Position numbers and translations under genes: made by a program. DNA of 42,859 nt from Rhizobium sp. Q54. GTDB lineage: Bacteria > Pseudomonadota > Alphaproteobacteria > Rhizobiales > Xanthobacteraceae. Location of the stretch: the NCBI GenBank assembly GCA_945861265.1, contig CAMAUC010000022.1:1-42859 (forward strand), given 5' to 3'. This document shows, piece by piece, positions 1 to 42,859 of this stretch. How positions within the stretch are numbered: position 1 is the stretch's first letter; each line of letters starts with the position of its first letter. The notes beneath the pieces are model-generated. The model had not been told where the DNA came from. It ran no database searches and was given only the letters and a program-made list of their open reading frames with translations.

Positions 1-71
1 TAAGGTCGCCGCGAGGGGATTAGCTTGCCGCCCCGTTGCGAAGCGTGTACCACCCCGGACTTCCCAGTCGT

Positions 72-148
<77 letters not shown>

Positions 149-157
149 ATCTTGGCG

Positions 158-1057
158 CTAAATGCGTCCGACGAAGTCGGCAATGCGGGCGATCACGTTG
201 GCTTCGGCCAAAAGCGGCGCGTGGCCCTGATCCGGCACCACCAAGGTTTCCAGCGTCGTGCGCCGTGCCGCTGTTGTTTCGTTAGCGGCGCGACGCGCCG
301 CCATGGCCTCGACAGTTTCCGCCGTCAACAGATCCGAATTCTCGCCGCGGATCACCATCATCGGCACGTGAGCGAGCGCGTCGAACTGCGGCCACAGAGG
401 CGGCAGCGGCTTCTCGAAATCGACACCCTCCAGCGTTTTGGCCAATGCCACGTCATAGTCCGGCACAAGCCGACCGTCGGCCTCCTTGAAGGCGCGATGC
501 GCGCTTGCCAGCCAGTCCTCGGCGGTCAGTTTGGGAAATTGCGCCGAGAACAGCCGCCGCAGGATATCGGCGCCGTCCTCGTAGCTGCGCGGCTGCGGCA
601 ACCTGCCGACATAGCCTTTGATCCGCATCAGGCCCTTCGGTTCGATCACCGGGCCGATATCGTTGAGCACGCAAGCCGCAATCATGCTTGGCCGCAGCGC
701 CGCCATCAGCATGGTGAGAATGCCGCCTCGCGAAGTGCCGATGAATATCGCGGGCGCGCAGTCGAGCGCGGTCAGCACCGCCAGCACGTCGGCGATCTCG
801 ACCTGGAAATTATAATTGGCAGGATCCGGATCGTAGGCCGAGAGGCCGCGGCCGCGATAATCCAGCGCGACGACGCGGCGGGGACGTGCGGCATCGCTGA
901 CGAGCGCGCTCGCCAGCGCGTCAAAATCATTACCGCTGCGCGCCAGGCCCGGCAGGCAAACAACCGGCAATGACGGCGCGCTGCGCAGGCCATATTCGCG
1001 CGCGTGCAGGCGCAGCCCGTCGGGCGCGGAGATGAAGTGCGAGGTGGGGCCGTTCAT
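158..1057 (-). CDS. alpha/beta hydrolase
   Basis: This 299-residue protein has the alpha/beta-hydrolase fold signature. The nucleophile elbow G-T-S-R-G at 107-111 (Ser109) follows a hydrophobic strand, with a likely acid at Asp242 (GENSDLL) and the catalytic His279 in DQGHAPLL. There is no signal peptide, so it is probably cytosolic. The chosen ATG at 1057 lies 45 bp after the stop of the lytic transglycosylase gene and gives a normal family N-terminus; the open frame continues upstream only as a shadow of that gene. The substrate cannot be read from the sequence. Relatives act as esterases, haloperoxidase-like enzymes or ring-cleavage hydrolases. Co-transcription with the upstream transglycosylase is likely. 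Confidence 0.85.
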   Translation of the reverse strand: MNGPTSHFISAPDGLRLHAREYGLRSAPSLPVVCLPGLARSGNDFDALASALVSDAARPRRVVALDYRGRGLSAYDPDPANYNFQVEIADVLAVLTALDCAPAIFIGTSRGGILTMLMAALRPSMIAACVLNDIGPVIEPKGLMRIKGYVGRLPQPRSYEDGADILRRLFSAQFPKLTAEDWLASAHRAFKEADGRLVPDYDVALAKTLEGVDFEKPLPPLWPQFDALAHVPMMVIRGENSDLLTAETVEAMAARRAANETTAARRTTLETLVVPDQGHAPLLAEANVIARIADFVGRI

Positions 1058-1101
1058 GGGGCTATTTGTCGCCCGCGCGACGCTCCGCCGCAAGCCATGC
1101 C

Positions 1102-3504
1102 CTAATTCGCCGCTGCGCCGCGCCGGATATCGGCCTCGATGACCAGCTTGGTGCCGCCGCCGAAACGCGCGCGATAGACCTGCAGGTTCTCCATGATCCG
1201 CTGCACATAATTGCGGGTCTCGGCGATCGGGATGCGCTCGGCCCAGTCGACCGGATCGACCTTCGGATCGCGCGGATCGCCATAGGCTTCGATCCACTGG
1301 CGCACCCGGCCGCGTCCGGCATTGTAGCCGGCGAAGGTCAGAAGATAGGAGCCGTTATAGGTGCTCAGCAGCATCGACAGTTCGGCCGCGCCCATCTGCA
1401 TATTGTAGATCGGGTCGCTGAGCAGGCGGGCCGGGTTGTACGGCGCCTTGTAGCGCTGCGCCGTGTCCTTGGCGGCAACGGGCGTCACCTGCATGAAGCC
1501 CATGGCTTTGGCCGGCGAGACGACCTTCTGATTGAAGTGGCTCTCCTGGCGGGCGATCGAATAGGTCACGGCCGGTTCGATCGGCGGCGCGATCGGCGTG
1601 TAGTCGGGCAGGCCGATGATTGGATAGGCGTAGTAATCGAGCGGCAGGCCGCGGCCGAGCGCGCCCTTGCCGAGCAGCAGCATGGCGCGGCCGTCGCGAT
1701 GCTTGCCGGCGGTTTCCGCCAGCACTGCCATGCCGGCGACGTCGCTCGAGCTTTCGCCGAGTTCGGCGAAGATCGACGCCAGCATGTCGCGTTCGTCCAG
1801 CGCATAGAGAATTTCGGCGACACGCACGACTTCTAGATTGCTCAGCGCGCCGCGCTCCGGCGCGGTGAATGCCGGCGGGCCGCGCAGGCCCAGATCGGCG
1901 ACGCCCAGCCGCGCGCGCGCCAGCTGGCCGTAATAGGTCGCGGTATGTTCGGCTGCCCGCGCGTAATGCGCGCGCGCCTGCGCCTGCTGCCCAAGCGCCT
2001 CGGCGGCGCGGCCTTCCCAATAGCCGCCGCGCGCCAGCGCGTGCGGGTTGGTGATGCCATCGGAAATCTGCGCAAAATGCGTCAGCGCGGTCGCCGGATC
2101 ATGCAGAAAGCGCAGCGCGATCCAGCCGGCGGTGAAGTGCTTGTCGGCGCGGTAGTTGCCCTGTGTCGGCGTGGCGGCATCGCGCGCCAGCCGGTAGGCG
2201 GTCTGGGCATCCTTGGCGTCGAGCAGGCTGCGGACCAGCAGACGCCGTTCCATCCACCATTGATTGACGTCGACCTGCGCGGCCGGGTCCTTCGGCGCGG
2301 TGAGGACGAGTTTGGCGGCTTCTTCGGGCTTGCCGTTTTTGCGCAGCCATTGCGCGCGGGCAAAGATATAGCCGGCGTCCTTTTGCGCCGCCGATGGCAC
2401 GGCGTCGAGCAGCGCCTTGGCATTGCCGGCCTTCTTGATGACCGCCGCCCAGGCGCGGGCGATCGCCATCTCATTGCCGCCGAGGCGCTCGGCCGCGCGC
2501 AGCCCGGCGTCGGCATTGTCCTCATAGAAGCGCTGGTTCATCCGGACTTTGTGATCGGCCGTGGTCAGCATGTTGCCGTACATCTCGAGCACGCTGCGCT
2601 CGACATCGCCGCTGCTGTCCAGATGGCGCCATGCATAGCGTACCAGCGAGGCGGCACCGTCGCGGTCGCCTTGCGCCAGCACCGCGTGCGCCAGCATGTA
2701 ATAGCCCTTGGCGGTGGACGGCTTCTGCTGCGCGAAGAAGGCGCGCACGGTGGCGTCGTCGATCTTGTCGTTCCACAACGCATTCTCGGCGCGGCGGCGT
2801 AGCAGCGGCGCATGCGGCCAGGACGGATTGGTGTGGATGAAATTGGCGTAGCGCTGAAAGGTCGGCTTTGTGTTGTCGCTGCGCAGCGCGATCCATTCGG
2901 CGAGCTTGCGCGCCACCGGGTCGGTGATCGAGCGTTGGGCGACGTCGGCGATCGTTTCGTTGCCTTTGCGCGTTGCGTCGATCACCTGACGGACCAGCGC
3001 GATGTCGGCGGCCGACGTGGTCGTGGTCGGTGCGATGGCGAAGGGGCCGGCGGCCGGGCGCGCCATCGGCTTGAAGGTGGCGCTGGCGGCGAAGATGCCG
3101 CCGCGCAGGCCGACATTGGCCTGGGCATAGGAATCGGCGCCGGGGCCGGCGGGCGAGCCGGGCTTGGTGGCAACCGTAGTCGGGACAGTCTGCCGCTTGC
3201 CGGGCCGGCTTTGCGGCATCGGCACGGCCACGGTCTTCCGGGGGGGAACAGCCGCGGACTTCTTGGGGGGGACGGCGGCGGTTTTTTTGGGAGCGACGGC
3301 GGCGGAAGCTTTTGCCGGCGGCTTTTTCGCAGCCTTCTGAACCGATGGCTGAACCGGGACCTGCGCTGCAGCTGGAACGGCGCAGAGCAAGCCGGCCGCC
3401 AGACAGGCACCCCGGAACGGGCCAAGGACCGCGCCAAGGACCGCGCCATGCCGTCCGGACGTGTCCCTGGGGAGCCGCCAACGAAGTCGATTCATAACGT
3501 CCAT
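1102..3504 (-). CDS. slt: soluble lytic murein transglycosylase (Slt family)
   Basis: This enzyme cleaves peptidoglycan glycan strands to 1,6-anhydro-muropeptides in the periplasm. It has about 800 residues: a basic/hydrophobic N-terminus with a signal peptide ending near AAAQ (about residue 48), then a low-complexity Lys/Pro/Ala linker (about 56-100), a long alpha-helical superhelix, and a C-terminal goose-lysozyme-like SLT domain. Catalytic Glu654 is in RQESHF and the GFMQ motif is at about 669-672; the AGYNAG motif follows. I chose the ATG at 3504 (MDVMNRL); ATG at 3495 is also possible, and the longer open frame has no signal-like start. The linker DNA carries three 7-base homopolymer runs at 3240-3278, which are prone to slippage or miscalling. 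Confidence 0.92.
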   Translation of the reverse strand: MDVMNRLRWRLPRDTSGRHGAVLGAVLGPFRGACLAAGLLCAVPAAAQVPVQPSVQKAAKKPPAKASAAVAPKKTAAVPPKKSAAVPPRKTVAVPMPQSRPGKRQTVPTTVATKPGSPAGPGADSYAQANVGLRGGIFAASATFKPMARPAAGPFAIAPTTTTSAADIALVRQVIDATRKGNETIADVAQRSITDPVARKLAEWIALRSDNTKPTFQRYANFIHTNPSWPHAPLLRRRAENALWNDKIDDATVRAFFAQQKPSTAKGYYMLAHAVLAQGDRDGAASLVRYAWRHLDSSGDVERSVLEMYGNMLTTADHKVRMNQRFYEDNADAGLRAAERLGGNEMAIARAWAAVIKKAGNAKALLDAVPSAAQKDAGYIFARAQWLRKNGKPEEAAKLVLTAPKDPAAQVDVNQWWMERRLLVRSLLDAKDAQTAYRLARDAATPTQGNYRADKHFTAGWIALRFLHDPATALTHFAQISDGITNPHALARGGYWEGRAAEALGQQAQARAHYARAAEHTATYYGQLARARLGVADLGLRGPPAFTAPERGALSNLEVVRVAEILYALDERDMLASIFAELGESSSDVAGMAVLAETAGKHRDGRAMLLLGKGALGRGLPLDYYAYPIIGLPDYTPIAPPIEPAVTYSIARQESHFNQKVVSPAKAMGFMQVTPVAAKDTAQRYKAPYNPARLLSDPIYNMQMGAAELSMLLSTYNGSYLLTFAGYNAGRGRVRQWIEAYGDPRDPKVDPVDWAERIPIAETRNYVQRIMENLQVYRARFGGGTKLVIEADIRRGAAAN

Positions 3505-3743
3505 TCGAGCTTTCGCCTTCAGGTTGGGCGCCCGACTCAAAAGGCACACGCCAATATAGTCGCAATAAGCCAATTTCGTCGGCAAAGCATAGCCGGGATG
3601 GCCCAGTCTGCGCGCATAAGTCGCGACGATGGTAAAAACAGGGCCGGCGGCGCGCGCCGCCGTTAACGGGGGCTTTCATCGGCGCGGGCGACCCGATATC
3701 AATGGAGTTTGCCGCATTAGAGGCCGGGACGGAGAGTGAGCCA

Positions 3744-4658
<915 letters not shown>

Positions 4659-4695
4659 ACGGGCGTGGCCGAATAGGGCCGGGCGAGGGTGGACC

Positions 4696-5103
4696 ATGCT
4701 TGAGGAATTCAAGAAATTCGCGCTGCGCGGCAATGTCGTCGATCTCGCCGTCGGCGTGATCATCGGCGCCGCGTTTGGCAGCATCGTCTCGTCGCTGGTC
4801 GGCGACATCATCATGCCGCTGATCGGGGCGCTGACCGGCGGGCTCGACTTCTCGAACTACTTCTTGCCGCTGTCGTCGAAGGTCATAGCCGACACTTTAA
4901 TTGAGGCAAAAAAACAAGGTGCTGTATTAGCTTACGGCAGTTTTCTGACGATAACGCTTAACTTTACGATCGTCGCCTTTGTGCTGTTCCTGGTGATCCG
5001 GGCGCTCGGCAAATTGATCAAGAAGGAAGCCGAGAAGCCCGCGCCGGTGCCGAAGCAGGAACTGCTGCTGACCGAAATCAGGGACCTGTTGAAAAAGCCG
5101 TAA
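4696..5103 (+). CDS. mscL: large-conductance mechanosensitive channel
   Basis: This is a pentameric inner-membrane channel that opens under membrane tension to release solutes during hypo-osmotic shock. The 135-residue length is normal. It shows the N-terminal amphipathic helix ([20 protein letters not shown]), TM1 with the Gly/Ala-rich pore stretch, a periplasmic loop with DFSNYF, TM2 (about 87-105) and a C-terminal helix ending in LLTEIRDLL. The 80 bases at 4891-4970 (loop and start of TM2) are about 38% GC by hand count and use codons such as TTA, ATT, AAA and GTA, unlike the rest of the gene, which suggests a recombined segment. It is 37 bp downstream of dapA. Confidence 0.97.
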
Positions 5104-5145
5104 CTGGCTTTACCGGTGTTCGACGCGCTGGCCGACATAAATCAA

Positions 5146-5198
5146 ACACCTTGTCGCGCCAAGGTGTAGACTGATCTGGTTGGCGCGTTGTGCGCCAA
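5146..5198 (+). other. tandem hairpins downstream of mscL
   Basis: Two perfect inverted repeats follow mscL. One has arms ACACCTTG (5146-5153) and CAAGGTGT (5160-5167). The other has arms TTGGCGC (5180-5186) and GCGCCAA (5192-5198). Neither has a following T-run, so they are not classical intrinsic terminators, but they may end or stabilise the dapA-mscL transcript. Confidence 0.5.
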
Positions 5199-5346
5199 AT
5201 CGAACTTTATCAGCGGTCGTCCGTTCGCGACGCCGGCTTAAAAAAATTCTCCGCGCTGCGACACCGCGGATCGGGCGTTTCGCCAGTTCACATCCGGATT
5301 TGTCATCCGCATTCGCTGGCCCCGCATCGCGCGGGACCAATCGACG

Positions 5347-5384
5347 ACTGTCACCCGTCTGTCAGATACCGGACAGACGACAGT
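5347..5384 (+). promoter_or_regulatory. long inverted repeat upstream of the Crp/Fnr gene
   Basis: The 385-bp gap 5104-5488 contains no convincing gene. Besides the two hairpins at 5146-5198 it holds a 13-bp interrupted stem: ACTGTC + GTCTGTC on the left (4-nt bulge ACCC) against GACAGAC + GACAGT on the right, with an 8-nt loop. It lies about 105 bp before the regulator's start codon, so it could be an operator in the promoter or a structured 5' leader. Its function is inferred from position only. Confidence 0.4.
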
Positions 5385-5488
5385 TCACGTGTGGCTTAAG
5401 CCTTTCACCAATTGTGGCGGCACGCCCCCTCGGAGCGCGTGCACTTATCCGCCTTCGGCCGCTCGACCGATCGGGCGGGATATTCATT

Positions 5489-6205
5489 ATGGAAATCCCC
5501 CACTTGGGCGTGTCCAACAGGATTCTCGATTCACTGCCCACTGCCGAGGCCGCGCTGCTCAAGCCGCACCTCAAGACCTTTGCCATGGTGCAGGGCACGC
5601 TACTGCAGGAACAGGGCGACCAGATCGGCCACATCTATTTTCCGCTCAGCGGCATGATCTCGCTGCTCGCGGTGATGAAGCAGGGGCAATCGGTTGAGAT
5701 CGCGACCGTCGGGCGCGAAGGCACCGTCGGAGCCATGTCTGGCTTCGGCCCGCGTCATGCCTTCACGCGGGCGATCGTGCAGGTCGGTGGCGCTGCCTCG
5801 CGTATCTCAACGACGCATTTCCAGGAAGCGATGAAGAAGAGCGCGACGTTGCGTGAAACTGTCGCGCGCTACAATGAGGGCCTGCTGGCGCAAGTGCAGC
5901 AGACGGCGGCGTGCAATGCGTTGCACGATCTCGAACAGCGACTGTGCCGTTGGCTCCTGCAAACGCAGGACCGTGCCGGCGGCGACCTGATTACGCTCAC
6001 CCACGAGTTCCTGTCGCAGATGCTGGCGGTGCGCCGCACCACAGTGACTTTGGTGGCACGCGGCCTGCAGACGGCCGGCGCCATCGAGTACAAGCGCGGC
6101 AAAATCCGGATCGTCGACCGCCGCAAGCTCGAAAAACGCGCCTGCGAGTGCTACAAGGTGGTCAGCCAGCAGATCGACAGGCATTTGCCGGGCGCCAAGG
6201 GCTAG
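5489..6205 (+). CDS. Crp/Fnr family transcriptional regulator
   Basis: This 238-residue DNA-binding regulator has an N-terminal cyclic-nucleotide-binding-like beta-barrel (about 20-135; GDQIGHIYFPLSGMIS) and a C-terminal winged helix (about 150-225; recognition region EFLSQMLAVRRTTVTLVARGL). There is no FNR-type cysteine cluster, so it is unlikely to be an Fe-S oxygen sensor, and the ligand is unknown. The ATG at 5489 is preceded by GGCGGGA (5474-5480). The frame stays open for another 103 codons upstream, but that part is Arg-rich, out of family and overlaps the leader hairpins. It is flanked by mscL upstream and a convergent DUF6894-like gene downstream. Confidence 0.9.
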   Translation: MEIPHLGVSNRILDSLPTAEAALLKPHLKTFAMVQGTLLQEQGDQIGHIYFPLSGMISLLAVMKQGQSVEIATVGREGTVGAMSGFGPRHAFTRAIVQVGGAASRISTTHFQEAMKKSATLRETVARYNEGLLAQVQQTAACNALHDLEQRLCRWLLQTQDRAGGDLITLTHEFLSQMLAVRRTTVTLVARGLQTAGAIEYKRGKIRIVDRRKLEKRACECYKVVSQQIDRHLPGAKG

Positions 6206-6235
6206 GCCGCCGGGCGCCAAGTGCCACGTGGCCAA

Positions 6236-6532
6236 TCAGTCGCGCGCGCGGGCCCGCTGCTCCAATTGCAGCGTAAAGACCTGTTTGCCCCGCTCATCCA
6301 CGACCTGGACCGACCAATATAACCCGTCAATGCCATTGAATTCCGCGGCCCGACGGCTAAATGCTGCGGTGCAGGCTGTCGCGTGTTCGCGCGCCGCCGC
6401 GGCATCGGTAAAAACCCGGCCGCCGGTGTCCGGGACCTTGGTCAGGCCGTCGGTCAACTGGAAATAGAATTTCGGCAACGGGCAATCCGCTACAAGCCGC
6501 GATCTTGGCCGGGTATGTCTGGTACGCGACAT
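6236..6532 (-). CDS. DUF6894-like small protein
   Basis: This protein of up to 98 residues resembles the DUF6894 group common in Hyphomicrobiales: an aromatic strand (KFYFQLTDG), then a segment around VFTDAAAAREHA, then a closing strand WSVQVVDERG. Its function is unknown. The ATG at 6532 is the only ATG. Family members usually begin just before the KFYF strand, so a TTG at 6478 is an alternative start, though neither start has a strong ribosome-binding site. It is convergent with the Crp/Fnr gene and divergent from smpB, so it shares a short promoter region with smpB. Confidence 0.65.
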   Translation of the reverse strand: MSRTRHTRPRSRLVADCPLPKFYFQLTDGLTKVPDTGGRVFTDAAAAREHATACTAAFSRRAAEFNGIDGLYWSVQVVDERGKQVFTLQLEQRARARD

Positions 6533-6628
6533 AGGCTTTAAGTCGGGGCTGGCCGGATCGTTCCATCTGGTGGGAGTGCGCCTCGCGTGGCATAGCTCCT
6601 AGGTTAATCGTGGGAAGCTGGATCAAGA

Positions 6629-7102
6629 ATGGCTGCAAAACCGGAGCGCCGCCTCAGGGCGGTGGCTGAAAACCGCAAGGCGCGGTTCAATTTCGAAATC
6701 GGCGAGGTCTTCGAGGCCGGCATCGTGCTCACCGGCAGCGAGGTCAAGTCGTTGCGCGCCGGCAAGGCGACGATCGCCGAATCCTATGCCGACGCCAAGG
6801 ACGGCGAGATCTGGCTGATCAATTCCAACATCCCGGAATACCGGCAGGCACACCGCTTCAACCATTTGCCGAAGCGGCCGCGCAAGCTGCTCTTGCACCA
6901 GCGTCAGATCAACAAGCTTTCCGGCGCGGTCGATCGCGAGGGCATGACCATCGTTCCGCTGAAAATCTATTTCAACGACAAGGGCCGCGCCAAGATCGAA
7001 GTCGCGCTGGCCAAGGGCAAGAAGCTGCACGACAAGCGCGAGACCGAGAAGGCGCGCTCCTGGCAGCGGGACAAGAGCCGCATCATGCGCGATAGGGGCT
7101 GA
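6629..7102 (+). CDS. smpB: SsrA-binding protein SmpB
   Basis: It binds tmRNA (SsrA) and delivers it to stalled ribosomes for trans-translation. The length of 157 residues is typical. Recognisable family segments are [37 protein letters not shown], the RPRKLLLH stretch, and the basic C-terminal tail [13 protein letters not shown]...[10 protein letters not shown] that enters the decoding centre. No ssrA gene was seen in the window. The downstream VOC gene is convergent, with only 6 bp between the stops. Confidence 0.98.
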
Positions 7103-7108
7103 CGCCGG

Positions 7109-7507
7109 CTATTCGGCGCGTTTGCAGACCGCTTCGATATTGTTGCCATCCGGATCGACGACGAAAGCGGCGTAGTAATTCGGGGCATATTCATTGCGCA
7201 GCCCCGGCGGGCCATTGTCTTTTGCACCCGCCGCGATCGCCGCCTCGTAGAAAGCGATAACTTTCTTGCGGCTCTTGGCGGCCAGACAAATATGCACCGG
7301 TCCCGACAGCTTGGCGCGAACGCCGACGCTTGTACCGATCCACAGACATGTCTTGTTCGTCGTTGTGCCGTAGCCGACGAAACGTTTCTTCGAGGCCGGC
7401 ACGGCGAAGTCATATTGCGGCGTCAGGCCCAGAGGTCTGAGCGCGGCGTCGTAAAACGCTTTGGCGCGGGCGATGCTTTTCACTTTAATTCCGACATGAT
7501 CGAGCAT
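7109..7507 (-). CDS. VOC family (glyoxalase/bleomycin-resistance fold) protein
   Basis: This 132-residue protein has the paired beta-alpha-beta-beta-beta units of the vicinal oxygen chelate fold: an opening MLDHVGIKVKSIARAKAFYDAAL and a closing YYAAFVVDPDGNNIEAVC. Conserved metal-ligand candidates are His4 and the Glu near the C-terminus. The substrate is unknown. It lies 51 bp after the sodC stop on the same strand, so it may be co-transcribed with it. Confidence 0.85.
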   Translation of the reverse strand: MLDHVGIKVKSIARAKAFYDAALRPLGLTPQYDFAVPASKKRFVGYGTTTNKTCLWIGTSVGVRAKLSGPVHICLAAKSRKKVIAFYEAAIAAGAKDNGPPGLRNEYAPNYYAAFVVDPDGNNIEAVCKRAE

Positions 7508-7530
7508 TCGTCCGCGCCTCTTGTCACATT

Positions 7531-7561
7531 CAATATGTGGCTTACTGCAATATGTGGCTTA
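7531..7561 (+). repeat. 17-bp-period duplication covering the sodC stop codon
   Basis: The 14-mer CAATATGTGGCTTA occurs at 7531-7544 and again at 7548-7561. On the minus strand each copy starts with TAA, and the second (7559-7561) is the actual sodC stop codon. It is a short tandem duplication by direct reading. Confidence 0.85.
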
Positions 7562-8080
7562 TTTCACCACGCCACAGGCGATGCGGCCACCGGCTTCACC
7601 GGTTGGATCTGTCTTGTAGTCGTCGCTGCCGGCGTGGATCACGACGGCCGAGCCGTCGGCGTCGAACAGCGAATTCGGCTTGCCCTTTTCCAGCGTGATC
7701 GCAGCATTAATCACTTCGACGGTCAGGTCGCCGCTTTGCGGTACGTGCAGGTTCGGCATGTCGCCGGCATGTGCGCCGTCGGCCGCCAGCAAGCCATGCT
7801 TGTGGCTATCCGGGTTGAAATGGCCGCCGGCCGAGGTGAAGGCAGGGCCTTCGCACTTGCCGACAGCGTGGACGTGAAACGCATGCTCGCCCGGCGGCAG
7901 GTCTTTGACCGATAGATTGATCAGCACCCCGCGCGGTGTCTGCGTCAGATTGACCGAACCGACTTCCTTGCCCTGGCCATCCTTGAGTGGCGCCGTCGCG
8001 GTCTGGGCGGCGGCGGGCAGGACTGCGGCGGCGCACAATAGCGCGGCGTAAAGTCCAATACGTGTGAATTGGTTTGTCAT
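7559..8080 (-). CDS. sodC: periplasmic Cu/Zn superoxide dismutase
   Basis: It converts superoxide to peroxide and oxygen in the periplasm. The 173-residue precursor has a signal peptide (about 1-26, ending PAAAQ). Copper ligands are His69 and His71 (FHVH), bridging His87 (GGHFNP) and His149 (VVIHAG). Zinc ligands are supplied by the HKHG / AHAGD region, and the disulfide is probably Cys76-Cys169. The ATG at 8080 is preceded by AAGGGAG with good spacing; the open frame upstream has no signal-peptide character. It is divergent from the VOC gene at 8206. Confidence 0.95.
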
Positions 8081-8205
8081 GTTATCGCTCCCTTTGACTA
8101 TTTCGGCATTTGCGGCTGCCGCGCCGTCGGCACTTGATTTAGCGGGCTTGACCCAGGGGCCGACATCACGGTTGTGTGACATGATCAGCCAGGGATAGTT
8201 TCAAC

Positions 8206-8598
8206 ATGCTGCCGACCAAACTCGATCATTGCGTTATTCATGTGTCGGAGTGGGAGCGCTCCAATACATTCTATACGGAAGTCCTCGGCGCCGAGCTAGT
8301 GACGCGGCCGGCCGGCGGTTTCGCCTATCGCTTCGGCGACAAGCAGCTCAACTGTCATGGACCGGGTGTGCAACCGGCCGAGGTGGCGCGGCTGCCGGTG
8401 CAGCCTGGCAACAGCGATCTGTGTTTTGAATGGGACGGGCCGATCGAGGACGCGATAGCGCATTTGAAAGCCAAGGGGATCGCAGTCGAGCGCGGGCCGA
8501 TGCAGCGCAACGGCGCCAAGGGGCCAGGGACGTCCGTGTACTTCCGCGATCCGGACGGATCGCTGATGGAATTTATGTCATACAGGGATGCTAGATGA
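8206..8598 (+). CDS. VOC family protein
   Basis: This 130-residue vicinal oxygen chelate protein opens with KLDHCVIHVSEWERSNTFYTEVLG and ends VYFRDPDGSLMEFMSY, the usual glyoxalase / FosA-like / dioxygenase half-repeats. Likely metal ligands are His8 and the Glu in LMEF. The substrate is unknown. It is separate from the VOC protein at 7109-7507, with different sequence throughout. It is divergent from sodC and convergent with the uracil-DNA glycosylase gene. Confidence 0.88.
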   Translation: MLPTKLDHCVIHVSEWERSNTFYTEVLGAELVTRPAGGFAYRFGDKQLNCHGPGVQPAEVARLPVQPGNSDLCFEWDGPIEDAIAHLKAKGIAVERGPMQRNGAKGPGTSVYFRDPDGSLMEFMSYRDAR

Positions 8599-8660
8599 TC
8601 GATGCGCCCGGCACGCACGATCCCAAGGTTTTGCCGCCCAATAGTTACGTGCACGCTGCT

Positions 8661-9332
8661 TCAGGCATCTAGATAATTTCTGACCTTCGCAAACACATCG
8701 CGGAACATCGGCGGCGTCAGCCGTCCGGTGTTGGTGTTGTAGCGCGAGCAGTGATAGCTGGAAAACAGCGCGACGCTTTTGCCGTCCGGCGACGCCAGTA
8801 TGTTCTGCCCCGCGTGCTTGAACGGCATCGCCGATTTTTTGGCGGCAAAGGCCGTCAGCACGCTCGCGTGCGCAATACCGCCGAGCGCGACGATGGCCTT
8901 CAGGTTCGGCATCTCGGCGATGGTCGGTACGAGAAAATCGCGACAGGTGTTGATCTCGACCGGCAGCGGCTTGTTCTCCGGCGGCACGCAGCGCACCGCA
9001 TTGGTGATGCGGCAGTCGGTCAAAGTCAGCCCGTCATCGATGCGCGCGTCGAAGGTGCCTTTGGCGAAACCGTATTCGCCGAGCGTCGCGTATAAAAGGA
9101 CGCCGGCATAATCGCCGGTGAATGGCCGGCCGGTGCGGTTGGCGCCCTGCACGCCGGGAGCCAGGCCCACGATCAGCAGCCGTGCGTCGTTTGGCCCGAA
9201 AGAGGGCACCGGCGCGTTGAACCAGGTCGGCTCCTTGGCGCGGCAGGCCTTGCGATAGGCGACCAGACGCGGACAGCGCGGGCAATCCCGCCCGGGCTTG
9301 GAAAGCTCAGGCTTGACCGCAGCCGCCGCCAT
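8661..9332 (-). CDS. family 5 uracil-DNA glycosylase (UDGb type)
   Basis: It removes uracil, and in this family other deaminated bases, from DNA. The 223-residue protein has motif 1 GLAPGVQGANRTGRP (56-70) and the second active-site motif HCSRYNTNTGRLT (194-206). Four cysteines (17, 20, 115, 130) fit the family's 4Fe-4S cluster. Motif 1 lacks the Asp/Asn found in classical UDGs, as is usual for family 5. The gene starts 9 bp after the stop of the NYN-domain gene, so the two form an operon. Confidence 0.92.
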   Translation of the reverse strand: MAAAAVKPELSKPGRDCPRCPRLVAYRKACRAKEPTWFNAPVPSFGPNDARLLIVGLAPGVQGANRTGRPFTGDYAGVLLYATLGEYGFAKGTFDARIDDGLTLTDCRITNAVRCVPPENKPLPVEINTCRDFLVPTIAEMPNLKAIVALGGIAHASVLTAFAAKKSAMPFKHAGQNILASPDGKSVALFSSYHCSRYNTNTGRLTPPMFRDVFAKVRNYLDA

Positions 9333-9341
9333 CGTGCGCTC

Positions 9342-10001
9342 TTACTCGTAGGATTCGTCGTCATCCTCGACGCCAGCGCCGGCGCGTTGCGGCGCTCCGG
9401 TCGGGCGTTGCAGGAACGCCGGGTGCTGACCGGGCTCTGTCGGGTGCGGGCGAACGTCGCGCGCCGGGCGCTCGGACGGATCGCGGCCGATCTTGTTGCG
9501 CAGCGTAATGATGTCGGTGAACACGTCGGCCTGGCGGCGTAGTTCGTCGGCGACCATCGGCGGCTGGGTGGTGACGGTCGAGATCACGGTGACGCGCACG
9601 CCCTTGCGCTGCACGGCTTCGACCAGCGAGCGGAAATCGCCATCGCCGGAGAACAGCACCATGTGATCGATCGTGCCGGCGATTTCCATGGCGTCGACGG
9701 CGAGTTCGATGTCCATGTTGCCCTTGACCTTGCGGCGGCCGGTCTGATCGACGAATTCCTTGGTCGCCTTGGTGACGACCGAATAGCCGTTGTAATCGAG
9801 CCAGTCGATCAGCGGGCGGATCGACGAATATTCCTGATCCTCGATCACCGCGGTGTAATAGAACGCGCGCAGCAGATAACCGCGCGACTGGAACTCGCCG
9901 AGAAGTTTCTTGTAATCGATGTCGAAGCCGAGCGACTTGGCCGTCGCATAAAGATTGGCGCCATCAATAAACAAAGCGATTTTTTCGCCGGGCACGGTCA
10001 T
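9342..10001 (-). CDS. NYN domain (LabA/DUF88-like) protein
   Basis: The 219-residue protein has a PIN-like NYN nuclease domain over about 1-165. Acidic residues typical of the metal site are at Asp13 (FIDGAN), Asp97 (NMDIEL), Asp103 and the SGDGDF motif (Asp120, Asp122). The C-terminal 50 residues are Pro/Arg/Glu-rich and probably disordered. Family members are predicted or shown RNases; the exact target is unknown. I chose ATG at 10001, preceded by GAGAGAAC; 12 extra codons upstream are in frame. It is divergent from rpoZ and sits directly upstream of the uracil-DNA glycosylase gene. Confidence 0.88.
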   Translation of the reverse strand: MTVPGEKIALFIDGANLYATAKSLGFDIDYKKLLGEFQSRGYLLRAFYYTAVIEDQEYSSIRPLIDWLDYNGYSVVTKATKEFVDQTGRRKVKGNMDIELAVDAMEIAGTIDHMVLFSGDGDFRSLVEAVQRKGVRVTVISTVTTQPPMVADELRRQADVFTDIITLRNKIGRDPSERPARDVRPHPTEPGQHPAFLQRPTGAPQRAGAGVEDDDESYE

Positions 10002-10251
10002 GTTCGTTCTCTCACAAATCTCGCACGTTTTTATCAAATAATCCGATACCGCACAGATGCCGCGCGCGAGAAGCGCGGATGCTCGCCGTACTGGACCGCG
10101 AATTTTTAAGACCTCAAGGCGTCATCGACAAATTCAATGGCGCCCCCGCGAAATCATGCCTGAGCCGGTAATGCCCCTGTCCGGCTGGACTGCTTTGCGG
10201 TCGCAGATTGTTCGCTACCAGAGGGTTACGGCTAAACCAAGACAAAAATGC

Positions 10252-10280
10252 TTGAAATTTGGCCCGGCAGGGGATAGGTA
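10252..10280 (+). promoter_or_regulatory. candidate rpoZ promoter in the NYN-rpoZ gap
   Basis: The 326-bp divergent gap 10002-10327 holds no gene I can support. The best promoter-like match for rpoZ is TTGAAA (10252-10257) with a poor -10 (TAGGTA, 10275-10280) 17 bp away. The rpoZ ribosome-binding site AAGGAG is clear at about 10312-10317. The promoter call is weak. Confidence 0.3.
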
Positions 10281-10327
10281 CCGGATGTTCTCAAAGACAT
10301 AGTTCCACCTAAAGGAGTGACGAGCCG

Positions 10328-10717
10328 ATGGCCCGTGTCACCGTAGAAGATTGCATCGACAAGGTTGAAAACCGCTTCGATCTCGTGTTGTTGGCGAGCC
10401 ACCGGGCGCGCATGATTTCGTCGGGGTCGCAGATTACCATCGACCGCGACAATGACAAGAATCCGGTCGTCTCCCTGCGCGAAATCGCGGAAACCACCGT
10501 GTCGCCGGGCGATCTGAAGGAAGACCTGATCCATTCCTTGCAGAAATATGTCGAAGTCGACGAGCCCGAGCCCGAGGTGCCGCTGATCGGCGCCGGCGGT
10601 GTCGATGCCGACGATGCCGACGTTGTTACCTCCGACCGCATGACCGAGGAAGAGCTGCTCAAGGGCCTCGAAGGCCTGGCGCCGCCGGAAGAAGTGCCGG
10701 AAGAGGACGCCGAATAG
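10328..10717 (+). CDS. rpoZ: RNA polymerase omega subunit
   Basis: Omega helps fold and assemble the beta' subunit and forms part of a ppGpp site in proteobacterial RNA polymerase. The 129-residue protein begins [27 protein letters not shown], diagnostic of the family, followed by the acidic C-terminal extension usual in alphaproteobacteria. An AAGGAG site precedes the start. The gene is followed by two tandem terminators and then rsh, the ppGpp enzyme gene, an arrangement that recurs in many bacteria. Confidence 0.98.
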
Positions 10718-10751
10718 GCGGTTCGCGTCGGCGTCGCCGATTCGGCTTTTT
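10709..10751 (+). terminator. intrinsic terminator overlapping the rpoZ stop
   Basis: Arms GCCGAAT (10709-10715) and ATTCGGC (10740-10746) pair, extended inside by GGCG/CGCC, and are followed by TTTTT at 10747-10751. The left arm includes the last two sense codons and the first base of the rpoZ stop codon. Confidence 0.7.
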
Positions 10752-10771
10752 CGTTCAAATTCGCGATCAAG

Positions 10772-10796
10772 GCCCGGCTTAACCGCCGGGCTTTTT
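10772..10796 (+). terminator. second intrinsic terminator after rpoZ
   Basis: Arms GCCCGGC (10772-10778) and GCCGGGC (10785-10791) enclose a 6-nt loop and are followed by TTTTT at 10792-10796. This is a textbook stem plus U-run, 20 bp after the first terminator. Confidence 0.88.
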
Positions 10797-10943
10797 CGTT
10801 TTGCCAAGCCTGGCGCGCCCTTTTTGTTAAGCAGCCCGGCAAACCCTTGCAGGTGTGCCTGATTGTCGTGATATCTATATAAATATGCGCCGTTTCGCGG
10901 TTTTTCGCATCCTGAAGCCCGGCGCATTCGAGGCAAGCTTGAT

Positions 10944-13277
10944 ATGATGCCGACGCGCCCCGATCTCCCGCGCATGCAGAAGCAGGCCCCGACCCGGGCC
11001 CCGCTCGAGCGCCCGGCTGGCAATCCGCCACAAGCGTCCGAAAAGGCCACCCAATCCCGCAAGCCGCAGATGATGCGGCAATACGACCTGATCGAGCGGG
11101 TGAAGGCCTATAATCCGAACACCAACGAGGCGCTGCTCAACCGCGCCTATGTCTACGCTATGAAAGCGCATGGCGATCAGCGGCGCGCCTCGGGCGATCC
11201 GTATTTTTCGCACCCGATCGAGGTGGCGGCGATCCTCACCGATCTCAAGCTCGACGATTCGACGATCGCCGCCGCGCTTTTGCATGACACGATTGAGGAC
11301 ACCGCGGCCACGCGCGCCGAGATCGACCAGCTTTTCGGACCCGACATCGGCGTTCTGGTGGAGGGCCTGACCAAGCTCAAGAAGCTCGATCTGGTGACCA
11401 AGGAAGCCAAGCAGGCGGAAAACCTGCGCAAGCTGTTGCTGGCGATTGCCGACGACGTGCGCGTGCTGCTGGTCAAGCTCGCCGACCGCCTGCACAACAT
11501 GCGCACGCTCGACTACATGCCGGCGGCGGCGCGCAAGCGCACCGCCGAAGAGACGCTGGAAATCTATGCGCCGCTCGCCGGCCGCATGGGCATGCACGAG
11601 ATGCGCGAGGAACTCGACGATCTGGCGTTTCGCGAACTTTATCCCGATGCCTATCAGGTGGTGACGGCGCGGCTCGCCGCGCTTGCCGACCGCAACGTGC
11701 AATTGATTTCCGAGATCGAACAGCAGCTCACCCGGAAACTCGCCGACCGCGGCATTCAGGCGCGCGTCGTCGGCCGCGCCAAGCGTGCTTATTCGATTTG
11801 GCGCAAGATGGAGCGCAAGTCGGTCGGCTTTGAGCAATTGTCCGACATTTTCGGTTTCCGCGTTCTCGTCAATACGCCTGGCGATTGCTATCAGGCGCTC
11901 GGCATCGTGCACACGACCTGGCCGATGGTGCCGGGGCGGTTCAAGGATTACATCTCGACGCCGAAGGCCAACGAATATCATTCGCTGCACACCACGGTGA
12001 TCGGGCCGGGCAAGCAGCGCGTCGAACTGCAGATCCGCACCTTCGAGATGCACGAGATCGCCGAATACGGCATCGCCGCGCATGCGCTGTACAAGGACGG
12101 CGTCGGCTCGCCGACCGAATTGCTGTCGCGCGAGTCGACGGCCTATGCCTGGCTGCGCCGCACCATCGAATTGCTGGCGGAAGGCTCCAACCCGGAAGAA
12201 TTCCTCGAGCATACCAAGCTCGAGCTGTTCCACGACCAGGTGTTCTGCTTCTCGCCGAAGGGAAAATTGATCGCACTGCCGCGCAAGGCGACGCCGATCG
12301 ATTTTGCCTATGCGGTGCATACCGATGTCGGCAACACAGCGGTCGGCTGCAAAATCAACGGCAAGATCGCACCTTTGACGTCCGAACTCGGCAACGGCGA
12401 CGAAGTCGAAATCCTGGTCTCGAAAGCCCAGCTGGCGCCGCCGGCGGCCTGGGAATCCATCGTCGTCACCGGCAAGGCGCGCGCGGCGATCAGACGCGCG
12501 ACTCGCACCGCGGTGCGCGTGCAATATGCCGGTCTCGGCCGGCGCATTGTTGAGCGGCTGTTTCAGCGCGCCAAGATGGCCTATTCAGACGAGAAGCTGA
12601 CCGGCGCATTGCCGCGTCTGGCGCGGTCGTCACTGGAAGAAGTGATGGCCGCGGTCGGCCGCAGCGAATTGAAGGCCTCCGACGTCGCGCGCGCGATGTA
12701 TCCCGACTACAAGGAAGAGCGCGCCGCCGCGATGGCGGTGAAGCCGAAATCGGAAAGCGGCTGGTTCGGCCTGAAGAAGCTTACGTCGGTGAAGTTCAAG
12801 GTGCCGGGCGGCGAGACGGTCGGGCCGGCTATCCCGATCCGCGGCATCAATGGCGACCTGCCGGTGCGTTTTGCGCCGGACGGCGGCGCGGTGCCGGGCG
12901 ACCGCATCGTCGGCATCGTCTCGCCCGGCGAGGGCATCACTATTTATCCGATCCAGTCGGCGGCGCTCGCCGAATTCGAGGACAAGCCGGAGCACTGGCT
13001 CGATGTGCGCTGGGACTGGGAGGAAAGCACGCCGCGGCGCTTTCCGGCGCGCATCTCGGTGCAGTCGGCGAATGAGCCGGGTTCGCTGGCGCAAATTACC
13101 CAGGTCATCGCCGAACATGACGGCAATATCGACAACATCAACATGGCGCGCCGCGCGCCGGACTTCACGGATCTCACCATCGATCTCGAAGTCTATGACC
13201 TCAAGCATCTCACCGATATTATCGCGCAGCTTCGCGCCAAGCCGATGGTGGCGAAAGTGGAGCGGGTGAATGGGTAA
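10944..13277 (+). CDS. rsh: bifunctional (p)ppGpp synthetase/hydrolase (RelA/SpoT homologue)
   Basis: This is the single long RSH enzyme that makes and degrades (p)ppGpp in alphaproteobacteria. In order it has an HD hydrolase domain (HP...ALLHDTIED, His114-Asp115 in this numbering), a synthetase domain ([11 protein letters not shown], then YHSLHTTV), a TGS domain ([12 protein letters not shown]), a helical linker and a C-terminal ACT domain. Both catalytic halves look intact. Relatives usually start at the MMRQYDL stretch, which here corresponds to ATG 11070 or 11073. The first 42 residues from ATG 10944 are Pro/Arg-rich and may not be translated. The 3' end overlaps pdxJ by 8 bp. Confidence 0.95.
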
Positions 13278-14019
13278 CCCACTCAGGCTCGGCGTCAATG
13301 TCGATCACGTCGCCACCGTGCGCAATGCGCGCGGCGGGCTGCTGCCCGATCCGGTGCGCGCCGCCAAACTGGCGATCGTCGCAGGCGCCGACGGCATCAC
13401 CGCGCATTTGCGCGAGGACCGCCGCCACATACGCGACGACGATATCGCGCGGCTGAAAGCTGAGATCGACAAGCCATTGAATTTCGAGATGGCGGCGACC
13501 GACGAAATGGTCGGCATCGCGTTGAAGACGCGACCGCATGCCTGCTGCCTCGTGCCGGAGAAGCGCAGCGAACGCACCACCGAAGGCGGGCTTGATGCCG
13601 CCGGTCAGCAGACCGCGCTCAAGCCGGCGGTGCACGCGCTCAAGCATGCCGGCATTCGCGTCTCGCTGTTCATCGCCGCGCAAGCGAGCCAGATCGAAGC
13701 GGCGGCGGCTTTGGGCGCTGACATTGTCGAAATCCACACCGGCGCCTGGTGCGACGCTTTGGCCGAGGGCCAGACGGCGAAGGCGAGCGCCGAATGGAAA
13801 CAGATCGTCGCCGGCGCCGCGCTGGCCGACAGCCTTGGTCTTGAAGTGCACGCCGGCCACGGTCTGGATTATGCGAGCGCCGAGGAGATCGCCGCGCTGC
13901 CGCAGATCGTCGAACTCAATATCGGACATTTCCTGATCGGCGAGTCCATTTTCGAGGGCTTGCCGGAAACGGTGAAATTCATGCGCGCGGCGATGGCGCG
14001 GGGGCGTAAGCGCGCATGA
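13270..14019 (+). CDS. pdxJ: pyridoxine 5'-phosphate synthase
   Basis: It condenses 1-deoxyxylulose 5-phosphate with 3-amino-2-oxopropyl phosphate to make pyridoxine 5'-phosphate (vitamin B6, DXP-dependent route). The 249-residue TIM barrel shows [16 protein letters not shown] at the N-terminus, [16 protein letters not shown], and the phosphate loop VHAGHGLDY near residue 195. The start overlaps the end of rsh (ATG inside the last codons), indicating translational coupling, and it is 17 bp before acpS. Confidence 0.97.
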
Positions 14020-14036
14020 TCGCGAAGATATAAGTC

Positions 14037-14468
14037 ATGATCATCGGTCTCGGCTCCGATCTGTGTGACGTGCGCCGCATCGCCAAAACGATCGAACGGC
14101 ATGGCGAACGGTTCCTCAATCGCATCTTCACGCCGGCCGAGCGCGCCAAGGCGAACCGACGCGCCAATGTCGCGGAAACCTATGCCAAGCGCTTCGCTGC
14201 CAAGGAGGCCTGCTCGAAAGCGCTCGGCACCGGCATGCGCGCCGGCGTGTTCTGGCGCGACATGGGGGTGGTCAATCTGCCGTCAGGGCGCCCGACCATG
14301 AAGCTGACCGGCGGGGCGTTGAAACGCCTGCAATCCATGCTGCCGCCCGGCCACGAGGCCCGCATCGACGTGTCGCTGACCGACGAGGGCCCGCTGGCCC
14401 AGGCGATCGTTATCATCTCCGCATTGCCGCTGACCATGGTCGGCAATACGCCGGCTAAAAGCGATTAA
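14037..14468 (+). CDS. acpS: holo-[acyl-carrier-protein] synthase
   Basis: It transfers 4'-phosphopantetheine from CoA to apo-ACP, switching on fatty-acid synthesis. It has 143 residues. The opening [15 protein letters not shown] contains the metal-binding Asp, and [17 protein letters not shown] contains the catalytic Glu of the family's FAAKEA motif. It lies in the pdxJ-acpS-lepB-rnc-era run. Confidence 0.97.
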
Positions 14469-14476
14469 ATCCAGAT

Positions 14477-14500
14477 TTGACAACGACTTATTCAGTCGTT
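14477..14500 (+). promoter_or_regulatory. consensus -35 overlapping an inverted repeat before lepB
   Basis: TTGACA at 14477-14482 matches the consensus -35 element perfectly. It overlaps a perfect inverted repeat AACGACT (14482-14488) / AGTCGTT (14494-14500). No good -10 is seen 16-18 bp downstream. It may give lepB-rnc-era its own promoter with an operator, or be a weak transcript-end hairpin of acpS. Confidence 0.3.
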
Positions 14501-14596
14501 TCGCTGATCTTCATTGCACCGCGCGGACCTTCCCGCTACAAGACCGGCGGGGCGACGATGTCGGCTTTTTTGACGACATATCAGGACGAAAGGCCG

Positions 14597-15352
14597 ATGA
14601 GCGTGACATCCGGTACCAAGCGGAAAGAGGGCGGCGTCGGCGAGACGATCCGCGTGATTTTTCATGCGTTGATCATCGCTCTGGTGATCCGCACGTTCCT
14701 GTTCCAGCCTTTCAATATTCCGTCCGGATCGATGAAGGCAACGCTGCTGGTCGGCGATTACTTGTTCGTGTCGAAATATTCTTACGGCTACAGCCAGTTC
14801 TCGCTGCCTCTGTCGCTGCCGATTTTCTCCGGTCGCATTCCCGGCGGCTATTTGCCCGAGCGCGGCGACGTCGTCGTGTTCCGCCTGCCGAAGGATACCT
14901 CGACCGATTACATCAAGCGCGTGATGGGATTGCCCGGCGACAAGATTCAGGTCACCGACGGCGTCGTCTCGATCAACGGCGTGCCGGTGAAACACCAACG
15001 CATCGCCGACTATATCGAGACCGAGGAGACCGGGCACGACACGCCGGTCAAGCGCTGGAAGGACACGCTGCCGAACGGCGTCACGCACGAGACGCTCGAT
15101 CTGGTCGATAACGGCTTTGCCGACAATACCCAGGTCTATACGGTGCCGGCCGATCATTATTTCATGATGGGCGACAACCGCGACAACTCGACCGACAGCC
15201 GTTTCAGTCAGGTCGGTTTCGTGCCGTTCGAGAATATCGTCGGCAAGGCGCAGATCATCTTTTTCTCGGTCTACGAAGGCAGCCAGGCTTGGCAATTCTG
15301 GCGCTGGCCGTTCTCGGTGCGCTGGAACAGACTGTTCACGATTGTCCGATGA
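14597..15352 (+). CDS. lepB: signal peptidase I
   Basis: This inner-membrane serine protease cleaves signal peptides of exported proteins. The 251-residue form has one N-terminal membrane segment (about 18-36, VIFHALIIALVIRTFLF), nucleophile Ser45 in PSGSMKATL and general-base Lys107 in DYIKRVMGLPGDKI; the GDNRDNSTDSR box follows near residue 195. I chose ATG 14597 with GGACGAAAGG upstream. ATG 14558 and TTG 14477 are in frame but add atypical sequence. It overlaps rnc by 4 bp (ATGA). Confidence 0.95.
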   Translation: MSVTSGTKRKEGGVGETIRVIFHALIIALVIRTFLFQPFNIPSGSMKATLLVGDYLFVSKYSYGYSQFSLPLSLPIFSGRIPGGYLPERGDVVVFRLPKDTSTDYIKRVMGLPGDKIQVTDGVVSINGVPVKHQRIADYIETEETGHDTPVKRWKDTLPNGVTHETLDLVDNGFADNTQVYTVPADHYFMMGDNRDNSTDSRFSQVGFVPFENIVGKAQIIFFSVYEGSQAWQFWRWPFSVRWNRLFTIVR

Positions 15353-16071
15353 GCCGTAGTAAGGTCAAAGACCGCGCCGCGCTCGAAGAAAGGATCGGTT
15401 ACAGTTTCGCCGACAAGGCGTTGCTGGAACGCGCCTTGACACACATCTCGGCTTTGTCGGGCGGTCCGCAAAACCGCGTGTCCAGTTATCAGCGTCTGGA
15501 ATTCCTCGGCGATCACGTGCTCGGTCTGGTGATATCCGACATGCTCTATCGCGCATTCCCGAAGGCGAACGAGGGCGAGCTGTCGCGCCGGCTCGCCGAT
15601 CTGGTGCGCAAGGAAACCTGCGCCGAGGTCGGCAAGGAAATGGATCTGGGGCCGGCGCTGCGCCTCGGCAATTCGGAATCGCATGCCGGCGGTCGACTGC
15701 GCACCACCATTCTTGCCGATGCCTGCGAGGGCCTGGTTGGCGCGGTGTTCATCGATGGCGGCTACGCCGCCGCCGACGCGCTGGTGTCGAAGTTCTGGAT
15801 GGAGCGCATGATCAAGACCGTGCGTCCGTTGCGCGACGCCAAGACCATGTTACAGGAATGGGCGCAGGCGCGCGGCCTGCCGACACCGGCCTACAAGGAA
15901 CTGGCGCGCACCGGTCCGCATCACGATCCTGTTTTTAAAGTCGCCGTGGTGCTGCCCGACCGGCCGCAGGCCGAAGGCACCGGGGCTTCCAAGCGCGCCG
16001 CGGAGCAGGCCGCTGCGCTGGCCATGTTGACCAGCGTCGGCGTGAAACCGGATAAAATAGATGCCCGATAA
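15349..16071 (+). CDS. rnc: ribonuclease III
   Basis: It is a double-strand-specific endoribonuclease for rRNA and mRNA processing. The 240-residue protein has a catalytic domain with RLEFLGD (Glu51, Asp55) and DACEGLVGA (Asp124, Glu127), then a C-terminal double-stranded RNA-binding domain (about 165-235). The residue matching E. coli Glu38 is Gln48 here (YQRLEF instead of NERLEF); the core metal ligands are kept. The start codon overlaps the lepB stop (ATGA) and the end overlaps era by 11 bp, so the three genes are translationally coupled. Confidence 0.97.
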   Translation: MSRSKVKDRAALEERIGYSFADKALLERALTHISALSGGPQNRVSSYQRLEFLGDHVLGLVISDMLYRAFPKANEGELSRRLADLVRKETCAEVGKEMDLGPALRLGNSESHAGGRLRTTILADACEGLVGAVFIDGGYAAADALVSKFWMERMIKTVRPLRDAKTMLQEWAQARGLPTPAYKELARTGPHHDPVFKVAVVLPDRPQAEGTGASKRAAEQAAALAMLTSVGVKPDKIDAR

Positions 16072-16999
16072 AAATGCGGCCGATCTGAAGACACCGGTGG
16101 GCGCCGATACCCGCTGCGGCTTCGTCGCGCTGATCGGCGCGCCCAATGCCGGCAAGTCGACGTTGCTCAACGCGCTGGTCGGCTCCAAGGTCACAATCGT
16201 CTCGCACAAGGTGCAGACGACGCGGGCGCTCATTCGCGGCATCGCCGTCGATGGCCAATCGCAGATCATCTTCGTCGATACGCCGGGCATATTCGCGCCC
16301 AAACGAAGACTCGACCGCGCCATGGTGACGACGGCCTGGAGCGGCGCGCACGAGGCCGATCTGGTCGGCGTGATGATCGATGCGCGTAAAGGGATTGACG
16401 AGGAGGCGGAGTCGCTGCTGGAGCGGCTCGCCGAAGTGAAGACGCGTAGAATCCTGATCCTCAACAAGATCGATCTGGTGCCGCGCGACAAGCTATTGAC
16501 GCTGACCAAAATCGCCAATGAAAATGCCAAATTCGAGGCCACCTTCATGATTTCGGCGATGACCGGCGACGGCTGCCACGATCTGAAAACATGGCTGGCC
16601 GAGCGCATGCCGCTGAGCCCCTGGCTCTATCCGGCCGACCAGATGTCGGACGCGCCGATGCGGCAGTTGGCTGCCGAGATCACCCGCGAGAAACTATTCG
16701 AGCGCCTGCATCAGGAACTGCCGTACCACTCGACGGTCGAAACCGAGAGCTGGAAGGAACTGCGCAACGGCGAGACCCGCATCGAGCAGACGATCTATGT
16801 CGAACGCGAAAGCCAGCGCAAGATCGTCATCGGCAAAGGCGGCCAGACGCTCAAGGCAATCGGCGAAAGCGCGCGGCGCGAGATCAACGACATCGTCGAG
16901 CACAAGGTGCACCTTTTCCTTTTCGTCAAGGTGCGCGAGGGCTGGGGCGACGACCCGGAACGCTACCGCGCCATGGGGCTGGAGTTTCCCAAAGAGTAA
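16061..16999 (+). CDS. era: GTPase Era
   Basis: It is an essential GTPase that binds the 3' end of 16S rRNA during 30S maturation. The 312-residue protein has G1 GAPNAGKS, the G2 region with VQTTR, G3 DTPGIF, G4 NKIDL and G5 SAM, then a C-terminal KH domain with RKIVIGKGGQTLKAIG. Its start lies inside the 3' end of rnc (11-bp overlap), the usual rnc-era pairing. Confidence 0.98.
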   Translation: MPDKNAADLKTPVGADTRCGFVALIGAPNAGKSTLLNALVGSKVTIVSHKVQTTRALIRGIAVDGQSQIIFVDTPGIFAPKRRLDRAMVTTAWSGAHEADLVGVMIDARKGIDEEAESLLERLAEVKTRRILILNKIDLVPRDKLLTLTKIANENAKFEATFMISAMTGDGCHDLKTWLAERMPLSPWLYPADQMSDAPMRQLAAEITREKLFERLHQELPYHSTVETESWKELRNGETRIEQTIYVERESQRKIVIGKGGQTLKAIGESARREINDIVEHKVHLFLFVKVREGWGDDPERYRAMGLEFPKE

Positions 17000-17034
17000 T
17001 GCGCGACCCGGCGCGATTCTGCTAAACTGATTCC

Positions 17035-17769
17035 ATGCAATGGACCGATGAAGGCATCGTGATTGGCGTGCGGCGGCACGGGGAGGCGAGCGCCATCCTC
17101 GAACTGATGACGCGCGAGCACGGGCGCCATCTCGGCATGGTGCGCGGCGGCTTTGGTACGCGCATGAAGCCGATCCTGCAGACCGGCAATTCCGTCAGCG
17201 CCATGTGGCGGGCGCGGCTCGACGAACATCTCGGCAATTACACCATCGAGCCGATGCGGCAACGGGCGTCAAACTTTTTTGGCGCGTCGCACGCGATCTA
17301 CGGCGTCACGCACCTGGCGGCTTTGATGCGGCTTTTGCCGGAGCGCGATCCGCATGAGGGGCTGTACAATATCTTTCAGCAGATCCTCGACCGGCTCGAA
17401 GACGCCGTCTGGGCGGCGCCGATAGTGGCGCGTTTTGAACTGCTGATCCTGACCGAACTCGGCTTCGGTCTCGATCTCGAGCAATGCGCCGCGACCGGCG
17501 AGACCGGCGATCTCATCTATGTCTCGCCGAAATCGGGTCGGGCGGTGTCGCGTCTGGCCGGCGCGCCCTATGCCGACCGCATGCTGCGGCTGCCGGCTTT
17601 TCTGCGTGACGAGGTCGGCGAGCCGCAAGGGCGCGATCTCGAAGATGGCTTCGCGCTCACTGGGTTCTTCCTGTCGCGCCATGTGCTGGAGCCGCGCGGA
17701 CAGGTGTTCGCCGACGAGCGCATGCATTTCATCGCCGCGCTGACCCGGGCGCTGCCGAACGTCGCTTAA
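17035..17769 (+). CDS. recO: DNA repair protein RecO
   Basis: It is the recombination mediator of the RecFOR pathway, which loads RecA on SSB-coated single-stranded DNA. The 244-residue protein has an N-terminal OB fold ([31 protein letters not shown]) and an alpha-helical C-terminal part. The four-cysteine zinc cluster seen in some RecO proteins is absent. It sits 35 bp after era, closing the rsh-recO run. Confidence 0.95.
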
Positions 17770-17797
17770 GCCAAGTCTGCTGTGAGGCACAAAAGAA

Positions 17798-17826
17798 AAC
17801 CGGCCCGGCTTTTGGCCGGACCGGTT
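17798..17826 (-). terminator. intrinsic terminator of the small secreted-protein gene
   Basis: Read on the minus strand, AACCGG-(mismatch)-CCGGC pairs with its complement around a short A-rich loop (17798-17826), followed by TTTTCTTTT. It lies 22 bp after the stop of the 77-residue gene and between the two convergent genes, so it may also help end recO transcription. Confidence 0.8.
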
Positions 17827-17847
17827 GAACGTTGGAAGCGGAACCGA

Positions 17848-18081
17848 CTACCAGCGGCCGCGGCAGACGCGCTCGATGTGGCAGCGGCGGCCATAGGGGC
17901 CACGGCGGCAGACGCGGATCGAACGGCAGTTACGGCGGCCACGATAGTACTGAACGTCTTGGAGCAAGCCGCCTTCAACGGCGGACGACGAAAGACCCGA
18001 GATCGGCGCTGCGTTCGCCGCCGGGATGCCGGCCAGACCGATGCCGAGGCCCATCAGGGCCGACAGAATAATCATTCGCAT
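17848..18081 (-). CDS. small secreted Cys/Arg-rich protein
   Basis: This 77-residue protein has a clear signal peptide (about 1-25, ending AANAAP) and a mature part of about 52 residues that is rich in arginine. Four cysteines (52, 58, 67, 73) are spaced C-x5-C-x8-C-x5-C, with the RVCR motif repeated. Function is unknown; similar short exported Arg/Cys proteins are common as hypotheticals in Bradyrhizobium-type genomes. A ribosome-binding GGAGGAAA lies just upstream and a strong terminator downstream, both supporting a real gene. Confidence 0.8.
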   Translation of the reverse strand: MRMIILSALMGLGIGLAGIPAANAAPISGLSSSAVEGGLLQDVQYYRGRRNCRSIRVCRRGPYGRRCHIERVCRGRW

Positions 18082-18389
18082 GTGTGTTTCCTCCAGTTAG
18101 GGTTTTAGCGGTGCACGGATCGGAACTGATCCGCAAGACTCAAAAACCCATCATTGATTGCCGTCAAATCTAGCCGAAAACCGGTTCGCGGCGGTACCGG
18201 TTGTCGCGTCGTCACCAGAAATCTTGTCGATATAATGAACATAACTCATACCCGGCGACGTCTCAGTGACGCGCAGGGCCAACGCGACCGACCCTGCTAA
18301 GTTCACAGAATATCGGACAAATTTGGAAGATTTGCTGGCCGGCTCGTTCATCGCTTGTTCATCGTCAATCCGCGCAGTAGCACTCCAGA
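18082..18389. other. intergenic region before parC
   Basis: This 308-bp gap separates the divergent small secreted-protein gene and parC. I see no RNA gene or repeat in it. An open frame of 66 codons on the minus strand (18151-18351) has no recognisable features and is not called. Promoters for both flanking genes must lie here, but no convincing -35/-10 pair stands out. Confidence 0.6.
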
Positions 18390-20663
18390 ATGGCGAAACG
18401 AGTGATTCCCCCCGAACACGGTCATATTGAGGACGTCGCCCTCCAGGTGGCGCTCGAAGAGCGCTATCTGGCTTACGCGCTCTCGACCATCATGAACCGG
18501 GCGCTGCCGGATGCGCGCGACGGTCTCAAGCCGGTCCACCGCCGCATTCTCTACGGCATGCGATTGCTGCGGCTCGACCCCAATTCGGCCTTCAAGAAAT
18601 CGGCCAAGGTGGTCGGCGACGTGATGGGTAATTTCCATCCGCATGGCGACCAGGCTATCTACGACGCCTTGGTGCGCCTGGCGCAGGATTTCTCGCAGCG
18701 TTATCCGCTGGTCGACGGGCAGGGCAACTTCGGCAATATCGACGGCGATAACGCCGCCGCCATGCGCTACACCGAGGCGCGGCTGACCGAGGTCGCCCGC
18801 CTGATCATCGACGGTATCGACGAGGACGCGGTCGATTTCCGTCCGAGCTATGACGGGACGGACAAGGAGCCGGCGGTGCTGCCGGCGGCATTCCCCAATC
18901 TGCTCGCCAACGGTTCGCAAGGCATCGCGGTCGGCATGGCGACGTCGATCCCGCCGCACAACGCGGCCGAATTGTGCGACGCGGCGCTGCATCTGATCGA
19001 CACGCCGAACGCGCGCTCCAAGACCTTGCTGAAATACGTCAAGGGACCGGATTTTCCGACTGGCGGTATTTGCGTCGATCCGCCGGAAGCGATCGCCGAA
19101 GCCTATGCCACCGGCCGCGGTTCGTTCCGCGTGCGCGCGCGCTGGCACCAGGAAGAAGGCTCGCGCGGCACTTATCTCATCGTCATCACTGAAATGCCGT
19201 GGCTGGTGCAGAAGTCGCGTCTGGTCGAGCGCATCGCCGAACTGCTCAACGACAAGAAGCTGCCGCTGGTTGCCGACGTGCGCGATGAATCGGCCGAGGA
19301 TGTGCGTCTGGTGATCGAGCCGCGCGCCCGCACGGTCGACGCGGCGCTGCTGATGGAATCGCTGTTCAAGCTGACCGAGCTTGAGAACCGCATTCCGCTC
19401 AACATGAACGTGCTGGTCAAAGGCCGCATTCCGAAGGTGCTCGGCCTAGCCGAAGCCCTGACCGAATGGCTCGATCATCGCCGCGAGGTGCTGGTCCGCC
19501 GATCGAAATTCCGCCTGGCGCAGATCGACCATCGTATCGAAGTGCTGGGCGGCTATCTGGTCGCCTATCTCAACCTCGACAAGGTCATCAAGATCATCCG
19601 CACCCAGGACGAGCCCAAGCCCGTCCTGATGAAGACCTTTAAAATTTCCGACGTGCAGGCCGACGCTATCCTCAACATGCGGCTGCGCAATTTACGCAAG
19701 CTCGAGGAAATGGAAATTCGCGGCGAGGAAAAGGCCCTCAAAGAGGAGCGCAGCAAGCTCAAGAGCCTGATCGGCTCGACCGCCCAGCAGTGGAAGACGG
19801 TCGCCGCCCAGATCAGGGAAACCAAGGCGCTGTTCGGACCGAAGACCGCGCTCGGCAAGCGCCGCACCGATTTCGCGCTGGCGCCCGAGCACGACGAAGC
19901 GGCGATCGAAGAGGCGATGCTGGTGCGCGAGCCGATCACCGTCGTGGTGTCGGACAAAGGCTGGATCCGCGCGCTGCGCGGCCATGTCATCGATCTGTCG
20001 ACGGTGACGTTCAAGACTGACGACCAGTTGAAGTTCGCGTTCCAGACCGAGACCACAGTTAAGGTGATGATCTTCGCCGGCAACGGTAAGTTCTACACGC
20101 TCGACGGCGCGAAGCTGCCCGGCGGGCGCGGTCACGGCGAACCGGTCCGGCTGTTCTTCGATATCGACCAGGACGCCGAGATCGTCGCCGCCTTCGCCTA
20201 TCAGGGCGGGCGCAAGCTGCTGGTGGCAAGCTATCAAGGCAACGGCTTCATCGTGCCGGAAGACGAATGCCTCAGCGCCACGCGCAAGGGCAAACAGGTG
20301 TTGAACCTGAAGGCGCCGGACAAGGCGGTGGCGATGACCGTGATCGACGGCGATACGCTGGCCGTCATTGGGCAGAATCGCAAGATGATCGTGTTCGGTC
20401 TCGACCAGGTGCCGGAGATGACGCGCGGTCGCGGCGTGCGTTTGCAGCGCTATCTCGACAAGGGCCTGTCCGACGTTACCACCTTCAAGGCCAGCGACGG
20501 CCTGAGCTGGGTGGACGGCGCCGGCCGCACCCAGACATTGACGATGCGAGAGTTGAAGGACTGGCGCGGCGAGCGCGCACAGGCCGGCCGCATTGCGCAA
20601 GGTCTGCCGAAGAACAACAAGTTCCGCGGCGCGCCAACGGCGGCGAAGGCCGGCGGGGATTAA
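18390..20663 (+). CDS. parC: DNA topoisomerase IV subunit A
   Basis: It is the DNA-cleaving subunit of topoisomerase IV, which decatenates daughter chromosomes. The 757-residue protein starts with the winged-helix breakage-reunion domain: [16 protein letters not shown], the [17 protein letters not shown] motif, and catalytic Tyr127 in [10 protein letters not shown]. It has a coiled tower/C-gate (about 420-460) and a shortened C-terminal beta-propeller. The quinolone-resistance-determining region around residues 83-90 (HPHGDQAIY) has Asp87 where GyrA commonly has Ser. parE is not in the window. Confidence 0.95.
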
Positions 20664-23062
20664 CTCGCCACGAACAGCAGCGACTGCTCCGCATCCTGCA
20701 TCAGCGCCGAGGCGGTGTCGCCGAAGAACAGCTTTTCGCCCGGTCTCCGGCCGACGCCCATGACGATCAGGTTGTTGCCGGCACGCGCCGCCTCCTTGAG
20801 GATCGCCTCGTCGGTGGCGTTGGCGGCGATGACGGCGGTGCGGATGCTCATGTTGTAGCCGTCGGCAATCGCGGTGATGTCCTTGAGGATGGCGTTTTCC
20901 TGATCGCGGGCGCGCGTGTTGCGGCGCGCTTTGTTGGCGCCGCGCACCGCGACATAGAGCACGGTAAGCGACGCCTTGCTGGCGCGCGCGATGGTGATGG
21001 CGACTTCGGCGGCGCGGCGTGACGGCTCGGTGCCGTTGATCGGCACTAGAATGTTCAGCTTACCCCGCGGCTTTTGCGCCAGTTCACCGCGGACCAGCGT
21101 AATGCCGAGTGGTCCCTTGAAGCCCTGCGCCAGCGACGTCACGCTTTCGTGGAAATCCTTGCCGCGTACCGTGGTTTTTTCCAGGCCGATCAGCATCAGG
21201 TCATAGCCCTTGGCGGCTTCCTCGGCGATCGTTTCGGGGCCGGGCGCTTCGTGCACGATGGTGGTGACCTCGACGGGCGTGTCGACCTTCTCCTCGACCG
21301 TCTGTTTGCTCTTGATCTGCTCGGCCGCCTGCTTGACAGTTTCGCCAGCGTGCTTCGCCTTCTTTTCTTGTTCCTTCACTTCGGCCTTTTCCGTCTTTTT
21401 GGCTTCGGCGGCAGGCTTATCTTCTTTCACAGCTTCGGTCTTTTTCGGATCGGCCTTCTTGTCGGCGGCTTTGGTCTGCGTCTGGCTCTCGACGGCGATC
21501 GGATTGGCGGCGATGGCCTCCTTGCCGTCCGGCAGCGCCTCGATCTTGGAAGCGTCGGTGATATGCAGCACTGTGGTCGGCATGCCATGCGTGCCGGCCA
21601 GCATGCCAGCGACGCGCGAGGCGAACTTGCCGTTCGGGCTGTCGTCGATCGCGATCAGTAATCGCTCCAGATTGGCGACGAAGCCTTTTGCTTCCTGCTC
21701 CTCGCGGTCGAGCCGTTGCTGTTCTTCCTTGCGCATCGGAATGCGCGCCAGCGCCCAACGTAATGTCGGCGGCATCGCCAAAGTCGTGATCACCGCCATG
21801 GCGACGATCATGGTGAAAAGATTCTGGTTCAGCGCGCCCATCGACAGGCCGACCGTGGCGATGATCACTTCGGTCGAGCCGCGCGCATTCATGCCGCAGG
21901 CGAGCGCAAAGCCCTCGCGCCGCGTCAGCCCGCCGATCTCGGCGCCGATGAACGCGCCGCCGAACTTGCCGATGCTGGCAATCAGGATGAGGCCCGCGGT
22001 CATCGCCGCCATGCGCGGATCGCCGAGGATGGTGAGGTCGGCGCCCAGACCGGCAATGCCGAAAAAGACCGGCGCGAAGAACGCGGTGATGATGCCGCGC
22101 AATTGCTCGTCGATGTGGCGGGTGAGGATGGGCGACTCGCCGACCAGGATGCCGGCGACGAAGGCGCCCAGCACAGTGTGCACGCCGATGAGATGCGTCA
22201 GCAATGCCATCGATCCCATGATGACGAGAATGCAGGTGATGACGGCGAAGTCGCTGACGAAATTGTCGTTCACCCAGCGAATGGCGAAGAACACCGCGCG
22301 GCGTCCGACGGTCAGGCTCACCACCATGAACAGGAAGGTGCCGACGATGCTTTGCGCCAGCGACCACGGATCGACTTCGCCATGCAATGCCAGGCTGAAG
22401 ATGATCGACACGATGATCCAGCCAACGCTGTCGTCGATGATGGCGGACGCTAGGATGACCTGGCCGACGGTGCGGCGCATGAAGTTCATCTCGCGCACTA
22501 CCATGGCGACGATCTTGACCGAGGCGATCGACAAAGCGGTGCCGAGGAACAGCGAGGTAATCAGCCGTTTGCCGGGATCGGGCAGCATGGCGTCGGGGAG
22601 AAATTCGCCAAGCGCGACGCCACAGGCGAAGGGAATGACGATGCCCATCAGCGAGGCATAGACCGACGCCTTGCCGGTCTGACGCACCAGCTTGAGATCG
22701 GTCTCCATGCCGGTGAGCAGCAGCAACAGCAGAATGCCGAACTGCGACACGGCGTCGATCATCGCTTTCTGTTCGGGATTTTTGGGAAACAGCGCGTGCT
22801 GAAAGTCGGGCAGGAGCAGGCCGAGCACGGAGGGGCCAAGGAGCAGGCCGGCGATCAATTGCCCCATCACCGCAGGCTGGCGCATGCGGATCATGGCTTC
22901 GCCGAGCAGGCGGCCGGTCAGCATCAAGACGAGGAGCTGGGCAATGAAGACGACTTCGGATGGGCCTTTGTGTGCTTCGCCGGCGGCCAGCGCCACGCCG
23001 GAGGCCAGCCATAGCGCCACAGGAATTGCGCATAGCCATGCCGTCCGCGCGCGAATATTCAT
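20660..23062 (-). CDS. CPA2-type cation:proton antiporter with C-terminal universal-stress domains
   Basis: The 800-residue inner-membrane protein starts with a hydrophobic leader, then about twelve membrane segments of a Kef/Nha-type Na+(K+)/H+ antiporter (about 40-450; [38 protein letters not shown]). A cytosolic part follows with a universal-stress-like half (about 465-524; [12 protein letters not shown]), a 75-residue Lys/Glu/Ala linker (about 525-599), more of that domain, and a second universal-stress domain (about 669-800; [16 protein letters not shown]). I chose ATG 23062 with AGGGGG upstream; the 81 upstream codons are out of character. It is convergent with parC (4-bp overlap of the ends) and divergent from mntH. 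Confidence 0.9.
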
Positions 23063-23139
23063 GCCGAAACTGCCCCCTCTGCCGCCCTGGCCGGGGCGTG
23101 TGCAGCGATAACCCGAGGTCAGGGGCAAAGTTCCAAAAT

Positions 23140-23164
23140 GTTGCAATTGCAATTCATTCGCAAC
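23140..23164 (+). promoter_or_regulatory. candidate metal-responsive operator upstream of mntH
   Basis: An imperfect palindrome has outer arms GTTGC (23140-23144) and GCAAC (23160-23164) and contains a perfect 12-mer palindrome TTGCAATTGCAA (23141-23152). It is A/T-rich against a GC-rich background and sits 62 bp before the mntH start. In Bradyrhizobium japonicum mntH is repressed by the Fur-family protein Mur in response to manganese, so a Mur/Fur site is the natural guess. Confidence 0.45.
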
Positions 23165-23225
23165 TAGACTATGAAAGACGAAATGGCGGTATTTTCGCGG
23201 GGCCGCCGCAGGGCAGGGACTGAAA

Positions 23226-24596
23226 ATGGTCGATATGGCAGCAATTCCTCCGGAAAAATCCGAGGCGCAGCCGACCGGCTGGCGCGTCAGCCGCACCGAC
23301 GGCACCCAGCGCAGCCTGTCCGAGGTTTACGGCTCGATTCCGGTGCCGCGCGGCGCGTCCTGGCTGCGGCGGCTGCTGGCCTTCTCCGGCCCCGGCTACA
23401 TGGTCTCGGTCGGCTATATGGACCCGGGCAACTGGGCCACCGATCTCGCCGGCGGTTCGCAGTTTGGCTACACGCTACTCGCTGTCATCATGATCTCAAA
23501 CCTGATGGCGATCCTATTGCAGGCGCTCGCCGCGCGGCTCGGCATCGCCTCGGGACGCGATCTGGCGCAGGCATGTCGCGACGCCTATCCGAAACCGGTC
23601 GGCTATGTGCTGTGGTTTGCCTGCGAACTGGCAATCATCGCCTGCGATCTGGCCGAAGTCATCGGCACCGCCATCGCGCTTAAATTATTGTTCGGCATTC
23701 CGCTGATCGGCGGTGCGCTGATCACCGCGCTCGACGCCTTCCTGCTGTTGATGCTGATGCAAAAGGGCTTCCGCTATCTGGAGGCCTTCATCATCGCGCT
23801 GCTGATCGTCATCGCCGGCTGCTTCCTGACGCAAATCATTCTTGCCGCGCCGCCGGTCGCGGCCGTGCTTGGCGGCTTCCTGCCGTCGAGCGAGATCGTC
23901 ACCAATCCGGCGATGCTGTATATCGCCATCGGCATCATCGGCGCGACGGTGATGCCACATAATCTTTATCTGCATTCGTCGATCGTGCAGACGCGCAATT
24001 TCGAGAAGAACGACGCCGGCAAGCGCAGCGCCATCCGCTGGGCGACCACCGACTCGACCATCGCGCTGATGCTGGCTCTTTTCGTCAATGCCAGCATCCT
24101 CATCGTCGCGGCTTCTGTGTTTCACGCCAATGGCAAGACCGATGTGGTGGAAATCGAGCAGGCCTATGAATTGCTGTCGCCGCTGTTGGGCGTCGGCATC
24201 GCCTCGATCCTGTTCGCCATCGCGCTGCTGGCGTCGGGCCTGAACTCGACGGTCACCGCGACGCTCGCCGGCCAGATCGTCATGGAAGGCTTTCTCAACT
24301 TGCGCATTCCGCACTGGATGCGCCGCCTGCTGACGCGCGCCATCGCCATCGTCCCGGTGGTGGTGGTAACGGGGCTTTACGGCGAGCACGGCACCGCGCG
24401 GCTGTTGATCCTCAGCCAGGTCATCCTGTCGATGCAACTGCCCTTCGCGGTCATCCCGCTGGTGATGTTCGTGTCGAGCAAGGAAAAGATGGGCAACTTC
24501 TCGATCTCGAAGCCGGTCGCTGCGCTGGCCTGGCTGGTGGCCGGCATCATCGTCGTGCTGAACGTGAAGCTGTTGTTCGAGACCTTCGCCGGCTGA
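23226..24596 (+). CDS. mntH: Nramp-family divalent metal (manganese) transporter
   Basis: It imports Mn2+ (and Fe2+) with protons across the inner membrane. The 456-residue protein has about eleven membrane segments, the metal-binding DPGNW motif (66-70) in TM1 and the MPHNLYLH motif (243-250) in TM6, both intact. The N-terminal 45 residues are a soluble extension. It is divergent from the antiporter gene across 163 bp containing a palindrome, and convergent with bpt. Confidence 0.95.
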
Positions 24597-24599
24597 CGA

Positions 24600-25349
24600 T
24601 CAGGCCTCAACCCTCGACCATCCTGACGCCATCAGCCGCTCCTGCGGCAGGAAGCGGCCCTTGTAGTCCATCTTCTTCGACCCTTGCACCCAATAGCCCA
24701 GATAGACGTAAGGCAGGCCCATCGCTCGCGCGCGTTCGATGTGGTCGAGGATCATGAAAGTGCCGAGCGAGCGCTCGCCGGCGTCCGGATCGAAAAACGA
24801 ATAGACCATCGACAGGCCGTCGCTGAGCACATCGGTCAGCGCCACCGCCAGCAGGGGACCGGCGCCGCGTCCGTTGAGGCGCGAGTCCGGGCCGCGCGTG
24901 CGGTAGTCGATGACGCGGGTATCGACATGGCTGTCCTCGATCATCATGGCGTAGTCGAGTACGGTCATGTCGGCCATGCCGCCGTCGCGGTGGCGGGCGT
25001 CGAGATAGGCGCGGAACACTGAATATTGTTCGGAAGTCGGCGCCGGCTTGCGCATGTCGCCAATGACGTCGGCGTTATGCTCGGCGATGCGGCGCATGTT
25101 GCGCGACGGCTTGAAATCGGCAACGACGACGCGCACCGAGACGCAGGCGCGGCAGGTCTCGCAAGCGGGGCGGTAGGCGATCGACTGGCTGCGGCGGAAG
25201 CCGCCATGCGTCAACAGGTCGTTGAGTTCGCCGGCGCGCTCGCCGACCAGATGCGTGAACACCTTGCGCTCCTCCTGGCCCTTTAAATACGGGCAGGGCG
25301 ACGGCGCGGTCAGGTAGAATTGCGGCGTGTCGCGGGAGTGCTGGGTCAC
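24600..25349 (-). CDS. bpt: aspartate/glutamate leucyltransferase (N-end rule)
   Basis: It adds leucine from Leu-tRNA to proteins with N-terminal Asp or Glu, marking them for ClpS/ClpAP degradation. The 249-residue protein has the ATE1-like N-terminal half with [17 protein letters not shown] and a cysteine cluster (Cys63, Cys66, Cys69 in ACETCRAC), and the C-terminal GNAT-like half with [20 protein letters not shown]. It starts with GTG at 25349. The end is 3 bp from the convergent mntH stop. Confidence 0.93.
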
Positions 25350-25418
25350 TGTGTTCGAACCCTGGTGTCCTTAAGACTCGAGGTCACAAGCATTGCGCGG
25401 CGCGCCGGTTCCGTCAAA

Positions 25419-25435
25419 GGGCCCCGGTGGGGCCC
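25419..25435 (-). terminator. GC-rich hairpin after the RDD gene
   Basis: Perfect arms GGGCCCC and GGGGCCC enclose a 3-nt loop. On the minus strand it is followed by only TTT. It lies 38 bp beyond the stop of the RDD gene and 70 bp before the bpt start. It may terminate weakly or attenuate read-through into bpt. Confidence 0.45.
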
Positions 25436-25472
25436 GGTGGCGGATTTTTGGCCATGCCGCCCCGTTTGGGCC

Positions 25473-25985
25473 TTATCGGCTTCCGGCGACCAAAGGCCGC
25501 AACTGGGCGGCGCGCTGCGGATTATTGATAATGACGGTGCCGAGCAGGATGTCGTGCAGCAGGCGGCGGCGCTGGTTGAAAAAGGCGACCAGCAGGACAA
25601 AGGGCGAGAGCACCGATACCGTGAACCAGAAGGCTATGGCGTGCACCGCGCCGAGCACGAAATAGGCCGGTGCGCCGTACCAGGTGCGCATTTCCAGCTC
25701 CATCACCCGCATGCCGATGGTGGCCGAACGGTCGCCGCCCAAAGTCGCGCCGAAATAGACGATGGCCCAGATCACCGAGGCCGGCGGCAGCAGCCAATAG
25801 AGCGCCCAGCCGAAGCCCAGCGTGACAATGCCGAAGGCGAAAATGAACATAGCCGCCAGCACAACCGGAATCGAAATCACCAGAAAATCGATGAAGAAAG
25901 CCAGCACCCGGCGGGCTAGCACGCCCTCGAACAGCTCTGGATTTTGCATCGGATCGTAGGCGTGCGGTTTGATATCCATCGACAT
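25473..25985 (-). CDS. RDD family membrane protein
   Basis: This 170-residue inner-membrane protein of unknown function has the RDD fold: Arg-Arg in LARRVLAFFIDFLVI opening the first membrane segment with its Asp, further segments over about 50-80 and 115-145, and the closing motif RRRLLHDILLGTVII. I chose ATG 25985 (MSMDIK), preceded by AAGGGGGAC; 28 further in-frame codons upstream look non-native. It is divergent from the threonine dehydratase gene and upstream of bpt on the same strand. Confidence 0.9.
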   Translation of the reverse strand: MSMDIKPHAYDPMQNPELFEGVLARRVLAFFIDFLVISIPVVLAAMFIFAFGIVTLGFGWALYWLLPPASVIWAIVYFGATLGGDRSATIGMRVMELEMRTWYGAPAYFVLGAVHAIAFWFTVSVLSPFVLLVAFFNQRRRLLHDILLGTVIINNPQRAAQLRPLVAGSR

Positions 25986-26137
25986 GGCCGTCCCCCTTCG
26001 CCCTTCGGCGACATCCTGTGCCCTTGGCCGGGCACCTTTGCAGATGGCGAATATACCGCTCCACTGCAAGGGACGAAACGTGGACGTTATGCTTAGGTGG
26101 CGGCAAAAGCGGGCCTCTGCCAGGAGACTTTCAGACG

Positions 26138-27355
26138 ATGAGCGTGACGATTGCCGATATCGAGGAAGCCCGCCGCGTCATTGCAGGCCAGGTGCTGCGC
26201 ACGCCGATGCTGCCGGCGCCGCGGCTGTCGGCGCTGACCGGGGCCGAGGTTTTCGTCAAATACGAAAATCTCCAGGTCACCAACTCGTTCAAGGACAGGG
26301 GCGCGCTGGTCAAGCTCACCTCGCTCAACGAGACCGAGCGCAAGCGCGGCGTCATCGCCATGTCGGCCGGCAACCATGCCCAGGCGGTCGCCTATCACGC
26401 GGCGCGCCTTGGCATACCGGCGACCATCGTCATGCCGGTGACGACGCCCTTCGTGAAAGTGGCGGCGACGCGTTCGCACGGCGCCGAGGTGGTGCTGGAC
26501 GGCGAGAGCGTCGCCGACGCGCAGGCGCGCTGCGAGATCATCCAAAAGGAGCGCGGTCTGACTTTGGTGCATCCTTATGACGACGCGAACGTCATTGCCG
26601 GGCAGGGCACCATTGCGCTGGAAATGCTGGAGGAGGTTTCCGATCTCGACCAACTCGTCATTCCGATCGGCGGCGGCGGGCTGATTGCCGGCAATGCGAT
26701 TGCCGCGCGCGCGGTCAATCCGAAGATCGAGATCGTCGGCGTCGAGGCGGCGCTTTATCCGGCGGTGTGGAATGCGCTGGAACACGGCAACCGGCCGATC
26801 GGCGGGCCGACTCTGGCCGAAGGCATCGCCGTCAAGAATGTCGGCAGACTGACGCTGCCGATCATTCGCGAACTTGTCTCTGATGTCATCCTTGTCGACG
26901 AGGCGCATCTCGAACGCGCGGTGAATGCCTATGTGACCCTGCAGAAGACGATGGCGGAAGGCGCTGGCGCCGCAGGTCTCGCCGCGTTGCTCGCCGAGCC
27001 TGCGCGCTTCAAGGACAAGCGTGTCGGCTTGATCCTGTGCGGCGGCAATATCGACCCGCGCATTCTGGCGTCCATCATGGTGCGCGAACTCGAGCGTGAG
27101 GCTCGTATCGTTTCATTCCGCCTCGCCATTCCCGATCAGCCCGGCGTGCTCGGCATCATCGCCACAAAGCTCGGCGAACTCGGCGCCAATATTCTCGAGG
27201 TCGAACACCGCCGCCTGCTGCTGGACGTCCCGGCCAAGGGCGCCAAGCTCGACGTCACCGTCGAGACGCGCGACGCCAAGCACGCGGCCGAAATCATGGC
27301 GGCCTTGGCGGCGGACGGCTATCAGCCGGTGCGGCTCGGGCAGGGCATCGTTTAG
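26138..27355 (+). CDS. threonine ammonia-lyase (PLP-dependent, with ACT domain)
   Basis: It deaminates threonine (and usually serine) to 2-oxobutyrate and ammonia. The 405-residue protein has the fold-type II PLP core: Schiff-base Lys52 in NSFKDRGA, SAGNHAQ (76-82) and the phosphate-binding GGGGL loop near residue 188, then a C-terminal ACT domain (about 330-400; IPDQPGVLGIIATKLGELGANIL). One ACT domain fits the TdcB/short IlvA class rather than the long two-ACT E. coli IlvA. ATG 26138 is preceded by CAGGAGAC; the 40 upstream in-frame codons are ignored. It is followed 65 bp later by a DoxX gene. Confidence 0.92.
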   Translation: MSVTIADIEEARRVIAGQVLRTPMLPAPRLSALTGAEVFVKYENLQVTNSFKDRGALVKLTSLNETERKRGVIAMSAGNHAQAVAYHAARLGIPATIVMPVTTPFVKVAATRSHGAEVVLDGESVADAQARCEIIQKERGLTLVHPYDDANVIAGQGTIALEMLEEVSDLDQLVIPIGGGGLIAGNAIAARAVNPKIEIVGVEAALYPAVWNALEHGNRPIGGPTLAEGIAVKNVGRLTLPIIRELVSDVILVDEAHLERAVNAYVTLQKTMAEGAGAAGLAALLAEPARFKDKRVGLILCGGNIDPRILASIMVRELEREARIVSFRLAIPDQPGVLGIIATKLGELGANILEVEHRRLLLDVPAKGAKLDVTVETRDAKHAAEIMAALAADGYQPVRLGQGIV

Positions 27356-27420
27356 GCGGAACCGCCAGCCGCCGCCGGCGTTGTCCGACTGCTTCCCGAT
27401 GCAGCGCGAACAGGTGGCTT

Positions 27421-27918
27421 ATGGCGTCGACCTATCCAACCCCCGTTTACACAGCGCCGTTTCCGGACGCCGACATCCGCCGCATGGCCGGCGTCAACGA
27501 TTTCCTGCTGGCGGTCGGACGCATCGTGCTCGTTGGCATGTTCATCTTCTCGGGCGCGAGCAAATTCATGGACCTGTCCGGCATCGCGGCGCAGATCGCG
27601 TCCAAGGGTCTTCCGGCACCGATGGCGCTCGCCGCCGTGGCGGCGCTGGCGGAAATGGCTGGTGGCATCCTGATTGTCGTCGGCTGGTGGACGCGGCCGG
27701 TGGCGCTTGGCCTTCTCATCTACACGCTGATCGCCACCTATTTCTTCCACGACTTCTGGCATTTGCCGCCGGGCGCCGAGCAGACCAACGCGATGATCCA
27801 CGCGATGAAGAATTTGGCGATTGCCGGCGCGTTCCCGATGCTGACCGCGGTTGGCGCCGGACGCTTCTCGGTCGATGGCCCCTGCATCATGCACGATCGC
27901 ACGACGACGGCATCGTAA
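27421..27918 (+). CDS. DoxX family membrane protein
   Basis: This 165-residue protein has four predicted membrane segments (about 30-48, 68-88, 92-112, 126-146). The DoxX signature is in LLAVGRIVLVGMFIFSGASKFMD and the TRPVALGLLIYTLIATYFFHDFW stretch. DoxX proteins are loosely linked to respiratory or thiol redox roles; the specific job here is unknown. It is convergent with the GMC oxidoreductase gene, with 6 bp between the stops. Confidence 0.88.
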   Translation: MASTYPTPVYTAPFPDADIRRMAGVNDFLLAVGRIVLVGMFIFSGASKFMDLSGIAAQIASKGLPAPMALAAVAALAEMAGGILIVVGWWTRPVALGLLIYTLIATYFFHDFWHLPPGAEQTNAMIHAMKNLAIAGAFPMLTAVGAGRFSVDGPCIMHDRTTTAS

Positions 27919-27924
27919 AGTGTA

Positions 27925-29607
27925 TTAGCGCGGTGGCCGCCGCATGAACTCGGCAACGCGCTCGCCGATCATGATCGCCGCCATATTGGTGTTGGCGCTG
28001 ACTACCGACGGCATGACAGAAGCATCGGCAACGCGCAGTCCTGTAACGCCATAGACGCGGCACTCGGGATCGACCACCGCCATCGGATTGTCGCGCGCGC
28101 CGATAGCGCAGGTCGAACTCGGGTGGAACATCGGGCCGGCGGCATCGACGATGGCTTCATCGGTGAGTGCGCTTACCGTCGCGCCATCCCAGACCAACTG
28201 TCCGGGTTTGATCGCAGCGCGGATGATCGCGCGGCGCAGCCATGAGGGCGAGGCGAGCACCGCCGCAGCGCCTGCCGCTTTCAAGGCGCCGATTACGCCG
28301 GTGCCGTTGATAAGCCGCAGCGGCGCCTGCCGCGGCATCAGATAGATTTCTGAAAAATAATCGCGCAGCGCCGGATCGAGAAGCAGGCCGGCGGCGTGAC
28401 GCCCGGCAATGACCATGCGTTTGACATCCAGCGGATCGGAAAACAGCCGCTGGTCGACACGCGGCGGCGTGTCAGCATCGGCCGCGTCAAGCGTCACTTG
28501 TCCGCGCGACACCGGCCCGTAGAGCGCGCAAGCGAGCATGGCCATGCGGCGGCCGAAGGGTTTCGGACTGATGCGGCCGGCAAAATAGTGAAACAGGTCG
28601 CCAGGCGTGCCGCCCTCGACGCCGGAGGAAAACTGCAGCGCCGACATGATGTAATGCTGCGCCAATTGCGGCAGCTCGGTTCCGGGCTTGAGCGTCATCG
28701 CGAAATGCAGCTGCGCGTGATTCTGGTAGTCGCGGCCGACACCGGCGCGATCGGCGACGACATTGATTCCAAGCGCGCGCAAGTCGCTTGCCGGGCCGAT
28801 GCCGGAGCGCAGCAACAAAGCCGGCGAATGTACCGCGCCGCAACTGACGACGACCTCGGAGGCGGCAGCGTTGAGCGTTTCACCGCCGCGCTGCGCGAGC
28901 ACGCCGGTAATGGCGGCGCCGGCGAAGGTCAGCCGCAAAACGCGCGTCTCTGTCATGATGGTCAGGTTGGGCCGCGCCCGCACGGCGTCCGTCAGATAAC
29001 AACGCGCGCTGGTTGCACGTTCATCGTCCTGGCTGAGCGGCGCGGCGAAAAAGCCGTCATCGCCGCCGTCGTAGACGTCGCCGACCTTGCGGCGTCCGCG
29101 CGCCAGCAGCACTTCCTCGACGCGGTGCATATAGGCCGGCCACCGCTCACGCGGGATACGCCGCACGATATTCGGCCCGGCGGCGTTGCGCGCCGGTGCG
29201 TCGAGATCGTTGGTCATCGCCTGGTAGGTCGGTAACACGTCGCGCCAGCCCCAGTTGGTCGCGCCCATGGCCTCCCAGCGATCGTAATCTTCCGGCTTGC
29301 CGCGCAACGCCAGCATACCCATGACGCTCGAGCCGCCGCCCATGACGCGGGCCTGGGGAAACGGCGTCGGCGCTTCGCCGTCGCGGATGCTCGCGGCGAG
29401 GTCCGGCCAGAAATAGTTCCGGTTGAAATAGGCCGATGGAAAAATGGCGCGGATATCGCCCGGCACATCGCCCGGCGCGGTATCGCGGCCGGCCTCGATC
29501 AGCAGCACGCGCCGTGCCGAATCCTCTGTGAGGCGCGCCGCGACGGCGGCGCCGGCCGAGCCGGCGCCGACAACGATGACGTCCGCCTGAAGCGTGGAGC
29601 TGGTCAT
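27925..29607 (-). CDS. GMC family FAD-dependent alcohol/choline-type oxidoreductase
   Basis: The 560-residue flavoprotein has the Rossmann motif VVGAGSAGAAVAARL at 12-26, the GMC signature 1 stretch (ARVMGGGSSVMGM), signature 2 (GAVHSPALLLRSGIGP), and C-terminal HPSSTCAIG containing the catalytic-site His. Substrates in this family are alcohols, choline, polyethylene glycol or aldehydes, and cannot be narrowed here. It starts 21 bp after the stop of the molybdenum hydroxylase gene, so the two are probably one operon. Confidence 0.92.
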   Translation of the reverse strand: MTSSTLQADVIVVGAGSAGAAVAARLTEDSARRVLLIEAGRDTAPGDVPGDIRAIFPSAYFNRNYFWPDLAASIRDGEAPTPFPQARVMGGGSSVMGMLALRGKPEDYDRWEAMGATNWGWRDVLPTYQAMTNDLDAPARNAAGPNIVRRIPRERWPAYMHRVEEVLLARGRRKVGDVYDGGDDGFFAAPLSQDDERATSARCYLTDAVRARPNLTIMTETRVLRLTFAGAAITGVLAQRGGETLNAAASEVVVSCGAVHSPALLLRSGIGPASDLRALGINVVADRAGVGRDYQNHAQLHFAMTLKPGTELPQLAQHYIMSALQFSSGVEGGTPGDLFHYFAGRISPKPFGRRMAMLACALYGPVSRGQVTLDAADADTPPRVDQRLFSDPLDVKRMVIAGRHAAGLLLDPALRDYFSEIYLMPRQAPLRLINGTGVIGALKAAGAAAVLASPSWLRRAIIRAAIKPGQLVWDGATVSALTDEAIVDAAGPMFHPSSTCAIGARDNPMAVVDPECRVYGVTGLRVADASVMPSVVSANTNMAAIMIGERVAEFMRRPPR

Positions 29608-29628
29608 TTGTTTGCGCCGGTCACGGTG

Positions 29629-31938
29629 TTATTGGCGCGGCTGCATGGCGCGCCAGATGCGCTCAGCAGTTGCCGGCATTTCGATATGGGTGACGCCGAA
29701 TTCTTTGAGCGCATCGACCACGGCATTGACCACCGCCGGCAGCGCGCCGACGCAACCGGCTTCGCCCGCGCCTTTGGTGCCGAGCGGGTTGGTCTTGGTC
29801 GGTACCGGATTGGCCTCGACGTGAATGGCCGGGAAGTTGTGTGCGTGCGGCATGGCGTAATCCATGAACGAGGCCGTCACCATCTGGCCGCTGTCGTCAA
29901 AATGGATGTCTTCCATCAGCGCCTGTCCGGCGCCTTGCGCGACGCCGCCGTGGATCTGGCCGTGCAGGAGCATGGGATTGAGCACGGTGCCGACATCGTC
30001 GACGACATTGTAGCCGACGATTGCCGTCTCGCCGGTCTCGATATCGATCTCGACTTCGCAGATGTGGCAGCCATTCGGATAATTATTGACCGGCGTCTTG
30101 TGCACGGCGGTGGCGGCCAGTCCCGGCTCCATGCCGGCCGGAATCTTTGCCGGCACCTGCGCGTCGGCGGCGACTTCCTTCATCGTCATGGTGCGGTTCG
30201 ATTTCGACGACGAGAACACGCCATCGGCGAACGCGATGTCGCCTGGCTCCAGCTTGAGGGCGAAAGCGACGATCGCTGTCGCCTTCTCGATGATCTTGTC
30301 GCTGGCGCGCAAGAAGGCTGCGCCGCCCATGGTCGCCGAACGCGAACCGCCAGTGCCTTCGCCATACCAGACCTGGTCGGTGTCGCCCTGCACGTAGCGG
30401 ATTTTGTCGGGGTGAATGCCGAGCTTGTCGGCGACGATCTGCTTGAACACGGTCTCGTGGCCCTGGCCCTGGCTGTTCGATCCGGCGAACATGGTGATGC
30501 CGCCATGGCGGTCGAAGCGGACTTCGGCGCCCTCGGTGCCGGGCGCGGCGGCGCGTTCGATGGTGTTGGACAGGCCGAGGCCGCGCAATTTGCCGCGTTT
30601 GCGGGCTTCCTTACGGCGCTTGTCGAAGCCGGCGACATCCGCCATCTCGATCGCCATGTCCATGTTTTTTTCGAACTCGCCGCAGTCGTATGTGAAGGTC
30701 AGGCCGGTCTTGAAAGGCATGTCCTTCGGGCTGATGTAATTTCGTCGCCGCAGTTCGATGCTGTCTATGCCGGTCTCAAGCGCCGCCAGTTCGACCATGC
30801 GTTCGATGACGAAGGCCGCCTCGGGCCGTCCGTTGCCGCGATAGGGGCGCACCGGGTTGGTGTTGGTGAAAACGCCGGTGACGTCGACGTAAAGCGCCGG
30901 CGTGCGGTATGTGCCGGCCAGCGTGCCGTAATTGAGAAAGAAAGCCGGCATGTTGTTTTGCAGATAGGCGCCGATGGCGGCCGTGGTCTTCACCTTCATC
31001 GCCAGAAAGTGGCCGTCTTTGTCGAGCGCCAGCTCCGCTTCGGTGACGTTGTCGCGGCCCTGCGGGTCGGACAGGAAGGCCTCGGTGCGGGTGCTGATCC
31101 ATTTCACCGGCCGGCCGGTCAGCTTCGACGCATGGCAGACCAGCGGGATCTCGTTGAAGATCGGCGTCTTCATGCCGAAGCTGCCGCCGGTGTCGCCAGT
31201 GACGACGCGCACGGCGGTCTCGGACACTTTCAGGATTTGCGCGACGTTAGCGCGAACGTCATGCGGTCGCTGTGTCGCCGTATGCAGTATATAGCGGCCG
31301 GTGCCGACGTGAAAATGCCCGACCGCGCCGCGCGGCTCCATGGTCACGGCGGTGACGCGGTTGATGACGAATTTGCCTTTGGCGACATGAGCGGCCTTGG
31401 CGAAGCCGGCGTCGGTCGCGGCCTTGTCGCCGATAAGTTCGACGAAGGAGATATTGTCCTTGCACTCGTCATAGACGCGCGCCTTTCCTTGCGCTGCCTG
31501 TTCGGTCGAGACGACGACGGGCAGCACCTCGTAATCGACCTGCATCAGCTCGGCGGCGTCGTGCGCCTGCGCCAAGGTATCGGAGACGATGAAGGCGACG
31601 CTGTCGCCGATGAAGCGCACATGCGTCTCGGCCAGCACCGGATAGCGCGGCTTGAACATCGGCGAGCCGTCGCGGAGTTTAAGACCCGGATGCGACAACA
31701 AATCGCCGAGACCGGCGGCCTTCCAGTCGGCGCCGGTGATGACGGCGAGCACGCCGGGCGCGGCTTTCGCCGCCGCGGCGTCGATCGACTTTATTTTAGC
31801 GTGTCCATGCGGCGAACGCAGCACCACGCCATAGGCCATGCCGGGGATTTGCACATCGTCGGTGTACGATCCGCCGCCGCGCACCAGACGCGGGTCCTCG
31901 AAACGCGATACGCCCTGACCGATTGCAAATTCACCCAT
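29629..31938 (-). CDS. xanthine-dehydrogenase-family molybdenum hydroxylase, large subunit
   Basis: The 769-residue molybdopterin-binding subunit is of the CoxL/XdhB type. The N-terminal a/b hammerhead (SRFEDPRLVRGGGSYTDDV) is followed by the molybdopterin domains: GDTGGSFGMK, PYRGNGRPE (closer to form II than to the AYxCSFR active-site loop of true CO dehydrogenase), SQGQGHET, and the catalytic Glu in GTKGAGEAG near the C-terminus. The FAD (medium) and 2Fe-2S (small) subunit genes that normally accompany it are not adjacent. The start ATG is preceded by CAGGAAT. The substrate is unknown. Confidence 0.92.
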   Translation of the reverse strand: MGEFAIGQGVSRFEDPRLVRGGGSYTDDVQIPGMAYGVVLRSPHGHAKIKSIDAAAAKAAPGVLAVITGADWKAAGLGDLLSHPGLKLRDGSPMFKPRYPVLAETHVRFIGDSVAFIVSDTLAQAHDAAELMQVDYEVLPVVVSTEQAAQGKARVYDECKDNISFVELIGDKAATDAGFAKAAHVAKGKFVINRVTAVTMEPRGAVGHFHVGTGRYILHTATQRPHDVRANVAQILKVSETAVRVVTGDTGGSFGMKTPIFNEIPLVCHASKLTGRPVKWISTRTEAFLSDPQGRDNVTEAELALDKDGHFLAMKVKTTAAIGAYLQNNMPAFFLNYGTLAGTYRTPALYVDVTGVFTNTNPVRPYRGNGRPEAAFVIERMVELAALETGIDSIELRRRNYISPKDMPFKTGLTFTYDCGEFEKNMDMAIEMADVAGFDKRRKEARKRGKLRGLGLSNTIERAAAPGTEGAEVRFDRHGGITMFAGSNSQGQGHETVFKQIVADKLGIHPDKIRYVQGDTDQVWYGEGTGGSRSATMGGAAFLRASDKIIEKATAIVAFALKLEPGDIAFADGVFSSSKSNRTMTMKEVAADAQVPAKIPAGMEPGLAATAVHKTPVNNYPNGCHICEVEIDIETGETAIVGYNVVDDVGTVLNPMLLHGQIHGGVAQGAGQALMEDIHFDDSGQMVTASFMDYAMPHAHNFPAIHVEANPVPTKTNPLGTKGAGEAGCVGALPAVVNAVVDALKEFGVTHIEMPATAERIWRAMQPRQ

Positions 31939-31971
31939 GATTCCTGCCCAAACTTTTCTTGTGGACCCTGA

Positions 31972-32149
31972 TCCGTCATCCCGAGGTGCGAGTGAAGCGA
32001 GCCTCGAAGGATGAACGGCCAGGGTATTGATGTGGGGCCGTCGCCCACCAAACTCGAGTATACCCGAGTTTGGAATTTCTTGTGCGCAAGTCGGCCATGG
32101 CCGACTTGCGATGGTTCGGCCATCGGGCCTCGCGCCTCAGGGTGACGGA
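31972..32149. mobile_element. 178-bp palindromic element with terminal inverted repeats (MITE/REP-like)
   Basis: The left end 31972-31992 and right end 32129-32149 are inverted repeats matching at 18 of 21 positions (both ends TCCGTCA..). Inside are at least five stem-loops: 31977-32013, 32015-32041, a 26-nt palindrome with one mismatched pair at 32048-32073, a perfect 26-nt palindrome at 32085-32110, and a CGATGG/CCATCG hairpin at 32109-32125. No open frame fits. It fills the hemB to molybdenum hydroxylase gap. The left part resembles the GTCATCC...GAGG...CCTCG...GGATG repeats widespread in Bradyrhizobium-type genomes (from memory). Confidence 0.7.
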
Positions 32150-32162
32150 ATTTGAATCTATC

Positions 32163-33274
<1,112 letters not shown>

Positions 33275-33346
33275 CAGGCCACGCTACCCGGGCATTCCCT
33301 GATGCGGGACGTTGACGTCGCCCGGTCGGCCTTCTATCCGTCGAGC

Positions 33347-34486
33347 ATGGATTTCGAGCTTTCCGAAGACCAGCGCGCCTTCCAGTCGACCGCCCGCGCC
33401 TTCGCGCGCGACGAGATGATGCCGCACGCGGCTGCTTGGGATGAGGGCTCCGTCTTTCCGGTGGACGCGCTGCGCCAGGCGGCGACGCTCGGCTTCGGCG
33501 GTATTTACGTCAAGGAAGACGTCGGCGGCTCAGGCCTGACCCGGCTCGACGCGGCGCTGATCTTCGAGGAACTGGCGCAGGGCTGCACCTCGACCGCCGC
33601 TTACATCTCCATCCACAACATGGTGGCGTGGATGATCGACACCTACGGCAGCGAGGCCGCGCGGCAGAAGTTTCTGCCGAAGCTCTGCACCATGGAACAC
33701 TTCGCCAGCTATTGCCTGACCGAGCCCGGTTCGGGCTCGGACGCCGCCAGCCTGACGACGAAAGCGCGGCGCGACGGCGACCATTACGTGCTCGACGGCA
33801 CCAAGGCCTTCATCTCCGGCGGCGGCGTCTCCGACATCTATCTGGTGATGGCGCGGACCGGAGAGGGCGGACCGAAGGGCATTTCCTGCATCGCGATCGA
33901 GAAGGGCACGCCGGGGCTTTCGTACGGCGCGCAGGAGAAGAAGCTCGGCTGGAAATCGCAGCCGACCTCGATGGTGATGTTCGAGAACTGCCGCGTGCCG
34001 GTGTCGAACCTGATCGGCAAGGAAGGCGAGGGCTTTCGCATCGCCATGGCCGGCCTCGACGGCGGGCGGCTGAACATCGGCGCCTGTTCCCTGGGCGGCG
34101 CGCAGTTCTGCCTCGACCGCACCGTCGAGTACATGAAGGAGCGCAAGCAATTCGGCTCGCGGCTGTCCGATTTTCAGGCCCTGCAATTCCGTATCGCCGA
34201 TTATGCCACCGAAATCGATGCCGCGCGGCTGTTGCTGCATCGCGCCGCCGTCGCCGTCGGCGGCCACGAGCCGGGCGCGACGCCGCTCGCCGCCAAGGCC
34301 AAAAGACTCGCCACCGACACCGGCTTCGAGGTGGTCAATGGCTGCCTGCAACTGCATGGCGGCTATGGCTATCTGCGCGATCATCCGATCGAGCGCGTGC
34401 TGCGCGACGTGCGCGTCCATCAGATTCTGGAAGGCACCAACGAGATCATGCGCGTGATCGTGTCGCGCGCGATGTTGGGGAATTGA
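33347..34486 (+). CDS. acyl-CoA dehydrogenase, probably isobutyryl-CoA dehydrogenase
   Basis: This FAD enzyme introduces an alpha-beta double bond in a short or branched acyl-CoA. The 379-residue protein has the N-terminal helical domain ([17 protein letters not shown]), [15 protein letters not shown] and KAFISGG in the middle beta domain, and the C-terminal LHGGYGYL and LEGTNEIMR, whose first Glu is the usual catalytic base. Neighbouring genes for the next valine-degradation steps point to isobutyryl-CoA. I chose ATG 33347 from family alignment; ATG 33302 is also in frame. Its last 20 bases are repeated at 34968-34987. Confidence 0.92.
34467..34486 (+). repeat. 20-nt direct repeat, copy 1 (end of the acyl-CoA dehydrogenase gene)
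   Basis: GCGCGATGTTGGGGAATTGA encodes the last residues (AMLGN) and stop of the acyl-CoA dehydrogenase. An identical 20-mer occurs at 34968-34987, 501 bp away; the match ends abruptly on both sides. Confidence 0.95.
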
Positions 34487-34487
34487 A

Positions 34488-34928
34488 ATGACCGCGGCGC
34501 ACTGGAGCGGCGAACTGGCTTTGGCGACGGCGGCGATGTTTGCCGGCGCAGCCTTCTATATCAATTTCGCCGAACAGCACGCCCGTTTGCAACTCGACAT
34601 AGGCGCACTGCTGACTCAATGGAAGCCGAGCTACAGCCGTGGCTTCATCATGCAATCCAGTCTTGCCGTAATTTCCTGTGGCTTCGGCGTCATCGCTTTC
34701 TTTTTGAGCTATGACTGGCGTTGGCTGGCCGGCGCGGTACTGATCGTGGCCAACTGGCCGTTCACGCTGTTCATCATCATGCCGACCAACAAACTGCTGC
34801 AGGCAACCCCGCCGGCAAATGCCGACGAAGTGACGCGCGGCCTGATCGAGCAATGGGGCCGGCTGCACGCTGTGCGGACGGCGCTCGGCTTTGCGGCGAC
34901 GGCGGCCTATCTGTGGGCGATGACGTGA
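34488..34928 (+). CDS. DUF1772 (anthrone oxygenase-like) membrane protein
   Basis: This 146-residue protein has four predicted membrane segments (about 7-25, 52-75, 82-100, 128-145). The DUF1772 hallmarks are WKPSYSRGF, the [16 protein letters not shown] stretch and a late [12 protein letters not shown]. Some fungal relatives oxidise anthrones; the bacterial role is unknown. It starts 1 bp after the acyl-CoA dehydrogenase stop, and its own stop overlaps the GTG start of a broken hydratase-like gene (GTGA). It sits between two 20-nt copies of the dehydrogenase 3' end. GC content looks native. Confidence 0.82.
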
Positions 34929-34967
34929 GCGAAACCGAAATCCTGCTCTAACGCCGTGGCGCTGCTG
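34925..34967 (+). pseudogene. 5' remnant of an enoyl-CoA hydratase/HIBYL-CoA hydrolase gene
   Basis: From GTG 34925 the frame reads (M)SETEILL, then stop TAA, then RRGAAG. This matches the start of the intact gene at 35980 (MTDILFERRGAAG), with the TAA where that gene has the Glu codon GAG. The RRGAAG codons (cgc cgt ggc gct gct ggc) differ from the intact copy only at third positions. After 15 codons homology stops at the second 20-nt repeat. It overlaps the DUF1772 stop by 4 bp, as a genuine operon partner would. Confidence 0.75.
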
Positions 34968-34987
34968 GCGCGATGTTGGGGAATTGA
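34968..34987 (+). repeat. 20-nt direct repeat, copy 2
   Basis: This is identical to 34467-34486, the 3' end of the acyl-CoA dehydrogenase gene including its TGA. It is joined in frame to the hydratase remnant and followed by the leader of the formate/nitrite-type transporter gene. Confidence 0.95.
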
Positions 34988-35061
34988 TACACGTCAACCG
35001 TCCGACACATCGCCCGAATAAACTCACCGCCGCGGGCCTAAGCCATGCAACGGAGCGTGAT

Positions 35062-35931
35062 ATGAACGGCATGGACGATTTAAGCCACAGCGTCGACGCT
35101 TTGCTGCCGCCGGAAATTGCCCGCAAGGCCGAATTGGTCGGCGCGCAGAAAGCGCGGCTCGACGCGCTCAGCCTGCTGGTTCTTGGCGTGCTCGGCGGCG
35201 CCTTCATCGCCCTTGGCGCCATGTTCGCGACCACCGTTCTGGCGGGCGCGGACGGTGTCGTTCCGTTTGGCATCAGCCGATTGCTTGCCGGCTTCGTGTT
35301 CTGCCTCGGCCTCATTCTGGTGGTCGTTGGCGGCGCCGAACTGTTTACCGGCAACACATTGATGGTCATGGCCGTGGCGGCCGGAAAAATCCGTTTGCGC
35401 GAAATGCTGCGCGCCTGGCTGATTGTCTATGTCGGTAATTTCATTGGCGCGATCGGGACGGCCGGGCTGGTGTTTCTTTCCGGGCAATATCTCTTCGGCA
35501 AAGGCAGTATTGCCGTCATCGCCCTCGGTTTCGCGGTCAATAAAGCCAGTCTGCCGTTCAGTCAGGCGTTCTTTCTCGCGATTTTATGCAACGTGCTGGT
35601 CTGCCTCGCGGTCTGGCTCGCCTATGGCGGACGCACGACGGCCGACAAGATTCTCGCGATTCTGTTTCCAGTGTCGGCCTTTGTTGTCGCCGGCTTTGAG
35701 CATTCGGTTGCCAATATGTATGTCATTCCCCTTGGCTTGTTCATCAAGACGTGGGCTCCTGCGGAGCTATGGACGCAAATCGGCAGCACCGCCGCCGCCT
35801 ATCCGGCGCTGACGTGGCAAGGCTTCCTGGCCAATCTGGTCCCGGTGACCATCGGCAATATCATCGGCGGGGGCGGGCTGGTTGGCACGGTTTACTGGTT
35901 CGTCTATCTACGTCAGCGTCCAGCCAACTAG
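35062..35931 (+). CDS. formate/nitrite transporter family protein
   Basis: This pentameric FocA/NirC-type inner-membrane channel for formate, nitrite or related small monovalent anions has 289 residues and six main membrane segments (from about residue 37). Family motifs are GGAELFTGNTLMV (the omega-loop region of TM2), VYVGNFIGAI, AILCNVLVCLAVWLAY, FVVAGFEHSVANMYVIP with the conserved central His, and VTIGNIIGGGGLVG. I chose ATG 35062 after CGGAG; a TTG at 34984 is in frame but atypical. It sits between two valine-degradation genes. Confidence 0.92.
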   Translation: MNGMDDLSHSVDALLPPEIARKAELVGAQKARLDALSLLVLGVLGGAFIALGAMFATTVLAGADGVVPFGISRLLAGFVFCLGLILVVVGGAELFTGNTLMVMAVAAGKIRLREMLRAWLIVYVGNFIGAIGTAGLVFLSGQYLFGKGSIAVIALGFAVNKASLPFSQAFFLAILCNVLVCLAVWLAYGGRTTADKILAILFPVSAFVVAGFEHSVANMYVIPLGLFIKTWAPAELWTQIGSTAAAYPALTWQGFLANLVPVTIGNIIGGGGLVGTVYWFVYLRQRPAN

Positions 35932-35979
35932 GCGGCGCGCTATCGGTGACGCTGCGGTAGGCCCCCGGAAGACAAGAGA

Positions 35980-37032
35980 ATGACCGACATACTGTTCGAG
36001 CGCCGGGGAGCCGCCGGCATTGTCACGCTGAACCGTCCGAAGGCGCTCAACGCGGTGACGCTCGGCATGGTGCATGCCCTGAGCGCGCAATTGGCCGCCT
36101 GGGCCAACGATGACGCGGTGACGCGCGTCGTCATCATGGCCAATGGCGAGCGGGCTTTTTCCGCCGGCGGCGATATCCGCCATCTCTACGATCTCGGTAA
36201 AGCCGGGCGCCAGACGGAAGCCTTGCAGTTCTGGCGCGATGAATATCCGCTCAACGCCGCGATCAAGAATTTCCGCAAGCCCTATGTCGCGCTGATCGAC
36301 GGCATCGTTATGGGCGGCGGCGTCGGCATTTCGGTGCATGGCTCGCACCGCGTCGCCTTCGACCGTTTTTCCTTCGCCATGCCGGAGGTCAGCATCGGCT
36401 TTTTCCCGGATGTCGGCGCGACATGGTTCTTAGCCCGCATGCCCGGCGAACTCGGCACCTATTGCGCGCTGACCGGCGAACGCTTCAACGCCGCCGACGG
36501 CGTTGCCGCCGGTCTCGCCACGCACCGCGTGCCGTCGGCGCGCTTTGGCGCATTGGTCGAAGGGCTGACCGGCACGGTGTCGGTCGATGCGGTGCTGGCG
36601 GCTTTCGCCGAACCGGTGGGCGAGGGGCCGGTGATGGTTTACCGCGCCGCGATCGACCGGCTGTTCGCCGGCGATACGGTCGAAGCCATTCTGGCGGCGC
36701 TCGACCGGGAGGCGGCTTCCGGCAGCGCTGACGCCGAATGGGCCGGTAAAACCGCGGCCTTGATGCGGACCAAATCGCCGCTCAGTCTCAAAGTGGCGCT
36801 GGCGCAGGTGCGCCTCGGCGCGACTTGCGATTTCGCAACGTGCATGCGCACCGAATTCCGCATAGTCTCGCGCATCGTTTATGGCCATGATTTTTACGAG
36901 GGCGTACGCGCCGTGATCGTCGACAAGGACAACCAGCCGCGCTGGCAACCCGCGGCTTTGGCGGACGTGACAGACGCCGAGGTGGCGCGCCATTTCGGGC
37001 CGCTCGACAGCGGCGAATTGGTGCTTGCATGA
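35980..37032 (+). CDS. enoyl-CoA hydratase/isomerase family, probable 3-hydroxyisobutyryl-CoA hydrolase
   Basis: This 350-residue crotonase-fold protein is longer than plain enoyl-CoA hydratases (about 260), with the ECH_2-type C-terminal extension ending EGVRAVIVDKDNQPRW, typical of 3-hydroxyisobutyryl-CoA hydrolases. It shows the oxyanion-hole stretches FSAGGDIRHLYDLG and GIVMGGGVGISVHGSHRVA, and the catalytic-region MPEVSIGFFPDVG. It would release 3-hydroxyisobutyrate for the dehydrogenase gene downstream. Its end overlaps the next gene by 4 bp (ATGA). Confidence 0.88.
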   Translation: MTDILFERRGAAGIVTLNRPKALNAVTLGMVHALSAQLAAWANDDAVTRVVIMANGERAFSAGGDIRHLYDLGKAGRQTEALQFWRDEYPLNAAIKNFRKPYVALIDGIVMGGGVGISVHGSHRVAFDRFSFAMPEVSIGFFPDVGATWFLARMPGELGTYCALTGERFNAADGVAAGLATHRVPSARFGALVEGLTGTVSVDAVLAAFAEPVGEGPVMVYRAAIDRLFAGDTVEAILAALDREAASGSADAEWAGKTAALMRTKSPLSLKVALAQVRLGATCDFATCMRTEFRIVSRIVYGHDFYEGVRAVIVDKDNQPRWQPAALADVTDAEVARHFGPLDSGELVLA

Positions 37033-37478
37033 GCGAACAGTTCCACGCCGAAGATCTGAAAAATCTCGATCCGGTCCACGAATATGACAGCGAGTCGAGC
37101 GTCGGCCTGTGGACCGGACGCCTGGTGCTGTTCCTGCGCGTCATGGCTGGCGTCTCGATGCTCAAGGGGCTTTATCACTGGTCGCGGGTCTGCGGCATCG
37201 GCGTTGGTGCCGACGATCTTTATGAAGCCCATTCGGTCGCCTGGCAGTCGGCGACCGTGTTCTTCGCCGTTATCGATCTGGTCGCGGCGGTTGGCCTGTG
37301 GCTGGCGGCCGCCTGGGGCGCGGTGATCTGGCTGACCGCTGTCGCCTCGATGCTGGCAGTGGAAATGTTCTTTCCGCAGGTCTACGGCCGCGCCTTCATC
37401 ACAGTACTACTGGAAGCCGGGCTGCTCGGGCTTTATCTTTGGCTGGCCGTGAAGTCGGCGCGGGAACAGCCGCAGTAA
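37029..37478 (+). CDS. DUF6163-like membrane protein
   Basis: This 149-residue protein has a soluble acidic N-terminus (about 1-25) and four predicted membrane segments (about 30-48, 75-92, 96-112, 118-140). It resembles the DUF6163 group of Hyphomicrobiales; function is unknown. The start overlaps the hydrolase stop by 4 bp, so it is translationally coupled to valine-degradation genes, and the next gene follows after 25 bp. Confidence 0.75.
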   Translation: MSEQFHAEDLKNLDPVHEYDSESSVGLWTGRLVLFLRVMAGVSMLKGLYHWSRVCGIGVGADDLYEAHSVAWQSATVFFAVIDLVAAVGLWLAAAWGAVIWLTAVASMLAVEMFFPQVYGRAFITVLLEAGLLGLYLWLAVKSAREQPQ

Positions 37479-37503
37479 AAAAGAATTATCAAGGGAGACG
37501 GTC

Positions 37504-38388
37504 ATGGCGCGCATCGGATTTATCGGTCTCGGCAATATGGGTCTGCCGATGGCGCTCAACCTCATCAAAGCCGGGCATCAGGTCGAAGGCGTCGATCTTA
37601 ATCCGGGCGCGATCGAGAAGCTGAAGGCTGCCGGCGGCAGCAATGCCGAATTAGCCAAGGTCGCCGCCGCGCGCTGCGATGTCGTCATCACCATGCTGCC
37701 GGCCGGCAAGCATGTGCGCGAAGTCTATCTCGGCTCAGGCGGCATCGTCGAGAATGCCAATCCCGGCACGCTGCTGATCGACTGCTCGACCATCGACGTC
37801 GAGACCGCGCGCGATGTGGCCGCTGCCGCCGAGGCGAGGGGATTGCTGATGCTCGATGCGCCGGTGTCCGGCGGTGTCGGCGGCGCGGCCGGCGGGACAC
37901 TTACGTTCATGGTCGGCGGGTCGACGCAGGCCTTCACCCGCGCGCAGAGCATTCTCGACAAGATGGGCAAGACGATTGTTCACGCTGGCGGTGCCGGTAC
38001 CGGCCAGGCGGCGAAAATCTGCAACAACATGATCCTCGGCATTTCGATGATCGCGGTGTCGGAAGCTTTCGTGCTGGCCGAGAAGCTGGGCCTCGACCAC
38101 CAGAAGCTGTTCGACATTTCGTCGAAGTCGTCGGGCCAATGCTGGTCGATGACGACCTATTGCCCGGTGCCGGGTCCGGTGGCGACGTCGCCGGCCAACC
38201 GCGACTATCAGCCGGGATTCACTGCGGCGATGATGCTGAAGGATTTACGTTTGGCACAAGCTGCGGCGAAGGCCGCCGGCGCGAAAACAGAATTGGGCGC
38301 CGACGCCGAAAGGATTTATTCGGCATATGCATCGAGCGGCGAGGCGGAGCGGGATTTTTCCGGCATAATCCGCTTCATTCGCGGGTAG
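37504..38388 (+). CDS. mmsB: 3-hydroxyisobutyrate dehydrogenase
   Basis: It oxidises 3-hydroxyisobutyrate to methylmalonate semialdehyde with NAD+, a late step of valine breakdown. The 294-residue protein has the NAD motif GFIGLGNMGLPMA, the substrate motif DAPVSGGVGGA (118-128), catalytic Lys171 in AAKICNNM, and a helical C-terminal domain. A ribosome-binding GGGAG precedes ATG. The last 197 nt (38190-38386) are repeated at 39113-39309. The copy attached to this gene has fewer G/C third positions than the detached copy where they differ, so the present 3' end may be the acquired one. Confidence 0.95.
   Translation: MARIGFIGLGNMGLPMALNLIKAGHQVEGVDLNPGAIEKLKAAGGSNAELAKVAAARCDVVITMLPAGKHVREVYLGSGGIVENANPGTLLIDCSTIDVETARDVAAAAEARGLLMLDAPVSGGVGGAAGGTLTFMVGGSTQAFTRAQSILDKMGKTIVHAGGAGTGQAAKICNNMILGISMIAVSEAFVLAEKLGLDHQKLFDISSKSSGQCWSMTTYCPVPGPVATSPANRDYQPGFTAAMMLKDLRLAQAAAKAAGAKTELGADAERIYSAYASSGEAERDFSGIIRFIRG
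38190..38386 (+). repeat. 197-nt direct repeat, copy A (3' end of mmsB)
   Basis: It matches 39113-39309 at 189 of 197 positions with no gaps. Translated, the copies differ by one residue (Ala versus Asp at the codons gct/gac); six of the eight differences are synonymous third-position changes. Homology stops within the stop codon (TAG here, TGA in copy B). Confidence 0.97.
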
Positions 38389-39112
38389 CGCTTGAGGTTA
38401 CGCACAGGCTGCAATTGTAGTATAGACACTTCCGCATTTGATGGAAGCGGGGGCGTATAGCGGTGAAGTGTTCACATTGCAGAACGTCGATTCATGAGGA
38501 ATGGATCGGCACCGTGCTAAACGGCGGTAAGCAATATTGGTATTCTCGGGTAGCGATCTGCCCAGAATGCGGTAAGGATATCGTGCAAGTTGGGATTGGC
38601 GCGAGCGGTGTTCAGCCAACTAAATGGCTTCAGGTTTTTCCAACTGGATCGAGCAGAGGTCCTGTCGCAGCGGAAGTGCCTGCAGAAATAGCCACTGATT
38701 ATACGGAAGCAGCGTTAGTGCTCCCAATAAGTCCTAAAGCATCCGCTGCGCTATCGCGGAGATGCCTGCAACTGGTTCTTGCCAAGGCTGGCTATATCCA
38801 GAAGGACTTGTCTCAACAAATCGATGCGGTTCTAGCCGAGCAAGACACTCGAAAGGCGTTGCCCACAGGCGTGCATTCTATCGTTGACGCGGTGAGGAAT
38901 TTTGGAAATTTCTCGGCCCATGGGATAACCGACAAAACCACTCTCCAAATCATTGATGTTGAACCTCACGAAGCTGAGTATTGCTTAGACATTTTGGACG
39001 CCATTTTTGACCATTATTTCGTAAAGCCGGCTGAGGCGGCGCGAATGAAGAACGCTCTAAATGAGAAACTCGCTGCGGCCAAAAAGCCTCCAGCAAAGTA
39101 AGTGCCGAAGTA
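38387..39112 (+). mobile_element. candidate integrated cassette carrying a DUF4145 gene
   Basis: The segment between the two mmsB 3'-end copies (about 726 bp; unit length with one repeat 923 bp) has about 50% GC by hand count, against roughly 63-65% around it. It carries one gene, on the same strand as mmsB. The arrangement (host gene kept whole, displaced copy on the far side) is like islands that integrate into gene 3' ends, but no integrase is present. The mobility call is inference. Confidence 0.55.
38463..39101 (+). CDS. DUF4145 domain protein with N-terminal zinc ribbon
   Basis: The 212-residue protein has paired CxxC motifs Cys3-Cys6 (KCSHC) and Cys33-Cys36 (ICPECG) forming a probable zinc ribbon, then a helical DUF4145 domain (about 85-190; RCLQLVLAKAGY, VDAVRNFGNFSAHG). 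DUF4145 is found alone or fused to restriction-type proteins and its activity is not established. It starts with GTG at 38463 behind GGGGGC; no ATG fits better. GC is about 50% and codons such as TTA, ATA and CTA are frequent, unlike all neighbours. It is enclosed by 197-nt repeats, so it was probably acquired by transfer. Confidence 0.88.
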   Translation: MKCSHCRTSIHEEWIGTVLNGGKQYWYSRVAICPECGKDIVQVGIGASGVQPTKWLQVFPTGSSRGPVAAEVPAEIATDYTEAALVLPISPKASAALSRRCLQLVLAKAGYIQKDLSQQIDAVLAEQDTRKALPTGVHSIVDAVRNFGNFSAHGITDKTTLQIIDVEPHEAEYCLDILDAIFDHYFVKPAEAARMKNALNEKLAAAKKPPAK

Positions 39113-39311
39113 GCCGGCCAACCGCGACTATCAGCCCGGTTTCACCGCGGCCATGATGCTGAAGGATTTACGTTTGGCGCAAGACGCGGCGAAGGCCGCC
39201 GGCGCGAAAACAGAATTGGGCGCCGACGCCGAAAGGATTTATTCGGCATATGCATCGAGCGGGGAGGCGGAGCGGGATTTTTCCGGCATAATCCGCTTCA
39301 TTCGCGGGTGA
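39113..39311 (+). pseudogene. displaced 3' end of mmsB
   Basis: This is copy B of the 197-nt repeat plus its own stop (TGA 39309-39311). It encodes the last 65 residues of 3-hydroxyisobutyrate dehydrogenase from PANRDYQ to FIRG, intact in frame but without start or N-terminal domain. It is followed after one base by a lineage-typical hairpin repeat, which suggests this is the original chromosomal end of the gene. Confidence 0.9.
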
Positions 39312-39362
39312 TATGCACGATCCCGAAAAATGGGCACCGGTTTTCGGACAAGATCGTGCATA
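39312..39362. repeat. REP-like hairpin element
   Basis: Perfect 11-bp arms TATGCACGATC (39312-39322) and GATCGTGCATA (39352-39362) enclose a second stem CCGAAAA (39323-39329) / TTTTCGG (39341-39347), with loop ATGGGCACCGG. I recognise the GATCCCGAAAA..GGGCACCGGTTTTCGG..AAGATC pattern as a dispersed repeat of Bradyrhizobium-type genomes (from memory). It may end mmsB transcripts. Confidence 0.8.
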
Positions 39363-39424
39363 AAACAAACGAATCCGCGCGCACAGGGTGAACGAAACCT
39401 TGCGCGAATTTCGACAATTGCGAA

Positions 39425-39448
39425 TGCAACGGACCGTTCACCGTTGCA
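39425..39448 (+). promoter_or_regulatory. candidate operator upstream of ldtR
   Basis: This is a perfect inverted repeat TGCAACGG (39425-39432) / CCGTTGCA (39441-39448) with an 8-nt spacer, 123 bp before the chosen ldtR start, in an A/T-rich stretch. MarR proteins typically bind such palindromes and often their own promoter, so autoregulation is a reasonable guess. Confidence 0.4.
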
Positions 39449-39571
39449 AATAAACCTAATCTTTATGCTGTTATTTAAGCCGATTTTAGACTGGCCCGCA
39501 TAGTTTGGTTCACAAGGGACGAGGAAAACAGGGCCTCGTGACCAATGAAAACAAAACTAAGGGGCGTTGAA

Positions 39572-40084
39572 ATGAAAGCCGTCGCAAAGACGGTCGAACC
39601 CGCAGAGCGTGAAGCGCGGTTCGACACGATCCAGCCTTTGTATCATGAGGCACTGACCTTGGTTGAGCGGCTGCATCGCCGTCTGCTCGACGTCATCAAG
39701 GACGAATTCGACCGCCGCGGCCGCTCCGATATCAATTCGGTGCAGGCGCTGCTGTTGTACAATATCGGCGACAAGGAGCTGACGGCGGGTGAGCTGCGCA
39801 CGCGCGGCTACTATCTCGGCTCCAACGTCTCCTACAATCTCAAGAAGCTGGTCGAGATGGCTTTCCTCGATCACCAGCGCTCGCGCGTCGATCGCCGGTC
39901 GGTTCGCATCAAGCTGACCGCCAAGGGCCAGGAAGTGCGCGACATCGTCGACACCCTATATCAGAAGCATGTGCGCACGGTCGAACAGGTCGGCGGCATC
40001 AATGCCGACGAGTTCGCCACGCTCAACAAGTCGCTGCACCGGCTTGAGCGCTTCTGGACCGACCAGATCCTGTATCGCCTCTAA
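39572..40084 (+). CDS. ldtR: MarR-family regulator LdtR
   Basis: This 170-residue winged-helix regulator is of the LdtR type, which in Liberibacter and other Hyphomicrobiales controls an L,D-transpeptidase gene and stress tolerance. Its wHTH (about 55-130) includes SVQALLLYNIGDKELTAGELRTRGYYLGSNVSYNLKKLVEMAFL and the wing DRRSVRIKLT. I chose ATG 39572, preceded by AAGGGGCG; ATG 39545 adds 9 residues with a poor site. No transpeptidase gene is nearby. It is followed by a small conserved gene and glyA. Confidence 0.88.
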   Translation: MKAVAKTVEPAEREARFDTIQPLYHEALTLVERLHRRLLDVIKDEFDRRGRSDINSVQALLLYNIGDKELTAGELRTRGYYLGSNVSYNLKKLVEMAFLDHQRSRVDRRSVRIKLTAKGQEVRDIVDTLYQKHVRTVEQVGGINADEFATLNKSLHRLERFWTDQILYRL

Positions 40085-40222
40085 CGACTGCTCGCTCGTA
40101 CTGGCGAGACGACTTGCCCTCGGCCGGAATTTACCTCCCCGGCCGGGGGTCTTGTCGTTGGGATAGGGCCTGGCTGGCCGGATCGCCAGCACGGTCTATA
40201 CTGCCACCCTTGAGGGGCAGTG

Positions 40223-40408
40223 ATGGCGGACGAACCGGTCGTATATTTCGAACGCATCGAGATCGGCACCAGCGCGAAACTGGTGGCGATCGACGCCGGC
40301 ACCGGCATCGAAGTCACGGTCATCGGACCGTCTCATACCTCACAGACCGATCTGCAGAACCTGGCCCTCGCAAAGCTACGGGCACGGATGGCGCGCGAGC
40401 AGACCTGA
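40223..40408 (+). CDS. small conserved protein upstream of glyA (possibly DUF6898)
   Basis: This 61-residue protein has a beta-rich pattern (VVYFERIEIGTSAKLVAIDAGTGIEVTVIG) and a helical end (LQNLALAKLRARMARE). I associate it with the DUF6898 group found before glyA in Hyphomicrobiales, without certainty. ATG 40223 follows GAGGGGC. A GTG one codon upstream is also in frame. No membrane or signal segment is present. Confidence 0.65.
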   Translation: MADEPVVYFERIEIGTSAKLVAIDAGTGIEVTVIGPSHTSQTDLQNLALAKLRARMAREQT

Positions 40409-40546
40409 GGGAAATACCTATATATTGCGGCTGAACCGCCCGGCCATGCCAGCGCTTGGCGTGCCACGAGCGATATGCTATTCGCGGGGTATTCCCGAAC
40501 CCTTGGAAAGTCGGCGCCGATTTTGTCCGGTGCCTGGAGAAATTAA

Positions 40547-41824
40547 ATGTCGGTGGAAGGCCTGTTTTCAGCAAGCTTGCGCGATGTGGACCCCGAAATC
40601 GCCCATGTCATCGGCCAGGAGCTCGGCCGCCAGCGCGACGAGATCGAGCTGATCGCCTCGGAAAACATCGTCTCCAAGGCCGTTCTGGAAGCCCAAGGCT
40701 CCTGCCTGACCAACAAATATGCCGAAGGCCTGCCGGGCAAGCGCTATTACGGCGGCTGCCAGTATGTCGATATCGCCGAGCAACTGGCGATAGACCGCGT
40801 CACGAATTTGTTCGGCTGCGCCTTCGCCAACGTCCAGCCGCATTCGGGCGCCTCGGCCAATGCGGAAGTGTTCTTCGCGCTGATGCAGCCTGGCGACACC
40901 TTCATGGGCCTCAACCTCGCCGCCGGCGGCCACCTGTCGCACGGCATGGCGCTCAATATGTCGGGCAAATGGTTCAAGCCGGTGCCGTACAATGTGCGGC
41001 GCGAGGACCAGCGCATCGACATGGACGAGGTCTTGAAGCTCGCCAAGGAGCACAAGCCCAAACTCATCATTGCCGGCGGCTCGGCCTATCCGCGCATCAT
41101 CGACTTCAAGCGTTTCCGCGAAATCTGCGACGAGGTCGGCGCGCTGCTGATGGTCGACATGGCGCATTTTGCAGGACTTGTCGCCGGCGGCGCGCATCCT
41201 TCGCCATTCCCGCACGCCCATGTCGTCACCACGACGACGCACAAAACGTTGCGCGGTCCGCGCGGCGGCGTCATTCTCACCAATGACGAAGCGCTGGCCA
41301 AGAAGTTCAATACGGCCGTGTTCCCGGGCATGCAGGGCGGCCCGCTGATGCATGTGATCGCGGCCAAGGCGGTCGCGTTCGGCGAGGCGCTCAAGCCCTC
41401 GTTCAAGACCTATGCCAAGAACGTCGTCGAGAATGCCAAGGTGCTGGCTGAGACGCTCAAGGGCCACGGCCTCGACATCGTTTCCGGCGGCACCGATACG
41501 CATCTGATGCTGGTCGATCTGCGCCCCAAGCGGTTGACCGGCAAGGTCGCCGAGCTGGCGCTCGGCCGCGCGCATATTACCTGCAACAAGAACGGCATTC
41601 CCTTCGATCCGGAAAAGCCGATGGTGACATCGGGCATCCGCCTCGGCTCGCCCGCCTGCACCTCACGCGGTTTCGGCGCGGCGGAATTCAAGCAGGTCGG
41701 CGAGATGATCGTCGAAGTGCTCGACGTTTTGTCGCAGAAGGGCGTCGACGAGGATACGTTCGTCGAAGCGGCGGTGCGCGACAAGGTCAAGACTTTGCTC
41801 GGACGTTTTCCTATTTATCAGTAA
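40547..41824 (+). CDS. glyA: serine hydroxymethyltransferase
   Basis: This PLP enzyme interconverts serine and glycine, loading tetrahydrofolate with a one-carbon unit. The 425-residue protein shows [49 protein letters not shown] and the PLP lysine in [13 protein letters not shown], all intact. GGAGAAATTAA precedes the ATG. The 138-bp upstream gap contains no riboswitch I can recognise. It is followed 57 bp later by nrdR. Confidence 0.98.
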
Positions 41825-41881
41825 TCGTCATGGCCCCATTCTTTCCGGCCATCCACGACTAGCTTTTTTGAGGGGACCTGC

Positions 41882-42367
41882 ATGCGTTGCCCGAGTTGCG
41901 GAAGCCTCGATACCCAGGTGAAGGATTCGCGGCCGACGGAGGACTCCGCCGTCATTCGCCGCCGCCGCGTTTGTCTCACCTGCAATTTCCGTTTCACCAC
42001 TTTCGAGCGCGTGCAGCTGCGCGAGCTGACAGTCATCAAGCGCAACGGCCGGCGCGTGCCGTTCGATCGCGATAAACTCATGCGCTCGGTGCAGATCGCA
42101 TTGCGCAAGCGCGCGGTCGAGCCGGAACGCATCGAGCAGATGGTGTCGAAGATCGTTCGCGAGCTGGAAAGCGGCGGCGAGAACGAAGTGTCGTCGGAAG
42201 CCATCGGCGAGACGGTGATGGCGCATCTGCGCGAGATCGATGACGTCGCCTATGTGCGCTTTGCCTCGGTCTATCGCAATTTCGGCGAGGTCAAGGATTT
42301 CCGCGCCGCGCTGGATGAACTCGCCAGCGACGACGAAACGTCGACCGCGCCGCCGGTCCGCAAATGA
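41882..42367 (+). CDS. nrdR: transcriptional repressor NrdR
   Basis: It represses ribonucleotide reductase genes by binding NrdR boxes, sensing ATP/dATP. The 161-residue protein has a zinc ribbon with Cys3, Cys6, Cys31 and Cys34 ([20 protein letters not shown]) and an ATP-cone domain (about 49-139; [19 protein letters not shown]). A GAGGGG site precedes the ATG. It overlaps ribD by 4 bp (ATGA), the usual alphaproteobacterial glyA-nrdR-rib order. Confidence 0.98.
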
Positions 42368-42859
42368 ACGATCCCACCGCTGCCACGGCCGACGACGCCC
42401 GTTACATGGCACTGGCGCTTTCGCTCGGCCGTCGCGGCCTCGGCAACGCCTGGCCCAATCCCGCCGTCGGCGCGGTTATCGTCAAGGATGGCGTTATTAT
42501 CGGCCGCGGCTGGACGCAACCCGGCGGCCGTCCGCATGCTGAAGTCGAGGCGCTGCGTCAGGCCAAAAGGCAGGCGAAAGGCGCGACGCTCTATTGCACG
42601 CTCGAGCCATGCTCGCATGAAGGCAAGTCGCCACCCTGCGCTGACGCCGTCATCAAGGCCGGCATCGCCCGTGTCGTCTCGGCGCTGGAAGACCCCAATC
42701 CGGAAGTCGCGGGTCAAGGCCACGCGCGACTGCGCGACAAAGGCATTGCGGTCGATGTCGGCCTGATGGCCGATGAGGCCCGCCGCACGCATGCCGGACA
42801 CATCGCGCGCATCCAGAAATCTCGTCCGCATGTGACGCTCAAGCTCGCGGTGTCGCGGG
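42364..42859 (+). CDS. ribD: riboflavin biosynthesis deaminase/reductase RibD (partial, runs off the window)
   Basis: Its N-terminal deaminase domain acts on the pyrimidine intermediate after GTP cyclohydrolase II. Visible are [26 protein letters not shown], the zinc/catalytic HAEVEAL, and [15 protein letters not shown] with both zinc cysteines. The sequence ends at about residue 165, as the reductase domain begins ([12 protein letters not shown]). The start overlaps the nrdR stop (ATGA). Confidence 0.96.

Follow-up and report, generated by a model that had tools for sequence, protein, structure and literature searches.

A probable defence gene between two copies of the mmsB 3′ end in Rhizobium sp. 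Q54

In contig CAMAUC010000022.1 of Rhizobium sp. Q54 (assembly GCA_945861265.1), two near-identical copies of the 3′ end of mmsB enclose a single gene that probably serves phage defence. The contig was analysed over its whole length of 42,859 nt, referred to below as the window (contig C22 of genome G000); the genome comprises 133 contigs, is 95.7% complete and is likely a metagenome bin. We regard the locus as a compact, well-preserved displacement of a gene end, unusual in size and known in kind. The reading we favour, at a probability of roughly 45%, is an insertion of DNA from a sister lineage that was anchored by homology in mmsB on one side and joined illegitimately on the other, with a relic of a site-specific element as a close rival. 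Direction of change, agent and donor are what we infer from the comparisons below.

Results

Two copies of the mmsB 3′ end enclose one gene

The gene mmsB (37504-38388; this and all features below lie on the forward strand) is an intact open reading frame encoding a 3-hydroxyisobutyrate dehydrogenase of 294 amino acids (TIGR01692, E 9e-128). Its attached, functional 3′ end, copy A (38190-38386), is followed by a 74-nt leader that runs from the mmsB stop codon to the start of the enclosed gene (38389-38462), by the enclosed gene itself, here called the cargo (38463-39101, GTG start, 212 amino acids), by an 11-nt fringe (39102-39112) and by copy B (39113-39309), the displaced mmsB 3′ end. Behind copy B stand an mmsB-ldtR spacer of native type (39310-39544), 96.7% identical over 242 nt to that of the close relative G002, and ldtR (39545-40084), which encodes a MarR-family regulator (NF047395, E 6.1e-85).

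Copies A and B are identical at 189 of 197 positions without gaps, confirming the two mmsB ends around a DUF4145 gene that had been predicted from the sequence. Their starts are 923 nt apart; this unit occurs once in the whole genome, and the pair is the sole direct repeat of at least 45 nt found in the window. The differences lie at 38214, 38217, 38223, 38229, 38256, 38261, 38262 and 38340, seven of the eight in third codon positions, and the sole amino-acid change comes from 38261 and 38262 jointly (GCT in copy A, GAC in copy B). At the seven third-position differences, the alignment reproduced the predicted skew, with G or C at six sites in the detached copy B and at three in the attached copy A. 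Identical runs of 77 and 46 nt are common to both copies. On the right, the likeness takes in one base of the stop codon, which is TAG in copy A and TGA in copy B, and goes no further; on the left, it extends through the fringe, which matches mmsB 38179-38189 at 8 of 11 positions and reaches the base after the cargo stop codon. The fringe is possibly junction microhomology or residual homology. The GC content of the cargo is 49-53%, against mostly 59-70% in its surroundings (300-nt windows).

The first 60 nt of the leader bear no significant likeness to native spacers, as shuffled sequences matched the best score in a fraction of 0.69 and the summed score in 0.16. A putative remnant of the native spacer behind copy A (CGCACAGG.TG) was suggestive by eye, did not reach significance in the shuffle test and was rejected. 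The spacer behind copy B contains a dispersed repeat at about 39315-39369 that recurs dozens of times across genomes of the genus; it is present at the same place in G002 and absent there in two other close relatives, G024 and G148.

The cargo is a predicted distant relative of PD-T7-4

The cargo protein combines a zinc-ribbon-like N-terminus, with CxxC-type cysteines, and a HEPN-like DUF4145 domain (PF13643, E 6.2e-12). It matches PHROG 1305 (E 1e-22) and, over residues 2-202, the PADLOC model of PD-T7-4 (E 6.6e-17, 59.7 bits). PD-T7-4 was obtained in E. coli by functionally selecting for defence against phages. Among 381 genomes of the bacterial family, 15 match this model, the best four at 204-237 bits compared with 59.7 bits for the cargo, which on sequence grounds we place as a distant relative of PD-T7-4. 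The genus also has, at another site, a member of the PD-T7-4 family that scores 237 bits (locus L187; G014, contig C53, 111933-112448).

An AlphaFold model of the cargo (pLDDT 83.7) was compared with the PDB by Foldseek. The matches, all at E above 0.1, included AbiV (9bj7) at rank 1 (TMt 0.44), 1ufb, presumably a HEPN protein, at rank 2 (0.69) and the HEPN structure 2hsb at rank 5 (0.67). R145 and H153 occur without variation in all 12 sequences aligned and are spaced R-x7-H; the spacing of the HEPN motif is R-x4-6-H. DUF4145 is classed among the HEPN families (PMC3710099), and the defence protein BxaP is described as containing DUF4145 (PMC10799925). Judged by its family, the cargo would probably provide phage defence by a HEPN-type mechanism. 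Chain OA of the 24-chain DUF4145 structure 9y9c matches cargo residues 68-199 (E 5.5e-08).

The cargo is absent from the mmsB locus of relatives

The genus sample consisted of 43 genomes, in four of which the mmsB C-terminus was unmatched; the mmsB regions of 38 relatives, i.e., every genus member with such a match, were analysed. mmsB and ldtR share one contig in 37 of these, separated by 172-1284 nt, and the 38th, G002, was excluded from this count because its ldtR could not be placed. None of the 37 carries the cargo gene between mmsB and ldtR, and all 38 mmsB loci lack a match to the cargo protein. mmsB runs directly into the native spacer in the closest relatives, G024, G002 and G148, whose mmsB bodies are about 91-92% identical to that of the window. 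The original prediction had pointed to strains with an empty site as the place to look, and all 37 are of this kind; the outcomes named as refuting the prediction did not occur, copy B being missing from some relatives and the arrangement not being fixed.

A complete element was not found at mmsB in the 37 relatives. Likewise, 80 named mmsB loci, with flanks of at most 10 kb, held neither a displaced mmsB end nor a complete element downstream, and their seven weak matches (59-73% over 55-175 nt) stop short of the gene end or lie kilobases off. Within the genus, the final 147 nt of mmsB recur in decayed form in G008 (69% identical; blastn 2e-20, nhmmer 3.9e-14), 185 nt behind the mmsB stop codon. 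The longest stretch common to this 185-nt insert and the cargo of the window is 9 nt. Since the displaced copy of G008 has G008's own mmsB end as its neighbour in the tree, local duplication is here as likely as replacement.

Three further mmsB-ldtR gaps hold other insertions. That of G001 (L065) contains an open frame with a membrane-protein-like product of 269 amino acids, that of G313 an open frame whose product would be small and rich in glycine (both translations read by eye), and that of G003 is filled with apparent repeated stretches.

Copy B shows little decay

A tree was built on the 197-nt mmsB end, omitting G035 and G021 (frame or length) and G020 (mmsB cut at its 5′ end). Copies A and B are neighbours in this tree, within the clade of G024, G002 and G148. 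Measured against the unanimous state of these three relatives, three derived bases are shared by both copies, five are found in A only and two in B only, with 38261 ambiguous. Private changes amount to 8/180 in copy A, close to the 23/613 of the mmsB body, and to 5/180 in copy B.

In a local duplicate no longer under selection, copy B would be expected to have gathered the majority of the changes. Under a local-duplication null of 40,000 simulated draws, in which the acceptance of nonsynonymous changes in copy A was set by choice at 0.1, two or fewer of eight changes fell on copy B with P 0.0047, and with P 0.0002 if all of them had to be synonymous; charging the ambiguous 38261 to copy B (three or fewer changes) gives P 0.029. 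The fringe was treated as junction or cargo sequence: two of its three differences would give a lysine and a stop codon if read as mmsB, and the asymmetry vanishes if the 11 nt are counted as part of B. The polarisation argument turns on seven or eight bases, which are few sites. Within this scope, copy B probably behaved like coding sequence until recently, and an old local duplication of the mmsB end appears unlikely.

The original prediction held that the copies had diverged in different genomes and that the repeat is no local duplication. Both statements survive in part. Copy B has decayed little and does not look like a long-drifting duplicate, but among the sampled genomes neither copy has a nearer relative than the other copy, and the two have three derived bases in common, so that any donor would have been a sister lineage.

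Relatives of the cargo at other sites

Searching 296 genomes of the family with the cargo protein yielded eight matches at E ≤0.001, the window genome included. Beyond it, G305, G203 and G176, which belong to other genera, matched strongly and G014, G122, G161 and G179 weakly. In 397 genomes of the order, four matches were found at 1e-15, namely the window genome, G536 (57%), G726 and G418. By sequence comparison, the cargo is assigned to a family of accessory genes.

The closest relative of the cargo found, in G203 (L062, 7104-7738), is apparently frame-shifted and forms a clean insertion of 683 nt between the stop codon of an amidohydrolase gene and the start of a gene that, from its motif, we take to be of Rieske type. 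At the same site in G244 and G228, the stop and start codons overlap by one base. A flanking repeat of the upstream gene was not found in G203, which indicates that genes of this kind can come to lie behind a core gene whose end is not duplicated. Two genes further downstream is glyA, which in the window is found behind ldtR; the shared neighbour is probably a coincidence.

The relative in G176 (L063, 8579-9343) starts 56 nt behind a tRNA-Arg gene, and an integrase open reading frame overlapping tRNA-Met lies 2.4 kb upstream of it. No repeat of the tRNA-Arg end was found behind the gene, where the contig continues for 570 nt. In G305, the relative is flanked by an AbiEii-like gene and by an M78-peptidase gene that itself follows a ribonucleotide reductase gene. 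Homologues (31-54%) were also present on 11 viral contigs, in 8/11 cases within 3.5 kb of the contig end where 3.4 were expected (P 0.003), and an integrase was seen at 1/11 of these loci with a limited query set. Ten Streptococcus phage records match the cargo, and in the one examined the gene lies about 2 kb from an integrase; of eight matching plasmid records, one was examined and has an adjoining Abi-family gene. Transposon-like termini shared among the window insert and the surroundings of the G203 and G176 genes were looked for by eye, and none were seen.

Integrase, attachment site and route of entry

Neither the cargo nor contig C22 contains an integrase; the eight places in the genome that match PF00589 are all on other contigs. 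The mmsB 3′ end as a candidate attP was rejected, being absent from the phage records and viral contigs searched. It matches 38 plasmid records, and the 20 listed are replicons of Azospirillum, Rhizobium and Shinella, with 19 of these matches annotated as mmsB genes and one without annotation. The gene-transfer-agent marker PF13547 is absent from the genome, with a positive control in Caulobacter only. In the literature searched, which left most subscription papers out of reach, we found neither a 3-hydroxyisobutyrate dehydrogenase gene as an integration or genomic-island site nor a description of the arrangement itself.

These results bear on the claim that a cassette had entered mmsB in the manner of an integrative element, bringing a replacement end and displacing the native one. 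The empty sites, the accessory-family cargo and the geometry of the displaced end agree with it. On the polarisation obtained, either copy may be the native one, and the contig without integrase, the lack of a complete element at mmsB in the relatives and the repeat-free insertion in G203 speak against an integrative element as the agent.

Discussion

Homology-anchored insertion as the favoured reading

According to the reading we favour, the incoming DNA came from a sister lineage, carried the cargo gene behind an mmsB 3′ end and recombined by homology in mmsB. On one side, homologous joining inside mmsB would have given the gene the incoming, nearly synonymous tail, i.e., copy A. On the other side, the stop codon of the cargo would have been joined, at a point of scant or absent homology, to the recipient mmsB some 200 nt short of the gene's end, leaving the native tail (copy B), the native spacer and ldtR intact downstream. 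A dedicated recombinase would be unnecessary, as the outcome could be produced by homology-facilitated illegitimate recombination or by way of a merodiploid state that a deletion later reduced.

An insertion of this type explains the abrupt junction and also the clean insertion in G203, if the second joint there was made in the gap between two genes. It is supported by the absence of the cargo from the mmsB locus in 38 of 38 relatives, by the little decay of copy B and by the native-type spacer and ldtR that follow copy B. The homologous anchor is present at one end; at the other junction lies the 8/11 fringe, which could represent microhomology. A donor in which an mmsB end and the cargo are joined was found neither in the 38 loci of the genus nor by the cargo search of family and order genomes or with the PD-T7-4 model in 381 genomes. 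Two observations argue against this reading: the second displaced end, in G008, hints at a preferred site, which is not expected of a one-off recombination, and the position of cargo relatives near viral contig ends and behind a tRNA gene fits integrative elements.

Known systems offer a close parallel. A homologous anchor on one side, with the old 3′ module kept downstream, is proposed for the arrays of orphan modules at T6SS immunity and rhs ends (PMC5361080). Our locus differs in that the new and the old end are almost the same and are those of a metabolic gene, and that the gain is a separate defence-like gene. Homology-facilitated illegitimate recombination was measured as rare in E. coli (PMC3240628).

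As a wider and rather doubtful extension, PD-T7-4-like HEPN genes may spread as single-gene cassettes without a recombinase, carried on short 3′ ends of core genes, with the mmsB-ldtR gap as a recurrent pocket in the genus. Host recombination would then swap the tail of a gene for a synonymous one and drop a defence gene behind it.

Alternative origins

The close rival is that the locus descends from a site-specific element, as a relic or as a passenger without recombinase, that integrated by an attachment site mimicking the mmsB 3′ end, supplied copy A, displaced copy B and lost everything except the cargo. We consider this a real possibility, somewhat less probable than a homology-anchored insertion. 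The geometry is that of e14 in the icd gene of E. coli, where the element brings a functional replacement 3′ end and displaces 163 bp of the native end (PMC6379469). The arrangement found here likewise has a replacement and a displaced end, but e14 is 15.2 kb long and has phage genes, whereas the unit at mmsB measures 923 bp, holds one recognised gene and has no integrase of its own. Closer in content are CIMEs, which are described as having lost the integration and transfer genes and kept attL and attR (PMC5704250): here, too, two copies of a gene's 3′ end flank a unit without such genes. These repeats would be putative att sites at most, and a related ICE or IME was not seen at the site.

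A relic would account for a second event at the same site, with a different 185-nt insert in G008, and for the habit of the cargo family of residing at the edges of elements, as seen in G176 and on the viral contigs. The G008 copy, however, is nearest to that genome's own end, and the upstream gene in G203 and the tRNA-Arg end in G176 (over the available 570 nt) are not repeated behind the inserted genes. Also weighing against it are the missing integrase in cargo and contig, its presence at just one viral locus under a limited query set, the phage records and viral contigs without an mmsB 3′ end, and the 80 named loci and 37 relatives without a complete element.

We rate as unlikely a third origin, in which the mmsB end was duplicated locally and in tandem and the cargo entered between the two copies, either earlier or later. 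It agrees with the pairing of A and B as nearest relatives with shared derived bases, and the G008 pair groups together in the tree as well. Under the simulated null, however, copy B has decayed less than a copy freed from selection should, with either treatment of the ambiguous base, and a duplication without cargo was seen in no relative apart from G008, whose pair is independent and decayed. Misassembly of a mixed-strain metagenome is very improbable: the genome's fragmentation and likely origin as a bin, together with the identical runs of 77 and 46 nt, offer a place for misjoins, but both cargo junctions are unique sequence within a 42.9-kb contig, identity to relatives does not drop suddenly on either side, and the alternative resolution of the repeat would give a free 923-nt circle, which seems less plausible.

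When the 3′ end of a gene has been replaced, a site-specific element is the usual reading. A case of 0.9 kb, with one defence-like gene and no recombinase, suggests that elements may shrink to a single gene between two gene ends or, alternatively, that plain recombination leaves the same mark. Tallying displaced gene ends could then gauge the entry of defence genes into genomes outside recognised islands.

A control search for other displaced gene ends

As a control, displaced copies were sought for the tails of open reading frames, of which 836 came from 243 kb of G000 with the window included, 651 from 197 kb of G008 and 318 from 89 kb of five relatives. The search returned mmsB in G000, mmsB in G008 and six further loci. 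At the protein level, L237, L238, L242 and one open reading frame of L251 proved to be tandem paralogues over most or all of their length, and three more of L251 showed DNA likeness without a protein match. We drew no P value from the control because it is not wholly clean. In L239 (G000, contig C3, 3168-3995), the C-terminal 190 of 275 amino acids recur just downstream, and in L244 (G000, contig C8, minus strand, 3653-4813) the C-terminal 225 of 386; these two loci are either partial paralogues or further displaced ends. The tandem paralogues of L237 (G000, contig C1) are two in number, correspond over nearly their full length and are transporter-like, presumably Kup-like.
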